Shown here: positions 1 to 64,000 of the stretch, piece after piece
Position numbering within the stretch: the first letter of the stretch is position 1
How the letters are laid out: every line of letters begins with the position of its first letter
NCBI RefSeq assembly: GCF_013204795.1
Contig: NZ_JABMKW010000008.1
Span: 186,001-250,000, forward strand
Source: Pedobacter panaciterrae
GTDB taxonomy: Bacteria; Bacteroidota; Bacteroidia; Sphingobacteriales; Sphingobacteriaceae
DNA: 64,000 nucleotides
Reading direction: 5' to 3'
Program-made: the position numbers and the translations under genes
The notes under the pieces: generated by a model
Told to the model about the DNA's origin: nothing
Seen by the model: the letters and a program-made list of their open reading frames with translations, nothing else
The model's database searches: none

Positions 1-423
1 TAATCCGCTTTTAAACATATCCTCTGTAAGTTTTACACTGCGTTGCGCATTTCTTAATTCTGCAGAAGAGCTGATGGCTTCTTTATCAAAACCAGCCATT
101 TCTGCACTGGTCATAGTGGCCAGTAGCTGGCCTTTGGTTACCCGGTCTCCTCGTTTTGCCGGTACGTTTTTAACAAGCCCGCTTACCATTGGGTAAACCT
201 TTGACATGTTCTCCTCGTTGGCCGTGATCTTTGCTGAAAAATTAAGGTCTGTCTGATTATTTGCGCCCTGTACGGTGTCTATTTCCAGCCTTTTCAGCAA
301 AGAGTCTGTAATTACAAATTTTTCCTCCTTTGGAGCTTCTTTCGGCTGTTCTGAACAGCCTTGTAGAAATATTACAGCAGAGAGGGCAGTAAGTGTGCTG
401 ATGGTTTTAATGATTTTTTGCAT
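1..423 (-). CDS. RND efflux membrane fusion protein, CzcB/CusB-like (partial)
   Basis: The first 141 codons of a periplasmic adaptor (HlyD/CzcB type) that would link an inner-membrane RND pump to the TolC-like channel encoded just upstream. The start is at 423; the N-terminus MQKIIKTISTLTALSA followed by FLQGC is a lipoprotein signal with the lipobox cysteine at about residue 23. After it comes a Lys/Glu-rich linker and then the conserved first beta-strand region of adaptors (VYPMVSGLVKNVPAKRGD, KGQLLATM), the biotinyl-lipoyl-like hairpin. The start lies 7 bases after the stop of the channel gene, so the two are clearly one operon. The C-terminal part and the expected RND pump gene lie beyond the left edge. 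Heavy-metal specificity is inferred from the adjacent two-component system. Confidence 0.85.
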   Translation of the reverse strand, partial: MQKIIKTISTLTALSAVIFLQGCSEQPKEAPKEEKFVITDSLLKRLEIDTVQGANNQTDLNFSAKITANEENMSKVYPMVSGLVKNVPAKRGDRVTKGQLLATMTSAEMAGFDKEAISSSAELRNAQRSVKLTEDMFKSGL

Positions 424-430
424 GTGTGCG

Positions 431-1720
431 TTATTTAAAAATAGTTGAGCCGGTAACGAAATTGATTTCTTCCTTAGCGTTCATGCGCTCGTATTTTAAT
501 GTGTTCATTTGTAATGTGCTGGCTTTGTAGGAGTCGTAGAAATCCAAAAATTCAATCAGACTGATGTTCCTGTTTTTGAAATTTTTTATCACTTCAACAA
601 TCAGTTTGTCAAAATCAGCATTGAAATTACTGTCGAGCCCACGATACAGTTTTTCGGTTCTTAAAGCAGATGTATAACTATTGTATACCTCATTTTCGAG
701 AATTGCTTCCTGCTGACTGAGCTTCGAGTTGCCTGCATCAATTGCAATTTTGGCCTTTTTTATTTCGCCCTGATTCCTGTTAAACAATGGTATTGGAAGT
801 TTTATCCCTAGTCCGGTATAATTATCAGGATAAGAGCCCTTGAGGTCGTAAATAAGTGAGAGTTCAACATCAGGAACGGCATTGGCTTTTTGTAACCTCA
901 GGTTGTTTTCGGCATAGGTGATTTCAGTTTTTGCCAGCTGAAGATCAGCGCGATTGCTCCTTGCGGTATCCAGTAAATTAGTATAGGTGTTTTTATCAGG
1001 TTGGTAGTTCTGTTCTTCCTCTGAAGGAACCACAAGAACAAGATTTGCATCAGGCCTGATGTTTGTCATCAGTTTAAGCTGAGTTTGCAAATCCTCAATA
1101 TCATTAAGTAAACTGCTATATTCTCCTTGCAGACTGTATAACAATGATTTGATCCTGATGATATCCTTCATGGCTACATTTCCCATCTTTAACTGTTGCT
1201 CATTGGCATTCAATAAAAGTTCAAGGGAATTGATCTGCTCCTGGTAGACTTTGGCAGATTGCTGATCGTAATACATCTTATAAAAAGTGGAGCTGAGTGT
1301 ATATCGCAAAGTGCGCATCAGATCAAAATATTCGTACTCGGCCAGTTTAACCCCGGTAGTAGCTAGTTTAATATTCTTGTTGCGTTTACCGGCAAGCTTA
1401 ATCATTTGTGATAAAGAGCCCTGATATTGTCCGGTAGCTTTGCTGGTTTCAAGAAATCTCTTTGTTTCTTTATTGTACAAAAGATTTTCGTAGCTGATTT
1501 CAGGATTGTCAAATAAGCGGGCGGTTATCACATCGGCCTTTGCCTGATCTGTTTGGTATTGCTGAGCGATTAGCTGGTAGTTGTTCTTTACAAAAAGACT
1601 TTCGGTATCCCGTAGGCTTAGCTTAATCGAATCTGTTACCTGTGCTGAAGCTGTTGTTGCAAAGAAAACGAGCAGTATGCAGCCAAAAAAGGTATGGAAT
1701 CTTAAAGGTATCATAACCAT
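431..1720 (-). CDS. TolC family outer-membrane efflux protein (CzcC/CusC-like)
   Basis: Outer-membrane channel of a tripartite efflux pump, 429 residues, within the usual TolC-family range. It has a cleavable signal peptide (hydrophobic stretch FFGCILLVFFATTASA followed by Q) and long helical segments rich in Gln, Leu and Lys with the two internal OEP repeats; NAVPDVELSLIYDLKG and GLGIKLPIPLFNRNQGEIKKA are the characteristic strand regions of the second repeat. An internal ATG at 1714 is an alternative start. The gene is preceded by a perfect -7 box and four tandem 11-bp repeats, and followed by the adaptor gene 7 bases later. Operon order regulator-kinase-channel-adaptor suggests a metal or cation efflux pump; the substrate cannot be told from sequence. 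Confidence 0.88.
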   Translation of the reverse strand: MVMIPLRFHTFFGCILLVFFATTASAQVTDSIKLSLRDTESLFVKNNYQLIAQQYQTDQAKADVITARLFDNPEISYENLLYNKETKRFLETSKATGQYQGSLSQMIKLAGKRNKNIKLATTGVKLAEYEYFDLMRTLRYTLSSTFYKMYYDQQSAKVYQEQINSLELLLNANEQQLKMGNVAMKDIIRIKSLLYSLQGEYSSLLNDIEDLQTQLKLMTNIRPDANLVLVVPSEEEQNYQPDKNTYTNLLDTARSNRADLQLAKTEITYAENNLRLQKANAVPDVELSLIYDLKGSYPDNYTGLGIKLPIPLFNRNQGEIKKAKIAIDAGNSKLSQQEAILENEVYNSYTSALRTEKLYRGLDSNFNADFDKLIVEVIKNFKNRNISLIEFLDFYDSYKASTLQMNTLKYERMNAKEEINFVTGSTIFK

Positions 1721-1736
1721 TTGTGTAATGTTTGGT

Positions 1737-1744
1737 CAAACCTA
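1737..1744 (-). promoter_or_regulatory. -7 promoter box of the efflux channel gene
   Basis: On the minus strand this reads TAGGTTTG, a perfect match to the Bacteroidota -7 consensus TAnnTTTG, ending 17 bases before the ATG at 1720. No TTG -33 element lies at the expected distance; its place is taken by the tandem repeats at 1754-1797, the layout expected for an activator-dependent promoter. Confidence 0.55.
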
Positions 1745-1753
1745 CCCTGAGAG

Positions 1754-1797
1754 AATTAAAGCGAAATTAAAGCGAAATTAAAATGAGATTAAAATAG
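1754..1797 (-). repeat. Four tandem 11-bp repeats, candidate response-regulator operator
   Basis: On the plus strand the copies are AATTAAAGCGA (1754), AATTAAAGCGA (1765), AATTAAAATGA (1776) and the degenerate GATTAAAATAG (1787). The period is exactly 11 bp, one helical turn. The array overlaps the last codons of the histidine kinase gene and ends ten bases upstream of the -7 box of the channel gene. OmpR/PhoB-type regulators are known to bind direct repeats with an 11-bp period upstream of the promoters they activate, so the regulator at 3147-3827 is the natural candidate ligand. Binding is inferred. Confidence 0.6.
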
Positions 1798-3150
1798 CGG
1801 GAAGTGCACATGGAAGGTGGTGCCCTGGTGCTTTTGTGACTTTACACTGATGTTCCCCTGATAGAGCATAATGATTTTATGTGCCATATATAGGCCCATA
1901 CCACTGCCTGAATGTTCAGCTTTAGATGATGAGCTGTAAAAAGGTTTGAATATGTTATCCAGATCAGCAGGCGCTATTCCAACACCAGTATCGATAATGA
2001 AAATATGGATACCATCGTCTTTAACATCAAGCACGCATTTAACAGGTTGATGGTCTGAAAATTTAAATGCATTAGAAATGAGGTTGTCAATTGCAATTTG
2101 CAATAGGGTGGGGTTGCAGGTAATGCTTAGCTGATCTTCGTCCATAGGGAGATCTTTTACCTCAACCAAAAGGCTATTCATACCTGTTTTTTGATTCCAT
2201 TCCTGTTGCAAACTCCATATCATTTCATCGATACGTACTTTTTCGAGATTGTTTGAGCCATATTCCAGATCGGCCTGGGCAAGCTTAAGTAAACTGCTGA
2301 TGATGTTTTCCAGTTTTTCTGAATCCTCCAGTACTGATGCTAAGGCTTTTTGGTATTCTTCTTTACTCCGATCCTGGGAAAGAGCAATTTCAGTACCTAT
2401 GATCATTCTTGTTATTGGAGTCCTGAGCTCGTGCGAAGCATTGGCTACAAATGTTTTTTGCAAAATGAAGGATTGCTCCAGATGCTCCATCAGGTTGTTG
2501 AAATTTTGAGCAAGTAGATGAATCTCGTCTTTATTGGGTCCTTCTTTTACCCTGAAATGAAGGTTGTTTGACTTAATCAGTTTAACCTGATCTATAAAAA
2601 GATCCAGAGGCAGGAGTATTTTTTTTGCAATCCATCGGGCAGAAAGCAGTAGCCCTACAAAGATAACAAGGAAAATAGCTGCCATTATTTTCAACAGTTT
2701 TTCTGCTCTGACAATGGTGCTTTGGTCGATGGCAGAGGCCAGGATTACAAAATCACCCTGATTGTCTTTGTAATAAATGCCTACTACTTGTCTATTGCCA
2801 TCCTTAAACCGGGCTTTTTTATATCGCCTTACCCTTTCGATGGTTTGAATGTTCCAGTATTGCTGATCATCACCAATAAAAGTTGCGTCGTTTTTGCTGT
2901 TATAAATACGGATCACCTCTCCATTTAGCTTTTCGAGGTATTGTTCCCGTACGCGGGTTAGTGAATCGCTTGATATTTCATCGGCTTCCAGGTAAAGCTT
3001 GGCTGTAACCATGGTGCGGTCTGTAAGTCGGTCAAAAAAATCACTCTGCATAAACTTTATGAAGGTAAAGTATATGGTAAAGAGCACGCAAAGCAATACT
3101 AATGTACTGATCAGTGTAAAGTATAATGCGAGCCGATCTTTTATTTTCAT
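1789..3150 (-). CDS. Two-component sensor histidine kinase (HAMP, HisKA, HATPase)
   Basis: Membrane sensor kinase of 453 residues. Two transmembrane helices (about residues 10-32 and 155-175) flank a periplasmic sensor region of some 120 residues. A HAMP linker follows, then the HisKA box NASHELRTPI with the phosphoacceptor His at 240, and a HATPase domain with N (NLISNAFKFS), G1 (DTGVGI) and G2 (SGSGMGLYMA) boxes. The architecture resembles CzcS/CusS heavy-metal sensors. The start codon overlaps the end of the response regulator gene by 4 bases, indicating translational coupling. It probably phosphorylates that regulator to induce the efflux genes downstream. Confidence 0.92.
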   Translation of the reverse strand: MKIKDRLALYFTLISTLVLLCVLFTIYFTFIKFMQSDFFDRLTDRTMVTAKLYLEADEISSDSLTRVREQYLEKLNGEVIRIYNSKNDATFIGDDQQYWNIQTIERVRRYKKARFKDGNRQVVGIYYKDNQGDFVILASAIDQSTIVRAEKLLKIMAAIFLVIFVGLLLSARWIAKKILLPLDLFIDQVKLIKSNNLHFRVKEGPNKDEIHLLAQNFNNLMEHLEQSFILQKTFVANASHELRTPITRMIIGTEIALSQDRSKEEYQKALASVLEDSEKLENIISSLLKLAQADLEYGSNNLEKVRIDEMIWSLQQEWNQKTGMNSLLVEVKDLPMDEDQLSITCNPTLLQIAIDNLISNAFKFSDHQPVKCVLDVKDDGIHIFIIDTGVGIAPADLDNIFKPFYSSSSKAEHSGSGMGLYMAHKIIMLYQGNISVKSQKHQGTTFHVHFPLF

Positions 3151-3827
3151 GCCTCTTTGAGGATATAGCCCATCCCAATTTTTGTATGTATCAACCGTTT
3201 ATCAAAGCCCTTTTCAATTTTTTTTCTGAGGAAATTGATGTAAACATCAATTACGTTGGTGCCGGTATCAAAATTAATATCCCAGGCATTTTCTGCAATG
3301 TATTGTCTGGATAGTAATCTGTTCGGGTTTTTTAAAAACAGCTCGAGCAGTATGTATTCTTTGGCAGTAAGTTCAATTGCTATGCCGGCTCTTTCAACAG
3401 ACTTACTATAGGTATCCATAGTGATGTCTGCAAAATTAAGAATGTTATGTGGGGCAAAATTTTTGTTGTTTCTTCTTAAAAGTGCTTCCAGGCGAGCAAG
3501 TAATTCTCTGAAATGAAATGGTTTAAGTAAGTAGTCGTCGGCACCGGAACTTAGGCCGGTTACTTTATCTTCAATAGAGCCAAGTGCGGTTAGCATAAGG
3601 ATAGGAAGATCTTTGTTTTTTGCTCTCAATTGTCGACATACCTCAATGCCGTTTAAGCCGGGCATCATGATGTCGAGTATTACGAGATCATACTCATTAT
3701 CTTTAAATTCTGCCAAGGCCAAACTGCCGTCATGTATGGGGGTAACATGATATTGATGTTCCTCTAGCCCGCTTTTTATCAAGGCAGCTATTTTTTCATC
3801 ATCTTCTGCTAATCCAATTTTGAACAT
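3147..3827 (-). CDS. OmpR/PhoB family response regulator
   Basis: Cytoplasmic DNA-binding response regulator of 226 residues. The receiver domain (residues 1-118) has the acidic pair AEDD near residues 8-10, the phosphoacceptor Asp at 52 in LVILDIMMPGLNG, and the conserved Lys in LLKPFHF. The C-terminal winged helix (about 130-225) carries the typical ELTAKEYILLELFLKNPNRLLSR-type sequence and VDVYINFLRKKIEKG recognition helix region. It is the first gene of the minus-strand efflux operon and overlaps the kinase gene by 4 bases. It resembles CzcR/CusR; the metal sensed is unknown. Confidence 0.93.
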   Translation of the reverse strand: MFKIGLAEDDEKIAALIKSGLEEHQYHVTPIHDGSLALAEFKDNEYDLVILDIMMPGLNGIEVCRQLRAKNKDLPILMLTALGSIEDKVTGLSSGADDYLLKPFHFRELLARLEALLRRNNKNFAPHNILNFADITMDTYSKSVERAGIAIELTAKEYILLELFLKNPNRLLSRQYIAENAWDINFDTGTNVIDVYINFLRKKIEKGFDKRLIHTKIGMGYILKEA

Positions 3828-3831
3828 ATCG

Positions 3832-3839
3832 CAAATATA
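3832..3839 (-). promoter_or_regulatory. -7 box immediately before the response regulator
   Basis: The minus strand reads TATATTTG, a perfect TAnnTTTG match, but it ends only 4 bases before the start codon at 3827. If used, transcription would begin at or next to the ATG, giving a leaderless mRNA. No TTG element is seen about 20 bases upstream, so the call is tentative. Confidence 0.35.
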
Positions 3840-4196
3840 TAGTATCTGTGGGAAAAGTTTTATAGGGGGCAGCGTCTAATTGGTAAGCAATAGGGTAAGT
3901 GTTGACAATAGTTTTTTAGGAGGTGACGACTGGTTTACTATCAACCCTCAAAATATTGAAATTACCTTTAATGTTTTACTTTTGATATTTTTTATTAATT
4001 AATTAGATATTTTTGTTATTTTAAGTTTCCTTGTTGTGTTTGATAGTAACAATATCAAATAATGAATTACGACGGATAAACTTGTGGGAATTCCCGATGA
4101 GATGGTATCACATTTTGTGATACCATCGAAAAAGAACTAATTAATTGAATCATAATATGATTACCCGAAAAATCTGCGTACCTTCGCGCAAATTTT
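3840..4196. other. Divergent intergenic region with several inverted repeats
   Basis: No gene is seen in these roughly 360 AT-rich bases between the response regulator and the J-domain gene. They hold a palindrome GGGAATTCCC (4086-4095) six bases from a perfect 12-bp hairpin GATGGTATCACA/TGTGATACCATC with a TTT loop (4101-4127), and a TTTGATA/TATCAAA inverted repeat (4039-4059). The decamer TTGATAGTAA at 4040-4049 also occurs inverted at 3935-3944. None has a clear T-tract, so these look more like protein-binding sites than terminators. Confidence 0.5.
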
Positions 4197-4643
4197 ATGA
4201 AGAAGATCGTTGATTACAGGAAGTTATTGGGTGTACAGAAGGATGCCGAATTAAAAGAATTAAAAACCATTTATAGGGGTTTAATGAAAGATTGGCACCC
4301 TGACAAGTTTCAGGATAGCGAAGAAGCTAAAATAGAAGCAGAAACCAAAAGCAAAGAAATTATTGAAGCTTATCATTTTCTGGTTAGTATTGCTCCGGAA
4401 ACATTGGCCCTTTCATTGGATGAGTATACTCAGACTACTGCTACTTGTGGTATTGCTGATTATAGCTGGGCAGGTTTAATACTAACTGTTCATTTCCTTG
4501 ATGGTAGTGCTTATGAATATTTTGGCGTACCTAAAGCCGTTTATGTAAAATTAGTGAACGCTGATTCTCCAGGTAGATTTGCCCGCAGACATATCTTTGG
4601 ATCTTTCCCTTACAGAAACATCGTGAAACTGGAAACAGCTTAG
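4197..4643 (+). CDS. J-domain protein fused to a KTSC domain
   Basis: A 148-residue two-domain protein. Residues 5-65 form a DnaJ J-domain with the diagnostic HPD tripeptide (DWHPDKF) between helices II and III, so it should stimulate an Hsp70 (DnaK) ATPase. Residues 85-146 match the KTSC domain (ILTVHFLDGSAYEYFGVP, FARRHIFGSFP), a small domain known from the C-terminus of some lysyl-tRNA synthetases and from stand-alone proteins, of uncertain function. There is no zinc finger or substrate domain of classical DnaJ. The gene is monocistronic and is followed by a hairpin terminator. Confidence is high for the domains and low for the role. Confidence 0.85.
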   Translation: MKKIVDYRKLLGVQKDAELKELKTIYRGLMKDWHPDKFQDSEEAKIEAETKSKEIIEAYHFLVSIAPETLALSLDEYTQTTATCGIADYSWAGLILTVHFLDGSAYEYFGVPKAVYVKLVNADSPGRFARRHIFGSFPYRNIVKLETA

Positions 4644-4672
4644 GCTAAAACTTATATCGAATTTAAAGAGAG

Positions 4673-4722
4673 ATCGCTAACCTGAGCATATAAGTGCTAA
4701 TGGTGTAGCGATTTTTGCTTTT
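4673..4722 (+). terminator. Intrinsic terminator after the J-domain gene
   Basis: Outer arms ATCGCTA (4673) and TAGCGAT (ending 4712) enclose an inner AGCA/TGCT pairing, followed by the T-rich run TTTTGCTTTTT. It lies 30 bases after the stop codon of the upstream gene. Confidence 0.6.
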
Positions 4723-4750
4723 TAAACGTTTTATATATAAAACTTAAAGC

Positions 4751-5182
4751 ATGGATATGAAAGTGCATTTTCTGGCTATAATTACTTTTATTACGGTAGG
4801 CTTTTATGCCTGCGAAAAGCAAAAGTCTGATCCAAATATTGAGCAAAAGCTAATTGGGAAATGGAATCTTAAACTTTCAAGTGGCGGTTTTGCCGGTCAA
4901 ACTAAACCCGTTGAAGACGGTAAAAGCTCAGTTTTAGTATTTAAATCTAAAGATACTTATCAGCGGATTGACAATGGAAAGCTGGTTAAAGAAGGAAAAT
5001 ACATGCTTTCAAAAGCAAAAAGCATTTATTCCGGACAACTTGAAACAGCAATATCATTTAACGAAGTTGACACCATTTCTAAAGAGCAAAGGAAATATAT
5101 ATTGGGCTTAAGAAATGATTCTTTACTGATCAGCGATAATTATTATGATGGTTATAGTATGCTTTATCTAAGGGTAAAATAA
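4751..5182 (+). CDS. Small lipocalin-like lipoprotein
   Basis: A 143-residue exported protein with a lipoprotein-type signal (AIITFITVGFYAC, lipobox Cys at about 21). Beyond it come LIGKWNLKL and then alternating beta-strands (YQRIDNGKLVKEGKYML, YILGLRNDSLLISD), the pattern of the lipocalin-like families common in Bacteroidota, where the opening GKW motif begins the barrel. The ligand is unknown. An internal Met at codon 3 is an alternative start. It is followed 32 bases later by the DUF3267 gene and may be cotranscribed with it. Confidence 0.7.
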   Translation: MDMKVHFLAIITFITVGFYACEKQKSDPNIEQKLIGKWNLKLSSGGFAGQTKPVEDGKSSVLVFKSKDTYQRIDNGKLVKEGKYMLSKAKSIYSGQLETAISFNEVDTISKEQRKYILGLRNDSLLISDNYYDGYSMLYLRVK

Positions 5183-5214
5183 TTCAATTTACTTTTATAT
5201 CTTAGTTCCATACT

Positions 5215-5802
5215 ATGGAACAATTCAATATACCCGGCTATAAAATGGAAGAAATGACTATTGATGCCGCAAAAGCGCAGATTACTTCAATTGTCTATTT
5301 TATCCCTTTTGTTATTTTATTTTGCCCACTTTACTATTTTTTGTGGGGTGACGGAACACTTGACCTATTCAAAAATTTATTTCCAAAGGAGATGAATGGT
5401 TTGCTGACAAGCGCAATCATGATTTTGGTAATACTTATAGGAATTGTGCTCCATGAATTAATTCATGGAATAACATGGTGCCTGTTTGCAAAGGAAAGAT
5501 TTAAGTCGATTAAGTTCGGTGTAATCTGGAAAGCGGTTACGCCATATTGCCACTGTAAAGAGCCTTTAAAAATAAAACACTATATATTGGGTGCTATTAT
5601 GCCTGCTATACTGTTAGGAATACTCCCTGTAATTTTAGCTTTAATTACCGGAAATATTCAGCTTTTTGCATTTGGTATGTTCTTTACCATGGCTGCCGGA
5701 GGCGATTTTATGATGATAAATATGATTAGAAAGTTGGATATGGAAACATTAGTACAAGATCATCCTTCTAAAATCGGATGTATTGTTTATAAAACCATAT
5801 AG
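5215..5802 (+). CDS. DUF3267 family putative membrane zinc metalloprotease
   Basis: Integral membrane protein of 195 residues with about four hydrophobic helices (roughly residues 22-42, 63-82, 122-143, 147-165). The motif HELIHGITW, at the end of the second helix, is an HExxH zincin signature as found in DUF3267 proteins, which are predicted intramembrane or membrane-associated metalloproteases. It is followed by YCHCKEPLK, a region typical of the family between helices. No substrate is known. It is preceded by a lipocalin-like lipoprotein and followed by another lipoprotein in the same direction. Confidence 0.8.
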   Translation: MEQFNIPGYKMEEMTIDAAKAQITSIVYFIPFVILFCPLYYFLWGDGTLDLFKNLFPKEMNGLLTSAIMILVILIGIVLHELIHGITWCLFAKERFKSIKFGVIWKAVTPYCHCKEPLKIKHYILGAIMPAILLGILPVILALITGNIQLFAFGMFFTMAAGGDFMMINMIRKLDMETLVQDHPSKIGCIVYKTI

Positions 5803-5845
5803 CATCAAATTTTGTATAGTATTTAGTAAACCCTCAATTTAAATT

Positions 5846-6334
5846 ATGGTCATGAAAAAATCAGCACTTTATTTAGCACTTATAGCTTTGCCTTTGGCAT
5901 TTAGCTGCAATCAGGGAGGAGATAAAAGCTCGGAACTGAAAGATAGTACAATGATTGATACCGCAGATGCTCCAGTCAGTAATGAGTGTTTTATTGCTGT
6001 TGATGGTGTAGATACTGCACATTTAAATGTAATAACTTCTAAGTTGGGAAAAGTTACCGGTGGTTTGATTATAAAATATCATGAAAAAGCAACTAATGAC
6101 GGTTTAATTGACGGAAAGTTTAGAGGGGATACCTTATTTGTTGATTATACCTTTAAAATAGGCGAAAATAAAACCATTTATAAAAACCCACTTGCACTTT
6201 TGAAAAAAGATGGCAAGCTGGTGCTGGGTGTTGGTCAGATTGAAACATCTTTAGGAAGATCATATTTTGTAAAAGGGAAACCGATTAACTTTGAAAGAGG
6301 CAGGTTTACTTTTGCGCCTACAGCATGTAAGTAG
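5846..6334 (+). CDS. Hypothetical lipoprotein
   Basis: A 162-residue exported protein with a lipoprotein signal (YLALIALPLAFSC, Cys at about 21) and an acidic, Ser-rich linker. The rest is predicted beta-rich (GGLIIKYHEKATNDGLIDGKF, TLFVDYTFKIG). Similar small proteins are widespread in Sphingobacteriaceae, but I do not recognise a named family. An internal Met at codon 3 is an alternative start. The gene ends 9 bases before a perfect palindromic terminator shared with the convergent DUF1080 gene. Confidence 0.65.
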   Translation: MVMKKSALYLALIALPLAFSCNQGGDKSSELKDSTMIDTADAPVSNECFIAVDGVDTAHLNVITSKLGKVTGGLIIKYHEKATNDGLIDGKFRGDTLFVDYTFKIGENKTIYKNPLALLKKDGKLVLGVGQIETSLGRSYFVKGKPINFERGRFTFAPTACK

Positions 6335-6343
6335 GATATAAAT

Positions 6344-6381
6344 GAAAGCGCCCGAATCATGATCATGATTCGGGCGCTTTC
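6344..6381. terminator. Bidirectional terminator, perfect 38-bp palindrome
   Basis: Left arm GAAAGCGCCCGAATCATGA and right arm TCATGATTCGGGCGCTTTC are exact reverse complements with no spacer. It sits between two convergent stop codons (6334 and 6404), so it can terminate transcription in both directions. Confidence 0.8.
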
Positions 6382-6403
6382 GTTAAATTGCTCTTATATT
6401 GAA

Positions 6404-7120
6404 TTATAAAGTACGGATTTTGATGTTTCTCCACTGGCTAGAGCCTGGGTGTTCTTGTAAAGCGATTTTACCTTTTGCAACTTTAGCAAAGTCTGCGAAG
6501 TCTTTGTTCTTAAACTTGCTGTTAGCAATCATAGCTTTCCACTCTTCGCTTCCTATCTGACCTTCAAATGTTTTAATACCATTTAACCAGAAAGTAAGGT
6601 GTCCTTTGTCCTGAATCAGTCTAACTTTATTCCATTCGCCAACTGGTACTGGTTTAGAAACAGTTGAATCGCCAGACATGTCATACAGACAACCTGCAAG
6701 GTGATTTTGTTTTTTGTTATCGCTTGCATCGATGTTATCTAATACCTGCATTTCAGGGCCGGTAAGATAAGTAGCTCCGTATTTAGGGTCCTCCTGGATA
6801 TCAAATATAATTCCGCTGTTTCCGCCTTTAGAGATTTTCCATTCAAGGTTCAACTCATAGTTTTCGTATATCCCATCAGTAACAAGATCGCCTCCACCGG
6901 TAGGTTGGGTAGGATCAAAAACGATTGCCCCATCTTTTACCTGCCATTTTGCGCCCACTTCTTTTTTAAGATAAGTATGCCAGCCTTTTGTAGTTGTACC
7001 GTCAAATAATAATTTCCAGCCTGCTTTTTTTTCTTCTTTTGAGAGCGTATTAGGTGTTTGAGCCATTGCACTGGTAAAGAAGAGTGCAGAGGCTGCTAAA
7101 ACGATTAATTTTCTTTTCAT
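6404..7120 (-). CDS. DUF1080 / 3-keto-disaccharide hydrolase domain protein
   Basis: Secreted 238-residue protein with a cleavable signal peptide (LIVLAASALFFTSAMA|Q). The body is a single DUF1080 concanavalin-like jelly roll: GWKLLFDGTTTKGWHTY opens the domain and the family blocks NYELNLEWKISKGGNSGI, EYQVLDN-like GPEMQVLDN, GEWNKVRLIQDKGHLTFWLNG and the closing LQEHPGSSQWRNIKIR are all present. The family acts on or binds carbohydrates; some members hydrolyse 3-keto-glycosides. It stands alone here, ending at the shared terminator. Confidence 0.88.
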   Translation of the reverse strand: MKRKLIVLAASALFFTSAMAQTPNTLSKEEKKAGWKLLFDGTTTKGWHTYLKKEVGAKWQVKDGAIVFDPTQPTGGGDLVTDGIYENYELNLEWKISKGGNSGIIFDIQEDPKYGATYLTGPEMQVLDNIDASDNKKQNHLAGCLYDMSGDSTVSKPVPVGEWNKVRLIQDKGHLTFWLNGIKTFEGQIGSEEWKAMIANSKFKNKDFADFAKVAKGKIALQEHPGSSQWRNIKIRTL

Positions 7121-7291
7121 GAGTTTTTCTTTTGAGTACGCTAATATAAGAATTAGCTTAAATAATCGAGTCTGTACTTTAAATTTATCAAAGTCTTTAC
7201 ATTTTGTTATGAATGCCGTTGCATAATTAAAAACACTGGACGAGCTAATCTGTTATAGTTGTTGTAACGTATATGTTTCAATAATTACCAC

Positions 7292-8203
7292 ATGAAACTA
7301 GTCTGTCTGATCGTAGTTTTTTATTTAACAGGTATTGAAACTGTAACTCCGCAAACCATAAATTCAGCGGCAAGGGATTCGTTGATTACACGCAGATATT
7401 TGCGTAATAGGGAATATAGCGATATTTATAAGGAAAATGGTGATTTGTCATACATCTCGCCAAGAGGCGAACTTGCCGGACCGGTAAAGTATATTATTAA
7501 TGGCAGGGTTACCAAAACGTATATGATACTTGCAATACCTGAATCGCCTGTGGCTTTTGCTATGGTGCCCGATTTTACGGTTAAGGTAATTGACGAAAAA
7601 TCTTCGGGTGTAAGAACTCCGAGTTTAAAACTGGGAGGAACTTTATATTTCAGGCTTAGTAAATCTATCAGCAATTATAAATATGCAACGTTAAAATTCA
7701 CTCATCATTCAAATGGACAAGATGGAGAGGCTTTAAATAGCAACGGTACAATAAATACCCATGATGGTAATTTTAGTACCAATTATCTTACTGTTGGATA
7801 TAATTCAGGAAGAAAAACCAGCGCGTTTAATGCTGTTTCCTATTCATTAAATCATTATGGCGGTTTTGAGTGGCATAAATGGTTTCATTATGAAAAGGCC
7901 CTTAAAAATGATTATGGTTTTACCAGAGTTATCTATGATTTTTCGCTTCGCAGATATGTTAGACAGAAAGAGAACTGGCGTGCTGAGGTTGGATTGAATT
8001 ATGCGGTAAATGCAATGCAGAATTATAATGCTTTTTCAATAAAGAAACGGCTTAACGTTGAAACTTCATTTAATTACAGCTTTCCTTTTATGAATAATGT
8101 GTTTTTAATGGCTGCTATGGGGTATTATGGTGAGGATCCGTATAACATCTATTACCGAAATAAGTATAGTTATTTCCGTTTAGGCGTATCTTCTGGGTTG
8201 TAA
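7292..8203 (+). CDS. Outer-membrane protein, distant phospholipase A1 (OMPLA)-like
   Basis: A 303-residue secreted protein with many amphipathic beta-strands ending in a C-terminal aromatic-rich strand, consistent with an outer-membrane barrel. Residues 138-142 read HHSNG in KFTHHSNGQDGE, which fits the OMPLA catalytic signature HxSNG (His and Ser two residues apart, followed by Asn-Gly). A possible third catalytic Asn is N164 in FSTNYLTVGY, but the spacing is longer than in the E. coli enzyme. The signal peptide is MKLVCLIVVFYLTGIETVTPQ. The family call rests on this motif plus barrel features, so the enzymatic role is an inference. Confidence 0.5.
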   Translation: MKLVCLIVVFYLTGIETVTPQTINSAARDSLITRRYLRNREYSDIYKENGDLSYISPRGELAGPVKYIINGRVTKTYMILAIPESPVAFAMVPDFTVKVIDEKSSGVRTPSLKLGGTLYFRLSKSISNYKYATLKFTHHSNGQDGEALNSNGTINTHDGNFSTNYLTVGYNSGRKTSAFNAVSYSLNHYGGFEWHKWFHYEKALKNDYGFTRVIYDFSLRRYVRQKENWRAEVGLNYAVNAMQNYNAFSIKKRLNVETSFNYSFPFMNNVFLMAAMGYYGEDPYNIYYRNKYSYFRLGVSSGL

Positions 8204-8220
8204 GTGCCGCGCTGTTTGTC

Positions 8221-9369
8221 TTATTTTATGAAGTTATTGTAAAGGCAATTGATGCTTTCTATTAATATGCTATTGAAACCATTGGTATAAGAAGTATTGG
8301 AGCCATTTGTGATGACCACGATCCCAAATTTTTCTTTTGGTTGGAAAAACATTGCGCTATAAAGGCCATAAGCAGAACCGGTATGTCCGGTCATGTGTTT
8401 TCCGGAAATCAGGTTGTCTACATTAGTCATTGCCAGCCCATAGCCTTCTTCCTCAGAAATTTTTGTTTGCATTACTTTAGCGCTCTTTTTAGAAATGATT
8501 TTTACGCCCTTGTAATTGCCCTGATTCATGTGCATGGTCATGTATTTTGCAAGGTCTGTGGCCGATATTTTCATTCCTCCGGTAGGAGAGAATGCGGGAG
8601 TGCTGTATCCCATAACATAGTTTTTTATCTCCTCTCTGCGCGGGGCATAAGCCGAAGAGTCTGAGGCAAAAGTTTTTGAAATGGAATCATATTCATATAG
8701 GGTTGTAAACAAACTGTTGTCTAGTGAGTCTACACAATAGCCCCCATAAAGTTTTAAAGGATCTAGTATATGATGTTTTACATATTGGTCAAATCGTTCT
8801 CCAGAAAGCTTTTCTATTACCGCACCTACCATATTGAAATTTAGGTTGCAGTATTTATATCCTTTTCCGGGTTCGTAATCATTGTAGCATTTTGCCCAGT
8901 TAGGACCTTTTTCTGGGTTAATAACATCAAGATTAAAATAGCCCTGGCTATCGTTTATACTAGAGGTATGGGAGAGCACCATTTTTAGGGTAATAACGGT
9001 TTCAGGATATTTCGGGTTCCTTACCTTAAAACCCACCAGTTTGCTGAAATCATCATTTAAAGATAGCTTTCCGGCTTCTGCAAGCTGCATAATAGAGGTG
9101 GCCGAGAAGGATTTTGAAATTGATGCTATTCTGAAGATATCTTTATCGGTAAGTGGTGTGCTGGTTTCAGTGTTTTTAAGGCCAAATGAGTGGGTATAAA
9201 TGATATCGCCGTTTTTTACCACAGCAACAGAGAGCCCTATGGCTTCTTGTTTTTTCATGATGTCTTTTAGTTCAGCCTCTGCTTTGGCAGCTTGGCCAAA
9301 GCTGTGGAGACACGCACAAATGATTAAAATTGCTGTAAGAAAATGTTTTAGATAGGTTGGTTTTCTCAT
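8221..9369 (-). CDS. Serine hydrolase, class C beta-lactamase/PBP4 fold
   Basis: Secreted enzyme of 382 residues. I chose the start at 9369 because it gives a proper signal peptide (LKHFLTAILIICACLHSFGQA); a start at 9396 would add nine residues. The S-x-x-K catalytic motif is RIASISKSF, the Y-x-N motif is YCNLNF, and a third motif HTGSAYG near the C-terminus stands for the K/H-T-G element. These enzymes include D-aminopeptidases, esterases and peptidoglycan peptidases; antibiotic resistance should not be assumed. It is divergent from rpiA, 64 bases apart. Confidence 0.88.
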   Translation of the reverse strand: MRKPTYLKHFLTAILIICACLHSFGQAAKAEAELKDIMKKQEAIGLSVAVVKNGDIIYTHSFGLKNTETSTPLTDKDIFRIASISKSFSATSIMQLAEAGKLSLNDDFSKLVGFKVRNPKYPETVITLKMVLSHTSSINDSQGYFNLDVINPEKGPNWAKCYNDYEPGKGYKYCNLNFNMVGAVIEKLSGERFDQYVKHHILDPLKLYGGYCVDSLDNSLFTTLYEYDSISKTFASDSSAYAPRREEIKNYVMGYSTPAFSPTGGMKISATDLAKYMTMHMNQGNYKGVKIISKKSAKVMQTKISEEEGYGLAMTNVDNLISGKHMTGHTGSAYGLYSAMFFQPKEKFGIVVITNGSNTSYTNGFNSILIESINCLYNNFIK

Positions 9370-9433
9370 AGTCTGGGAGTCAATTTTTGAAAACAAGGTA
9401 AAGATAATTCTGATTAATTTCTAAATTGCCGGC

Positions 9434-10135
9434 ATGATCGATTATAAGATAGAAGCAGCAAAGGCGGCCCTGCCTTTTATTAAAATAGGCCAGATTGTAG
9501 GTTTGGGTGCAGGAACAACGGTATCTCACCTGGTGGATATGGTGAAACAGGATGAGGATTTGGTTGCGGGTGTTACTTTTACTTCGTCGTCTTTTAAAAC
9601 CACTGCTTATTTGCAGCAATGCGGATTAAAGGTGCAATCACCAGCGTTACTTAAAAAAATAGATGTTTATTTTGATAGCTGTGATCAGTTTGATGAAGGA
9701 TTGAATGCTTTAAAAAGTGGAGGTGGTATCCATACTACTGAAAAAATATTGGCATCTATGGCTGTGGATTTCATATTGATAGGAGATGAGGGGAAATTTG
9801 TAGCGAAGCTGGATGCTACTTATCCTTTGGTGCTGGAGATATTACCTCAGGCTTTGCAAATGGTACTGGGAAGATTGTCGTTTGAGTTTCCAGGAGCAGC
9901 CATAAAGCTACGTATGAGTACTCAAAAGGACGGCGCTGTTATTTCAGATAATGGAAATTTGCTGGCTGATGTTCACTTTGCAGAATTGCCGGAATTAGAA
10001 AAACTTAACGTTCAGGTTAAAATGATTCCTGGTGTTGTGGAGCATTCTTTGTTTTACGGAATAGCTACAAAAGCAATAATAGCAGGGAAAAATGGGATTA
10101 AGGTCATTACGCCGAGTGTGGCTCAACGTGTATAA
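9434..10135 (+). CDS. rpiA: Ribose-5-phosphate isomerase A
   Basis: Cytosolic enzyme of the non-oxidative pentose phosphate pathway interconverting ribose-5-P and ribulose-5-P. The 233 residues cover the whole RpiA fold: IVGLGAGTTVSHLVD (the G-x-G-x-T phosphate loop), FDSCDQFD (usual DGADE region, here degenerate), GGGIHTTEKI (lysine-bearing loop), DEGKFV, and DNGNLLADVHF plus IPGVVEHSLFYG near the C-terminus. The DGADE-type catalytic segment reads DSCDQFDE, so it is a divergent RpiA. The 3' end overlaps the convergent CDF gene by 29 bases. Confidence 0.85.
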   Translation: MIDYKIEAAKAALPFIKIGQIVGLGAGTTVSHLVDMVKQDEDLVAGVTFTSSSFKTTAYLQQCGLKVQSPALLKKIDVYFDSCDQFDEGLNALKSGGGIHTTEKILASMAVDFILIGDEGKFVAKLDATYPLVLEILPQALQMVLGRLSFEFPGAAIKLRMSTQKDGAVISDNGNLLADVHFAELPELEKLNVQVKMIPGVVEHSLFYGIATKAIIAGKNGIKVITPSVAQRV

Positions 10136-10994
10136 TTACATCTTTAATACTTAAATCTGAGGCCAGAAGCTCATCTTTAACCTGATGGGCTACCTGGTGG
10201 GCAGTAAATACATCAATGGTTCCATCTACTTCTATGTGCATATCTACATAGTACTGTAGGCCCATTTTTCTTACATAGCATTTCTCTACTTCTTTTACTT
10301 CGATGTGCTGAGCAGCTATCTCGGTAATTTCTGCTATAAATTCTGGTGATGGGGCGGCATCCATAATTTCTGAAAATGCCGGACGGATAATCTTTATTGC
10401 ATTATAAATGATGAATACGCAAGCCATTAATGCTGCCCAGTCGTCTGCCCCTTCATAGCCTTTACCTAATACAAGAGCAATTACAATTCCGATAAATGCT
10501 GCAATAGAGGTGATTGCATCACTCCGGTGATGATAAGCATCTGCTTTTACGGCCTGACTGTTCAATCGTTTTCCGATTTTAAGTACATAGCGGAATAAAA
10601 GTTCTTTAGAGAGGATTACTACCAGCAATACAATTAAGGTATAGCTTTTAGGTAATCCGTGAGGTGTTCTGATATAATATATAGAATGATATCCAATCCA
10701 ACCTGCGGCTGCAATCAAAAAAAGGCCTATTAATAAGGCAGCGATGGGTTCGGCTTTACCATGTCCGTATGGGTGTCCCTGATCGGCAGGGCGCTGAGCA
10801 TATATAAGTGCCAGCCATAATAACCCTGAACTAACCACATCGGCACCAGATTCGGTAGCGTCTGCAATAAGTGCATAGGAATGGCCAAGATATCCTGAAA
10901 GACCCTTTATAAATATTAAAGCGATACTGATAATAATACCTAACTGAGTAGTTCGTATGGCTTCTTTAGATGAGTTTTTTGATGATAATTCCAT
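10107..10994 (-). CDS. Cation diffusion facilitator (CDF) family transporter
   Basis: Inner-membrane metal/proton antiporter of 295 residues, usual for the family. Six helices are predicted; helix II has the metal-site ALIADATESGADV (H/D-x3-D type) and helix V the DAYHHRSDAITS motif (H-x3-D), separated by HPYGHGKAEP after helix III. The C-terminal cytoplasmic domain (about 210-290) includes YVDMHIEVDGTIDVFTAHQVAHQV, the ferredoxin-like metal-sensing fold. Zn, Fe or Mn are possible substrates. It overlaps the end of rpiA on the opposite strand. Confidence 0.92.
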   Translation of the reverse strand: MELSSKNSSKEAIRTTQLGIIISIALIFIKGLSGYLGHSYALIADATESGADVVSSGLLWLALIYAQRPADQGHPYGHGKAEPIAALLIGLFLIAAAGWIGYHSIYYIRTPHGLPKSYTLIVLLVVILSKELLFRYVLKIGKRLNSQAVKADAYHHRSDAITSIAAFIGIVIALVLGKGYEGADDWAALMACVFIIYNAIKIIRPAFSEIMDAAPSPEFIAEITEIAAQHIEVKEVEKCYVRKMGLQYYVDMHIEVDGTIDVFTAHQVAHQVKDELLASDLSIKDVIIHVEPHSA

Positions 10995-11108
10995 TGCAAT
11001 AATAATGTAACGCTAAAACTAATGCTGATGTTTTAACAGGGGCGCAAAAATAGCTTTTTGAATGGATGTGCGTTGCATATTTTTGAATAAACTATCATCA
11101 ATTTTAGT

Positions 11109-13649
11109 TTAAGCGTTTAATACAGCTAAAGGCGGAGTATTTAATACTTTTCTGCTACTTAAAACACCCGTGAGTACAACCAAAAAGCAGATTAGGATAA
11201 ACAACAATAGTATCGGTAATAGAGAAGGAGTAAAGCTGGTGTCGAAGCTAAATACAGCTAGGAGCCAACTGCCTCCAAGAGCAAGAATTATTCCTGCACC
11301 GGCAGAAAATGCGCCCAGAAATAAGTACTCTATGGCTGTAATTACAAGGATCTGTTTTCGACTGGCTCCCAAGGTTCTGAGCAGTACGCTTTCTCTTAAT
11401 CGCTGGCCCCTGCTTGTTAGCACTGCAGAAATGAGTACTATCCAGCCGGTTGCCATGCTAAAAGCAGCCATAAACTGTATTACAAAACTTATTTTTGATA
11501 ACAACTCATCTAAAGTTTTTAATATAAGACCCAGATCTATCACAGATACATTAGGGAATTTTCGTACCACAGCGCTTTGGAAGTTAGCCGAAACGTCATT
11601 TGAAGTAATTCGTGTCATCAGTACATGAAACTGGGGGGCATCCTCTAATACACCTGTAGGGAAAACAACCCTGAAGTTAGTTTGCATTCTTGCCCAGTTC
11701 ACTTCTCTTAAACTTCCAACAACGGTAGGTATCAGTAATCCCTGAACGTTAAAAACGATACTATCGCCAACTCCTACATGGATGTTCCTGGCATAACCTT
11801 CTTCTAACGAAACATAGACCTTTTCTTCCGGTTTTGCTTTGCCTTGCCATATACCTTCGGTTACTTTTTCTGCCGAGGTGAGGGTGTCCTGGAAAGTTAC
11901 CCTAAGCTCTCCTTGAAAAGCACGTTTGGAATCACCTGCAGTATCCTGAAGTGCCGTTTTTCCATTGATTTTCTCAATTCTAACGGTTACAACCGGTACC
12001 TGGTTCATTACCGGTAATTTATAATCTCTGGTTAATGTGGCAATTGCTTCCTTTTGTTCATTTTGAATGTCGAACAGTATCATATTTGCCTGATTGGCGG
12101 CAGAGGATATGGTTACCCTTTTTATTAAAATGCCCTGTACAAAAAACAGTGTACAGATGAATGCTGCCGATAAACCTATGGATACGGTAAGCATAAGGGT
12201 TTGGTTATTTGGCCGGTAGAGATTCGCAAACCCCTGTCTCCATAAATAACTTGAAGAAGCTGGTATGAGCCTTTTTACTGCCCACATTAAGAGTCTGGAT
12301 AAAGCAAAAAGTAATAGGAACGAGATTAAGATACTTCCGGTAAACACAACTGCCTGCATCCAACTGCTCATTTGAAATCTGGTAAATGCCAGTACAAAAA
12401 GCAGGATGAGTAGATACACAATCCATTTTAACGGGTCTCTGGGGTCGTTTGATTTCTCAAACGAATGCCTGATGGCATTTAATGGAGAGATAATGCGTAC
12501 TGAAAGGAGCGACGGCAGAGTAAATAAAACTGAAATGACCAAGCCCAGCAGTACTCCTTGTAAGATGGCAAGCCATGAAATTTGTAGGGTAAGTTCTACC
12601 GGGATGAAATCTTTTAATACTATCGGTAATGCGAACTGTATAATTGTGCCCAATGCAGCACCTAAAACAGCACCAATAAATCCTATAAAAACAATTTGGA
12701 TGAGGTAAATTAAAAATGCCTCCCAGGCTTTTAAACCAAGACAGCGGAGGGTAGCTATAGAGTTTAGTTTTTCGCCAATATATACATGAATAGCGCTTCC
12801 AACACCTATACATCCCAATAAGAGGGCAATAAATCCTGAAAGCTCAAGAAATCTGCTCACGTCTCTGAATGATTTTCCGGTGCTTTCCTTTTTAGATTCT
12901 ACAGTTTCTGTGTCGAGATTTTCTTTATCAAGCAAGCGCTGGATTTTTTTAACCTGACCAGCTACGGCAGATGGTTTATTGTACCGGTAGTAATACTTGT
13001 ATTGGATTCTGCTGCCTATTTTGGTTAATCCGGTTTGTTCAAGATACTTTAGCGGGATATAAACAACAGGCGCTACGGTAGCAGATATTCCGGTTTGCCC
13101 GGGTGCTTTATCCAATATTCCAGCTATTAAGAAGTTAAGTGAACCAATTTTAATGGAATCGCCTGGTTTGGCATTGAACTGCAGCATCACTGTTTTATCA
13201 ACCAATGCCCTGCGCTCTTGCTGAAAGGTTCTTGCTGCATTTACAGGGGTAGTTTCGATGGTTCCATAAAATGGGTAATTGCCTTCAAGCGCGCGTACCT
13301 GTACCAATCTGCTGCCTTCATTTTTAAGGAAATAGATCATTGAAGCGAAGCTTCTTTCCGAAGCCTTTTCATTTCCCAGCGTATCTAGTGCTGCTTGTGC
13401 TTTTGCGCTTACGGGTTTGCGTGCCTGTATCACCAGGTCTGCTCCGGTAAGCATTTTGGCTTGATTGTCAATATCACGTTGCATATTATCCCTGAATGAA
13501 TACACGGCTACTAAAGCCGCAATTCCCAGGATAATTGACGATACGAAAAGAAACAGTCGGGATTTATTGCGACGGGCATCACGCCAGGCCATTTTAAAAA
13601 GCCAGCCGATGTTTACAGATCTTTTAAGTGCGGAATTATCTTGTTGCAT
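11109..13649 (-). CDS. ABC transporter permease, YbbP-like (FtsX domains)
   Basis: Large inner-membrane permease of 846 residues. It has an N-terminal helix (about 32-50) preceded by DARRNKSRLFLF, a long periplasmic MacB-type domain, three helices of the first FtsX domain (about 270-390), further helices around 405-450 and 480-505, a second periplasmic region, and a C-terminal FtsX domain (about 715-840) ending in LNTPPLAVLNA. This duplicated architecture is that of YbbP/LolC-related exporters. It overlaps the ATPase gene by 14 bases, and the operon faces a TesA-like esterase, as ybbAP faces tesA in E. coli. Its substrate is unknown. Confidence 0.9.
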   Translation of the reverse strand: MQQDNSALKRSVNIGWLFKMAWRDARRNKSRLFLFVSSIILGIAALVAVYSFRDNMQRDIDNQAKMLTGADLVIQARKPVSAKAQAALDTLGNEKASERSFASMIYFLKNEGSRLVQVRALEGNYPFYGTIETTPVNAARTFQQERRALVDKTVMLQFNAKPGDSIKIGSLNFLIAGILDKAPGQTGISATVAPVVYIPLKYLEQTGLTKIGSRIQYKYYYRYNKPSAVAGQVKKIQRLLDKENLDTETVESKKESTGKSFRDVSRFLELSGFIALLLGCIGVGSAIHVYIGEKLNSIATLRCLGLKAWEAFLIYLIQIVFIGFIGAVLGAALGTIIQFALPIVLKDFIPVELTLQISWLAILQGVLLGLVISVLFTLPSLLSVRIISPLNAIRHSFEKSNDPRDPLKWIVYLLILLFVLAFTRFQMSSWMQAVVFTGSILISFLLLFALSRLLMWAVKRLIPASSSYLWRQGFANLYRPNNQTLMLTVSIGLSAAFICTLFFVQGILIKRVTISSAANQANMILFDIQNEQKEAIATLTRDYKLPVMNQVPVVTVRIEKINGKTALQDTAGDSKRAFQGELRVTFQDTLTSAEKVTEGIWQGKAKPEEKVYVSLEEGYARNIHVGVGDSIVFNVQGLLIPTVVGSLREVNWARMQTNFRVVFPTGVLEDAPQFHVLMTRITSNDVSANFQSAVVRKFPNVSVIDLGLILKTLDELLSKISFVIQFMAAFSMATGWIVLISAVLTSRGQRLRESVLLRTLGASRKQILVITAIEYLFLGAFSAGAGIILALGGSWLLAVFSFDTSFTPSLLPILLLFILICFLVVLTGVLSSRKVLNTPPLAVLNA

Positions 13650-14331
13650 TTGGATCGTCTGAAATGATTACGCCACCTTTTATTTTTATTATCCTGTTTG
13701 TACGCATAGCCAGTTCCAGGTCGTGTGTAACTATGATTAGCGTAGTTCCGGCATCCCTGTTCAGTTCAAACATTAGCTTTTCTATTTTTTCGCTGGTTTC
13801 GGCATCCAGATTACCTGTAGGTTCATCGGCAAAGAGTATAGCAGGTTTGTTGGAAAATGCCCTTGCCAGCGAAACACGTTGCTGCTCGCCACCAGAAAGT
13901 TGTACCGGATAATGATGTGAGCGCTCTGCAAGGCCTACTTTATCTAACAGATCCATGGCATGTGCACGAATGTCTTTCTCTCCGCGCAATTCCATTGGTA
14001 CCATTACGTTTTCAAGCGCGGTAAGGGTTGGCATTAGCTGAAAGTTTTGGAATATAAAGCCTATGTAGCGATTGCGTACCGCTGCCCGCTGATCTTCTGT
14101 GAGCTCATCTAGTTTTATGCCATTTAGCTTAACGGAGCCGGTAGTAGATCTGTCGAGCCCCGCACAAAGTCCCAGAAGTGTAGTTTTACCACTGCCGGAT
14201 GGACCTGTAATTGCAAGTGTAGAACCTCCTTCTACAGAGAAATTGACGTTGTTAAGGACAGTAAGTTCTTTTCCGGCACTTTTATATATTTTACTTACAT
14301 TTTCAATGTGGAGTATGTTTTCTGATGGCAT
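13636..14331 (-). CDS. ABC transporter ATP-binding protein, YbbA/LolD-like
   Basis: Cytoplasmic ATPase of 231 residues. Walker A GPSGSGKTT (about 42-50), Q-loop IFQNFQLMPTLTALENV, ABC signature LSGGEQQRVSLARAF, Walker B AILFADEPTGNLD and H-loop IVTHD are all intact. The signature and the NLD after Walker B place it in the MacB/LolD/YbbA clade that powers FtsX-type permeases. It is translated first and overlaps the permease gene by 14 bases. The arylesterase starts 83 bases away on the other strand. Confidence 0.94.
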   Translation of the reverse strand: MPSENILHIENVSKIYKSAGKELTVLNNVNFSVEGGSTLAITGPSGSGKTTLLGLCAGLDRSTTGSVKLNGIKLDELTEDQRAAVRNRYIGFIFQNFQLMPTLTALENVMVPMELRGEKDIRAHAMDLLDKVGLAERSHHYPVQLSGGEQQRVSLARAFSNKPAILFADEPTGNLDAETSEKIEKLMFELNRDAGTTLIIVTHDLELAMRTNRIIKIKGGVIISDDPNATR

Positions 14332-14414
14332 ATTATTAATAAATAGGTATTTTTATAGTTAAATATACGAGGCCTGAGAAGTAATGGCTAATTTTAGATT
14401 TATATTACATAGAT

Positions 14415-15101
14415 ATGTTACGTTTTAAAGCTTCAGCCCTGATCATACTATTGTCAATTGTATTGGCATCATGTGGAAATAACCAAAATAAAGAACCATT
14501 ACAGGCGAAACCTGCAGAGGCGGCACCTGTTGCTACCGAAGTTCCAGTTAAACAAAAAAATATTCTATTCTTCGGTACAAGTTTAACAGCCGGATACGGA
14601 TTGGAACAAGGAGAGGCTTATCCGGAACTTTTACAGAAAAAACTGGATTCACTTAAGCTTCCTTATAAAGCAATAAACGGTGGACTAAGTGGAGAAACGT
14701 CTGCCGCCGGGAAAAACCGGATAGATTGGTTACTAAAACAACCAATAGCCGTTTTTGTGCTTGAATTAGGCGCTAATGATGGCTTGCGCGGAATAGCGGT
14801 TAATGAAACTACTGCCAATTTGCAGACTATAATAGATAAGGTTAAAAAGAAATATCCTCAGGCTAAAATGATTTTAACCGGAATGGAAGTGCCGCCTAAC
14901 ATGGGGGCTAAGTATGCTTCTGATTTCAGGAATATGTTTAAAACACTTGCAGCTAAAAATGAAATGGTTTTTCTGCCGTTTTTGCTAGAGGGAGTAGCGG
15001 GTATTCCTAAGTTAAATCAGAATGATGGTATTCATCCTACCGCCGAGGGACAGAAGATACTGGCTGAAAACGTTTGGACGAAATTGAAAGGTGTGCTGTA
15101 A
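14415..15101 (+). CDS. TesA-like arylesterase, SGNH hydrolase lipoprotein
   Basis: A 228-residue exported esterase of the GDSL/SGNH family. The signal ends in a lipobox (IVLASC, Cys at about 20) and is followed by an Ala/Pro/Lys-rich linker. Block I is FFGTSLTAGYGL with the nucleophile Ser, block II has the Gly of INGGLSGETSA, block III is LGANDGLRG with the Asn, and block V is NDGIHPTAEG with the Asp-x-x-His pair. The family hydrolyses short acyl esters, lysophospholipids and arylesters. Its place divergent from ybbA/ybbP-like genes mirrors the tesA-ybbA neighbourhood of Proteobacteria, suggesting a linked role in envelope lipid handling. Confidence 0.9.
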   Translation: MLRFKASALIILLSIVLASCGNNQNKEPLQAKPAEAAPVATEVPVKQKNILFFGTSLTAGYGLEQGEAYPELLQKKLDSLKLPYKAINGGLSGETSAAGKNRIDWLLKQPIAVFVLELGANDGLRGIAVNETTANLQTIIDKVKKKYPQAKMILTGMEVPPNMGAKYASDFRNMFKTLAAKNEMVFLPFLLEGVAGIPKLNQNDGIHPTAEGQKILAENVWTKLKGVL

Positions 15102-15154
15102 TTAGTAAAGATTTTTTTTACTATCTTCATTATCTAATCAAATAGCAATAGTGT

Positions 15155-15637
15155 ATGAACATAGTCGTTAAAATTTGGGTACGCAACCCTGAATGGTACT
15201 GTGATGAGCATAAAAATCTGGATGACCGAAAGGAATGGGAACAATTGAATGCTGCTAAAATTCCAAAACACTCTCATTGCGCAGCCTTTAAATTCTCTGA
15301 AGAAGTGACTGGTTATTCTAAAAAAGATACCAATACTTATGAGCTGAACATCTCTGCCGAAGGTGAGGGCCATGAGAATTCGGCTGTTTTGGGTACGGTT
15401 TTATTAGAAGATGTTCACGTAACTGAATTTAATCATGGAGAAGATAGTACCCCTGTTGTCATATCAAATGATATTATTCATGATATCGTTACTACGCAGA
15501 AAGAAAATGGGAAATTATGCTGGAACTACTTTCTTAAAGAAAATATAGATATTTTAAATTTAGAGTCCAATATCTGGCTATCTGCCGCTCACAAGGATCA
15601 AATTCTAAAGGAAGTCCCGGGCCTTATGCTTGCTTAA
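15155..15637 (+). CDS. Hypothetical protein, 160 residues
   Basis: A soluble, acidic protein without a signal peptide or membrane segment. Cys and His cluster at the start (WYCDEHKN, KHSHCAAF), but no classical zinc finger is formed. The remainder mixes strands (NTYELNISAEGEGHEN, VLGTVLLEDVHVTEF) with a C-terminal helix. I do not recognise a family. It lies between the esterase and the polymerase IV gene, each with its own spacing, so it is probably monocistronic. Confidence 0.6.
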   Translation: MNIVVKIWVRNPEWYCDEHKNLDDRKEWEQLNAAKIPKHSHCAAFKFSEEVTGYSKKDTNTYELNISAEGEGHENSAVLGTVLLEDVHVTEFNHGEDSTPVVISNDIIHDIVTTQKENGKLCWNYFLKENIDILNLESNIWLSAAHKDQILKEVPGLMLA

Positions 15638-15683
15638 ACGAATAGTATAATCTGTATTTGCGCTAATATATTTAGTTTTATAA

Positions 15684-15714
15684 TTGTTTTACTAATTTTA
15701 TTAGCTTAGTTTTG
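15684..15714 (+). promoter_or_regulatory. Promoter of the polymerase IV / DnaE operon with palindrome
   Basis: A TTG (15684-15686) is followed after 20 bases by TAGTTTTG (15707-15714), a perfect -7 box, 22 bases before the ATG at 15737. Between the two boxes lies the perfect inverted repeat CTAAT-TTT-ATTAG (15692-15704), the position a repressor would occupy. A LexA-type SOS repressor is a reasonable guess given the gene content, but the motif is not one I can assign. Confidence 0.5.
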
Positions 15715-15736
15715 TCGTGACCTAAATTTATTTGTC

Positions 15737-16894
15737 ATGAGGGAAGGGAAGCAAATAATTCATATGGATCAGGACGCATTTTTTGTGTCTGTAGAGTTAA
15801 AAAAGGATAGTAGTCTTATTGGAAAACCCGTAATTATTGGCGGCATGTCGGATCGTGGAGTAGTAACTTCATGTAGCTATGAGGCCCGAAAATTTGGGGT
15901 ACATGCGGCGATGCCAGCCAGAATGGCAAAGATGCTGTGTCCGCATGGGGTTTTTATTAAAGGCAGCATGGATGCTTATTCTAAAGCATCTCATGAAATT
16001 ACTGATATTATAAGGGAAAGGGCGCCGCTGTTTGAAAAAGCCAGTATTGATGAACATTATATAGATATGACGGGCATGGATAGGTTCCATGGTTGTATGA
16101 CTTATGCCCATGAACTTCGACAAGTTATTATGAAAGAATCGGGCTTACCAATTTCTTTTGGGTTGTCGGTAAATAAAACGGTTTCCAAAATGGCAACTAA
16201 CGAATGTAAGCCAAGCGGGGAGAAGAATGTTGAAGCATCGGGTGTACAACCTTTTTTAAATCCTCTTTCAATCAGGAAAATTCCGGGACTGGGAGAAAAG
16301 ACCTTTGTAAAACTCAGTGATATGGGCATCAAGAAGATTCATACACTGGCCCAGATCCATCCGGATCAGATGAATATGCTGATGGGGAAAAATGGGTTAT
16401 CGCTGCTTCAAAGAGCCAAAGGGATAGACAATAGTCCGGTAGTTCCATATGCCGAGCAGAAGAGCATTGGCACACAGTGCACATTTAAAGCAGATACTAT
16501 AGATATAAATATGATCAATAACCTGCTTACTTCGATGGTAATGGATATTGCATTTCAGCTGAGAGAAAAAAAGAAACTTGCGGCCTGCATTACTGTAACG
16601 ATCAGGTATTCTAATTTCGAAGATGTTACCAGGCAGGCATCTATCCCTTACACTGCACTAGATAATACACTTATTCAAAAAGCAAAGGAACTTTTTAAAC
16701 AGGTATATACCAAGAGGATGTTATTACGACTTGTTGGTGTGCGTTTGTCTAGTCTGGTAAACGGATTTGAACAAATTGATATGTATAGTGAATCGCAGGA
16801 ACAATATAGCCTGGTGCAGGCAATGGACAGGATTCGCAAGCGATTTGGAGAAAAGGCAGTAACAAGGGCATCTGTGTTGAATATTGAATTATAA
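15737..16894 (+). CDS. dinB: DNA polymerase IV (Y-family)
   Basis: Translesion DNA polymerase of 385 residues. The palm has the metal-binding Asp at 11 (HMDQDAFFVSVE) and the catalytic pair Asp105-Glu106 (KASIDEHYIDM). CSYEARKFGVHAAMP is the fingers block, GLSVNKTVSKMATNECKPSG the palm/thumb join, and IPGLGEKTFVKLSDMGI the helix-hairpin-helix of the thumb. A little-finger domain occupies about 235-345. No C-terminal beta-clamp motif of the QLxLF type is obvious. The DnaE-type polymerase starts 3 bases after the stop, so the two are one operon, as in ImuB/DnaE2-like mutagenesis cassettes. Confidence 0.93.
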   Translation: MREGKQIIHMDQDAFFVSVELKKDSSLIGKPVIIGGMSDRGVVTSCSYEARKFGVHAAMPARMAKMLCPHGVFIKGSMDAYSKASHEITDIIRERAPLFEKASIDEHYIDMTGMDRFHGCMTYAHELRQVIMKESGLPISFGLSVNKTVSKMATNECKPSGEKNVEASGVQPFLNPLSIRKIPGLGEKTFVKLSDMGIKKIHTLAQIHPDQMNMLMGKNGLSLLQRAKGIDNSPVVPYAEQKSIGTQCTFKADTIDINMINNLLTSMVMDIAFQLREKKKLAACITVTIRYSNFEDVTRQASIPYTALDNTLIQKAKELFKQVYTKRMLLRLVGVRLSSLVNGFEQIDMYSESQEQYSLVQAMDRIRKRFGEKAVTRASVLNIEL

Positions 16895-16897
16895 GCC

Positions 16898-19849
16898 ATG
16901 TACCTGAACGTTCATTCTCAATATAGCTTGCGTTATGGCACTATGTCTATCGAAAAGCTCATAAAGGAAGCCACTTCTCGAGGGGTTACGCAGATGGTGC
17001 TTACAGATATCAATAACTCAACGGGGATCATGGAGTTTATGAGAGCATGTAATAAGAGCGGTATTAAGCCCATTGGAGGTGTTGAATTTAGACGAAATAA
17101 GCAATTACTTTATATTGGGGTTGCCAAGGATAAGGAAGGGATGAAGGAGTTAAATGATTTCCTGACTGAGCATAATCTGGAACAGAAAGAGCTGCCCGAT
17201 AAGGTAAAACCCTTTAAAAATGCAGTTGTAATTTACCCCTATGCAGGTGATAATGTAACGGAACCATTAGGCGAAAATGAATATCTGGGGATTCGCTATG
17301 ATGAGCTGCATAGCTTGCACGGCAAGGAGATCAATCATATAAAAGATAAATTACTTGCATTACAACCTGTTTTTGTGGCCGACAGGCTCGAATACCGCTT
17401 ACATGAGTACTTGAGAGGGGTAGATTTGAATACGCTGCTTACGATGATTGGGCCTGAAGATAAATGCAGTAGTACCGATATATTTCTGCCCGCAGGGGAG
17501 CTGGAAGCTAGATTTAGTAAATATACTTTCATTCTAGACAATACACGGAAACTGATGGATAGCTGCAGGATGAATTATGCGGAGGGGAAAGTGCACCTGA
17601 ACCGTAAAACCTTTACCGGGAGTAAGAATGATGATAAAGCACTGCTTGAAAAGCTGGCAATGGGAGGTCTGATTTATCGTTATGGAAAGAACAATAAGGA
17701 GGCACTGAAAAAAGTAGAGAACGAACTGAAGGTAATTAATGACCTGGGGTATTGTGCCTATTTCTTAATCACCTGGGATATTATTCGTTATTCCATGTCT
17801 AAGGGTTATTATCATGTAGGCAGGGGCTCAGGAGCTAATAGTGCCGTGGCTTTTTGTTTGCGTATCACTGACGTAGATCCGCTGGAACTCGATTTGTATT
17901 TTGAGCGGTTTCTGAATGCACAACGTACCTCGCCTCCGGATTTTGACATTGATTATTCCTGGGATGAGCGTGAAGATGTGCAGGATTATATTTTTAAGCG
18001 TTACGGAAAAGACCATACTGCGCTGCTAGGCACGATGAGTACCTTTAAAGACCGCTCCATTATTCGTGAGATTGGTAAAGTAATGGGCCTGCCAAAAGCT
18101 GAGATTGAGGGCTTTACAGATCCGGCTAAAGCAACGGAAAACAGAAACAATCCTACTTTTGAAAAGATTAACGCCATATACGAAATGATGAAGGAGATGC
18201 CCAATCAAAGAAGTATTCATGCTGGTGGCGTACTGATTTCGGAAGAACCGATTACTTATTACACTGCATTGGATTTACCACCCAAAGGAATGCCCACTGT
18301 ACAATGGGATATGTACGAGGCGGAGGTGATTGGTTACGATAAATACGATATACTAAGCCAAAGAGGGATAGGGCATATCAAAGAAGCAGTGAGGCTGGTG
18401 GAGGAAAATCAGCAATATAAAATAGATATCCATCAGGTAAAGACGTTTATGAACGATGCTAACCTGAATAACAAGTTAAAATCTGGCAATAGCATTGGTT
18501 GTTTTTACATCGAATCGCCGGCAATGCGGCAATTGCTTACCAAGCTGGGCTGCGAGAATTACCTGACATTGGTTGCGGCCAGCAGTATTATTAGACCTGG
18601 GGTTGCACAATCAGGTATGATGAAGGCTTACATTCAGAATTTTCATAAACCAGATGCTGTAGAATACCTGCATCCGGTAATGAAGGAACAACTGGAAGAT
18701 ACTTTTGGGGTAATGGTTTATCAGGAAGATGTGATTAAGATCTGTATTCATTATGCGGGGATGGATGGTACGGATGCAGACATTTTGAGACGGGGGATGA
18801 GTGGGAAATATCGCTCGAAAATAGAATTCAATAAGCTGGTAGAAAAGTTTCATGAAGGAGCAAAGGCATTGGGCAGGCCACAGGCCATTACGGCCGAGGT
18901 ATGGAGACAGGTATTCTCTTTTGCGGGTTATAGTTTCTCTAAAGCACATTCAGCGAGTTTTGCAGTAGAAAGTTATCAGAGTTTACATTTAAAAACCTAC
19001 TATCCCCGGGAGTTTATGGTTGCGGTGCTGAATAATTACGGCGGGTTTTATACGCGTTGGTTGTATGTTCATGAATTGCAAAAAGCGGGTGCAAAGGTGC
19101 ATTTGCCATGTGTAAATGTAAGTACTTCTGGAGTGTCCATTAAAGGGAATGATGCCTACCTGGGGCTTATTGGTATACAGGGACTTGAGAATAGATTTAT
19201 AGAATTAATTCCCGATGAGGTTAAGCGAAATGGTGCATTTATTGATCTGGAGGATTTTGTAAAACGTACTGGGATGGGACTGGAACAGGTAATCATTTTA
19301 ATTAGGGTGGCAGCTTTAAGGTTTACAGGTAAGAGTAAGAAAACTTTGTTGTGGGAGGTGCATATGATGTTGGGTGGTAAAGTTAAGCCTGTTAATCATG
19401 CAGAACTTTTTCATTTGGAAAGTAAACATTATATGCTGCCAGAGCTGATTAATACCAAGCTTGAAGATGCCTATCATGAGCTGGAACTGCTTGGGTTTCC
19501 TTTGTCGCTTTCTATGTTTGATCTATTGAAAACCCCATACAGAGGAGATGTGTGCACAGACAACCTGATTCAATATGTTGGACAAACGGTAAAAATGGTG
19601 GGATTGTATGTTTGTGAAAAGACTGTGCATACGAAAAACAACAAGAAAATGTGGTTTGGTACTTTTCTGGACGCAGATGGAAATTTCTTTGATACTACAC
19701 ATTTTCCCAACAGCACGCCTACTTATCCTTTTAGAGGAAAAGGTTGCTACCTGATATTGGGTAAAGTAGTGGAGGATTTCGGTTTTCCAAGTGTTGAGGT
19801 AATCAGGTTTGCAAAGCTACCTATTGTTCATAATCCTGTGATGGATTGA
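16898..19849 (+). CDS. DnaE-type DNA polymerase III alpha subunit (accessory, DnaE2-like)
   Basis: C-family polymerase of 983 residues, shorter than replicative DnaE (about 1160) and close to accessory DnaE2-type enzymes. The PHP domain (residues 1-200) starts LNVHSQYSLRYG but has LTDINN where active PHP domains have LTDHGN, so a metal ligand is missing. The polymerase core has GRGSGANSAVAF, the catalytic pair in PPDFDIDY and the third Asp in KYDIL. Helix-hairpin-helix and OB-fold (about 880-960, VGQTVKMVGLYV) regions follow. Coupled to polymerase IV by a 3-base gap, it probably takes part in damage-induced, error-prone synthesis rather than bulk replication. Confidence 0.88.
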   Translation: MYLNVHSQYSLRYGTMSIEKLIKEATSRGVTQMVLTDINNSTGIMEFMRACNKSGIKPIGGVEFRRNKQLLYIGVAKDKEGMKELNDFLTEHNLEQKELPDKVKPFKNAVVIYPYAGDNVTEPLGENEYLGIRYDELHSLHGKEINHIKDKLLALQPVFVADRLEYRLHEYLRGVDLNTLLTMIGPEDKCSSTDIFLPAGELEARFSKYTFILDNTRKLMDSCRMNYAEGKVHLNRKTFTGSKNDDKALLEKLAMGGLIYRYGKNNKEALKKVENELKVINDLGYCAYFLITWDIIRYSMSKGYYHVGRGSGANSAVAFCLRITDVDPLELDLYFERFLNAQRTSPPDFDIDYSWDEREDVQDYIFKRYGKDHTALLGTMSTFKDRSIIREIGKVMGLPKAEIEGFTDPAKATENRNNPTFEKINAIYEMMKEMPNQRSIHAGGVLISEEPITYYTALDLPPKGMPTVQWDMYEAEVIGYDKYDILSQRGIGHIKEAVRLVEENQQYKIDIHQVKTFMNDANLNNKLKSGNSIGCFYIESPAMRQLLTKLGCENYLTLVAASSIIRPGVAQSGMMKAYIQNFHKPDAVEYLHPVMKEQLEDTFGVMVYQEDVIKICIHYAGMDGTDADILRRGMSGKYRSKIEFNKLVEKFHEGAKALGRPQAITAEVWRQVFSFAGYSFSKAHSASFAVESYQSLHLKTYYPREFMVAVLNNYGGFYTRWLYVHELQKAGAKVHLPCVNVSTSGVSIKGNDAYLGLIGIQGLENRFIELIPDEVKRNGAFIDLEDFVKRTGMGLEQVIILIRVAALRFTGKSKKTLLWEVHMMLGGKVKPVNHAELFHLESKHYMLPELINTKLEDAYHELELLGFPLSLSMFDLLKTPYRGDVCTDNLIQYVGQTVKMVGLYVCEKTVHTKNNKKMWFGTFLDADGNFFDTTHFPNSTPTYPFRGKGCYLILGKVVEDFGFPSVEVIRFAKLPIVHNPVMD

Positions 19850-20165
19850 GCTTGATTAAATACAAAATTTGGAATTTTATTTTTTATGAGTCAAAATGCC
19901 AAACAAAAAATTGTCGAAAACTTAATAGCCGGAAAAAGTGCGGAATGTATAGTATTCTTTGTTTTTGAATCAAGAGAATAGGACTTTTGTTAATAGAATT
20001 GTGTGCCTAAATTGTAGTCTCATAAATAAATTTTTGTTTCGCACTTTTCGTTTTAATTATGTCTATTAAGATTTGTAGACATGCTTATATTTGGTTTTTA
20101 GGCATTGTTGTTCCTGCATCGAACAGCAATGCCTTCCTTAAAACAGTAACCCGAAAATTTATTTA
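19850..20165. other. Intergenic region with a possible gene remnant
   Basis: These 316 bases lie between the DnaE-like gene and the convergent transporter. A 31-codon frame from 19886 to 19981 starts convincingly (MSQNAKQKIVENLIAGKSAE) but stops soon after; it may be the stub of a deleted gene or a chance frame. The hairpin at 20100-20134 is listed separately. Nothing else is visible. Confidence 0.35.
20100..20134. terminator. Hairpin between convergent genes
   Basis: Arms AGGCATTGTTGTTC (20100-20113) and GAACAGCAATGCCT (20121-20134) pair over 14 bp with one G-U wobble around a 7-base loop. It lies 32 bases beyond the stop of the minus-strand transporter and could stop transcription from either side, though T-tracts are weak. 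Confidence 0.55.
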
Positions 20166-21464
20166 TCAACTGTCCTGATTTAGTTTCGAAGTCTTCTTTG
20201 TATCCTTCATAAAAATATACACCATCAGGGATATGAAAATACAGATGGTGATGTACCAGTAGTAATATTCTTCATGGTTCCAATCTTTTAATTGCAAAGC
20301 GATATATTCGGCTGATCCCCCGAAGATGGCAACAGTTAGCGCATAGGGTAATCCAACACCAAGGGCTCTAACCTGGGCTGGAAATAGTTCGGCTTTTACT
20401 ACTGCGTTGATACTGGTATAGCCACTAACAATAATTAATGCAATCATTAAAAGAAAAAACGCCTGCCACTGTGAGGTGGTGTGACTTAGCGTTGTAAGCA
20501 ATGGAACTGTGCATATGGTGCCTAATACACCAAAAGCAATGAGGAGTGGTCGCCTTCCTATTTTGTCGGACAATGCTCCGAATAAAGGCTGCAAACATGC
20601 AAAGATGAGTAGTGTTAAAAACGACATCAATGTAGATTGTTCTTTTGTCATGTGTACAGTATTGACAAGGAACTTTTGCATATAAGTTGTGTAGGTATAG
20701 AAGGCGAGGGTACCGCCTAGTGTTAATCCTATTACGGTAATTACCGCTTTGGGATGTTTTAATAATTCTTTTATAGTTCCTTTCTTTTCATTTCCGCGTT
20801 GCTTTTGGTTCTCGAATGCTTTTGTCTCATCGAGGTTTTTCCTAAGATAAAGTGCAACAATGGAAAGGATGGCACCGAATACAAATGGAATACGCCAACC
20901 CCATTCCTGAAGTTGAGTTTCAGATAGTAGTACTCTTTGCAGGATTAATTGAATAGCGAGGGCTAGTAATTGGCCCCCTATTAAAGTTACATATTGAAAA
21001 CTTGAGTAAAATCCGCGTCTGTTTTTGGTGGCCATTTCACTTAAATAGGTCGCAGATACGCCATACTCGCCACCAACACTTAAGCCTTGAAGCAATCTTG
21101 CGGTTAACAAAAGGATGGGTGCTATAATGCCAATGGTTTTATAGGTCGGCGTTAGGGCGATTAGAAAAGAACCCAGCGACATCAATAATACAGAAAGTGT
21201 CATGGATTGTTTACGACCAACGCGATCGGCAACGCGACCAAAAATATAGCCTCCAAGTGGGCGCATTAAAAAACCTAAAGCAAATATCCCTACGGTATTT
21301 ATTAACTGTACAGTGGGGTTTCCTTCAGGAAAAAAGGAGGCGGAAAAATAAATTGCAAAAGCAGAGTAGGCATACCAGTCGTACCATTCTACAAGATTAC
21401 CTATGGAGCCACCAAAAATGGCTTTTAGTCTTCTTGCCGAGATTTTATCATCATTTCCTTCCAT
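20166..21464 (-). CDS. MFS metabolite:proton symporter, KgtP (alpha-ketoglutarate) -like
   Basis: Twelve-helix transporter of the metabolite:H+ symporter subfamily. The blocks GNLVEWYDWYAY in helix 1, RPLGGYIFGRVADRVGRKQSM between helices 2 and 3, LLQGLSVGGEYGVSATYLSEMA in helix 4 and SSFQYVTLIGGQLLAL in helix 5 agree closely with my recollection of E. coli KgtP, including the FQYVT stretch. The substrate is therefore probably 2-oxoglutarate or a related dicarboxylate. I chose the start at 21464 (MEGNDDK); a start at 21485 adds seven residues. It is monocistronic and ends near a hairpin. Confidence 0.85.
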   Translation of the reverse strand: MEGNDDKISARRLKAIFGGSIGNLVEWYDWYAYSAFAIYFSASFFPEGNPTVQLINTVGIFALGFLMRPLGGYIFGRVADRVGRKQSMTLSVLLMSLGSFLIALTPTYKTIGIIAPILLLTARLLQGLSVGGEYGVSATYLSEMATKNRRGFYSSFQYVTLIGGQLLALAIQLILQRVLLSETQLQEWGWRIPFVFGAILSIVALYLRKNLDETKAFENQKQRGNEKKGTIKELLKHPKAVITVIGLTLGGTLAFYTYTTYMQKFLVNTVHMTKEQSTLMSFLTLLIFACLQPLFGALSDKIGRRPLLIAFGVLGTICTVPLLTTLSHTTSQWQAFFLLMIALIIVSGYTSINAVVKAELFPAQVRALGVGLPYALTVAIFGGSAEYIALQLKDWNHEEYYYWYITICIFISLMVYIFMKDTKKTSKLNQDS

Positions 21465-21600
21465 AGGTTTTATAGTTAAATGCAATTTATAGAGTTTGAT
21501 CTTTATATAGGCAAAAATGGATCAACTAAAAATTTTTAAAGGCGTATACAATATTTTGTTTCTAAATGCGTCTTTATATGGAGAGCGTTAATTTAGATAT

Positions 21601-21640
21601 ACAGGAATGGTCGGTAGGACCATTCCTGTTTTCTTTTTAT
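21601..21640 (+). terminator. Plus-strand terminator-like hairpin without an assigned gene
   Basis: Arms ACAGGAATGGTC (21601) and GACCATTCCTGT (ending 21629) form a perfect 12-bp stem with loop GGTAG, followed by TTTCTTTTTAT. No plus-strand gene ends upstream; the nearest is the divergent transporter. It could be an attenuator of a long leader for the genes at 21747 on, or the end of a small RNA starting near 21500. Confidence 0.5.
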
Positions 21641-21746
21641 AGCCTATCTAGTTGTAATATAATTGTAACTATATTCTATGGTTATTTGATGAACGAATTA
21701 ATTTGTATCTTGTATTGTTTATTTTTTATCTGTAAAGCAGTACGTT

Positions 21747-21938
21747 ATGAATCAAAAAGAAATCAAAGACGAGTATGTTAACGCAGTTAACAAGATCGAA
21801 ACCATTCTTAAATTCGATAAACATGTTTATCCTACAGCGACCGATTTTATTGGTCACCTTTTAAAACTATCTAAAAGCCATCATTTTGAAGTTTTAACAA
21901 AAGACGGCTCTAAACTGGAAGATGCTATTAATGGGTAA
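21747..21938 (+). CDS. Small hypothetical protein, 63 residues
   Basis: A compact charged protein starting MNQKEIKDEYVNAVNKIETI with a probable helix, a short YPTATDFIGHLLKLSKSHHFEV segment and a Gly end. Its stop codon TAA is followed directly by the ATG of the serine hydrolase gene, with no spacing, which suggests translational coupling and supports it being real. I do not recognise a family. It has no signal peptide, in contrast to its exported partner. Confidence 0.55.
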   Translation: MNQKEIKDEYVNAVNKIETILKFDKHVYPTATDFIGHLLKLSKSHHFEVLTKDGSKLEDAING

Positions 21939-23021
21939 ATGCCTTTGACAAGAGCTATAAACCTGGTAATACTTCTGTTCCTTGCAAACTGTGCTTCCGG
22001 ACAAATTAAAAAAGTTCAGGAGGTAGTTGATTCCTGTGTAAAACAGCGAAACTTTAACGGCGCAGTGCTAATTGCAAGGGGTGGGAAAATTGAGTATTTA
22101 AAATATACGGGAATAGCAGATAGGGTTAATGATATCAGGTATTCCGAAAATACAAGATTTCACATTTGGTCGTTAACCAAAACATTCACGGCTGTACTGA
22201 TCATGCAGCTCTATGAACAAAAAAGAATAAATTTAGATTCAACAATCTCTGTATATTATCCTGAATATAAGGGCGAAGCTGCAAGAAAAGTTACTATCAG
22301 GAATTTACTTACCTATAGTAGTGGAAGGTTTCATAGGGATATTAGTTCTCCGGAAATGATACATGAGGCTTATGATAAAACAATCTGGCCTCTGGATACT
22401 TTTATAAATAAATTCCTTTCAGAAAAATTAATAGATACGCCAGGTACTAAATTCAATTATAATAATGGCGACTTCATTATCCTGGGTAAAATAATAGAGA
22501 ATATTTATGGAAAAAGTTACCAGCAGGTGCTAAAAGAAAAAATATTATTGCCTTTAAAAATGTTTCATACAGATTACCTTCATCATGAGGACATCATAAA
22601 AGGCATAGATCATGGTTATTCAAATAGAGATTCAAGTGTAACAGATCTTTATATGCCAACAAATTATTATATGGATAATTTCTATTCTGCGGGAGCTATG
22701 TACTCAACGCCGCAGGATTTGCTGTTGTTTGATCAGGCAATTTTTAATCATAAAATATTAAAACCTGAGACGGTGGATGTAATGCTTAAGGGGGATGAAA
22801 AGCTTGGAGATGTTGCTTTTGGATTTTGGGTATACCCTAAGAAATTCGGAAATGTAAATACCATATTTGCTGAAAGGCAGGGAGCAGGGTACGGACATAA
22901 TGCGAACTGGGTACACCTTGTTGATAAAGATCTTACTTTTATTTTCTTATCCAATACGAACACGACTGATCTTAATAAGATGCGCCTAAAAGTAATTGCT
23001 GCTTATTTGGGCCAGAAATAG
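21939..23021 (+). CDS. Serine hydrolase, beta-lactamase/D-aminopeptidase fold
   Basis: Secreted 360-residue enzyme with signal peptide INLVILLFLANCASGQ (a lipobox-like ANC is present). The S-x-x-K motif is HIWSLTKTF, the Y-x-N motif is KFNYNNGDF, and GYGHNANWVH near residue 310 stands in the third motif position. It resembles the other serine hydrolase at 8221-9369 in fold, though the sequences are clearly different. The substrate could be a peptide, ester or cell-wall fragment. The gene follows a 63-residue protein without a gap and converges with thioredoxin, 14 bases apart. Confidence 0.86.
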   Translation: MPLTRAINLVILLFLANCASGQIKKVQEVVDSCVKQRNFNGAVLIARGGKIEYLKYTGIADRVNDIRYSENTRFHIWSLTKTFTAVLIMQLYEQKRINLDSTISVYYPEYKGEAARKVTIRNLLTYSSGRFHRDISSPEMIHEAYDKTIWPLDTFINKFLSEKLIDTPGTKFNYNNGDFIILGKIIENIYGKSYQQVLKEKILLPLKMFHTDYLHHEDIIKGIDHGYSNRDSSVTDLYMPTNYYMDNFYSAGAMYSTPQDLLLFDQAIFNHKILKPETVDVMLKGDEKLGDVAFGFWVYPKKFGNVNTIFAERQGAGYGHNANWVHLVDKDLTFIFLSNTNTTDLNKMRLKVIAAYLGQK

Positions 23022-23035
23022 ATGGTGTTTGGTGC

Positions 23036-23332
23036 CTAAGCGTATTGGTTGATGAGCTGCTGTAATTGCGTTGCCTGAACAACTCCAGATTGCCTCCAAA
23101 GAATTTTACCTTGTTTAAAGAGTATAAAAGTAGGTACACCTTGCACACCGTATGCGGCAGCAGCGGCTTGATTCTTGTCCACATCTATTTTTAGAATGGT
23201 TGCAGTCTCTCCAACTTGTTTTTTTAATGTGTCCAGAATGGGCGCCATAACTTTGCATGGGCCACACCATGTAGCATAAAAATCGACAAGTACCGGTTTA
23301 TCACCTTTAATGATTTCTGAGAATGTAGCCAT
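23036..23332 (-). CDS. trxA: Thioredoxin
   Basis: Cytosolic thiol-disulfide oxidoreductase of 98 residues, slightly short of the usual 105. The redox motif WCGPC is at residues 22-26 ([13 protein letters not shown]), the conserved Asp is in KPVLVDFYA, and the cis-proline loop is [11 protein letters not shown]. It would reduce cytosolic disulfides with electrons from thioredoxin reductase, which is not in this window. It is monocistronic. Confidence 0.94.
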
Positions 23333-23416
23333 AGTATTACTAGTTTAATGTTATGTTATTCTAAGCAACAAACAGAATGCCACATACCTGAGTGGGATTT
23401 CTAATATATAAATTGA

Positions 23417-23424
23417 TAGCTTTG
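23417..23424 (+). promoter_or_regulatory. -7 box before the DUF1684 gene
   Basis: TAGCTTTG matches TAnnTTTG exactly and lies 19 bases before the ATG at 23444. A -33 TTG at the right distance is not evident. Confidence 0.4.
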
Positions 23425-23443
23425 TAAACTAGATTTTAATGAT

Positions 23444-24052
23444 ATGATTAGATACTGCTTTATACTGTTTATGATGATTCAACTGAACAGTTTTGCACAA
23501 GATTATAAAACACAGATTGCAACGCACCGCGAAAATTACAAGGCAGATTTTTTGAAGGATACCCGTTCACCGCTAAAGGAAGGTGATCTAAAGAATTTAC
23601 ATTTTTTTGAAGCCGATAGTAACTATAGGATAAAAGCGAATGTAGAGCTTTTAATAAACGAAACATCATTCCAAATGCCAACCTACACAGGTACTAGCAG
23701 GGAATATATACGTTATGCAATTCTTAGTTTTAAATTAAATGGCGAACCCCAGAAGCTTACTATATATAAAAGCATTTCTTTATCGAAAATTGCCGAATAT
23801 AAGGATCATTTATTTCTGCCATTTACTGATGAAACCAACTCGGAGGAATCATACGGTGGTGGAAGGTATATTGACCTAAGCAGCCAGGATATTTCAGGAA
23901 ATTTTATTGAGGTCGATTTCAATAAGGCCTACAACCCTTATTGTGCTTATAGCGATGGCTATCAATGTCCTAAACCTCCGGCAGAAAATGACCTGAAACT
24001 TAAGGTTAAAGCTGGTGAAATGATATATACCGGAGATAAAAAACATAAATAA
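23444..24052 (+). CDS. DUF1684 family secreted protein
   Basis: A 202-residue exported protein with signal peptide FILFMMIQLNSFAQ. It carries the hallmark DUF1684 blocks: IATHRENYKADFLKDTRSPL, the middle FLPFTDETNSEESYGGGRYIDL, and the C-terminal VDFNKAYNPYCAYSDGYQCPKPPAEN. The family is widespread in Bacteroidota and Actinomycetota and is of unknown function; the strictly conserved Tyr, Asn, Pro and Cys positions hint at a binding or catalytic site. It is followed by a shared terminator with the convergent TPR gene. Confidence 0.9.
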   Translation: MIRYCFILFMMIQLNSFAQDYKTQIATHRENYKADFLKDTRSPLKEGDLKNLHFFEADSNYRIKANVELLINETSFQMPTYTGTSREYIRYAILSFKLNGEPQKLTIYKSISLSKIAEYKDHLFLPFTDETNSEESYGGGRYIDLSSQDISGNFIEVDFNKAYNPYCAYSDGYQCPKPPAENDLKLKVKAGEMIYTGDKKHK

Positions 24053-24073
24053 TTTCTTTTGATAGAATTAAAA

Positions 24074-24108
24074 ATCAGAGTTAGTTGATTTAATCAACTA
24101 ACTCTGAT
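24074..24108. terminator. Bidirectional terminator
   Basis: Arms ATCAGAGTTAGTTGATT and AATCAACTAACTCTGAT pair perfectly over 17 bp around a single T. The right arm overlaps the last codons of the convergent TPR gene (stop at 24098), so one sequence serves both as coding end and terminator. Confidence 0.75.
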
Positions 24109-24619
24109 AAGCATAAACCATATTTAGATTTGCTGTCTGCTTATCTTTAATACGCTTTAAATGATCTTGGAATAGTTCGTGCTCAGTTTGTGAGGCAGTT
24201 GCTAGCGCCGCTTGTTTGTAGTGCTCTTTTGCTGTAGCGAAGTCTTGTAATTCCTCAGCATTTAAGCCAAGGCTCTCATGAATGTGAGCTTTACAAACTC
24301 CTGGAACAGTTAATGCCTTTTTAGCTATGTTTTGAGCTAATTTATGCATTTTTAATGTGATCAACAGCTTTAGATAATGTTCATAAACATCAGGGAAATC
24401 AGCCTCCAGTTCTATGCACTTTTTATAATAGTAGCCGGCAGTTTGGTAATTTTTGAACTGATAATAATAAAAACTACCCAATTGATAATATGCTCTGGCA
24501 TACTCCGGATCTGAATTAACGATTTCATGAAAAAAGTGAAGCGCTTTTGGCAGCTCGCCATAATGAAGTTCTTCTATTGCCTGCAGATACTTTTCTTCTA
24601 CAGTGTATAAAATGTCCAT
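24098..24619 (-). CDS. TPR-repeat protein
   Basis: A 173-residue cytoplasmic protein built of about four tetratricopeptide repeats: ALHFFHEIVNSDPEYARAYYQLGSFYYYQ, then YQTAGYYYKKCIELEADFPDVYEHY, followed by two shorter repeats (HESLGLNAEELQDFATAKEHYKQA). The protein is predicted to be all-helical and would mediate protein-protein contacts. No enzymatic domain or signal peptide is present, and the partner cannot be told. It is monocistronic and converges on the DUF1684 gene. Confidence 0.82.
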   Translation of the reverse strand: MDILYTVEEKYLQAIEELHYGELPKALHFFHEIVNSDPEYARAYYQLGSFYYYQFKNYQTAGYYYKKCIELEADFPDVYEHYLKLLITLKMHKLAQNIAKKALTVPGVCKAHIHESLGLNAEELQDFATAKEHYKQAALATASQTEHELFQDHLKRIKDKQTANLNMVYAYQS

Positions 24620-24919
24620 AAGGATATATGTATGATTTGCTAAGGATTAAATAGCCATAGCAAATTGATTATAATAAAATAAATGATTTTTGTTTAGGTC
24701 TTAGCGTATTCTAGTTAAAACTAAAATCCATACCCAAGTCCATGAGCCAAGGAGACCGGCTAATGTTATTCTTTTGGATATATTTAAGACGTAGCATGAT
24801 TTTATTTTTTTACAAATGTAGTTAATTTTTTTTATTTAAAAACAGACTGCCATAGGGTTGTCAGTGGAGGTGGTTTTCTTTGTATAAGAAATGAGATTAA
24901 CCACTAAAAACCCTACATT

Positions 24920-25441
24920 ATGACTACGATTAACACAACCGCAGAAACAGTTTTGACGCCTTTATTTATTAACTCTAATGCTTTGTTAGACCATTGGCAA
25001 GGCCACCGCAGACTTACAAGACGTGTGATTGAGGCTTTTCCGGAAGATAAATTATTTAATTATTCTGTTGGAGGGATGCGTCCGTTTGCCGGTTTAATAA
25101 GTGAAATTACCAGCATGTCTGGTCCGGGGGTGAAAGGCATTGCTACCGACGAGTGGACAACCATTAATGAAATGGATCATCACACAGGAAAAACTGAAGT
25201 GAATTCCAAGGAAGCGCTGTTAAAGGAATGGGATAGGATAACAGATGAGATCAATACTTACTGGGCACAGATTCCAGAAGAGAAATTTCAGGAGGTAGTA
25301 TTGGCATTTGGTCAATATGAAGGAGAGGCGTATGGTATTATCCTTTATTTTATCGATAACGAAATTCATCATCGTGCGCAGGCCACTGTGTATTTGCGTA
25401 GTCTAGGTATAGAGCCGCCTGCATTTTGGAACAGAGATTAA
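24920..25441 (+). CDS. DinB-family four-helix metal protein
   Basis: A 173-residue cytosolic protein of the DinB/YfiT-like (DUF664/bacillithiol-transferase-like) four-helix bundle. Candidate metal ligands are the His of LLDHWQGHRRL in helix 1 and the EIHHRAQATVYLRSLGIEPPAFW end of helix 4, the recurrent H-x3-H type site of this fold. Function within the fold ranges from thiol transfer to hydrolysis and cannot be assigned. It is unrelated to DNA polymerase IV despite the shared name. The AlkB gene begins 17 bases later, so they are probably cotranscribed. Confidence 0.82.
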   Translation: MTTINTTAETVLTPLFINSNALLDHWQGHRRLTRRVIEAFPEDKLFNYSVGGMRPFAGLISEITSMSGPGVKGIATDEWTTINEMDHHTGKTEVNSKEALLKEWDRITDEINTYWAQIPEEKFQEVVLAFGQYEGEAYGIILYFIDNEIHHRAQATVYLRSLGIEPPAFWNRD

Positions 25442-25458
25442 TTGCCTAAATTGCATCC

Positions 25459-26061
25459 ATGGAAAAAATCTATGGTGATCATGTAAATCTATTAACAATA
25501 CCCGGGGAAGCATTTTTTCATCCGGGTTTTTTTATGGAGGATGATAGTTATATGTATCTGGATAAGTTAACTGAGGAAACCGAATGGAAACAGGAGCCCA
25601 TAAAGATTTTCGGAAAAACCGTTCTTCAGCCTCGTTTTACCGCCTTTTATGGGGATGAGGATGTTAGCTATACTTATTCTGGTATTACCATGAATGCTTT
25701 GCCGTGGACATCGACCTTACAGAGAATAAAAGAAAATATTGAAACAGCTTTTGATACTAAATTTAATGCCTGCCTGTTGAACCACTATCGCGATGGTAAG
25801 GACTATATGGGCTGGCATAGAGATAATGAAAGGAATCTGGGTAAATTTCCTGTGATTGCTTCTGTTAGCTTTGGGGCATCAAGAATTTTTCAATTCAGAA
25901 ATTACAAAGATAAACTGCCAATCGTTTCTATTGAATTAACCCACGGCAGCTTGCTGATTATGAAAGGAGAGACCCAGCATTATTGGGAGCACAGGCTTCC
26001 GAAGACGGTAATTGAAACCCAACCTAGAATTAATTTGACTTTTAGAACGATTAAAACTTAG
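25459..26061 (+). CDS. AlkB-like 2-oxoglutarate/Fe(II) dioxygenase
   Basis: DNA/RNA alkylation repair dioxygenase of 200 residues, which removes methyl adducts such as 1-methyladenine by oxidation. The iron ligands are His120 and Asp122 in MGWHRDNE and His178 in HYWEHRLPK; the 2-oxoglutarate arginine is in RINLTFR (190-196). The nucleotide-recognition lid PRFTAFYGDEDVSYTYSG precedes the core. Size and order match E. coli-type/ALKBH2-like enzymes of Bacteroidota. It lies 17 bases after the DinB-fold gene and is followed by an intergenic region leading to tetR. Confidence 0.92.
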   Translation: MEKIYGDHVNLLTIPGEAFFHPGFFMEDDSYMYLDKLTEETEWKQEPIKIFGKTVLQPRFTAFYGDEDVSYTYSGITMNALPWTSTLQRIKENIETAFDTKFNACLLNHYRDGKDYMGWHRDNERNLGKFPVIASVSFGASRIFQFRNYKDKLPIVSIELTHGSLLIMKGETQHYWEHRLPKTVIETQPRINLTFRTIKT

Positions 26062-26156
26062 TGGCTTTAGTTATTCGCTTTATACGCATTGGAAAAAAAT
26101 ATTGTTGTAATTAAGTCAGAAAAACATTTCAAGTTTTAATTGTATCTTAAACCCAT

Positions 26157-26178
26157 TACTTTTGTTAACACTGTTAAC
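26157..26178 (+). promoter_or_regulatory. TetR promoter with overlapping palindromic operator
   Basis: TACTTTTG (26157-26164) is a perfect -7 box 29 bases before the ATG. Its last base begins the perfect palindrome GTTAACA-C-TGTTAAC (26164-26178), which would cover the transcription start. This is the classical position for autorepression by the TetR-family protein encoded next. No -33 with proper spacing is seen. Confidence 0.55.
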
Positions 26179-26193
26179 TAAAATTAAACTAGT

Positions 26194-26799
26194 ATGGGAA
26201 TCGCAGAACGTAAGATCAGACAAAAGGAAGAGTTCAGGGCTAGCATACTTGAAGCTGCCTGGCTACAAGTGCTAACTGATGGCTGGCAATCTTTATCTAT
26301 TCGTAAAATTGCCGACGCCATCGAATACAGTATTCCGGTTATCTACAATCATTTCGAGAATAAGGAGGCTATTCTTTTGGAATTTACTAAAGAGGGATTT
26401 CAAAAACTCGCAGATGCGCTGCTTGAAGTAAAGAATAAATATACTGAGCCATCAGAACAACTGGAGGCCATTGCTCATGCTTACTGGGATTTTGCTTTTG
26501 AACACAAGGAATACTATCAGTTGATGTTTGGCCTTGGGATACCTGCATGTGAAATGGTAAATCAAATTGCCGAAATGAAATACATGACTGGTATTATGAT
26601 CACAACTATTCAGGAAGCAATTGCTTCGAGCAATAATACCGAAACCAACTATTTTCTAAAGTACCATACTTATCTCTCAATACTGCATGGTTTGGTTTCA
26701 ATAGAGATGATCCAGAAAGTAGGAAAGCCCGATCCGGAGAAGAAATTAATCCTTCAGGATGCAATTTCGGGATTTATTAAATCACTTACAATTAAATAA
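26194..26799 (+). CDS. TetR/AcrR family transcriptional regulator
   Basis: DNA-binding repressor of 201 residues. The N-terminal helix-turn-helix domain (about 10-58) has IADAIEYSIPVIYNHFENKEAILLE, the typical TetR recognition segment with Y-x-H-F. The C-terminal ligand-binding helices (about 75-195) resemble the TetR_C_33-like (WHG) type domain with YWDFAFEHKEYYQLMFG. It stands 50 bases upstream of the DoxX gene in the same direction, so DoxX is its likely target along with itself; the 15-bp palindrome at its promoter is the candidate operator. Confidence 0.93.
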   Translation: MGIAERKIRQKEEFRASILEAAWLQVLTDGWQSLSIRKIADAIEYSIPVIYNHFENKEAILLEFTKEGFQKLADALLEVKNKYTEPSEQLEAIAHAYWDFAFEHKEYYQLMFGLGIPACEMVNQIAEMKYMTGIMITTIQEAIASSNNTETNYFLKYHTYLSILHGLVSIEMIQKVGKPDPEKKLILQDAISGFIKSLTIK

Positions 26800-26849
26800 T
26801 CACCAAAATTTATATATTTAGCATCAACTGAAAAACTGAAAGTTTAAAC

Positions 26850-27281
26850 ATGAGAAAACTATTTAACACTAATTTCAACAATGAGGGCGTACATTTTATG
26901 CTGCTTATTACACGTATTGCTATTGCTGCATTTATGCTTACGCATGGTCTTCAAAAATTACCATGGCTTTTGGCAGGAGGTGAGATTCAGTTTGCAGATC
27001 CTATAGGTCTTGGTCAAACAGCTTCTCTGGTATTAACCGTGTTTGCTGAAGTTGTATGTTCCGTTTTAGTTTTGTTAGGTCTGGGAACCAGATTTGCAGT
27101 AATACCTCTGATTATACTTATGCTTGTGGCTAGTCTTATTATTCATGCACCAGATGCATTTGAGAAGAAAGAACTTGCATTTCATTACCTGCTTACTTAC
27201 TTGTTTTTACTTGTTGCTGGCTCAGGTAAGTATAGCATTGATCATTTAATAAGCCGCAATATGAATGGCCGCAGACGGTAG
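26850..27281 (+). CDS. DoxX family membrane protein
   Basis: Small membrane protein of 143 residues with four helices (about 15-35, 53-78, 82-100, 112-130). LITRIAIAAFMLTHGLQKLPWLLAGG and FAEVVCSVLVLLGLGTRFAVIPLI are the diagnostic DoxX blocks. Family members are linked to thiosulfate oxidation, oxidative stress or respiratory chains; many are simply membrane proteins of unknown role. It is probably cotranscribed with and regulated by the TetR protein upstream. Confidence 0.9.
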   Translation: MRKLFNTNFNNEGVHFMLLITRIAIAAFMLTHGLQKLPWLLAGGEIQFADPIGLGQTASLVLTVFAEVVCSVLVLLGLGTRFAVIPLIILMLVASLIIHAPDAFEKKELAFHYLLTYLFLLVAGSGKYSIDHLISRNMNGRRR

Positions 27282-27328
27282 TAAAAAAAGATTTGTATAA
27301 TTTTACTGAATAATCCGTTATAGCTGTT

Positions 27329-27928
27329 ATGAAAAAGATATTATTAGTTTGCCTGATGGCGATAGGGGTAGCTGGTTGTGGTATAAACAAACAGGCACGA
27401 CAAATAAAAGCACTTGAAAGATGTAAATATAGGATCACTTCGGCTGATGAGATTACTCTGGCAGGAGCTGATGTGAAAAAGATGATCAGCAATCAGGATA
27501 TTAATTTGGGTAGCCTTCCGGGACTTGCTCTGGGATTATTGAGAAAAGATGTTCCATTAAGAGCTCGGTTGAACCTGGAAGTAAAAAATCCTTCCGGTGA
27601 TGATGCTTCTATTAATCAGTTTGAGTACAAAATATTGATTAACAGACAAGAACTTGCTGCCGGTTTTGTAAATCAGGAAGTAAATGTTGCTGCGGGACAG
27701 GCTACGGTAGTCCCGGTTGATATGGAAGTAAATATCTATCCGTTTATCTCCGATAGCAAGGTAATGAGGGAAATCACTGAGTTTATTCAATCTGGAAAGA
27801 ATGGACCCGAAAAGAAAGGGATACTTACACTTAAAATCAGACCAAGTATTAAAGTTGCCGGTGGATTAGTGAAATATCCGGGCTTTATTACTATTGATAA
27901 AGAAGTAAGCAGCAAAATTCTCCTATAA
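27329..27928 (+). CDS. LEA-type-2-like lipoprotein
   Basis: A 199-residue exported lipoprotein (LLVCLMAIGVAGC, Cys17). The body has a beta-sandwich resembling the WHy/LEA14 domain: VPLRARLNLEVKNPSGDDASINQFEYKILINRQELAAGFVNQEVNVAAGQATVVPVDMEV is the typical run of N-P-x-x followed by alternating strands. LEA14-like proteins protect or bind other proteins under stress, but function here is unproven. It stands between DoxX (47 bases) and the deacetylase operon. Confidence 0.7.
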   Translation: MKKILLVCLMAIGVAGCGINKQARQIKALERCKYRITSADEITLAGADVKKMISNQDINLGSLPGLALGLLRKDVPLRARLNLEVKNPSGDDASINQFEYKILINRQELAAGFVNQEVNVAAGQATVVPVDMEVNIYPFISDSKVMREITEFIQSGKNGPEKKGILTLKIRPSIKVAGGLVKYPGFITIDKEVSSKILL

Positions 27929-28021
27929 GAACCGTAGTATTTTTGCATGATTGTTACGGAGTTTAGTTTTTAATAACACTTCGGATTAATGTTTTTTAAT
28001 TATTTTCGGGCTATCTTGAGG

Positions 28022-28036
28022 TTACATAAAATGTAA
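28022..28036 (+). promoter_or_regulatory. Palindrome in the leader of the deacetylase operon
   Basis: TTACAT-AAA-ATGTAA is a perfect inverted repeat 9 bases before the ATG at 28045. It could be a regulator site or a hairpin that affects translation start. Confidence 0.35.
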
Positions 28037-28044
28037 TCTAAGAT

Positions 28045-30489
28045 ATGTATATGAAGTTACGTTTATGCTTACTCCTGCTTACTGCGCTGGTTCCTTCGTT
28101 AATTAAAGCCCAAAATATGCAGCAACTTAATGCTGCTGAGATTAAACAAGGCCTTGAAGGATTAAATGTTGTTGGCAGTGTTTTATATATTGCTGCACAT
28201 CCTGATGATGAAAATACCCGCTTACTAGGCTATCTGGCTAAAGAGAAAAAAGTTAGAGCCGGTTATTTATCATTAACCAGGGGCGACGGCGGACAAAATC
28301 TTATAGGTAATGAACAGGCTGAATTACTTGGGTTGATCCGTACTCAGGAATTGCTGGCCGCCAGACGTACAGATGGTGCTGAACAATTCTTTACAAGAGC
28401 AAACGACTTCGGATTTTCGAAGAATTCTGATGAGAGTTTTAAGATCTGGGATAAATCAAAAATACTTGCCGATGTAGTTTGGGTGATTCGTAAGTTTCAG
28501 CCTGACGTGATCATTACCCGCTTTCCTGAAGATTCACGCGCAGGTCACGGACACCATTCTGGTTCTGCAATATTGGCTCATGAAGCTTTTGTAGCGGCTG
28601 CTGATCCTAAGCAATTTCCTGAACAGCTTGCTTTTGTAAAGCCATGGCAGGCAAAACGCATTCTTTGGAATACCTTTAATTTTGGAGGTAATAATACCAC
28701 TTCAGATGATCAGCTGAAAATTGATGTGGGCGGTTATAACGCTCTGTTGGGTAAAAGCTATGGAGAGATTGCTGCCGAAAGTAGATCTAATCATAGAAGC
28801 CAGGGCTTTGGTTCTTCCAGACAACGTGGATCAGCTATAGAGTTTTTTAGTTATGTAGCTGGTGAGAAGGCGTCTAAAGATATATTTGAGGGCGTAGATT
28901 TTACCCTTAATCGGAATCCTGGAAATGGAGAGATACAAAAACTTGTTTCTGAAATTAATGCTGAATACGATGTTGCCGATCCATCTAAATCGGTAATAAA
29001 ACTTTTAAAGCTTAAGCAACTGGTAAAAGGAAAGCCCTTTAAACAAGATTTGCTGGACGACTTGATCCTGGCTTGTGCGGGAATCTGGTTTGAAAGTGCT
29101 GCGGTAAGTTCATCTTATGCTTTAGATGCTCCTGTTGACGTTAGAATACAGGCTATTGCAAGGGCTAAACAAGGTTTCCCCTTAAAGATGAGTATTGAGG
29201 AAATTAATAGCAAAGCTTCTTTTGATTTGCCGCCTAATCAATTTGTTTCTCAGGATAAAACTATATCAACTTCAGGTATAAAAATTACTCAGCCTTACTG
29301 GCTGGAAAAGAGACATACTTTAGGTTCGTATGTAGTTGATTCATTGTCAAAGATTGGGCTTGCAGAAAATCCAATAGGCTTAAGCGGTTTATTCCGGATC
29401 AAAATAGGTGATCAGGTGATTGAAAAGAAACGACCTGTAGTTTATAAATATACGGACCAGGTACGTGGTGAAATTTATAAACCTTTAGTAATTGCGCCCC
29501 CTGTAACTGCTACTATGGGTGAAAAGGCATTTGTTTTTATTAATAATGAGCCTAAAAGAATAGCTATTCAGCTCAGAAGTTTTAAGGATAATGCAGTAGG
29601 AGTATTGAAGCCCGCAATTCCAATGGGATGGAAGGTTGCTCCTGAAAATATTAGCTTTAACCTGGCTAAAAAAGGTGAAGAACAGACCGTTGAATTTACA
29701 ATTACCCCAGCAGGGAGTACCATTAACGGTAATTTAGTTTTAAATGTTGTTGTTGATGGCAAAACATACAATCGTGCTTTGCATGTAATAGACTATGAGC
29801 ATATTCCTACTCAAACACTTTTTCCATTTGCTGAGGCAAAGGTGGATAAGGTAGACTTAAAGTTGGCAGGAAAACGCATAGGTTATATTGCAGGAGCGGG
29901 AGATTTAGTTCAGGAGTCATTAAAACAGATTGGTTACGAGGTAATTAACCTAACCGCAGGACAGGTTGTGAATGGAGATCTTTCAGGATTCGATGCAATA
30001 ATTGCTGGTGTTAGGTTATATAATGTAAGTGAACAGATTAAAAGCATGCAGCCCAAACTGATGAAGTATGTAAATGATGGTGGGACTTTACTGATTCAGT
30101 ATAATGTAAATGGCCCTTTGCGACTAGATAACTTAGGTCCATACCCTTTTGGCCTGTCTCGAGATAGGGTAACAGAGGAAGATGCCAAAGTTACAATACT
30201 AAAATCTGATGATCCTGCTTTGAACTATCCGAATAAAATTACAGATAAAGATTTTGAAGGCTGGGTACAGGAGCGAGGATTGTATTTTGTTACCGATGTT
30301 GATCAAAAGTACAGGACCGTTTTGAGCATGCATGATGATGGTGAAGGTGAGAAGACAGGGTCTTTAATTATTGCAGATTATGGCAAGGGTAGATTTGTTT
30401 ATACTGGTTTATCATTTTTCAGACAACTGCCCGCAGGCGTGCCGGGTGCTTATAGACTCTTTGTGAATTTAATATCAGTTAAGAAGTAA
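28045..30489 (+). CDS. PIG-L (LmbE) family deacetylase with C-terminal domains
   Basis: A secreted 814-residue protein with signal peptide LLLLTALVPSLIKAQ. The N-terminal PIG-L domain (about 40-260) has the zinc motif AAHPDDEN (residues 51-57) and the second motif RAGHGHHSGSA near 165, as in GlcNAc-deacetylases of the LmbE/MshB family. The C-terminal half includes beta-sandwich strands (about 480-600) and a ThuA/GATase-like region (IGYIAGAGDLVQESLKQIGYEV, then YNVNGPLRLDNLGPYPFGLSRDRVT). The length is typical of Bacteroidota PIG-L fusions. It heads an operon with a transporter and a sialidase-like enzyme, pointing to catabolism of an N-acetylated sugar, which is an inference. Confidence 0.88.
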   Translation: MYMKLRLCLLLLTALVPSLIKAQNMQQLNAAEIKQGLEGLNVVGSVLYIAAHPDDENTRLLGYLAKEKKVRAGYLSLTRGDGGQNLIGNEQAELLGLIRTQELLAARRTDGAEQFFTRANDFGFSKNSDESFKIWDKSKILADVVWVIRKFQPDVIITRFPEDSRAGHGHHSGSAILAHEAFVAAADPKQFPEQLAFVKPWQAKRILWNTFNFGGNNTTSDDQLKIDVGGYNALLGKSYGEIAAESRSNHRSQGFGSSRQRGSAIEFFSYVAGEKASKDIFEGVDFTLNRNPGNGEIQKLVSEINAEYDVADPSKSVIKLLKLKQLVKGKPFKQDLLDDLILACAGIWFESAAVSSSYALDAPVDVRIQAIARAKQGFPLKMSIEEINSKASFDLPPNQFVSQDKTISTSGIKITQPYWLEKRHTLGSYVVDSLSKIGLAENPIGLSGLFRIKIGDQVIEKKRPVVYKYTDQVRGEIYKPLVIAPPVTATMGEKAFVFINNEPKRIAIQLRSFKDNAVGVLKPAIPMGWKVAPENISFNLAKKGEEQTVEFTITPAGSTINGNLVLNVVVDGKTYNRALHVIDYEHIPTQTLFPFAEAKVDKVDLKLAGKRIGYIAGAGDLVQESLKQIGYEVINLTAGQVVNGDLSGFDAIIAGVRLYNVSEQIKSMQPKLMKYVNDGGTLLIQYNVNGPLRLDNLGPYPFGLSRDRVTEEDAKVTILKSDDPALNYPNKITDKDFEGWVQERGLYFVTDVDQKYRTVLSMHDDGEGEKTGSLIIADYGKGRFVYTGLSFFRQLPAGVPGAYRLFVNLISVKK

Positions 30490-30501
30490 TATAATAACAG
30501 C

Positions 30502-30651
30502 ATGGCAGAACATGACAACCCGGTACCAGAGAAACCAGAGCAAGAGTTGCCGCCTTTTGTTAAAACCTGGAAACAGTTTTACCGGTTACTGATAGGCTGG
30601 CTTGTATTTCTGATCCTGATTTTTTACGCATTTACAAAATACTTCGAATGA
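30502..30651 (+). CDS. Unannotated 49-residue single-pass membrane protein
   Basis: A small gene, 13 bases after the deacetylase stop. The protein starts MAEHDNPVPEKPEQELPPF, an acidic Pro-rich cytosolic tail, then KTWKQFYRLL and one strong hydrophobic helix (IGWLVFLILIFYAF), ending TKYFE. Its TGA stop overlaps the ATG of the sodium:solute symporter in an ATGA, the standard sign of translational coupling. Known small partners of symporters, the DUF4212 or YhdT/PanF-type subunits, have two helices and about 80 residues; this one has one helix and is shorter, so it may be a reduced accessory subunit or a stabiliser. I know no named family for it. Confidence 0.7.
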   Translation: MAEHDNPVPEKPEQELPPFVKTWKQFYRLLIGWLVFLILIFYAFTKYFE

Positions 30652-32360
30652 GTGTTATAGATTGGGCAGTATTAATTCTTACACTCGTTGTAATTGTAGT
30701 TTACGGCATTTATAAAAGCCGTGGGGCTCAAAACATTCAGGGCTATTTACTGGGTAACCAATCTTTGCCTTGGTACCATGTTTGTCTGTCAGTTATGGCT
30801 ACCCAAGCCAGTGCAATTACTTTTTTATCTGCACCTGGTTTGGCGTATTCTTCGGGGATGAGCTTTGTACAGTTTTATTTTGGTGTACCATTGGCAATGA
30901 TCGTTTTGTGTATCACGTTTGTGCCTATTTTTCATCGTTTAAAGGTATATACCGCTTACGAGTATCTTGAACAGCGGTTCGACCTTAAAACAAGGGCTTT
31001 AACCGCATTTCTTTTTCTTGTGCAAAGAGGACTTTCTACTGGTATTACCATTTATGCCCCTTCAATTATCCTTTCTACTATTTTAAATATCAATACTACT
31101 TACACTACTTTGTTTATTGGAAGCTTAGTGGTGTTCTATACTGTTTATGGGGGTACAAAAGCAGTTTCCTATACGCAGATGCTTCAAATGAGCATTATAT
31201 TTTGTGGTTTGTTTGCTGCGGGTATTATGGTAGTTCATTTACTACCTGCAGATATTGGCTTTGTGAAAGCGATAAATATAGCTGGTAAAATGGGTAGGGC
31301 AAATGCGATAGACTTCACCTTTGATCCGAATAATCAATACACTGTATGGACAGGTTTACTGGGAGGTTTCTTTCTACAATTATCGTATTTTGGAACTGAT
31401 CAGAGTCAGGTTGGCCGTTATTTATCTGGCGCATCTGTTAGTCAGAGCAGACTGGGCTTATTGATGAATGGCCTTGTTAAAATACCTATGCAGTTCCTGA
31501 TATTGCTGATAGGCGTATTGGTTTTTACTTTTTATCAATATAATAAACCACCCATATTCTTTAACAGTTTTGAGCTGAACAAGCTGGAGAATAGTAAATA
31601 TAATCCTGAACTGAATAAAATAAAGGCCGACTATGATGTGGCTTTTAAAGAAAAGCAAGTTGAGGTTAATAAAATGAATGTTGCTTTGGACAAAGATGAT
31701 AAATCGTTGATTGACCGGCAGAGAAAGGCATTGCAACAGGCAGACGAGAAGGAGAAGTCGATAAGAAAACAAGCTACTGACTTAATGGTTAAGAATGATG
31801 AGCATGCAAATACAAAAGATAATAACTATATATTTCTAAGTTTTGTAACTCAATATTTGCCACAGGGACTTATAGGATTATTGATTGCGATCATATTTCT
31901 CGCTTCAATGGGATCTACTGCCAGTGCCCTAAATTCATTGGCATCCACAACAGTGATTGATATTTATAAGCGTCTGATTAAGAAAGATGCTTCAGATCAT
32001 GAATACTTGCAGGCTTCCAGACTTGCAACAGTATTTTGGGGTGTGATTTGCATTGTTATGGCACTTTACGCAAGTAAGATAGGTAATTTGCTGGAGGCTG
32101 TGAACATACTTGGTTCTTATATTTATGGTACCATACTTGGTGTTTTTCTAGTTGCTTTTTATGTACGGCATGTAAATGGTAGGGCTGTGTTTTTTGCAGC
32201 TTTAGCAACGGAACTGGTGATTATAATTATTGGTAAACTTGATCTTGTTGCTTACCTATGGCTAAATGTGATTGGGTGTTTATTGGTAGTTCTTTTGTCG
32301 GTAATTATTCAGAGTATGATGAAGAAAACAGGAATTGCCGGGGAGAAAAATAATATTTAA
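30648..32360 (+). CDS. Sodium:solute symporter (SSS family)
   Basis: Inner-membrane Na+/substrate symporter of 570 residues with about 13 helices. WYHVCLSVMATQASAITFLSAPGLAYSSG is helix 1-2 with the Na2-site region, and GGFFLQLSYFGTDQSQVGRYLSG is the helix 7-8 signature. A hydrophilic stretch of some 90 residues (about 300-392), predicted coiled coil (NKIKADYDVAFKEKQVEVN... DRQRKALQQADEKEKS), is inserted between helices. The C-terminal helices return with SLASTTVIDIYKRLIKKDASD. Sugar, sialic acid or a related anion is the plausible substrate, given the adjacent sialidase-like gene. It overlaps the small membrane gene by 4 bases. Confidence 0.9.
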   Translation: MSVIDWAVLILTLVVIVVYGIYKSRGAQNIQGYLLGNQSLPWYHVCLSVMATQASAITFLSAPGLAYSSGMSFVQFYFGVPLAMIVLCITFVPIFHRLKVYTAYEYLEQRFDLKTRALTAFLFLVQRGLSTGITIYAPSIILSTILNINTTYTTLFIGSLVVFYTVYGGTKAVSYTQMLQMSIIFCGLFAAGIMVVHLLPADIGFVKAINIAGKMGRANAIDFTFDPNNQYTVWTGLLGGFFLQLSYFGTDQSQVGRYLSGASVSQSRLGLLMNGLVKIPMQFLILLIGVLVFTFYQYNKPPIFFNSFELNKLENSKYNPELNKIKADYDVAFKEKQVEVNKMNVALDKDDKSLIDRQRKALQQADEKEKSIRKQATDLMVKNDEHANTKDNNYIFLSFVTQYLPQGLIGLLIAIIFLASMGSTASALNSLASTTVIDIYKRLIKKDASDHEYLQASRLATVFWGVICIVMALYASKIGNLLEAVNILGSYIYGTILGVFLVAFYVRHVNGRAVFFAALATELVIIIIGKLDLVAYLWLNVIGCLLVVLLSVIIQSMMKKTGIAGEKNNI

Positions 32361-32361
32361 T

Positions 32362-33390
32362 ATGATACGAAGTTTTTTAACTGCTTTTGTTTTAACTGTT
32401 TCTACTGTTACGGTATTTGGACAGCATGCATGGAAAAAGGTAACTGATGAACTGATATTTAACAATCCCCCATTTGATCAATGCCATGCATCTACATTGG
32501 TTGAAATTGATGGAGGAAAATTAATGGCTGCATGGTTTGGTGGTAGTCATGAAGGAAGTAAAGATGTAAGGATCTGGCTATCTATAAATGAACAGGGAAA
32601 ATGGACTAGCCCTGTTGCCGTTGCCGATGGTAAAGTGAATGGTGAATGGTCTTCTCCTTTATGGAATCCGGTATTATTTAAAACAAAGAAGGGAAAACTT
32701 TTTTTGTTCTATAAAGAAGGGCCCTCGCCAAGAGAATGGTGGGGAATGGTGCGAACTTCTGATGATAATGGCAAAACATGGTCTGCTAAAACCCGTTTGC
32801 CGGAAGGGGTGTTGGGACCAATAAAAAATAAACCTATTGAGTTAGCTGACGGGACAATTTTGTCTCCATCAAGTACTGAAACTGATGATAAGTGGAGTGT
32901 GCATATAGAACGGTCTGTAGATGGAGGTAAAACATGGGCGATTATACCTGTTGATGCAGATAGTAGATTTGATGTAATCCAGCCAAGTATATTGATTCAT
33001 GGGGGAAATAAACTTCAGATATTATGTCGAAGTAAACAGGGGGTCGTTGTTGAATCGTGGTCGGAAGATAGTGGGAAAACATGGGGTAAATTAAGCGCTA
33101 CCACTTTGATGAATCCTAATTCAGGAACTGATGCTCAAACATTGAAAGACGGTAAGCATATGATTGTTTATAATCCAACTGTTCCAGGTAAGGAATGGTT
33201 TAATGGGCGATATAAATTAAACGTCGCTTTGTCGGAAGATGGGGAAAAATGGAATGATATTCTAAAGCTCGAAGATGGCGATACTAAAAAGGAGTTCAGT
33301 TATCCGTCAATAATTCAGACTAAAGATGGCAAGGTTCATATCAGCTATACATTTGATAGAAGGAATATTAAGCACATAGTGCTTGAATAA
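32362..33390 (+). CDS. Sialidase-like BNR-repeat protein (exo-alpha-sialidase family)
   Basis: A 342-residue secreted enzyme-like protein, signal peptide MIRSFLTAFVLTVSTVTVFGQ. I use the ATG at 32362, just after the transporter stop; the frame is open further upstream to an ATG at 32335 within the transporter gene. The six-bladed propeller shows Asp-box motifs S-x-D-x-G-x-T-W: SDDNGKTWS, SVDGGKTWA and SEDSGKTWG. The N-terminus has the HASTLVEIDGGKLMAAWFGG block of the BNR_2 family. Catalytic residues of true sialidases (Arg triad, Tyr) are not verified, so the substrate may be another sugar. It is the fourth gene of the deacetylase-transporter operon. Confidence 0.82.
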   Translation: MIRSFLTAFVLTVSTVTVFGQHAWKKVTDELIFNNPPFDQCHASTLVEIDGGKLMAAWFGGSHEGSKDVRIWLSINEQGKWTSPVAVADGKVNGEWSSPLWNPVLFKTKKGKLFLFYKEGPSPREWWGMVRTSDDNGKTWSAKTRLPEGVLGPIKNKPIELADGTILSPSSTETDDKWSVHIERSVDGGKTWAIIPVDADSRFDVIQPSILIHGGNKLQILCRSKQGVVVESWSEDSGKTWGKLSATTLMNPNSGTDAQTLKDGKHMIVYNPTVPGKEWFNGRYKLNVALSEDGEKWNDILKLEDGDTKKEFSYPSIIQTKDGKVHISYTFDRRNIKHIVLE

Positions 33391-33396
33391 TTTGAT

Positions 33397-33441
33397 AAAT
33401 ATAAGACAGGATGCTGATTTATGGTATCCTGTCTTATATTT
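33397..33441. terminator. Bidirectional terminator
   Basis: Arms AAATATAAGACAGGAT (33397-33412) and ATCCTGTCTTATATTT (33426-33441) pair over 16 bp with a 13-base loop, with a T-rich run after it. It sits between the sialidase-like gene and the convergent DUF2911 gene. Confidence 0.8.
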
Positions 33442-33457
33442 ATGTTTTTGGATAATA

Positions 33458-34306
33458 TTATTTTTTAGTCTCAGCTAATAAGCCAGTATGTAATCTAATA
33501 TATTCAGGATTTTTAATCTCAGTGGCTAATTTTATGCCTTCCTCTGCAGTGGCTGCTGCAGCTTTCTTATCTCCTGATTTTAATTGAACACGTCCTTTTA
33601 GTAATTTAACCCATGGCGCTTTAGGATCTGCAGTTTCAGCAGCGGTAGCCCATTCAAGTGCTTTGCTTAAGTCTTTTCCAGTTTCAAGGTAATAGTATGC
33701 AGCCTGAAAGTAAGGTTTTTTCTCTCCTTTCATTGCCTCATCAATACCTGCCATCACTTTGGCGTCAAAATCAGTAGATAAATCAACCGTTAAAGCAGTA
33801 TTTTCCCACATTAACTGCAATTTGGCAGTATTTGGATAAACATCGGCAAATTGAATAGTAAATGTTTCTACTTTCTCCTTAAGTTTAGTTGGCTTAACCT
33901 TTATGCGCAATATATCATCACTTTCTTTATACTCATAGGCACCCCATTGTTTTGATCCTTTGTTTATGATTACGGTCCATTCACTCTCTCCTGGAATGGT
34001 AAATAATTCATATTCTCCGGCAGCAAGATCTTTTCCTCCAATTTTAACGGCCTCTGTAAAAGCGATGGTAGTAGCAGAATTAGCACCGGTTCTCCATACA
34101 GAACCATATGGTTCTAATCCGCCAAAGATTTTACGTCCCTTAGTGTTTGGACGAGAATAACTGATAGTTACTTTACCCAGACCAAAATCCTGAGAAATGG
34201 TTTGCCCTGAGCTTGGTTGAGGCATTTTTACACCTTGTGCCTTAAGCTCAGATTGTAATGATACCGTTAGCGCAATAAGCAGTACTGTTGTTAATGTCTT
34301 TTTCAT
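33458..34306 (-). CDS. DUF2911 family secreted protein with TPR-like tail
   Basis: Exported protein with signal peptide TLTTVLLIALTVSLQSELKAQ. The N-terminal DUF2911 domain (about 25-165) contains the blocks SQDFGLGKVTISYSRPNTKGRKIFG and EPYGSVWRTGANSATTIAF, both typical of the family. The C-terminal part (about 190-280) has helical TPR-like repeats (YFQAAYYYLETGKDLSKALEWATAAE). Start at the second ATG (34306) is preferred as it gives MKK; an upstream start at 34312 adds two residues. The function is unknown. It is divergent from the M1 peptidase gene. Confidence 0.88.
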   Translation of the reverse strand: MKKTLTTVLLIALTVSLQSELKAQGVKMPQPSSGQTISQDFGLGKVTISYSRPNTKGRKIFGGLEPYGSVWRTGANSATTIAFTEAVKIGGKDLAAGEYELFTIPGESEWTVIINKGSKQWGAYEYKESDDILRIKVKPTKLKEKVETFTIQFADVYPNTAKLQLMWENTALTVDLSTDFDAKVMAGIDEAMKGEKKPYFQAAYYYLETGKDLSKALEWATAAETADPKAPWVKLLKGRVQLKSGDKKAAAATAEEGIKLATEIKNPEYIRLHTGLLAETKK

Positions 34307-34423
34307 GATCATAAATTTGTTTTAGGTGATCAGTCAGTTTGAACAGAGCTGATCTAAGTTTTGTTGACGCTAAATTACCACTTATTTGATGCTTTAATTC
34401 AACAAAATCTTAAATTCGTTGCT

Positions 34424-36988
34424 ATGGTCAATTTGCGTAATACAATAGCAATTTTAGCGCTCTTTCTTATTTCTTGTTCTGGTGCGAAATATTTCTCAGA
34501 GCCAATATTGGAGACGGGAGTCTCCAAAAAGCTGGCTATTTATCGCAAATTGACTTTAAGTAATATCAACTACAAAATCGGACTGGATATTCCTAAGAAT
34601 AGGAGTGAGATTATAAATGCTACAGAAGAAATAGCATTTCAACTTAGATTGACTAAATATCCATTGCAGCTGGATTTTAGAGAGGATGCTAAAAAGATAA
34701 AAAGTCTGGAAGTAAACGGTGTTTCTGTAGCGGTGGATCATAGGGAAGAACACTTGATTATAGATTCTAAATACCTAAAGCAAGGAGAGAATATAATAGG
34801 TTTGAGTTTTGAGGCTGGTGAGGCTGCACTTAACAGGAACAGTGATTATTTATATACTTTGTTTGTTCCGGATAGAGCGCGGACAGTTTTTCCTTGCTTT
34901 GATCAGCCTGATTTAAAAGCAACATATAACCTCACTTTAAAAATTCCGGCGGATTGGAATGCTTTGGCTAATGCTGGGTTAAAAGATTCTGTTGTTACAA
35001 ACGACTGTAAAACCTACCGATTTAATACATCAGATACCTTAAGTACTTATTTATTTGCTTTTGCGGTAGGAAAGTTTACACTTGCAAATGGTAAAGTCGG
35101 AAACATGCTGACCGATTTTCTATACCGAGAAACTGACTCGTTAATTATAAAAAACAGCTTGAATGAAGTGTTTAACATTCATTCGAAGTCATTGAGTTAT
35201 CTGGAACAGTGGACTGGAATTCCTTATCCTTTTCAAAAATTTGGTTTTGTGGCTATTCCGGATTTTCAGTTTGGAGGTATGGAACATGTAGGTGCAATTC
35301 AGTATAAGTCGTCGGCCTTATTTCTCGATGAAGGTGCTACTAAGGATCAACTAAATGGTCGCAATAACTTAATTGCTCATGAAACTGCTCATATGTGGTT
35401 CGGAGATTTGGTTACCATGAACTGGTTTACAGATGTTTGGATGAAAGAAGTTTTTGCAAATTTTATGGCTGATAAGAGTGCGGAAAATATTACTGGGAAA
35501 GAAGCATTTGATCTTAAGTTTTTGATAGATCATTTCCCTGCAGCTTATGGGGTAGATCGTACTACGGGTTCAAATCCAATAAGACAAGATTTAGATAATT
35601 TAAAAGATGCAGGAACACTTTATGGAAATATCATTTACCATAAAGCTCCAATAATGATGAGACAGTTGGAGCGTTTAATGGGAAAGGAGAAATTTCAATT
35701 AGGTGTGCAGGAATACCTGAAGAAATTTGCGAATAAAAATGCTTCCTGGCCAGAGCTAATTACAATCCTTGATAAACATTCGGAGCATGATTTAAATAAA
35801 TGGAATAAGGTCTGGGTAAATGAGGCGGGAAGACCTTTGGTTGACTATACGGTTAAAGCTGTAGGTAATAAAATTAGTAAGTTCATAATTAAGCAGAAGC
35901 CAGAGTATGGGGCAAATAGGATTTGGCCACAATTAATAGAAGTAACTCTTTATTATCCTGGTTATAGTAAAGAATTAACAGTGAGCCTCAATAATAAAGA
36001 AGTTAGATTAAAAGCTGCTGAAGGAATGGATGTGCCATCTTTTGTTCTGTTTAACTCATCAGGACAGGGGTATGGTCTTTGGCCATTGGATAAAAAAATG
36101 TTTAATGAGATATATTTGGTTGATAAGCCTTTGAGCAGGGCTGCTGCCTATATTTCATTGTATGAGAATATGTTAAGTGGGAGGTATATTAAACCATCGG
36201 ACCTGTTAAATCTGTTTGTAAAAGGGCTGGATCAGGAAAAAGAAGAGCTAAACCTGAAACTGATGACCAATTATATCAGTAGTATTTATTGGGGACTCAT
36301 TTCAGCCTCTGAACGTACTGGCGTATCCACATCATTGGAGAGCAATTTGTGGAACAGTATGCAGAAGCAAAGTTTGCCTAATAACAAGAAGGTGCTTTTT
36401 AAAACCTACCAAGACATATATCTATCGGCTAACGCCGGTGAAAAGTTGCACCGAATTTGGGAAAGTCAGAAAATTCCTGCAGGATTAAAGCTGACAGAAG
36501 ATGATTATACCTCATTGGCCTTTTCACTTGTATTGAGAGATGGTGATAGTTCGATTCTGGGTAAGCAGCTTAAGCGAATAAGTAATGGGGACAGACGAAA
36601 AAGATTTGAATTTATTATGCCAGCTGTATCTTCTGCAGAAACAAAACGGGATGCCTTTTTTAAGAGTCTTGAACTAAAATCGAATAGAGAAAAGGAATCA
36701 AATGTGGGGGCTGCCTTATATTATCTTCATCACCCACTAAGACAAACTAGTTCGTTTAAATATTTAGCGAAGAGTCTGGATATGTTGGCTGAAATACAAA
36801 AAACAGGAGATATCTTTTTTCCTCAAAACTGGCTTCAATCTACATTTGGGTATTATCAGAGCGCGGAGGCCCTAAAAATTGTTCAAGACTTTTTGGAAAA
36901 GAACCCCCGCTATAATCCAAAGTTGAAGGCCAAAATTCTTCAGTGTTCTGATAATTTATTTAGAGCACAAAAATTATTAAAAGAATAA
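34424..36988 (+). CDS. M1 family zinc aminopeptidase (lipoprotein)
   Basis: Secreted aminopeptidase of 854 residues. I use the ATG at 34424 because it opens a lipoprotein signal (TIAILALFLISC); an upstream start at 34361 would add 21 residues before it. The exopeptidase motif is FGGMEHVGAIQ (usual GAMEN) and the zinc motif is HETAHMWFGD with the third ligand Glu in WMKEVFANF, 19 residues on. The N-terminal beta domain and the long C-terminal helical domain are both present. It trims N-terminal residues from peptides outside the cytoplasm. It ends 6 bases before the convergent lipoprotein gene. Confidence 0.92.
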   Translation: MVNLRNTIAILALFLISCSGAKYFSEPILETGVSKKLAIYRKLTLSNINYKIGLDIPKNRSEIINATEEIAFQLRLTKYPLQLDFREDAKKIKSLEVNGVSVAVDHREEHLIIDSKYLKQGENIIGLSFEAGEAALNRNSDYLYTLFVPDRARTVFPCFDQPDLKATYNLTLKIPADWNALANAGLKDSVVTNDCKTYRFNTSDTLSTYLFAFAVGKFTLANGKVGNMLTDFLYRETDSLIIKNSLNEVFNIHSKSLSYLEQWTGIPYPFQKFGFVAIPDFQFGGMEHVGAIQYKSSALFLDEGATKDQLNGRNNLIAHETAHMWFGDLVTMNWFTDVWMKEVFANFMADKSAENITGKEAFDLKFLIDHFPAAYGVDRTTGSNPIRQDLDNLKDAGTLYGNIIYHKAPIMMRQLERLMGKEKFQLGVQEYLKKFANKNASWPELITILDKHSEHDLNKWNKVWVNEAGRPLVDYTVKAVGNKISKFIIKQKPEYGANRIWPQLIEVTLYYPGYSKELTVSLNNKEVRLKAAEGMDVPSFVLFNSSGQGYGLWPLDKKMFNEIYLVDKPLSRAAAYISLYENMLSGRYIKPSDLLNLFVKGLDQEKEELNLKLMTNYISSIYWGLISASERTGVSTSLESNLWNSMQKQSLPNNKKVLFKTYQDIYLSANAGEKLHRIWESQKIPAGLKLTEDDYTSLAFSLVLRDGDSSILGKQLKRISNGDRRKRFEFIMPAVSSAETKRDAFFKSLELKSNREKESNVGAALYYLHHPLRQTSSFKYLAKSLDMLAEIQKTGDIFFPQNWLQSTFGYYQSAEALKIVQDFLEKNPRYNPKLKAKILQCSDNLFRAQKLLKE

Positions 36989-36993
36989 GGTCA

Positions 36994-37801
36994 TTATTTA
37001 AGTTCGGTATAGGTGATCTTAAAAGTTTGCTTACTTTGAAGTATTGTAAACTGTTTAGGGTAATCAACACTATCGTATTGATAACTGAAATCGGTATTTT
37101 CCAGCGGTTTATCTGTATTTGAATAGCTTAGCCTGTTGTTTGTATCGGCACAAAAAAAGCTGTAGCCCATTTCCAGAAATAGCAATTGAGCATGCTGTAC
37201 ATTCTTGAAGATTCCATTTTTTTCGTCATGGGTATATTTAATGGGAGATGCATCATTAGGAGAACCTTTTACGATAATACCTGATACATTTCCAGCTGAG
37301 CTATATGACCATGTACTTTCTTTATATGGATAAGAGGGGCCGTCGCCTGATGCTTGAATAGAAATCAGTTGTTCTTTAGTATTTCTCGTCAACATCAGGG
37401 AACCGGTAGGTGTATCTACTTTACCATCTATATCGAAAAATGTAACCTTTAAATCTGTATTGGCTGTTTTTCTAAAATAAATAGATTTAAAAGGTATTTT
37501 GCTTTTGTATTTAAGACATTCAAAGGGTAATTGATCTCGGTAAGTTATTTTAACACTGTAGCCATCGGAACTATTAACTTCTGAAATAAGAGCTGAGTTT
37601 TCGACGTATTTAAGGTTAATAATCAGATTTTCCGATTCCAGTTTTATGGGGATAAATTGTTTTTTAACAGGATCTGTAATAATCGGTTTATCTGTTTCTA
37701 CAGGTTTTTCTTCTTTTCTAGGTTTAGCCTTTTTACAAGAGGCAATTAAATATAATTCCAACAATTGTAAGGACGTATCTAAACTTTAATGTATTCATCA
37801 T
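36994..37801 (-). pseudogene. Lipoprotein gene with a frameshift in the signal peptide
   Basis: The mature part (SCKKAKPRKEEK onward, about 248 residues, ending in YTELK) is fully open, and predicted to be beta-rich. The only start in its own frame is a TTG, which gives no usable signal. In the neighbouring frame an ATG at 37801 opens MMNTLKFRYVLTIVGIIF, a normal signal peptide, which then hits a stop. Removing one T from the run at 37748-37750 (AAA on the plus strand) joins the two frames into ...LTIVGIILIASCKKAK, a perfect lipoprotein signal with lipobox. So a one-base insertion, a sequencing error or a phase-variable site has split the gene. The function of the mature protein is unknown. 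Confidence 0.7.
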
Positions 37802-37893
37802 TATCTTTTGAAATGTTAGCGATCAACAGGTATCAAACATATTTATAAATATCTCTTTTAAAAAATTTATTTTCTTTTTAGTTTGTTTTTTAG

Positions 37894-37926
37894 TTCTTTA
37901 AAAGAAATATAATTCCTTTTAAAGAA
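37894..37926. promoter_or_regulatory. Inverted repeat upstream of cydAB
   Basis: TTCTTTAAAAG (37894-37904) and CTTTTAAAGAA (37916-37926) are exact reverse complements, 11 bp each, with an 11-base spacer, so the centres are two helical turns apart. It lies about 80-110 bases before the -7 box of cydA, fitting an operator; the regulator is unknown. Confidence 0.4.
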
Positions 37927-37979
37927 TTGTAAGCGTATTGAAATATTGATAAAAGTATTGCTTGAAATACGGTCTGAAA

Positions 37980-38011
37980 TTGGGTTCCTGTGCTTAAAAC
38001 ACGTACTTTTG
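37980..38011 (+). promoter_or_regulatory. Promoter of cydAB
   Basis: TTG at 37980-37982 and TACTTTTG at 38004-38011, spaced by 21 bases, match both elements of the Bacteroidota consensus. The ATG of cydA is 45 bases downstream of the -7 box. Confidence 0.6.
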
Positions 38012-38055
38012 CTTGACTATTTCTTTTAGCGACTAACGTTTATTAAACCCTAACT

Positions 38056-39384
38056 ATGGACGATTTTTTAGCTGCCCGACTCCAGATGGCCTTCTCTCTT
38101 GGCTTTCACATTGTTTTTGCATGTATTGGTATGGTGATGCCCTTTTTTATGTCAGTAGCTCATTTTTACTGGCTAAAAACAAAAAAGGTTGTCTATAAGG
38201 ACGTTACAAAAGCCTGGAGCAAGGGTGTTGCAATATTTTTTGCAACGGGAGCAGTTTCGGGAACGGTATTATCTTTTGAACTAGGACTCCTGTGGCCAAC
38301 ATTTATGGAGCACGCAGGTCCTATATTTGGAATGCCGTTTTCTTTAGAGGGGACGGCATTTTTTATTGAAGCGATAGCCCTTGGGTTTTATTTATATGGA
38401 TGGGACAAGTTAAATCCGTGGTTTCACTGGGTGACTGGTGTTGTTGTAGGAATAAGTGGGTTATTGTCAGGAATTCTTGTGGTTGCTGCAAATGCCTGGA
38501 TGAACAGCCCCGCCGGTTTTGACTTTGTGGATGGTAAGTATTTAGACATAGATCCTATAAAGGCAATGTTTAATGATGCCTGGTTTTCTCAGGCGCTCCA
38601 TATGTCGGTTGCTGCATTTGTATCTACCGGATTTGCCGTAGCAGGTGTACACGCCCTGATGATTCTTAGAGGGAGAAATGTGCTCTTTCACAGTAAAGCT
38701 TTTAAAATAGCAGCAGTATTTGGAACAGTTGCAGCTTGCTTGCAACCTATCAGTGGTGATATTTCTGCTAAGGATGTTGCTCATCGCCAGCCGGCAAAAC
38801 TCGCAGCTATGGAGGCTCATTTTCATACAGAAAGAAATGCGCCATTAATTATTGGAGGAATACCAGACACAGCGAATAAAAGAGTTGATTACGCAATTAA
38901 AATTCCTGGTCTGCTTAGTTTTATGACTACAGGGAACTTTAATGGGGAAGTTAAAGGTCTCGACGTGATCCCAAAAGAAGACCAACCTCCGGTAGCGGTA
39001 ACACATTATGCCTTTCAGATTATGGTTGGACTTGGAATGGCAATGGTGTTCATTGCTTTATTGTACTTTATAGCCCTTTGGAAAAAGAGACAATGGCTTA
39101 ATAGTAACTGGCTATTAAAGCTTTTTATAATTGCAACTCCTATGGGATTTATAGCTTTGGAGGCAGGGTGGACGGTAACAGAGGTTGGACGACAACCCTG
39201 GATTATCTACGGTGTTATGCGGACTGTAGATGCTGCAACGCCAATGCCTGGAATTGCTTATTCCTTCTATCTCTTTACTGGTGTATACATTTCGTTGGCA
39301 ATTATAGTGAGTTTATTGCTGTACCGTCAGATTACGATGGTTGGTAAATTATATGATTCTACTTCCAAACTACCTAAAAATTAA
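38056..39384 (+). CDS. cydA: Cytochrome bd quinol oxidase subunit I
   Basis: Catalytic subunit of the cytochrome bd oxidase, 442 residues, the short-Q-loop type. It oxidises menaquinol or ubiquinol at the inner membrane and reduces oxygen to water. The first heme-ligand His is at 18 (SLGFHIVFACIG), a second at about 181 (QALHMSVAAF), and the Met ligand is in GVMRTVDAATPMPG; the conserved Glu cluster is in LEGTAFFIEAIALG. The PAKLAAMEAHFHTE block of the quinol loop and the GRQPWIIYGV motif are present. High-affinity oxidases of this type serve at low oxygen. It is cotranscribed with cydB, 4 bases apart. Confidence 0.95.
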   Translation: MDDFLAARLQMAFSLGFHIVFACIGMVMPFFMSVAHFYWLKTKKVVYKDVTKAWSKGVAIFFATGAVSGTVLSFELGLLWPTFMEHAGPIFGMPFSLEGTAFFIEAIALGFYLYGWDKLNPWFHWVTGVVVGISGLLSGILVVAANAWMNSPAGFDFVDGKYLDIDPIKAMFNDAWFSQALHMSVAAFVSTGFAVAGVHALMILRGRNVLFHSKAFKIAAVFGTVAACLQPISGDISAKDVAHRQPAKLAAMEAHFHTERNAPLIIGGIPDTANKRVDYAIKIPGLLSFMTTGNFNGEVKGLDVIPKEDQPPVAVTHYAFQIMVGLGMAMVFIALLYFIALWKKRQWLNSNWLLKLFIIATPMGFIALEAGWTVTEVGRQPWIIYGVMRTVDAATPMPGIAYSFYLFTGVYISLAIIVSLLLYRQITMVGKLYDSTSKLPKN

Positions 39385-39388
39385 TATT

Positions 39389-40405
39389 ATGATCTATGTT
39401 GTTATTGTTTTCCTGTGGACATCAATTCTATTATATATCCTATTAGGTGGTGCAGATTTTGGAGCGGGAATTATAGAATTGTTTACCTCCAAAGGTAATC
39501 GATCCAAAACGCGTAAAACTATGTATGAAGCTATTGGCCCTATATGGGAAGCAAATCATATGTGGTTAATTATTGCTATTGTTATCCTTTTTGTTGGGTT
39601 CCCTAAAATTTATACTACAGTTTCAATCTATCTGCATATTCCATTAGTATGTATGTTACTTGGCATTATTGCCCGTGGAACTGCCTTCGTATTTAGAAAC
39701 TATGATGCCGTTAAGGATGATATGCAAAAAGTATATACCCCAATTTTTATTTATTCAAGCTTAATCACCCCATTTTTCCTTGGAATAATTGCTGCCAGTT
39801 CCGTATCAGGTCAAATAGATGTTCAGGCACAAGATTTTCTTTCAGCCTATGTTTTTAGCTGGCTAAACTGGTTCTCTGTTTCGGTTGGGGTATTTACAGT
39901 TAGTATATGTGGTTTTTTGGCCACTATTTTTATCATAGGGCAGGCGGCTGACGATGACAGAAGCTTCTTTATCGGAAAAGCAAGGCGAACAATCTATACG
40001 GTTATGTTTTGTGGAGCACTAGTTTTTGTTGCTGCTTATCATGAAAACATCCCATTAGCAAGTTGGATTTTTGGAGACACTTTGGGTTTGACCGCCATTA
40101 TTGCTGCAAGTATTTCATTGATTATTATGTTTTTCTTACTTCAGCGGAAGAAGCCTATATTGCTTCGTTTACTTGCAGGATTTCAGGTTGCTATGATCTT
40201 ATTTGCTGCCACATACAGCCATTTTCCAGACATCGTACTCCTTAAAAATGGGGCTAATTTATCGTTACTTACCCATCAGGGACAAGCAAAGGCGATAGAT
40301 ACATTAGGCTACGCCTTATTGATTGGCAGTATATTTATTCTGCCCGCCCTGGGTTATCTGATCTACATATTTCAACAAAAAAAGGAAGTACAGGAAGCCC
40401 ATTAA
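39389..40405 (+). CDS. cydB: Cytochrome bd quinol oxidase subunit II
   Basis: Membrane subunit of 338 residues, partner of CydA. I use the ATG at 39389, the frame being open further upstream to an ATG at 39341 inside cydA; the 4-base gap to the cydA stop fits coupled translation. Diagnostic blocks are ILLYILLGGADFGAGIIELFT (proton-channel region), IGPIWEANHMWLIIAIVILFVGFPKIY (helix 2-3), and YVFSWLNWFSVSVGVFTVSICGF. Eight helices are predicted. No small CydX subunit is evident after the gene. Confidence 0.95.
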   Translation: MIYVVIVFLWTSILLYILLGGADFGAGIIELFTSKGNRSKTRKTMYEAIGPIWEANHMWLIIAIVILFVGFPKIYTTVSIYLHIPLVCMLLGIIARGTAFVFRNYDAVKDDMQKVYTPIFIYSSLITPFFLGIIAASSVSGQIDVQAQDFLSAYVFSWLNWFSVSVGVFTVSICGFLATIFIIGQAADDDRSFFIGKARRTIYTVMFCGALVFVAAYHENIPLASWIFGDTLGLTAIIAASISLIIMFFLLQRKKPILLRLLAGFQVAMILFAATYSHFPDIVLLKNGANLSLLTHQGQAKAIDTLGYALLIGSIFILPALGYLIYIFQQKKEVQEAH

Positions 40406-40460
40406 TTTGTATTGAGGTGGAATGCTATTGTAAAATTGATTGTAACAAGAATATTAACCG

Positions 40461-40499
40461 CTAAACTTGCTCATTAGGATTAAACCTAAGCGAGTTTAG
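40461..40499. promoter_or_regulatory. Hairpin between cydB and the glycine-rich gene
   Basis: Left arm CTAAACTTGCT and right arm AGCGAGTTTAG pair over 11 bp, then a 3-base bulge and TAGG/CCTA. No T-run follows, so it is a weak terminator for cydAB or an operator for the next gene. Confidence 0.4.
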
Positions 40500-40546
40500 T
40501 GAGTCATAATTCCAAAGCTATAGTTAATGACAAACTTTCACCAAAT

Positions 40547-41407
40547 ATGAAATCAATATTCTTAAAAATCACAGTAAATACTTTATTGCTCGCTGGTTTT
40601 TGCATGACAGCGCAAGCACAAAAACTTAAAGATGTGCAGGAAGGCAGTATAACTGCTCCGACTAACATAAAAGTTGATGGAAGAAATACAGAATGGAACG
40701 ATACTTTTCAGGCCGAAAATAAACGGACCAGTATTTTATATACAATAAGTAACGATGATAAGAACTTATACCTTGTAATTAAATCAACTGATATAGCAAA
40801 TAATTCAAAGATTCTTGCCGGTGGAATTACGCTTGCTATAAATACTGAAGGAAAAAAGAAAGAAAAGGAAAGCATTACACTTACATATCCATTGATTAAC
40901 AGACCCGCACAAGGTGGTGGACAGGGAGGCGGACGGCGCCAAATGGGTGCCATAATGGGTGGAGGCGCTGGGGGAACGCAAACTCCTGAACAAAGAGATT
41001 CTATGATGGCTGTAATGCAAAAAAGGCAATTAAGTCAGGTCAAGGAAATTAAGATCAGCGGGTTTAAAAAAACAACCGATACCCTTATTTCCGTTTATAA
41101 CGATTTAGGTATAAAGGCATTTGCTAGTATAGGGAATGACAAAGCATTCTTCTACGAATTGGCAATCCCATTTGAAGAGTTGGGCATTTCGAAAGATGCA
41201 CCAAAGGAATTTGCATATAATATAAAATTGAATGGTTTACAATTTCAGAGACCAGATGGCGGCGGCGGTGACGGCGACGGAGGAGGAAGAGGCGGTTTTG
41301 GTGGTAATAGAGGCGGCGGTGGTAACTTCGGCCCTAGACGTTCTGGAATTGATTTTCAAGCATTAACCAGCCCAACAGATTTTTGGGGAAAATATATCCT
41401 TAAATAA
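40547..41407 (+). CDS. Secreted glycine-rich protein with CBM9-like domain
   Basis: A 286-residue exported protein, signal peptide ITVNTLLLAGFCMTAQA, start chosen at 40547 rather than the GTG at 40499. Residues 20-110 (ITAPTNIKVDGRNTEWNDTF, LYLVIKSTD, GITLAINTEG) resemble the CBM9/DUF-type carbohydrate-binding sandwich. Two glycine-rich patches follow: GGGQGGGRRQMGAIMGGGAGG at about 125 and a long GGDGDGGGRGGFGGNRGGGGNFG run near 250. The low-complexity runs might be flexible or bind a partner. It ends 50 bases before the large outer-membrane protein gene, which shares an Arg/Gly tail, so the two probably act together. Confidence 0.65.
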   Translation: MKSIFLKITVNTLLLAGFCMTAQAQKLKDVQEGSITAPTNIKVDGRNTEWNDTFQAENKRTSILYTISNDDKNLYLVIKSTDIANNSKILAGGITLAINTEGKKKEKESITLTYPLINRPAQGGGQGGGRRQMGAIMGGGAGGTQTPEQRDSMMAVMQKRQLSQVKEIKISGFKKTTDTLISVYNDLGIKAFASIGNDKAFFYELAIPFEELGISKDAPKEFAYNIKLNGLQFQRPDGGGGDGDGGGRGGFGGNRGGGGNFGPRRSGIDFQALTSPTDFWGKYILK

Positions 41408-41457
41408 GCTGTATACATAGATACTACTCACACACAAATAAACCACACAAACAAAAA

Positions 41458-44226
41458 ATGAATTATTTATATAATGCATTGAAACCTGCTATTGTATTAT
41501 TTCTACTGGTATTCAGTTCTGTAGTACTTTATGCACAGGGGCAACAAAACCCTCCTCCACCCTTGCCTACGCGTGAGATAAGTGGAATTGTAAAGGATTC
41601 TACAGACCTCGGAGTAATTGGCGCAACTGTTAGTTTAACTTCCGACAAGGATACCCTAAAAACCAGTACTAATAATGATGGTGTATTTGTTTTTAGAAAT
41701 GTAAAGTCAGCAACTTACATTATTGTAGTTCAGAGTATTGGGTATGTTAATACCCCAGCAATGCGTTTTAAACAAAACGACACAAGCCCAAGGATTGTGA
41801 TGGATCCAATAGTTCTTAAGGAAGAGCATAATACTTTGAATGAAGTAGTTATTAATGGAACTCCTTCAATTACCTATAAAACAGATACAGTTGAATACAA
41901 GGCCAGCGATTACATTGTCCGAAAGAATGCTACTGTAGACGAACTGCTCAAAAAGATGGAAGGTATGGAGGTAGGTACTGATGGAAGTTTAGTCCATCAG
42001 GGAGAAGCAGTTACTAAGGCCAAATTGAATGGAAAGGAATATCTTGGAGGTGACATCGCAAATGCAATTAAAAATCTTCCTGCTGAAATCGTTGATAAAA
42101 TTCAGATTGTTGATGACTATGGTGATCAGGCGGCCCGTACAGGCGTAAAGGATGGTGATCCTGAAAAAATACTGAATATTACTACAAGAACAGATAAGTC
42201 TGTTGGAAATATGGTGAATCTGAACACCGCTGGAGGCAGTAAGGAAAGAAAGGAAGCCGGATTATTTGCTACGCGGATTAACGGAAATCAACAGATTGGT
42301 ATAAACGGTAATTATAAAGATGCAATTAATCTTAATGCATTAAGTGGCACGACAAAGAATGCAAATGCCAGATTTAGTTTGCGTGATAAAATCGGAAAAA
42401 AAATAGACTATAATTTGGGCTATCAATTTCAAAATTCCAATGGAGACAATTTGAATGAGACCGAATCCCTAAGTATTTTAAATAATGGGCAATTGCACTC
42501 CAACAGTTCAAATACAGGCTTGCAAAAATCAAATAATCATAATTTTAAGCTTGAATTTGAAGTAAACCTGGACTCAAGTAATTACCTTAAAGTTGTCCCG
42601 ACTTTCCAGTCTAATTCTACCGATAATAATGGCTCCTCCACCTTAAGCCAAAGAGGGAGTAGTCTTTCAATGGGGCTGGATCAGGACCGCCGCATAACAA
42701 ATTCAAATTCCAGCACAGCGCCTCAATTTGGTATTTCCGCTTTTTATCAGCATCTGTTTAAAAAATACAGAAGGAATTTTTCAACCCAGATAGATTTGAA
42801 TAAAAATAATCAGGATAATGAGCAGGAAAGATACAATTTCACAACTTTTTATACTGAAGCGGCGCAAGACGGGAAAGATTCTATAATTAATCAGATCATA
42901 GCACGTAAGAATCGACGTGATAATTATCGCGGGAGTATGACTTATGTGGAGCCTCTTGGAGTCAATACTCAATTCGAGGTGAATGCCCAGATAAATTACA
43001 ATGGTTATGACAATACCGCGACGACAAGGGATATTTTAAATGGCGGCGTTTCAGATATTATAGATTCATTAAGCAACATTTATAATTATTCCTTTACACA
43101 GGGCCGGGTGGCGTTGAATTTTAGATATGGAATGACTAATGCTTCCAAAGTTCGTTTTTCTGTTGGTTTAACAGGTGTGCCAGCTTTATTATCCGGAACT
43201 AAAGTAAGTCTGGGTACGACAACAAACCGGACCAGTTTTAACCTGATCCCTATTGCAAGATTTGAATATCGTTGGAGCAGACAGCAAAGAATATCCTTGA
43301 ACTATTCAGGGAATGCAGTAGAACCAACATTTGATCAGATACAACCGGTAAGGGATGTTACAAATCCAAATAATCCGGTTATTGGTAATCCAGACCTGAT
43401 AGCCACTTTTGTGCATACTTTAAGAGGTGATTACAATAATTATATTGCAAACTCCAAGCTCAATCTTTCACTAAACGTAAATGGGGCATATACGGAAAAC
43501 GCTGTAATCAGAAATGTGGCAACTGTTGACAATCCAGATCCAAACCTCCCTGGCAGTAAAATTAATGAAACACGCTTTTTGAATGTTAGTGGAGTGTATA
43601 GACTAACCGGTAATTACAACATCAGTAAGCAACTCAACAACAGAAAGTATAATTTGCAACTTAATGGTACGGTGAGTTATAATCATAGCCTGAGTATGCG
43701 GGACGGTATCTTGAATACTACTGATATTACTTCTTTCGATCAGCGCTTTGGCCCAAAAATTAATCCTACGGAGTGGTTCGAAATCAATCCGAACATCGGA
43801 TACAAAAATGAAAAATCTAATTCAACGCTTCGTTCCGGTAATAATGAAATTAACACGCTTTCTCTTAATTTAGATGGAAGAGTATACTTATGGGATGTAT
43901 GGATGTTGGGTTACAATGGCAGTAAGCAGTTCATAAATGGTATAGTCGGAAATACAAATAATAGCCCTTTAGTGATAAATGCGAGTTTGGAACGTCAACT
44001 GTTTAACCGGAGAGGCCAGATCACTTTTCAGGCATTTGACATTTTAAATCAGAATAATTTTCTAAGAACACAGCAACCAGATGATGGCGGTTATATAAAT
44101 ACAAGAGTAAATCCCATCAGTAGATACTTTATGCTTAAACTGAGTATGAGACTGCAAAAATGGTCTGGTTCTCAAGGACGTGGTGGTAGAGGCATTATGC
44201 GTCGCGGAGACGGAAGCTTCATGTAG
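41458..44226 (+). CDS. Outer-membrane beta-barrel protein with carboxypeptidase-like N-domain
   Basis: A 922-residue TonB-receptor-like protein. After the signal (LFLLVFSSVVLYAQG) residues 35-125 form a carboxypeptidase regulatory-like sandwich (REISGIVKDSTDLGVIGATVSL). A plug-like region (VDELLKKMEGMEVGTDG...KAKLNGKEYLGGD... EIVDKIQIVDDYGDQAA) follows, then long beta-strands of an OMP_b-brl_3 barrel. The classical SusC signatures are absent. The tail SQGRGGRGIMRRGDGSFM is Arg/Gly-rich, as is the partner protein before it. Function is unknown; such pairs are common in Sphingobacteriaceae. Confidence 0.8.
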   Translation: MNYLYNALKPAIVLFLLVFSSVVLYAQGQQNPPPPLPTREISGIVKDSTDLGVIGATVSLTSDKDTLKTSTNNDGVFVFRNVKSATYIIVVQSIGYVNTPAMRFKQNDTSPRIVMDPIVLKEEHNTLNEVVINGTPSITYKTDTVEYKASDYIVRKNATVDELLKKMEGMEVGTDGSLVHQGEAVTKAKLNGKEYLGGDIANAIKNLPAEIVDKIQIVDDYGDQAARTGVKDGDPEKILNITTRTDKSVGNMVNLNTAGGSKERKEAGLFATRINGNQQIGINGNYKDAINLNALSGTTKNANARFSLRDKIGKKIDYNLGYQFQNSNGDNLNETESLSILNNGQLHSNSSNTGLQKSNNHNFKLEFEVNLDSSNYLKVVPTFQSNSTDNNGSSTLSQRGSSLSMGLDQDRRITNSNSSTAPQFGISAFYQHLFKKYRRNFSTQIDLNKNNQDNEQERYNFTTFYTEAAQDGKDSIINQIIARKNRRDNYRGSMTYVEPLGVNTQFEVNAQINYNGYDNTATTRDILNGGVSDIIDSLSNIYNYSFTQGRVALNFRYGMTNASKVRFSVGLTGVPALLSGTKVSLGTTTNRTSFNLIPIARFEYRWSRQQRISLNYSGNAVEPTFDQIQPVRDVTNPNNPVIGNPDLIATFVHTLRGDYNNYIANSKLNLSLNVNGAYTENAVIRNVATVDNPDPNLPGSKINETRFLNVSGVYRLTGNYNISKQLNNRKYNLQLNGTVSYNHSLSMRDGILNTTDITSFDQRFGPKINPTEWFEINPNIGYKNEKSNSTLRSGNNEINTLSLNLDGRVYLWDVWMLGYNGSKQFINGIVGNTNNSPLVINASLERQLFNRRGQITFQAFDILNQNNFLRTQQPDDGGYINTRVNPISRYFMLKLSMRLQKWSGSQGRGGRGIMRRGDGSFM

Positions 44227-44261
44227 GACTTGATTTTTTAGGTGAGACACCTATGTTGATC

Positions 44262-44305
44262 AAAAATCCGTATTTTGGGTAGCTAACCAAATACGGATTT
44301 TTTTG
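44262..44305 (+). terminator. Terminator after the barrel protein gene
   Basis: Arms AAAAATCCGTATTTTGG and CCAAATACGGATTTTT pair with one bulged base around a GTAGCTAA loop and run into TTTTTTTG. It lies just ahead of the regulator gene and separates it from the preceding operon. Confidence 0.8.
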
Positions 44306-44318
44306 TCTGTTGTAATTT

Positions 44319-47234
44319 ATGAGGAAAACTCTACTAATCATCCTAATTCTATATTGTTTTACCCATTTTGAAGGTCTGGGCCAAATTGGCACACCTCAAA
44401 TACTTAACTATAATAATGACCAGTATAAAGCCGGAATGCAGAATTGGGATATTGCTCAAGACAAGAACGGTATTTTATATTTTGGCAATAATGAAGGTTT
44501 ACTGAGGTTTGATGGCAGGTTCTGGAATCTTATTAAATTGCCAAATTTTACTTCTGTAAGATCTGTTGAAATAGATTCGAAAGATAGGATCTTTATTGGG
44601 GGACAGGATGAAGCCGGATATTTTTATCCAGAGAAAAATGGAATATTGAAATATCATTCAATTATCCCTCTCATCCCCGAAAAATACCGAAGTTTTGCCG
44701 ATATATGGAATGTTGCTATTATAGATGATGCAGTAGTTTTCAGAACAACCAGCGTTATTCTTTATTATAAAGATGGGGTTGTAAAAACCTATAAACCAGA
44801 TATAGAATGGCAATTTGCAGGTAAGAGTAATCATCAGTTTTTTGCTCATTCTAAAGGGCATGGATTAATGATTTATGACGGTGAGATCTGGAAACCATAT
44901 TGTTCAGATCCAGTGTTGCTAAAATCTGCGGTGACTTCCATAATAGAATACAATAAAGACACCATGCTGGTCGCCACGTTAAAAAATGGACTTTTTTTAA
45001 TGCACAACGGAAAACTTACACCTAAACCAACAGCCCTGGATCAGATATTTTATAACGACAGGATTTATGGTGCTGATAGGATAGACAGTAATAAGTACGT
45101 AATTGGAACTACCTCTGCAGGGGTTCTAATTATTAACAAACAGGGGAAGGTTTTACAAAAATATACCTATAAGGATGGTTTACAGAATAACAATGTAAGA
45201 GGCTTTATTACTGATAGGAGCAAAAACCTTTGGTTAGCACTGAATGATGGGATTGATTATGTTGCCATTAACAGCGCAGTAAAAAGCATATTTCCTGATA
45301 AGAATAAACAGATAACAAGCTATGCTATACGTAATTTCAATGGGAAATTATATATCGGAACATCTAATGGCTTATATGTAACAGAAATTGAAGATGGTAT
45401 TGCTGATTTAAGTTTGTCGACCAAAGCATTTACGGAAGTTAAAAACTCTAAAGGGCAGGTCTGGAATCTTAGCGAAATCAACAACAAACTTTTAATGGGG
45501 CATGAGGATGGCTTTTTTGAAATTGAAAATGATGTTGCCCATCAAATATATAATCGGCCGGGAACATGGTTGTTTGAACCAACTTCAGAGGTTTATCCTT
45601 CACAGGATATTATAGCTGGCACCTATCTGGGTCTTCAGAAAATAAGTTATAGAAATGGAAGTTTTACCAATCAGGGCAAAATTGAAGGGCGTACAGAATC
45701 CTTAAGGTTTATCGCATTTGATGTCAACAATAATTTATGGGCATCGCATCCATATCACGGGGTATATAAAATTGAATTGTCTGAAGATTTTAAAAGAATA
45801 AAAAAATATACCATCTATACAGATAAGCAAGGGCTGCCTTCACATTTGTATAATTACATTTTTAAAATAAAGAATCGGGTTGTGGTCGCAACTAAAAATG
45901 GTGTATATGAATATGATGCGGCAAAAGATAATTTTAAGCCTTTTGTCTTACTTAGCGAAGCATTAAAGCGAATGCGAATCCAATATCTTAAAGAAGATTC
46001 TAAAGGAAACTTATGGTTTGTCTCAGATAAAAAAGTTGGAATATTAGATTTTGGACATCCAACAACTACAAAATCATTTACAATACATTATTTTCCTCAG
46101 CTAGATGGTAAAATAGTTGGTGGATTTGAGTCTATTTATTATCTGAATGATGAGAATGTTTTTATAGGTGCCAATAAGGGTGCTTATCATTTAAATTATG
46201 CCAAGTATTTGGAGAATATCCCAAAACCAAATGTTTTACTAGGTACAGTAAAGCTTTTTGGTAAAAAGGATAGTACAATCTTTGGTGGTTATTTCCTGAA
46301 TAAAGATAAAATGGTAAAAACTCAGGATTTATCCTCTGTTTTAAAACTTGCGAATGTGTACAGTTCTCTTCATTTTGAATATTCATCTACACTATTTGAG
46401 CATCAGGCAAATATTGAATTCGGTTATCAACTTGTTGGCTTTGATAAAGAATGGTCGTCCTGGACGCAAAAAAGTGAAAAAGATTATACTAACCTCCCTG
46501 CCGGGAAGTATACATTTAATGTTAGAGCCAGAAATAGTTTTGGCAACGAGTCTGAAGTTGTGGGGTATACTTTTGAAATTTTGCCTGCCTGGTATCAAAC
46601 GATATGGATGTATATGTTCTATGTATTGCTCCTGGGCGTAATTATCTATATGTTCTTTAAGTGGCAAAAGAAGAAACATATCAAAGCCCAGACCAGATTA
46701 AGCTATCTTCATCAGCTTGAAATGGATCGTAGCGAAAAAGAAATCGTCCGTTTAGAATACGAAAAACTGGAAGCCGATGTAAATTATAAAAATAGAGAGC
46801 TATCTAATATGACTATGCATCTGGTCCAGAGAGGCAAGGTGCTGGCTAAAATAAAAGAGGTGATTTCTGCTGTAATTAAAAATCACGATATCAACGACAG
46901 TTCCCCCAGCTTCCGACACTTGATCCGACTCATAAGAGATGTTGAAAAGAGTGATCAGGACTGGGAAAACTTCTCAATCCATTTTAATACTGTTAATACT
47001 AATTTCTTTAATAAGCTAAAAGATCAGTTTCCGGAGCTCACACCTAATGAGCTTAAATTATGTGCTTATCTTAAAATGAACCTTTCTACCAAGGAAATTG
47101 CTCAGCTCATGAACATTACAATAAAAGCAGTGGAGGTAGGAAGGTATCGGTTAAGGAAGAAACTACATATTCAGCCTGAAACTAATCTATATGATTTCCT
47201 TATCCAGATATCAAGAACTGCTGAGGGCTCCTGA
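44319..47234 (+). CDS. Y_Y_Y-domain transmembrane regulator with LuxR-type HTH
   Basis: A 971-residue one-component regulator spanning the inner membrane. A signal/anchor begins the protein, followed by two seven-bladed propellers of Reg_prop type (repeats like NWDIAQDKNGILYFGNNEGLLRFDG), a Y_Y_Y domain (about 684-755, FGYQLVGFDKEWSSWTQ... YTNLPAGKYTFNVRARN), one helix (about 762-781), a coiled coil and a C-terminal LuxR/GerE helix-turn-helix (about 905-965, LTPNELKLCAYLKMNLSTKEIAQLM). It looks like the sensor half of hybrid two-component systems but has no kinase or receiver. It lies immediately upstream of susC and probably activates the locus when a glycan binds outside. Confidence 0.9.
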   Translation: MRKTLLIILILYCFTHFEGLGQIGTPQILNYNNDQYKAGMQNWDIAQDKNGILYFGNNEGLLRFDGRFWNLIKLPNFTSVRSVEIDSKDRIFIGGQDEAGYFYPEKNGILKYHSIIPLIPEKYRSFADIWNVAIIDDAVVFRTTSVILYYKDGVVKTYKPDIEWQFAGKSNHQFFAHSKGHGLMIYDGEIWKPYCSDPVLLKSAVTSIIEYNKDTMLVATLKNGLFLMHNGKLTPKPTALDQIFYNDRIYGADRIDSNKYVIGTTSAGVLIINKQGKVLQKYTYKDGLQNNNVRGFITDRSKNLWLALNDGIDYVAINSAVKSIFPDKNKQITSYAIRNFNGKLYIGTSNGLYVTEIEDGIADLSLSTKAFTEVKNSKGQVWNLSEINNKLLMGHEDGFFEIENDVAHQIYNRPGTWLFEPTSEVYPSQDIIAGTYLGLQKISYRNGSFTNQGKIEGRTESLRFIAFDVNNNLWASHPYHGVYKIELSEDFKRIKKYTIYTDKQGLPSHLYNYIFKIKNRVVVATKNGVYEYDAAKDNFKPFVLLSEALKRMRIQYLKEDSKGNLWFVSDKKVGILDFGHPTTTKSFTIHYFPQLDGKIVGGFESIYYLNDENVFIGANKGAYHLNYAKYLENIPKPNVLLGTVKLFGKKDSTIFGGYFLNKDKMVKTQDLSSVLKLANVYSSLHFEYSSTLFEHQANIEFGYQLVGFDKEWSSWTQKSEKDYTNLPAGKYTFNVRARNSFGNESEVVGYTFEILPAWYQTIWMYMFYVLLLGVIIYMFFKWQKKKHIKAQTRLSYLHQLEMDRSEKEIVRLEYEKLEADVNYKNRELSNMTMHLVQRGKVLAKIKEVISAVIKNHDINDSSPSFRHLIRLIRDVEKSDQDWENFSIHFNTVNTNFFNKLKDQFPELTPNELKLCAYLKMNLSTKEIAQLMNITIKAVEVGRYRLRKKLHIQPETNLYDFLIQISRTAEGS

Positions 47235-47276
47235 TTAAAATAACTGTATTGTAAATCAGGAGTTTAGTTGCTCGCT

Positions 47277-47348
47277 GTAGTGGTGATGTAGTGGCGCTTG
47301 TATGGCGATAATGCCTTTGAATTTCTTTTTGTAGGGGTAGTGTAGTGG
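47277..47348 (+). promoter_or_regulatory. Pairs of GTAGTGG direct repeats ahead of susC
   Basis: GTAGTGG occurs at 47277 and 47288, and GTAGGGG/GTAGTGG at 47331 and 47342: two pairs, each with an 11-bp period, 54 bp apart. The 18-mers (GTAGTGGTGATGTAGTGG and GTAGGGGTAGTGTAGTGG) agree at 15 of 18 positions. The second pair ends 32 bases before the -7 box of susC. It is the natural candidate for binding of the Y_Y_Y/LuxR regulator, which is inferred. Confidence 0.6.
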
Positions 47349-47380
47349 TATGGAAATATTATAAAAACCGTTTCCAGGTA

Positions 47381-47388
47381 TAGATTTG
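47381..47388 (+). promoter_or_regulatory. -7 box of the first susC gene
   Basis: TAGATTTG is a perfect TAnnTTTG box about 65 bases before the ATG at 47454. There is no TTG at the -33 position, which fits a promoter that relies on the repeats just upstream. Confidence 0.5.
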
Positions 47389-47453
47389 AGTTAGCTGAAA
47401 CCGCCAGGTGGAAGTCAAATTAACCAATTATAAACTAAACTAAATCTTATTGT

Positions 47454-50400
47454 ATGAAAAGAAGTCTTACACTTATTTTCTTCGTTTGCTGTCTTCTTAT
47501 GTCCCCATTTGCCTCAATGGCACAGGAAGTAACAGCAACGGGTAAGGTAACAGACAAGAGCGATGGAAAACCATTGCCAGGAGTTACCATAACATTACAA
47601 GGCACCACAAAAGCAACGCTCACAGACGCCAGCGGAAATTTTAGGATCGCGGTTCCCTCTGCAGGGTCAAAACTAATCATCAGCCAATTGGGGATGGTTT
47701 CACAAACAATAACCGTAACTAATAGCTCCTCTGTTAACATTGCATTAGAGACAGACGTTACTGCATTGGGAGAGGTAGTAGTAGTAGGTTATGGAACTCA
47801 GAAAAAGAGTAACGTTACTGGGTCAATTTCAAGTGTAAAAGCTAAGGACCTGGAAAGCATGCCGATAAATAGGGTCGAACAGGCTTTACAGGGCAGAACT
47901 TCCGGAGTAACCATAGCAACAAATAACGGGCAACCGGGAAGTGCAGCCACGGTAAGGATTAGGGGGTATACTACCTTTGCAAAAGATGGTAACAACAATC
48001 CTCTATGGGTGGTTGACGGAGTGATTGTAGATAATGGAGGTATTGGATACCTAAATCAATCTGATATTGAATCTATAGAAGTTTTAAAAGATGCAGCATC
48101 GCAAGCTATTTATGGAGCCCGTGCTGCAAATGGTGTTATCATAGTAACTACTAAGCGAGGTAAATCCGGACTTCTTCAAATTAACTATAATGGATTTTAC
48201 GGTACTTCTGCAGCTGCAAAAACTTTGGATCTGTTAAATGCATCGGAGTATGCTACACTTAGAAATGAAGCGGCAAAAAATACAGACCCTAATGCAACTT
48301 TACCATTTGCGAATCCCGCAGCATTAGGCAAGGGAACCGATTGGCAGGATATCATATTTAACAATGATGCGAGGAGACAAACCCATGAATTTAGTATCGC
48401 AGGCGGCGGAGAGAAATCTACATTTTATTCATCTTTCGGATACATAAAGCAGGAAGGTATAGTTGCAAGTCCGATTTCAAAATGGAACAGAGCGAATATT
48501 CGTTTAAATTCTACTCATAAGCTTGCAAAATGGTTAACTGTTGGAGAGAATTTAGGATATAGCCATTCTGTAAATAGCAGCTTAGGTAATACAAATAATG
48601 AATTTGGAGGGCCTTTGAGTTCTGCTATTGGTTTAGATCCAACCACTCCGGCGATTGAAACCAACCCGGATCTTATTTCAAAACCACCATATACAACACC
48701 AAATGTTTTAAGAGATAAAAGTGGAAACCCATTTGGATTATCACCTTGGGTTGGCCAGGAATTAATTAATCCCCTTGCTTATATTCAAACAAAACTTGGG
48801 AATTATGGCTGGGATCATAACATAATTGGAAATGCGTTTGCAGAACTACAGCCTATTAAAGATTTAGTTTTTAGATCAACGTTAGGAACCAAGATTGCAT
48901 TTTATGGCGATGATGCATTTAATCCGGTTGCCTATTTAAACTCATCCAATATCAGAACTAAAAACTCATTTGTACGTAATTGGAACAATGTTTTGAATTA
49001 CAATTTTGAAAACACGTTGAGTTATTCAAAAACGTTTGGAAAGCATAATGCGAATATTATAGTTGGTCAGGGAATTTATCTTGATGAAAATGTCAAAACT
49101 TTAAATGTAACATTCAACAATATTATTGCAAATAACTTTGAAGAAGCAAATTTAAATTATAAACCAGTTAGTGCAGACAGAACTGCAGATGGAAACGATG
49201 GGACAGTTCATAAAGTTAACTCTTTATTTTCTCGTATATCTTATAATTATGACGAAAAATACCTCTTTACCGGTATTATCAGAAGAGATGGTTCATCGCG
49301 TTTTGGTGATAACAATAAGTTCGGATACTTCCCTTCATTTTCATTAGGATGGGTGCCTACCAAAGAGAATTTCTGGAAGGAAAATAACGTTATAAATTTC
49401 TTTAAAATCCGTGGGGGTTACGGTGTAACAGGTAATGATCAAATTTCCAATTTTGCTTACAATGCCCTGGTTTCAAGTGGACGGAACTATACTTTTGGAA
49501 CTACAGATGTCAGCTCAATAGGATGGAGCCCGGCAGCCCCTTCTAATCCGGATTTGAAATGGGAAGAAACCCGCCAGACAACATTAGGTTTTGATGCCAC
49601 TATATTCACCAACTTTACTTTGGCCTTTGACGTTTATAAAAAGAAAACAGTTGGAGTACTTCAGTATCCAACACCCCCAAGCTATCTAGGTGTAGCTGGA
49701 GCCCCAGCCCAAAACATTGGAGATATGGAAAATAAGGGTTTGGAACTTGAACTTGGATATCGTAAAACATTCGGAGAATTTAACCTTGGCGTAAATGGAA
49801 ATGTTTCCTTCTTAAAAAACAAAGTAACTAAACTTGCCACAGGTAAATTATTTATTGAAGATGAAGCCCAAAGCTTTCAGGGTATGGGCAATATTACCCG
49901 AACAGGAATAGGGCACTCTTTCAATGAATTCTATGGTTACGAAACACTTGGCATTTTTCAAAATCAAGCGGAAATTGATAGTTATGTCGGACCAGGGGGA
50001 ACTAAGCTGCAGCCTAATGCAAAACCCGGAGATGTTAAGTTCGCGAATTTAAATGGCGATAATCAGATTGAGGCAGCAGATAGGACATATCTGGGAAGCC
50101 CGATTCCAAAATATACTTATGGCCTAACAATAAATATGGCCTATAAGAACTTTGATTTTGTAGTGTTTGGAAGTGGAGCAGGTGGCAATATGATATTTCA
50201 AGGCTTACGTCGTTTAGATGTAACATTTGCTAACTGGCAAACTGACATCCTAAATCGTTGGACGCCTACAAATCCTTCGACTACCATACCAAGAGTTGTT
50301 GAAAAGGACGACAACAAAAACAACACTAATTTCACAAGAAGATATCTTGAAAAAGGAGATTATTTCAGATTAAAAACATTACAGCTTGGATATAACATTC

Positions 50401-50585
50401 CTAAAAATGTAATTCAAAAAATTGGTGCGCAAAAAGTACGTGTTTATGTAATGAGTGAAAACCTTTTTACCATAACTAAGTACACAGGGTATGATCCTGA
50501 AATTGGAGGAACTGTATTTGGAGTTGATAAAGGAATCTATCCGCAGGCACGTTCGTTTATGGTTGGATTAAATGTTGGATTTTAA
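47454..50585 (+). CDS. susC: SusC-like TonB-linked outer-membrane receptor
   Basis: TonB-dependent glycan transporter, 1043 residues. Signal (LIFFVCCLLMSPFASMAQ), then a carboxypeptidase-like domain (about 28-105, ATGKVTDKSDGKPLPGVTITL), the linker GEVVVVGYGTQKKSNVTGSIS, a plug (about 118-225) with NPLWVVDGVIVDN, and a 22-stranded barrel ending in ARSFMVGLNVGF. There is no STN domain, so the receptor does not signal through FecR; the Y_Y_Y regulator ahead probably controls it. The SusD gene begins 11 bases later. It imports oligosaccharides released by the enzymes of the locus. Confidence 0.95.
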   Translation: MKRSLTLIFFVCCLLMSPFASMAQEVTATGKVTDKSDGKPLPGVTITLQGTTKATLTDASGNFRIAVPSAGSKLIISQLGMVSQTITVTNSSSVNIALETDVTALGEVVVVGYGTQKKSNVTGSISSVKAKDLESMPINRVEQALQGRTSGVTIATNNGQPGSAATVRIRGYTTFAKDGNNNPLWVVDGVIVDNGGIGYLNQSDIESIEVLKDAASQAIYGARAANGVIIVTTKRGKSGLLQINYNGFYGTSAAAKTLDLLNASEYATLRNEAAKNTDPNATLPFANPAALGKGTDWQDIIFNNDARRQTHEFSIAGGGEKSTFYSSFGYIKQEGIVASPISKWNRANIRLNSTHKLAKWLTVGENLGYSHSVNSSLGNTNNEFGGPLSSAIGLDPTTPAIETNPDLISKPPYTTPNVLRDKSGNPFGLSPWVGQELINPLAYIQTKLGNYGWDHNIIGNAFAELQPIKDLVFRSTLGTKIAFYGDDAFNPVAYLNSSNIRTKNSFVRNWNNVLNYNFENTLSYSKTFGKHNANIIVGQGIYLDENVKTLNVTFNNIIANNFEEANLNYKPVSADRTADGNDGTVHKVNSLFSRISYNYDEKYLFTGIIRRDGSSRFGDNNKFGYFPSFSLGWVPTKENFWKENNVINFFKIRGGYGVTGNDQISNFAYNALVSSGRNYTFGTTDVSSIGWSPAAPSNPDLKWEETRQTTLGFDATIFTNFTLAFDVYKKKTVGVLQYPTPPSYLGVAGAPAQNIGDMENKGLELELGYRKTFGEFNLGVNGNVSFLKNKVTKLATGKLFIEDEAQSFQGMGNITRTGIGHSFNEFYGYETLGIFQNQAEIDSYVGPGGTKLQPNAKPGDVKFANLNGDNQIEAADRTYLGSPIPKYTYGLTINMAYKNFDFVVFGSGAGGNMIFQGLRRLDVTFANWQTDILNRWTPTNPSTTIPRVVEKDDNKNNTNFTRRYLEKGDYFRLKTLQLGYNIPKNVIQKIGAQKVRVYVMSENLFTITKYTGYDPEIGGTVFGVDKGIYPQARSFMVGLNVGF

Positions 50586-50596
50586 TAAACATCAAA

Positions 50597-52132
50597 ATGA
50601 AAAATAAATTAACATATATAGCTGCTCTTTTTATTGGAGCGCAATTCATGGGATCATGTAAAAAGGATCTGGATGTAAATCCCAGAGAAAGAATACTTGA
50701 ATCTAATTATTATAAAACTCCTGAACAGGCTTTTAGTAGTTTGATCTCGGTGTATGATCAATTTGGAAACCAGTCTGGTGGCTATTTAACCAAGCTAAAT
50801 ATTTTTTCTTCCGGGTCTGATGATCACTACGCTGGAGGTGATTCCCCATCTGATCTTGGTGATCTGCAGGCAATGAATAACTATACAGTAAGTTCATTAT
50901 CCGGAGCACCAAGTTATCTGTGGGGTAAAGGCTTTACCGGGGTTTATAGGGCCAATATATTTTTACAAAAGGTAGAGGAGATTCAAATGGATGCCAGTAC
51001 CAAAAACAGATATATTGCAGAAGCAAAAGCTTTAAGAGCTATCTTTTATTTCGACCTGGTTCGGATATTTAAGAACATACCCCTTATTTTAAAACCCGTT
51101 GAAACGAGTGATTGGTATAATGTCCTACAGGTTCCTCCTGCCGATGTATACAAACAAATTGAATTGGATTTAAAAGAAGCTATCCCCAATCTTCCGTTAA
51201 CGGTTCCAAGAAACACTGAAGGTGGAAGGTTAACCCAGGGAGCGGCTCATGCAGTACTCGGTAAGGTATACCTTTGGCAGGAAAAATTTGCTGATGCCGC
51301 TACTGAATTTGCAGATGTAAACGGTCCTTCGCCCGGTACTACGCCTAGTAAATATGGTTATGTGCTAATGAGCAAGTTTGAGGACTTGTATAAACTCGCT
51401 AATAAATTCAATTCCGAATCCATTCTTGAGATTTCCTATAACAGCACTTCAAATATGGGCTGGGGTAATGTTGGTAGTGGCGAAGGTAATGTAGCTGGGA
51501 TTATGTCGGGCCCTCGGAACTACAATATTCTAATTCCTGACAAAGCTCCGGATTATGTTTCCGGATGGAGTGTTATGCCATTTACTAAAGAGTTCTTTGC
51601 ACTCATTCACTTCGATCCTCGTAATAAACCAACAGTTGCAAATTTAGATAGTCTTGAAAAGGCCGGTATTGTAACTTATAAACACGCCAACGATAATACT
51701 GGTTATTTTGTTGAAAAGTATGCTGGCAGAGTATCCACCAAAGCCAATAGCGGACAGCTTGAACTTAACTTCCCTTATAATCTTTATGAAATACGTTTGG
51801 CCGACACTTACTTAATGGAAGCTGAAGCTGTATTGAAAAGTGGAGGAGCTGTTGGAGCAGGAAGCAGAGCTTATGCTGCTTTAAATGCAGTAAGAGCCAG
51901 AGTTGGATTGAAACCAGTGGACGTTACCATGGATAATATAATAAAAGAAAGACGTATTGAACTAGCAGCTGAAGGACAGCGCTGGTTTGATCTTGTGCGT
52001 TGGGGACTTGCACCTGCTAAACTAGCCTTTAAAGGTTTTGTGGCCGGAAAAAATGAAACATTACCTATTCCAAATGGTGAACTAAATAATACAAAGATAG
52101 TTCAGAGTAAAGAGTGGGGTGGTACTAAATAA
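50597..52132 (+). CDS. susD: SusD/RagB-like outer-membrane lipoprotein
   Basis: Surface glycan-binding lid of the SusC receptor, 511 residues. Lipoprotein signal LFIGAQFMGSC. N-terminal SusD region: ILESNYYKTPEQAFSSLISVYDQFGN, TPR-like helices (RYIAEAKALRAIFYFDLVRIFKNIPLI), and C-terminal RagB block (RLADTYLMEAEAVLKSGG, IIKERRIELAAEGQRWFDLVRWGLA). Aromatic residues that would form the glycan platform cannot be identified by eye. It is followed by a strong hairpin and then the GH30 gene. Confidence 0.95.
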   Translation: MKNKLTYIAALFIGAQFMGSCKKDLDVNPRERILESNYYKTPEQAFSSLISVYDQFGNQSGGYLTKLNIFSSGSDDHYAGGDSPSDLGDLQAMNNYTVSSLSGAPSYLWGKGFTGVYRANIFLQKVEEIQMDASTKNRYIAEAKALRAIFYFDLVRIFKNIPLILKPVETSDWYNVLQVPPADVYKQIELDLKEAIPNLPLTVPRNTEGGRLTQGAAHAVLGKVYLWQEKFADAATEFADVNGPSPGTTPSKYGYVLMSKFEDLYKLANKFNSESILEISYNSTSNMGWGNVGSGEGNVAGIMSGPRNYNILIPDKAPDYVSGWSVMPFTKEFFALIHFDPRNKPTVANLDSLEKAGIVTYKHANDNTGYFVEKYAGRVSTKANSGQLELNFPYNLYEIRLADTYLMEAEAVLKSGGAVGAGSRAYAALNAVRARVGLKPVDVTMDNIIKERRIELAAEGQRWFDLVRWGLAPAKLAFKGFVAGKNETLPIPNGELNNTKIVQSKEWGGTK

Positions 52133-52137
52133 TGCGC

Positions 52138-52176
52138 TAAGAGGTGGATAAGACATCCACCTCTTATTTCTGTTTT
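52138..52176 (+). terminator. Hairpin after susD (terminator or attenuator)
   Basis: Arms TAAGAGGTGGAT (52138-52149) and ATCCACCTCTTA (52155-52166) pair perfectly around AAGAC and run into TTTCTGTTTTC. It begins 6 bases after the susD stop, and would lower expression of the enzyme genes relative to susCD. Confidence 0.65.
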
Positions 52177-52199
52177 CTAATATACATCACTTAATAATT

Positions 52200-53603
52200 A
52201 TGAGATCAAAAAAGCTCAGTTCAATTCTAGGGCTGGTTATTACATTTGTTTCATTTGTCGCAAATGCTCAAAATGATGTGAGCCTATGGCTTACAAAAGC
52301 AGATAAATCAGTTCTATTTACCAAACAGAAAAGAATATTGAAATTTGCGGGCATAAAAAATAACAATCCAACCATTGTAGTTGATGAGAAAGAGCCTTTC
52401 CAATCAATTGATGGTTTTGGCTATGCGTTAACTGGAGGAAGCGCCCAACATCTCATTAAAATGAGCCCTAAAGCAAGGGCAGCTTTGTTAAAGGAATTAT
52501 TTGCTACTGATGGTAATAATATTGGGGTTAGCTATATACGACTGACCATCGGTGCCTCAGATCTAAATGAGAAAGTATTTTCATATAATGATTTAGCTGA
52601 GGGAGAAACAGATTTGGAGCAAACCAAATTTGAATTGGGTCCCGATCGAATAGATGTAATTCCCGTAATGAAAGAAATACTTTCTATCAATCCAAATATC
52701 AAAATAATGGGGTCGCCCTGGTCGCCACCGCTATGGATGAAAACATCTTATGATGCAAGAGGGGGGATGTTAAAACCTGAATTTTATGAAGCTTATGCAA
52801 AATACTTTGTCAGGTATATTCAGGATATGGGCAAAGAAGGAATTCATATAGATGCTGTTACTATTCAAAATGAACCACTTCATCCTGGCAATAACCCAAG
52901 CCTGCTGATGGTGGCACCTGACCAGGCAATCTTTATTAAGAATAACCTTGGACCCGCTTTCCAGAAAGCCGGTTTAAAGACAAAGATTATTATATATGAC
53001 CATAATGCGGATCGTCCTGATTATCCAATTACGATTCTAAATGATCCTGATGCCAGGAAATATATTGATGGGTCTGCTTTTCATCTTTACGGTGGAGAAA
53101 TTGAGGCATTAACAGATGTGCACAATGCCTATCCTGACAAGAATATTTATTTTACAGAACAAATGGTTATTGAAGATCCAAACGAAAATAGGATCAACAT
53201 TTTATCACCAATTAAAAGACTCATTATAGGAGCTACCAGAAACTGGAGCAGAAATGTTTTAGAATGGAATTTAGCAGCAGATCCTGAAAATAAACCTTTT
53301 ACGGATAGAGGAGGATGCCCGATGTGCCAAGGCGCAGTTACGATAGATGAAGATAAAGTAACAAGGAACCTAGCCTATTATTCGATAGCGCATGCATCTA
53401 AATTTGTTCGCCCTGGTTCTCTGCGAATTGCTTCCAGCGAGCCCAAAGAGCTTTCTAATGTTGCATTTAAAACTCCTGACGGAAAAAAAGTACTAATAGT
53501 TGCCAATAGTGGAAAGAATGCACAAACATTTAATATTAGCTTTAATGGTAAATTACTAAGCGATACGATTGACAATGGTGATGTTGCAACCTATATCTGG
53601 TAA
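52200..53603 (+). CDS. GH30 family glycoside hydrolase
   Basis: Secreted retaining glycosidase of 467 residues, signal peptide LGLVITFVSFVANAQ. The (beta/alpha)8 barrel opens with the FQSIDGFGYALTGGSA block (residues 67-82). The acid/base is Glu225 in TIQNEPLHPGNNPS and the nucleophile Glu320 in IYFTEQM; the side beta-domain follows after 420. The sequence style resembles the GH30_3 subfamily, whose known members are endo- or exo-beta-1,6-glucanases, but that assignment is from memory and needs testing. It lies 67 bases after susD, behind the hairpin, and 48 bases ahead of the GH5 gene. Confidence 0.88.
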   Translation: MRSKKLSSILGLVITFVSFVANAQNDVSLWLTKADKSVLFTKQKRILKFAGIKNNNPTIVVDEKEPFQSIDGFGYALTGGSAQHLIKMSPKARAALLKELFATDGNNIGVSYIRLTIGASDLNEKVFSYNDLAEGETDLEQTKFELGPDRIDVIPVMKEILSINPNIKIMGSPWSPPLWMKTSYDARGGMLKPEFYEAYAKYFVRYIQDMGKEGIHIDAVTIQNEPLHPGNNPSLLMVAPDQAIFIKNNLGPAFQKAGLKTKIIIYDHNADRPDYPITILNDPDARKYIDGSAFHLYGGEIEALTDVHNAYPDKNIYFTEQMVIEDPNENRINILSPIKRLIIGATRNWSRNVLEWNLAADPENKPFTDRGGCPMCQGAVTIDEDKVTRNLAYYSIAHASKFVRPGSLRIASSEPKELSNVAFKTPDGKKVLIVANSGKNAQTFNISFNGKLLSDTIDNGDVATYIW

Positions 53604-53651
53604 TATATCCTCAAAATAACTTTAACACACAATTTAACTTATACTCTTTTT

Positions 53652-55421
53652 ATGTTTCAAAAATTAACATTAGTCAGGCTATTTTTTATAATAGCGGTAT
53701 CTGTTTTGTATTCCACGTCTGGGTTGGCACAGGGCTTTTTAAGGGCAGATGGAAAGAAGATTGTAAATGAAAAGGGCGAGAATGTATTATTAAGAGGAGT
53801 TGGTCTTGGGGGATGGATGCTCCAGGAGGGTTACATGTTAAAAATAAATAAAGAAGGTCAGCAATATCGTATTCGGGAAAGAATTGAAGAGTTAATGGGG
53901 GCGAAACAAACCCAGGAATTTTATGATCTGTGGCTTGCCAATCATACCAGAAAGATTGATGTAGATTCAATGAAAGCATGGGGCTTTAACTCAATCAGGT
54001 TACCAATGCATTATAACCTTTATACATTACCTATTGAAAAAGAATCTGTGAAGGGACAAAATACCTGGCTAGACAAGGGATTTGCGATGACAGACTCTTT
54101 ACTTTCATGGTGCAAGGCAAATCAGATGTATTTAATTTTGGATCTTCATGCAGCACCTGGCGGACAGGGAAATGATTTAAATATTTCAGATCGAGACCCT
54201 TCAAAACCGTCACTATGGGATAGTCCTGCTAATCAGGAAAAAACGATAGCTTTATGGAGGAAGTTAGCAGAGCGATATGTCAATGAACCCTGGATTGGAG
54301 CATATGATATCATAAACGAACCTAACTGGGGATTTGAGGACCTTGCAAAAGACAAGAATGGAATAAATGAAAAAAAGAATGAGCTATTAAAGAAATTAAT
54401 GGTTGATATCACAAAAGCAATAAGAGAGGTTGATAAAAAACACATTATTATAATTGAAGGTAATGGCTGGGGAAATAATTATAATGGCATTCTTCCTCCT
54501 TGGGACAATAATATGGTTCTAAGCTTTCATAAATACTGGAGCTATAATGATCAGGCATCGGCGGAAAATATGATCAAGACAAGAGATCAGTATAATATTC
54601 CTATTTGGTTAGGTGAGACAGGAGAGAATTCAAATGTTTGGTTTACCGAGGCCATTCGCTTATTTGAAACTAATAATATTGGTTGGGCATGGTGGCCACT
54701 AAAGAAAGTTGGGGCCAACAATCCAATGGAAATAAAATCTAACCTGAACTATAATGATGTTGTAAGTTATATAAATGGAAATGGAAATAAACCTAAAGAA
54801 AGTAATGTTTATAGTGGTTTAATGGAGCTTGCTACTTACGCAAGACTTGAAAATACAATTATCCATTATGATGTAATTGACGCAATGATCCGTCAGCCTT
54901 TTTCTGCAGAAACCAAGCCATTTAAAAAGCATATTATTGGAAAAACTACTACTGTGAATGGAGTTGATTACGATTTGGGCAGAAACGGCGCTGCCTATTT
55001 TGATAAAGACACGGCAGACTATCACGTCTCTACCGGAAAATATACTGCAGGAAACAAAGGAAGAATTTATAGAAATGATGGGGTGGATATTGCAAAAGAC
55101 AGTACCAAATATGAATCTTATTACGTTAATAATATTGAATCAGGAGAGTGGCTTCAGTATACTGTTGATGTAGAAAAAAAAGGAATATATACTATTAAAT
55201 TAAATGTTGCTTCAGATAATACGAAGGGAAGGATTTCTTTAGCTTCTGACGGAGCCTTAATCGCAAAAGAAATCACGGTATCCAACACAGGCGGATTAAC
55301 AACTTTTAAAACAATAGAAATAAAGAATATTCCACTCAAAGCAGGGAAACAAAGTATAAAGGTTTTGGCAGATACAGGTTATTTTAATTTTAATTACCTT
55401 CAATTTATTAGACAAATGTAA
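53652..55421 (+). CDS. GH5 endoglycanase with C-terminal CBM6-like domain
   Basis: Secreted 589-residue enzyme, signal peptide FFIIAVSVLYSTSGLAQ. The GH5 barrel (about 30-400) has the block RGVGLGGWMLQEGYML, the acid/base Glu223 in DIINEPNWG, the nucleophile Glu322 in IWLGETGEN and conserved HAAPGGQ. After a linker, residues about 455-589 form a CBM6-type beta-sandwich (GEWLQYTVDVEKKGIYTIKLNVAS, LKAGKQSIKVLADTGYFNFNYLQF), which binds glycan chain ends. GH5 covers beta-1,4, -1,3 and -1,6 glucanases and others; the substrate is unproven. It is followed by the cytochrome gene 14 bases later, so it is part of the same operon. Confidence 0.9.
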   Translation: MFQKLTLVRLFFIIAVSVLYSTSGLAQGFLRADGKKIVNEKGENVLLRGVGLGGWMLQEGYMLKINKEGQQYRIRERIEELMGAKQTQEFYDLWLANHTRKIDVDSMKAWGFNSIRLPMHYNLYTLPIEKESVKGQNTWLDKGFAMTDSLLSWCKANQMYLILDLHAAPGGQGNDLNISDRDPSKPSLWDSPANQEKTIALWRKLAERYVNEPWIGAYDIINEPNWGFEDLAKDKNGINEKKNELLKKLMVDITKAIREVDKKHIIIIEGNGWGNNYNGILPPWDNNMVLSFHKYWSYNDQASAENMIKTRDQYNIPIWLGETGENSNVWFTEAIRLFETNNIGWAWWPLKKVGANNPMEIKSNLNYNDVVSYINGNGNKPKESNVYSGLMELATYARLENTIIHYDVIDAMIRQPFSAETKPFKKHIIGKTTTVNGVDYDLGRNGAAYFDKDTADYHVSTGKYTAGNKGRIYRNDGVDIAKDSTKYESYYVNNIESGEWLQYTVDVEKKGIYTIKLNVASDNTKGRISLASDGALIAKEITVSNTGGLTTFKTIEIKNIPLKAGKQSIKVLADTGYFNFNYLQFIRQM

Positions 55422-55435
55422 TTGCAAATTAAATT

Positions 55436-56605
55436 ATGAAGCGTAAAGGACGTTTACTCCTTGTGTTCAGTACTATAGCTATTTTGGTGATTCTATTCTC
55501 CCAATGTATGGATACCTCCAAAAATATGAAAGCAACAGAAACATCCATTGCAGGTGCAAAAACATGTGTCCAATGTCATAAAGATATTTCCAATTCTTAT
55601 TTAAATGATGTTCATTATGCTGCTTCAAGCCCGGTAGAGAATAATAATCAGATCAAACTTGGTACTGATTACGTTTATGAGTATGATAAAAACTTAAAAG
55701 TTGCCATAGAAAAAAGAGATAGTGGTACCTATCAGGTTGTTTATTTTAATGGAAAAGAAGATCTGGCTAAAAGATTTGATATTGCTATTGGGGCAGGTAA
55801 AAATGCTTATACCTATGCCTCATGGAGAGGGAATATATTAAGACAACTTCCACTCTCTTTTTTTAATCAAATAAATGGATGGGCTAACAGTCCGGGTCTG
55901 CGAACAAGCAGCCCGGATTTTGGAAGGATAATAGACTCACGATGCTTAGAATGTCATAGCTCCTTTATAGAAAGTAACAAGGCAAATAATGGCAGTTTAA
56001 TTGTTTCTCACGAAATGTTGAAATCTTCTCTTGTTTATGGAATTGATTGTGAGCGCTGCCATGGGCCAGCAGGTAAACATGTTGAATTCCATTTAAAAAA
56101 TCCTGATGAGAAGGAAGCTAAATTTATGGTGCTTTATAAAACACTTACAAGGAAACAAAGAGTTGATGCATGTGGCATTTGTCATTCCGGTAATGATGCA
56201 GAGTTACTGAAATCTACATTTTCTTTTAAGCCAGGAGAAGATATTAAACAATATTACGCGCATGTTTCATCGGCTCAGGAATCCCAACTCGATGTTCACG
56301 GCCAGCAAAACCAGATGCTTGAGGCGAGTAAATGTTTTACTAAAAGTAATTCGCTCGAATGTTCAACGTGCCATAGCCCGCATGATCAGAACAAAGGAAG
56401 CTTAACATTGTATTCAAAAAAATGTATAAGTTGTCATGCTACCATAAAGCATACACAGAAAACATTGGAAAACGCTATGGTAAAAACCAATTGTATTGAT
56501 TGCCATATGCCTTTAAAACCTTCCAAGGCAATTAGCTTTCAACAGGCCGGCATGTCAGACGTAAGTCCGTATATGCTCAGGTCACACCGTATAGCAATAT
56601 ATTAA
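55436..56605 (+). CDS. Seven-heme c-type cytochrome, periplasmic
   Basis: A 389-residue exported protein with hydrophobic anchor or signal (LLLVFSTIAILVILFSQC). Seven CxxCH heme motifs are present: CVQCH (44), CLECH (170), CERCH (205), CGICH (246), CSTCH (309), CISCH (330) and CIDCH (353). The pattern resembles multiheme cytochrome c554-like proteins. It starts 14 bases after the GH5 gene, so it is likely expressed with the glycan enzymes. Its redox partner is not obvious; no lytic polysaccharide monooxygenase is visible. Whether it serves glycan oxidation or only shares a transcript is unknown. Confidence 0.87.
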   Translation: MKRKGRLLLVFSTIAILVILFSQCMDTSKNMKATETSIAGAKTCVQCHKDISNSYLNDVHYAASSPVENNNQIKLGTDYVYEYDKNLKVAIEKRDSGTYQVVYFNGKEDLAKRFDIAIGAGKNAYTYASWRGNILRQLPLSFFNQINGWANSPGLRTSSPDFGRIIDSRCLECHSSFIESNKANNGSLIVSHEMLKSSLVYGIDCERCHGPAGKHVEFHLKNPDEKEAKFMVLYKTLTRKQRVDACGICHSGNDAELLKSTFSFKPGEDIKQYYAHVSSAQESQLDVHGQQNQMLEASKCFTKSNSLECSTCHSPHDQNKGSLTLYSKKCISCHATIKHTQKTLENAMVKTNCIDCHMPLKPSKAISFQQAGMSDVSPYMLRSHRIAIY

Positions 56606-56615
56606 GCGTAAAAAT

Positions 56616-56650
56616 TTTGTGTCACTGTTTGAATTATATTGTTAAATTTG
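56616..56650 (+). promoter_or_regulatory. Promoter of the sigma/FecR/SusC locus
   Basis: TTTG (56616-56619) and the perfect -7 box TAAATTTG (56643-56650) are spaced by 23 bases, 21 bases before the ATG of the sigma factor gene. It would separate this locus from the preceding one, although no terminator was found between them. Confidence 0.5.
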
Positions 56651-56671
56651 TTTTAAGCAGACATTAAATTC

Positions 56672-57253
56672 ATGGATTACAGGCTCTTATCTGATGACGA
56701 ATTAATTGTTCTTTTCAAAGGAAGTTGCCAGCATGCGTTTAAGGAGATGTATTTGCGGTACTGGCAAAAGGTATATCAGGTTGCTTATAAGAAAGTACAC
56801 CATAAAGAGCTTGCCGAAGAGTTAACCCAAAATCTCTTTGTGGAACTATGGAGACGAAGAGAAACAGTAACAATAAATTCATTAGGGGCTTATCTTTTCG
56901 GGAGTTTAAAATATTGTATCATCAATCATTACAAATCATTATTGGTTCAGGAAAACTATCACAATTATGTAAAGGCTTCTGCGAATTATGGGGTAGTAAA
57001 CAATACCGATTATCTATTGATGCTTAATGAACTCTCTGACGCACTTGCCAGAGGGATTGCACTGCTTCCCAAAAAAACTGCCGAGGTATTCAGAATGAGC
57101 CGAATTGAACACCGCTCGGTTAAAGATATATCTGAGCAGCTTCATATATCCGAAAAAGCAGTTGAATATCACATTACCCAATCGCTTAAATCAATTCGGT
57201 TTTACCTTAAAGAGTACCTGTTTCTATTGGTTGCTTTTATTATGTTTCTATAA
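56672..57253 (+). CDS. ECF sigma factor (sigma-70 family, FecI-like)
   Basis: An extracytoplasmic-function sigma factor of 193 residues. Region 2 (about 10-80) has YLRYWQKVYQVAYKKVHHKELAEELTQNLFVELWRRR, and region 4 (about 125-180) has LPKKTAEVFRMSRIEHRSVKDISEQLHISEKAVEYHITQSLKSI with the HTH. It is typical of the large Bacteroidota FecI family controlling glycan loci. The C-terminal end, YLFLLVAFIMFL, is strongly hydrophobic, which suggests membrane contact. The FecR anti-sigma gene starts 72 bases later. Confidence 0.95.
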   Translation: MDYRLLSDDELIVLFKGSCQHAFKEMYLRYWQKVYQVAYKKVHHKELAEELTQNLFVELWRRRETVTINSLGAYLFGSLKYCIINHYKSLLVQENYHNYVKASANYGVVNNTDYLLMLNELSDALARGIALLPKKTAEVFRMSRIEHRSVKDISEQLHISEKAVEYHITQSLKSIRFYLKEYLFLLVAFIMFL

Positions 57254-57325
57254 GTTTCATTTTTTTTTAAAATTATTTTAGGGATAAGGGCTACTTAGCT
57301 TACATATAGTTTAAAAGCTATAAAA

Positions 57326-58378
57326 ATGAGCAGAGAAGCATTTCATCTATTACTGGAAAGATACCTGCAGAACAGGTGTACAGATGAAGAAAAGGAAATT
57401 ATCGAAAAATGGTATGGAATGCTTGATAAGCATGATATGGAAGATATTGCCCCAACCCAAATAAATGCATTGGAGCAGAAACTGTGGGACAGAATACATG
57501 AAAGTGCCATCACAGAAGATGAAACTCCTGTTCGTAAACTTAAACCTCAGCGCCAAACATCCAGAACTTTAATAACTGCTGTTGCTGCCGTAATTGCAGG
57601 CTTTGTAATTATTACCGCCTATGTATTCTTTAGAGTTGACAGTAAAAAACCTGAATTCATGGTTGCCTCAATTGCAAACAATATTAATTCTGTTTCAAAT
57701 AATACTGCTATGCCCATGGTAGTAAATTTGGAAGACGGAAGTTCTGTTACCCTGCAACCAAAATCTTTATTGAAGTACCCTAAACATTTTTCCAAAACTG
57801 TTCGTGAAGTCACACTTGAGGGAGAAGGCTTTTTTGAGATCAGTAAAAACCCATCCAAACCATTCCTTGTATACAACAGCAATGTAATTACAAGAGTTGT
57901 AGGAACCAGCTTTATCGTAAAAACAAATAGTACAGCAAGCGAAACTGAAGTAACAGTTAAAACAGGAAAAGTAATTGTTTCTCCAAACTCCGGGACCCTT
58001 TCCTTTAAAATTGGTGACCTCTTAAAATCAGGCAAAGGGGTGATACTTACCCCAAATCAGAAAACTGTTTATAGTGCCTCCGAAAATACATTTGCAACCA
58101 CACTTGTTGATAAACCTTTACCGATAGCAAAAAATAATAAGCAACCTATAAAAGAGAGCTATTCTTTCAATGACAGCCGTGTTGCCGATGTCCTAAATCA
58201 GCTTCAAAAATCATATGGGATTGAATTTGTTGTGGAAGACAAAGAATTGTACAACTATACATTTACGGGCGACCTCTCTGAACAAGATTTATACAGTCAG
58301 TTAGATTTTCTATGTGAATCAATTCAGGCAACCTATCAGGTAAAAGAGACTAAAATAATTATCAAAGAAAAAAATTAA
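57326..58378 (+). CDS. FecR family anti-sigma factor
   Basis: A 350-residue membrane protein. Residues 1-70 are the cytosolic sigma-binding part, one helix (about 85-107, TLITAVAAVIAGFVIITAYVFF) crosses the membrane, and the periplasmic FecR domain (about 130-235, VVNLEDGSSVTLQPKSLLKYPKHF... EVTLEGEGFFEIS) is followed by the DUF4974 domain (about 270-350, ESYSFNDSRVADVLNQLQKSYGI). It would hold the sigma factor until the STN domain of its SusC partner signals that glycan is present. Confidence 0.94.
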   Translation: MSREAFHLLLERYLQNRCTDEEKEIIEKWYGMLDKHDMEDIAPTQINALEQKLWDRIHESAITEDETPVRKLKPQRQTSRTLITAVAAVIAGFVIITAYVFFRVDSKKPEFMVASIANNINSVSNNTAMPMVVNLEDGSSVTLQPKSLLKYPKHFSKTVREVTLEGEGFFEISKNPSKPFLVYNSNVITRVVGTSFIVKTNSTASETEVTVKTGKVIVSPNSGTLSFKIGDLLKSGKGVILTPNQKTVYSASENTFATTLVDKPLPIAKNNKQPIKESYSFNDSRVADVLNQLQKSYGIEFVVEDKELYNYTFTGDLSEQDLYSQLDFLCESIQATYQVKETKIIIKEKN

Positions 58379-58543
58379 AACCTAAAAATCAACCAGAACT
58401 AAAAACCTAACCAAACCAGCTTATGAAGAAAAGAGAATTTTACTAACCAAATGATAAAAAAAAAACTGACAATGTTGCGGGACATTGCCAGTTAAAAATT
58501 CTGTACGAAAAGTTTCATATTAACGAACAAAACTCCTAAAGTT
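58379..58543 (+). promoter_or_regulatory. Leader of the second susC: tiny frame and hairpin
   Basis: This 165-base gap has a short frame MKKREFY (58423-58446), whose first residues resemble those of the SusC protein after it. The hairpin AACTGACAATGT/AACTGGCAATGT-type arms lies at 58464-58493 with loop TGCGGG and one mismatch. A poly-A run precedes it, so it reads as a T-tract on the minus strand. A role as attenuator of susC is possible; the tiny frame may be chance. Confidence 0.35.
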
Positions 58544-61500
58544 ATGAAAAAAAAGCGATTTGTTGCTTTAATAAAAACAGCAATGAGGATATCTATAGCC
58601 CAAATATTTCTTGTAGTTCTATTCACATGTGGCGCAGCGGCAAAAAATGCTGGCGCTCAGGGAATATTGAATAAAGAAATTTCCATCAGCATTAATGATG
58701 CTAAGGTAACCGAGATATTAAATGAAATTCAAAACCAAACAAAAGTTAAATTTATTTATAGTCCATCGGTAATTAAGTCTGAGCGAAAAACATCAGCAAA
58801 CTATACCAAAAAACGGCTTGGAGACATCCTTGACGAGACATTAAATCCACTAAGTATCTTCTATAAGGTAATTGATAACAGAATTATTCTGTACGAAAAA
58901 GATATGTCTAAGAAGACTAATGAGCCAAATACCAATAAGCCCCCTGTTCCACTCAAAGGTAAGGTAACTTCAACAAAAGGAGAAACATTACCCGGGGTAA
59001 GTGTAAAAGTAAAAGGTACTACAACAGCTACTATTACAGATATAAATGGAAATTTTGCCATTAGTGTGCCTGATGCTAATGCTGTTTTGGTTTTTTCTTA
59101 TATCGGTTTTACGTCAAAAGAAGTTCCGGTTAATGGCCAGAGCACTTTAAATGTTCAGCTTGTCGAAGAAGAAACTTCATTAGGTGAAGTTGTTGTTCTG
59201 GGATACTCGACACAAAAGAAAAAGGACCTTACCGGGGCCGTTTCTGTGGTGAATGTTGCCGACATGATTAAACAACCCAGCCCATCCATAAATAATCTGT
59301 TGCAAGGACAGGCCTCTGGGGTTACCATTTTGGGTTCGGGACAACCTGGAGAAGAGCCTCAGGTGCGTATCAGGGGAGTAAATACTTTTGGCAATAACAA
59401 CCCACTTTACGTGGTTGATGGTGTTCCAACGCTCAATGTAGCCGATATTAATCCGAATGATATAGAATCGATGCAGGTGTTAAAAGATGCAGGATCAGCT
59501 TCAATTTACGGATCACGTGCGGCAAATGGAGTTATTGTAATCAGTACTAAAAAAGGTAAGGATAAAGTAAAGGTACAATATGATGCTTATTATGGTACAC
59601 AGCGACCTAAAACAGGAAACGTTTGGAATATTTTGTCGCCACAGGAGATGGCAAATCTGAAAAGACTTGCTGAAGCAAATACTGGAGAAACTGAATTTGA
59701 TGATCCACTATATGGAAATGGTCCAACCTATGTATTGCCCGATTATATCTATCCACTAGGGGCTAAAGAGGGAGATCCATCTGTAAACCCATCCTTATAT
59801 AATGTAAAACCGTTATTTACTTCTGATGAAGAGTATAATAACTTTTACAGAATTAATAGAGCAAACAAAGCAGGAACGAACTGGTATGATGAAATATTTA
59901 ACCCGGCACCAATAACCAGTCAGAACATCTCTGTAAGTGGCGGTTCAGATCAGGGGAGTTATCTTTTCTCTGCAAATTATTTCAATCAGAAAGGAACATT
60001 GGATAGAACTTATCTAAAAAGATATACAGTGCGTTCTAATACTCAATATAACATTGGAAAATATGTCAGGGTTGGAGAGAACTTAGCTTATACCATTACA
60101 AATAATCCTAAAATAGACGGGCTTAGTGGTGACAATGCTATAGGGCATGCTTTTAGAGAGCAACCTATTATCCCTGTATATGATATTATGGGGAATTTCG
60201 CAGGTGGTTATGGTGGGAAATTAGGCGATGCCTATAATCCGGTAGCCATGCTGTATCGTACTAAAGATAATAAGGCAACAGACAACAGGTTATTTGGAAA
60301 TATCTTTGCAGAGGCAGATATTTTGCCTTTTTTAACACTTAGAACTGCATTTGGTGCCGATTCATTTTCAGGCGCATCCAGATCATTTGTTTTTCCTCAA
60401 TATGAAAATGCAGAGAATACAACTAGTAACAGTTATGCCGAATCTTCAAATACTGGATTAGAATACACCTGGACAAATACCTTATCATTTAACAAAACTT
60501 TTAACCTGCATAGTTTAAAGGTATTGGTAGGAACTGAGTACAACAAGAACCGGTATAGCACCATGAGCGGAAGTAACAAAGGCTATTTCTCATTTGATCC
60601 CGATTATACAAACCTTTCGAATGGTAGCGGCCCAATGGAAACTGTTAGTGAAAGAACTGCTGATGCTTTGTTCTCACTAATAGGGCGTGTTGATTATGCA
60701 TTTAATGACAAATATCTTATCGGAGCTACTATCCGTAGAGATGGTTCATCTAAATTCCTGAAAAACACATATGGAGTTTTTCCCGCAGTAAGTGGTGCCT
60801 GGAGGATCTCAAAAGAAAGCTTTTTATCTGATGTGAAATGGATTACGGATCTAAAAATAAGAGGTGGCTGGGGTATTATGGGTAACCAGGTAAATGTTTC
60901 CGGTGCCAACTCCTTTACAACATTTGGTAGTTCAATTGGCCAGTCTTATTATGCAATAGGTGGCGGAAATGCTGTAGTTGCAGGATTCTTTCAAAATCAA
61001 ACCGGAAATCCGGATGCAAAATGGGAGAAAAATGTAAACTCAAACTTTGGTTTTGATGCAACATTATTTGGTGGCGGTATAGAGATCTCTGCTGATTATT
61101 ACCAGAAAAATGTTCGTGATCTTTTGTACAATCCAGAAATGATTGGAACTGTTGGTGCTGCTACTGTGCCATTTGTTAACATAGCTCAAATGAAAAATGA
61201 TGGGTTCGATATTTCGTTAACAGGACATAAAGATGTAGGAAGCGATCTTAAACTTAATGCCACTGCAACAATTACCACCTACCGTAACGAGATAAAAAAA
61301 GTATCTGGAGATGTAGATTATTACGATGTAGATTCAAGAAGATTTGATGGTAGTCGTATTATTCGTAATGCTGTAGGACACTCGGTTAGTGAATTCTTTG
61401 GTTATAAAATAGCCGGATTCTGGAATTCAGACAATGAAATTGAAGCTGCAAATACAAAAGCTCAAGCTGTTACCGGTGATCCAAATACTGTTTATCAGGA

Positions 61501-62107
61501 TGATGTTAAAGTCGGCAGGTTTAAATACGCAGATGTAAATGGCGACGGAATGATTACGGCCGATGACAGAACCTTTTTAGGTAATGCAAATCCGGATTTC
61601 AGTTACGGGCTTAACCTGGGTGCTAGTTTTAAAAACTTCGACTTTAGTGCTTTCTTTTATGGTGTTCAAGGCAATTCAATTTGGAATCAGGTAAAATGGT
61701 GGACAGATTTTGTGCCTTCTTTTGGCGGAGCAAAAAGCCACACAGCTCTTTATGACTCATGGACACCCTCGCATCAGAATGCAAAGGCACCAATACAGGA
61801 AACAACCCAATCTTTTAGCACAAACAGTGTCCCTAATTCTTATTTCGTAGAAAAAGGATCTTACCTGAGACTTAAAAACGTGCAAATTGGTTATACACTC
61901 GCTGCAAATAAGCTTCAAAAGCTGGGTGTTAACAGGCTAAGGGTTTATATCTCTGCGGCCAATTTGTTCACAGTAACAAAATATTCAGGAGTAGATCCGG
62001 AAGTTGGAACCTCAAGTGAAACAGGACAGCAAACAGCCTACGGGGTTGATGACGGTTCTTATCCAAGTCAACGGACTTTTTTACTGGGTTTAAATTTACA
62101 GTTTTAA
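58544..62107 (+). CDS. susC: SusC-like TonB receptor with STN signalling domain
   Basis: TonB-dependent receptor of 1187 residues. After the signal (AMRISIAQIFLVVLFTCGAAAKNAGA|Q) the N-terminal secretin-and-TonB (STN) domain occupies about 45-125 (ISINDAKVTEILNEIQNQTKVKFIYSPSV). The carboxypeptidase-like domain (about 137-220) begins LKGKVTSTKGETLPGVSVKV; a plug (about 225-340, NPLYVVDGVPTLN) and the barrel ending QRTFLLGLNLQF complete it. The STN domain would contact FecR and trigger the sigma factor upon ligand. This and the SusD at 62128 form a second glycan import pair. Confidence 0.95.
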   Translation: MKKKRFVALIKTAMRISIAQIFLVVLFTCGAAAKNAGAQGILNKEISISINDAKVTEILNEIQNQTKVKFIYSPSVIKSERKTSANYTKKRLGDILDETLNPLSIFYKVIDNRIILYEKDMSKKTNEPNTNKPPVPLKGKVTSTKGETLPGVSVKVKGTTTATITDINGNFAISVPDANAVLVFSYIGFTSKEVPVNGQSTLNVQLVEEETSLGEVVVLGYSTQKKKDLTGAVSVVNVADMIKQPSPSINNLLQGQASGVTILGSGQPGEEPQVRIRGVNTFGNNNPLYVVDGVPTLNVADINPNDIESMQVLKDAGSASIYGSRAANGVIVISTKKGKDKVKVQYDAYYGTQRPKTGNVWNILSPQEMANLKRLAEANTGETEFDDPLYGNGPTYVLPDYIYPLGAKEGDPSVNPSLYNVKPLFTSDEEYNNFYRINRANKAGTNWYDEIFNPAPITSQNISVSGGSDQGSYLFSANYFNQKGTLDRTYLKRYTVRSNTQYNIGKYVRVGENLAYTITNNPKIDGLSGDNAIGHAFREQPIIPVYDIMGNFAGGYGGKLGDAYNPVAMLYRTKDNKATDNRLFGNIFAEADILPFLTLRTAFGADSFSGASRSFVFPQYENAENTTSNSYAESSNTGLEYTWTNTLSFNKTFNLHSLKVLVGTEYNKNRYSTMSGSNKGYFSFDPDYTNLSNGSGPMETVSERTADALFSLIGRVDYAFNDKYLIGATIRRDGSSKFLKNTYGVFPAVSGAWRISKESFLSDVKWITDLKIRGGWGIMGNQVNVSGANSFTTFGSSIGQSYYAIGGGNAVVAGFFQNQTGNPDAKWEKNVNSNFGFDATLFGGGIEISADYYQKNVRDLLYNPEMIGTVGAATVPFVNIAQMKNDGFDISLTGHKDVGSDLKLNATATITTYRNEIKKVSGDVDYYDVDSRRFDGSRIIRNAVGHSVSEFFGYKIAGFWNSDNEIEAANTKAQAVTGDPNTVYQDDVKVGRFKYADVNGDGMITADDRTFLGNANPDFSYGLNLGASFKNFDFSAFFYGVQGNSIWNQVKWWTDFVPSFGGAKSHTALYDSWTPSHQNAKAPIQETTQSFSTNSVPNSYFVEKGSYLRLKNVQIGYTLAANKLQKLGVNRLRVYISAANLFTVTKYSGVDPEVGTSSETGQQTAYGVDDGSYPSQRTFLLGLNLQF

Positions 62108-62127
62108 TTACCTAACGGTTTAAGGAA

Positions 62128-63918
62128 ATGAAAAGATCAACATATATATTACTAGCTGTGCTGTTATTTACAGGACAACTATTTTATTCTTGTAAAAAGG
62201 CTTTAATACAGCCACCTCTTGGCTCATTATCAGAAGAGCTTGTTGCTAACAAAAATGGTGTAAATGGACTGCTAATTGGCGCTTATGCCGCTTTAGATGG
62301 TATGCAAGGTGGCGATGTTGCATTGGGTGGGGGCGATGCCTGGCAAGCCTCTCCTACGAACTGGGTTTTTGGCTCTGTGGTAGGTGGTGACGCTTCTAAA
62401 GGAAGCGACGGTGCAGATCAGCCGGCTATTGATCCAATTGCCAATTTTTACTCAGGAGCAACCAATGCTTTTTATGATGGCAAATGGAAAGCACTATATG
62501 AAGGTGTTACACGTACAAATAATGTTTTAAAGCTGATGGCAAAAGCTACAGATCTGAGCGAAGCAGAGCGTAAAAGTATTGGCGCCCAGGCACGTTTTTT
62601 ACGTGGTCACTATTATTTCGAATTAAAAAAGATGTGGAATATGGTTCCCTGGATTGATGAAACCACAACTAACTTTAATCAACCTAACAATGTGGATATA
62701 TGGCCGCAAATTACTGATGATCTGAAGTATGCTTATGAAAATTTACTTCCAGCTCAATCTGAAATAGGGAGGGCAAATAAATGGGCAGCGGGTGCATATC
62801 TTGCCAAGGCTTACTTGTACCAGCATAAATATGACCTGGCCAAACCAGTATTTGATGCGGTTATTACACAAGGTCAAACCAGCTCAGGCCTAAAATATGA
62901 TCTGAATAAAAATTTTGAAGACAACTGGTTGCCAAGCAGAGAAAATAATCCGGAAGCAGTTTTTGTGATCCAAATGGCTGCAAACGCAGATCCAACAGGA
63001 CCTTCAAATGCCAACAATGGCGACATGCTTAATTTCCCTTATGGGGATGGAAGCCCTTTTAGCTGCTGCGGATTTTTCCAGCCTTCAATAGATTTGGTAA
63101 ACCATTTTAGAACAAACCCCGCTACAGGATTACCATATTTAACAAACTTTAATAGTTTCCCTGTAAAAACAGATATGGGAGTAGAGGCTGGCCAAAATTT
63201 CACGCCAGATGAAGGAACACTTGATCCACGTTTGGATTGGACTGCCGGTCGTCGCGGCATACCTTATCACGACTGGGGAATTTACCCTGGTAAACCATGG
63301 GCAAGAGATCAAAGTTATGGCGGTCCATATGGACCAAAAAAGAACGTTTATTGGAGTGAAAATGCAGATAGCGATGGAGACCAGGGCACCTGGGCACCGG
63401 GAACGGCTGTTAACTATTCAATTATCCGTTTTGCGGATGTACTTTTAATGGCTGCCGAATGTGAGGCACAAATTGGAAGTTTAGGTAAAGCTCAGGAATA
63501 CGTAAACAGGGTTAGGGCAAGAGCCGCGGATCATGAAAGCTGGCTTTTTAAATATAAAGATGATGAAGACCCTTCTGCCGGATTCTCTGATGAACCGGCA
63601 GCCAATTACAAAATCAATGAATATCCGGCAGGAAACTTCACAAGTCAAGGTAAAGACTATGCCTTAAGAGCGATCTATTATGAAAGGAAAATAGAGCTGG
63701 CAATGGAAGGTCACCGATTCTTTGATTTGGTGCGATGGGGTATAGCCGATCAGGAATTAAATGCCTATTTTAGCTATCAGGGAAAAATTACGTCTGACGT
63801 GAGGAACGGTAAGTTTGTTAAGGGCAAGAATGATTATTACCCAATACCACAGCGCCAGATAGACTTAAGCCAATCTAATGGTGCGCCGGTTTTAAAACAG
63901 AACCCAGGATATAATTAA
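62128..63918 (+). CDS. susD: SusD/RagB-like outer-membrane lipoprotein
   Basis: Glycan-binding partner of the preceding SusC, 596 residues. Lipoprotein signal LLFTGQLFYSC; the SusD N-region has LVANKNGVNGLLIGAYAALDG and the TPR helices SIGAQARFLRGHYYFELKKMWNMVPWI; the C-terminal RagB block has YSIIRFADVLLMAAECEAQIGSLGKAQEYVNRVRARA and YERKIELAMEGHRFFDLVRWG. It begins 21 bases after susC. The target glycan cannot be deduced. Confidence 0.95.
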   Translation: MKRSTYILLAVLLFTGQLFYSCKKALIQPPLGSLSEELVANKNGVNGLLIGAYAALDGMQGGDVALGGGDAWQASPTNWVFGSVVGGDASKGSDGADQPAIDPIANFYSGATNAFYDGKWKALYEGVTRTNNVLKLMAKATDLSEAERKSIGAQARFLRGHYYFELKKMWNMVPWIDETTTNFNQPNNVDIWPQITDDLKYAYENLLPAQSEIGRANKWAAGAYLAKAYLYQHKYDLAKPVFDAVITQGQTSSGLKYDLNKNFEDNWLPSRENNPEAVFVIQMAANADPTGPSNANNGDMLNFPYGDGSPFSCCGFFQPSIDLVNHFRTNPATGLPYLTNFNSFPVKTDMGVEAGQNFTPDEGTLDPRLDWTAGRRGIPYHDWGIYPGKPWARDQSYGGPYGPKKNVYWSENADSDGDQGTWAPGTAVNYSIIRFADVLLMAAECEAQIGSLGKAQEYVNRVRARAADHESWLFKYKDDEDPSAGFSDEPAANYKINEYPAGNFTSQGKDYALRAIYYERKIELAMEGHRFFDLVRWGIADQELNAYFSYQGKITSDVRNGKFVKGKNDYYPIPQRQIDLSQSNGAPVLKQNPGYN

Positions 63919-63938
63919 TCTGAACATAACCTAAAACA

Positions 63939-64000
63939 ATGAACCAACCACAACGTTTTTTATCACTCGATGTATTTCGGGGTATGACAGTCTGTTTCAT
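63939..64000 (+). CDS. NagX/DUF5009-like acyltransferase (start only)
   Basis: Only the first 20 codons are inside the window. MNQPQRFLSLDVFRGMTVCF matches the opening of the heparan-alpha-glucosaminide N-acetyltransferase-like/DUF5009 membrane proteins, whose first helix begins RxLSLDVFRG. Family members in glycan loci are thought to modify or re-acetylate amino sugars. It starts 21 bases after the susD gene, so it is in the same operon. Confidence 0.7.
   Translation, partial: MNQPQRFLSLDVFRGMTVCF

Follow-up and report, generated by a model that had tools for sequence, protein, structure and literature searches.

The polysaccharide utilization locus (PUL) described here raises the question of which DNA sequence a membrane-bound regulator of the SusR-like type reads. 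In the window (the whole stretch of 64,000 nucleotides from Pedobacter panaciterrae analyzed here), a 971-aa SusR-like regulator encoded at 44319-47234 is followed by susC (starting at 47454), susD and genes for a GH30 and a GH5-CBM protein. The 219-bp gap between the regulator and susC contains a pair of direct repeats. Based on the comparisons below, we regard this element as very probably the operator of that regulator.

The regulator, the repeats and the gene neighborhood

The features of the locus are as follows:

44319..47234, plus strand: SusR-like regulator with a Reg_prop propeller, Y_Y_Y (residues 697-754), one transmembrane span (~767-789), a long helix and a C-terminal LuxR/GerE-type helix-turn-helix (HTH, 907-960), from Pfam and an AlphaFold model
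47037..47198, plus strand: stretch coding for the HTH, the probable operator contact
47276..47283, plus strand: half-site 1a, TGTAGTGG, distal site
47287..47294, plus strand: half-site 1b, TGTAGTGG, 11 bp past 1a
47330..47337, plus strand: half-site 2a, TGTAGGGG, proximal site, 54 bp past 1a
47341..47348, plus strand: half-site 2b, TGTAGTGG, 11 bp past 2a
47381..47388, plus strand: –7 box TAGATTTG of the susC promoter, lacking a –33 TTTG, with its position fixed across homologous promoters
47454..50585, plus strand: susC-like TonB-dependent transporter (Pfam), presumed target
50597..52132, plus strand: susD-like protein (Pfam)
52200..53603, plus strand: GH30; closest solved relative the endo-β-1,6-glucanase BT3312 (5ngk)
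53652..55421, plus strand: GH5 with a CBM6/35-type module

As in other SusR-like PUL regulators, the regulator gene adjoins susCD and glycoside hydrolase genes, and its product is up to 98% identical to proteins of named Pedobacter loci. The order of regulator, SusCD and GH30 would fit a β-1,6-glucan PUL. The closest match of the GH30 protein is BT3312 (5ngk, E 4e-81); the NCBIfam BT3312 model also hits it (E 1e-118), with 397 bits and thus below the equivalog cut-off of 700 bits. Directly 3′ of the PUL genes lies a gene for a protein with paired CXXCH haem motifs (55436-56605, cytochrome c3/c7-like). It is followed at 56672-62107 by an ECF σ factor, a FecR-type anti-σ factor and a second, longer SusC, an adjoining system of another regulatory type.

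Pfam detects the periplasmic Reg_prop propeller and Y_Y_Y sensor in the regulator as well as a GerE domain just above threshold (23.8 bits, cut-off 23.5), but no histidine kinase, receiver or AraC domain; a membrane span, WYQTIWMYMFYVLLLGVIIYMFF, is visible by eye. An AlphaFold model of the C-terminal 204 amino acids, based on a 33-sequence alignment, has a pLDDT of 83 and consists of a long helix, a helical bundle and an HTH. The solved structures nearest to it are the NarL/LuxR-type C-terminal domains of VraR, DosR, LiaR and RcsB, with target-normalised TM scores of ~0.75-0.82 for the isolated domains and no Foldseek E-value below 0.05. The Pfam hit and the fold match of the model agree in assigning a GerE-type HTH to the C-terminus.

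The repeats are the 18-mers GTAGTGGTGATGTAGTGG (47277-47294) and GTAGGGGTAGTGTAGTGG (47331-47348), which are offset by 54 bp and differ in 3 of 18 bases. Each is composed of two half-sites with an 11-bp period, so that four TGTAGkGG words stand at positions 0, 11, 54 and 65. The proximal pair ends 32 bp upstream of the –7 box TAGATTTG, and no TTTG is found 17-23 bp upstream of this box. The first-pass annotation had read the gap in the same way, with paired 18-bp direct repeats ahead of susC made of GTAG(T/G)GG pairs with an 11-bp period and 54 bp apart, a –7 box lacking a –33 just downstream, and an adjacent regulator with a DNA-binding domain; each of these points holds.

Taken by itself, this single sequence is modest evidence, as the repeats are improbable only to a moderate degree. 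A search of the 64 kb with the 18-bp pattern and up to two mismatches returned the two known sites only (0.26 expected), but ~2% of shuffles of the 219-bp gap contain an 18-mer pair this similar at a distance of 40-70 bp. One sequence could therefore not settle the question of chance, and the comparative evidence was decisive. Across the organism's own genome, the exact four-half-site pattern matches once, in the window, while the reversed control gives no match.

Conservation, spacing and promoter geometry

We gathered 30 regulators with 49-100% identity by protein similarity rather than by the motif. Among those with 58-100% identity and an adjacent susC, the four-word element is present in 26 of 26 promoters with a spacing of 53 or 54 bp, and in all but one of them the –7 box lies 49-51 bp past the start of site 2. 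Averaged over 19 non-redundant promoters, conservation amounts to 1.7 bits per base in the word cores, compared with 0.48 for the spacer between the pairs.

The distribution over genomes is equally regular. An orthologous regulator is encoded in 28 of 60 Pedobacter genomes, and in all 28 the element precedes susC. The exact four-word pattern matches once in each of 27 genomes, all with the ortholog, and control matches are absent; in the 28th ortholog-bearing genome (G008) the element is present with one base changed. No match to the exact pattern was found in the 32 Pedobacter genomes without the ortholog. The resulting Fisher p of 3e-16 is a descriptive figure, since the genomes are related. 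One genome (G025) carries an extra gene between regulator and susC, and here the element lies beyond that gene, ~1.5 kb from the regulator. In another (G009:C1:4085533-4088426), a frame break interrupts the orthologous regulator, but the operator is intact.

A looser pattern, permitting spacings of 40-64 bp, was applied to 201 genomes of the family. It matched in 32 genomes from seven genera, once in each, with 0 control matches and ~0.0001 matches expected per genome from base composition. The first-pass annotation had proposed looking for the same repeat ahead of susC beside similar regulators; this check succeeded in all 28 Pedobacter genomes with the ortholog and in six further genera. The spacings were 43 (two matches), 44 (three), 53 (11), 54 (15) and 55 bp (one), i.e., two clusters that differ by one helix turn; the more distant relatives L082 and L083 also have a spacing of ~44 bp. 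With approximately one value per genus, the phase concentration at a 10.5-bp period is 0.93 (p ~0.0002 against a uniform distribution, an approximate value because genera are related). Since only 43/44 and 53-55 occur among the permitted 40-64, the two pairs keep to one helix face.

The promoter is similarly constrained. The –7 box TAGATTTGA is almost invariant among homologous promoters. In 31 of 32 of them, it lies 49-51 bp from where site 2 begins; a –33 TTTG is absent from 29 of 31 and present in two. Where a TAnnTTTG box is present, its distance from site 2 is 50-51 bp at spacings of 44, 53, 54 and 55 bp alike. The box was not found at the expected place in five elements of the non-Pedobacter type (L045, L197, L198, L210, L211), which include both with a spacing of 43 and both of the Solitalea type. 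Because the distance to the –7 box is constant whatever the spacing between the sites, the proximal pair is anchored to the promoter, with the distal pair held on the same face of the helix. Promoters that depend on an activator are expected to look like this, and we infer such dependence here from the good –7 box, the missing –33 and the site that ends ~32 bp upstream of the box.

Since sequence does not reveal the sign of regulation, the regulator could instead bind the element but act as a repressor, or manage without both pairs. In relatives with 49-50% identity, regulator and susC point away from each other and the element lies on the susC side, with words at 0, 54 and 65 and the –7 box at 50-51, but the distal site has a degenerate second half, which would suit a lesser need for two complete pairs. 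Degenerate or altered half-sites, at least one per element, occur both in these relatives and in more distant clades. However, a consensus –7 box without a –33 fits activation, a SusR-type PUL of B. thetaiotaomicron is induced ~100-fold by pustulan (PMC5481569), and the helical phase kept between the pairs speaks against a single pair being sufficient. We therefore consider this alternative improbable and favor activation through both pairs.

Association of the element with the DNA-binding domain

For 17 pattern matches, we examined the genes within 8 kb on either side. A regulator bearing this DNA-binding domain lies directly upstream in 15 cases, comprising 14 full-length regulators (50-62% identity) and one protein with the DNA-binding domain only. 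Two types of loci separate the element from susC and from the sensor. In Solitalea-type genomes (L210, L211; the named case is L121, Solitalea agri), the element has a spacing of 44 bp and its target is not susC but a 285-aa GH16-like gene (assigned by eye), followed by relatives of the GH30 and GH5 genes of the window. In a single genome, L203 (G502:C12:97088-98809) encodes a 574-aa regulator with 7TMR-DISMED2 and 7TMR-DISM_7TM domains in place of the propeller sensor. Its C-terminal domain shares 64% identity with the window's regulator (residues 775-964 of the latter). Its front part shows 40-48% identity to further family members, most of them 620-700 aa long, and the majority of these matches cover residues 6-455 only. 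The operator of L203 is intact, with a spacing of 44 bp. This locus is a natural sensor swap, and because it exchanges the sensor yet keeps both the DNA-binding domain and the operator, the operator would belong to the C-terminal domain. The non-susC target in Solitalea and the exchanged sensor in L203 together support the view that the element tracks this domain rather than susC.

As the layout follows the DNA-binding domain from genome to genome, the repeats are almost certainly where the adjacent sensor docks. The first-pass annotation had put the Y_Y_Y/LuxR regulator forward as their likely ligand, a proposal that gains support from the co-occurrence, the Solitalea target and the sensor swap. 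Another regulator, such as a global factor or a soluble response regulator of the LuxR type, might bind the repeats, with the SusR-like gene adjoining by coincidence. LuxR-type DNA-binding domains are numerous in the organism's own genome, several weaker relatives among them, and two genomes carry the element without a local regulator: L199 (G549:C5) and L201 (G518:C85) have a perfect four-word operator before susCD and no regulator within 8 kb, so that action in trans must be assumed there. Both genomes do encode relatives of the DNA-binding domain (53-54% identity) elsewhere, beside a GH16-like gene whose promoter has related GTAGT words. A coincidental neighbor is hard to reconcile with the near-perfect match between presence or absence of the element and of the ortholog in 60 genomes, with the single site per genome, and with an element that accompanies the regulator to a non-susC gene and survives a change of sensor; we judge it highly unlikely. 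We give practically no credence to the repeats being conserved as an inherent part of susC promoters or of a leader RNA that needs no dedicated activator since, even though the element mostly precedes susC, it lies upstream of the –7 box and hence outside the predicted transcript, is missing from the other susC genes of the genome (one genome-wide match) and serves a GH16-like gene in Solitalea.

Relation to other SusR-like systems and proposed mechanism

Across 395 genomes of the whole class, the exact pattern matches in Pedobacter only. The exact word therefore appears confined to the family, with remoter SusR-like regulators seemingly using other words. In L084, whose regulator is 39% identical, the susC promoter contains AGGGAGG half-sites in 11-bp pairs, 64 bp apart, suggesting a shared layout with a different word. 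A shared operator was also considered for a 33%-identical paralog (G000 C18:86572) and rejected: its susC promoters carry TGATGTATTAATGTAGAGG instead. This sequence is conserved in the susC promoter throughout the paralog's clade (L002, L096-L115), which is present in most Pedobacter genomes searched, and an inverted ACTACATCATTACCTCTCAT directly follows the stop codon of the regulator. An attempt to pin the change of word between clades on single residues of the recognition helix failed, since the RYRLRKK stretch within it is invariant across the regulator family.

Presumed Bacteroidaceae relatives are 26-33% identical to the window's regulator over the full length. In SusR-like promoters of this presumed family (L155-L168, L151, L164, L165), TGACGTATT words stand at 0, 44, 55 and 77, all multiples of 11, and precede a TATGTTTG box. 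A further Bacteroidaceae relative, L228, has TGACGTA/TGATGTA words 33 bp apart (seen by eye), and searching two Bacteroidaceae promoters for repeats of any kind yielded chance-level ones only. In Bacteroides, direct-repeat motifs with center distances of 67 or 77 bp have been predicted for SusR and for three proteins like it (SusR2, SusR3 and SusR4), and binding from the same side was proposed (Ravcheev et al. 2013, PMC3878776). The TGACGTATT lattice may be the 77-bp motif of that study at half-site resolution.

Both the Bacteroides motifs and our element are computational predictions that place two long-spaced direct-repeat sites upstream of susCD under a membrane regulator. The element thus has the two-site architecture of the SusR-like class, but at 53-54 bp (43/44 bp in some genera) rather than 67 or 77 bp and with each site split into two TGTAGkGG half-sites 11 bp apart. 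The operators of this class had been called little described in the first-pass annotation. This holds only in part, given the motifs predicted for Bacteroides in 2013 (PMC3878776). We found no experimental test of any SusR-like operator in the open papers searched, and the mechanism of SusR-type regulators has been called undefined (PMC6874557).

Other known systems share parts of the arrangement. The β-1,6-glucan PUL BT3309-BT3314 of B. thetaiotaomicron, in which pustulan raises the expression of all genes but that of the regulator 10- to 100-fold (PMC5481569), likewise combines a SusR-type regulator adjoining susCD with a GH30 endo-β-1,6-glucanase. It differs in having a GH3 where the window has GH5-CBM, the window's GH30 scores below the NCBIfam equivalog cut-off, and the Bacteroidaceae relative L228 has TGACGTA/TGATGTA words instead. 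Hybrid two-component systems (HTCS) share the Reg_prop/Y_Y_Y periplasmic sensor, PUL control and direct-repeat motifs, and the HTCS sensors 4a2l and 3v9f are the nearest solved relatives; lacking histidine kinase, receiver and AraC domains, the window's regulator falls outside this class. Its C-terminal HTH has the same fold as those of the NarL/LuxR family (NarL, DosR, VraR, LiaR, RcsB), but unlike these it is membrane-tethered, has no receiver, and its half-sites are arranged head-to-tail in two widely spaced pairs.

Starting from the observed sequence, its conservation, the spacing rule, the single copy per genome and the co-occurrence with the DNA-binding domain, we infer binding, ligand, stoichiometry and activation along the following lines. 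The periplasmic propeller would bind an oligosaccharide, probably a β-1,6-glucan fragment, whereupon the cytoplasmic LuxR-type domains of the ligand-bound regulator would bind DNA. Each pair would accommodate two domains, one per half-site in head-to-tail orientation and one turn (11 bp) apart, and the two pairs would be clasped on the same helix face at a distance of about five turns. From its place ~32 bp upstream of the –7 box, the proximal pair would compensate for the absent –33 through contact with RNA polymerase, and this contact would switch on susCD and the glycoside hydrolase genes.

In the literature searched, previous knowledge of SusR-type operators amounts to one computational study of Bacteroides. 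As far as sequence comparison can tell, new here are the lineage, the half-site resolution, the phasing rule, the fixed promoter anchor and the natural sensor swap. An exact predicted DNA target with base-level conservation is now available for a SusR-type regulator. The spacing rule predicts that 5-bp insertions kill activity while 10-bp insertions are tolerated, the swapped sensor of L203 is usable as a ready-made chimera, and the one-per-genome pattern can be used for finding targets distant from their regulator. A broader reading, to which we attach as much belief as doubt, is that membrane sensors of Bacteroidota, SusR-like and others, have a DNA-binding module in common that can be exchanged between them and that recognizes direct-repeat words arranged as a helical lattice: half-sites would be 11 bp apart head-to-tail, the second pair would follow after an integral number of turns (44, 54 or 64 bp), and a –33-less promoter would lie at a fixed distance from the proximal pair, so that a sensor swap would change the input while the operator stays. 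If this reading is true, inputs and operators evolve as separate parts.
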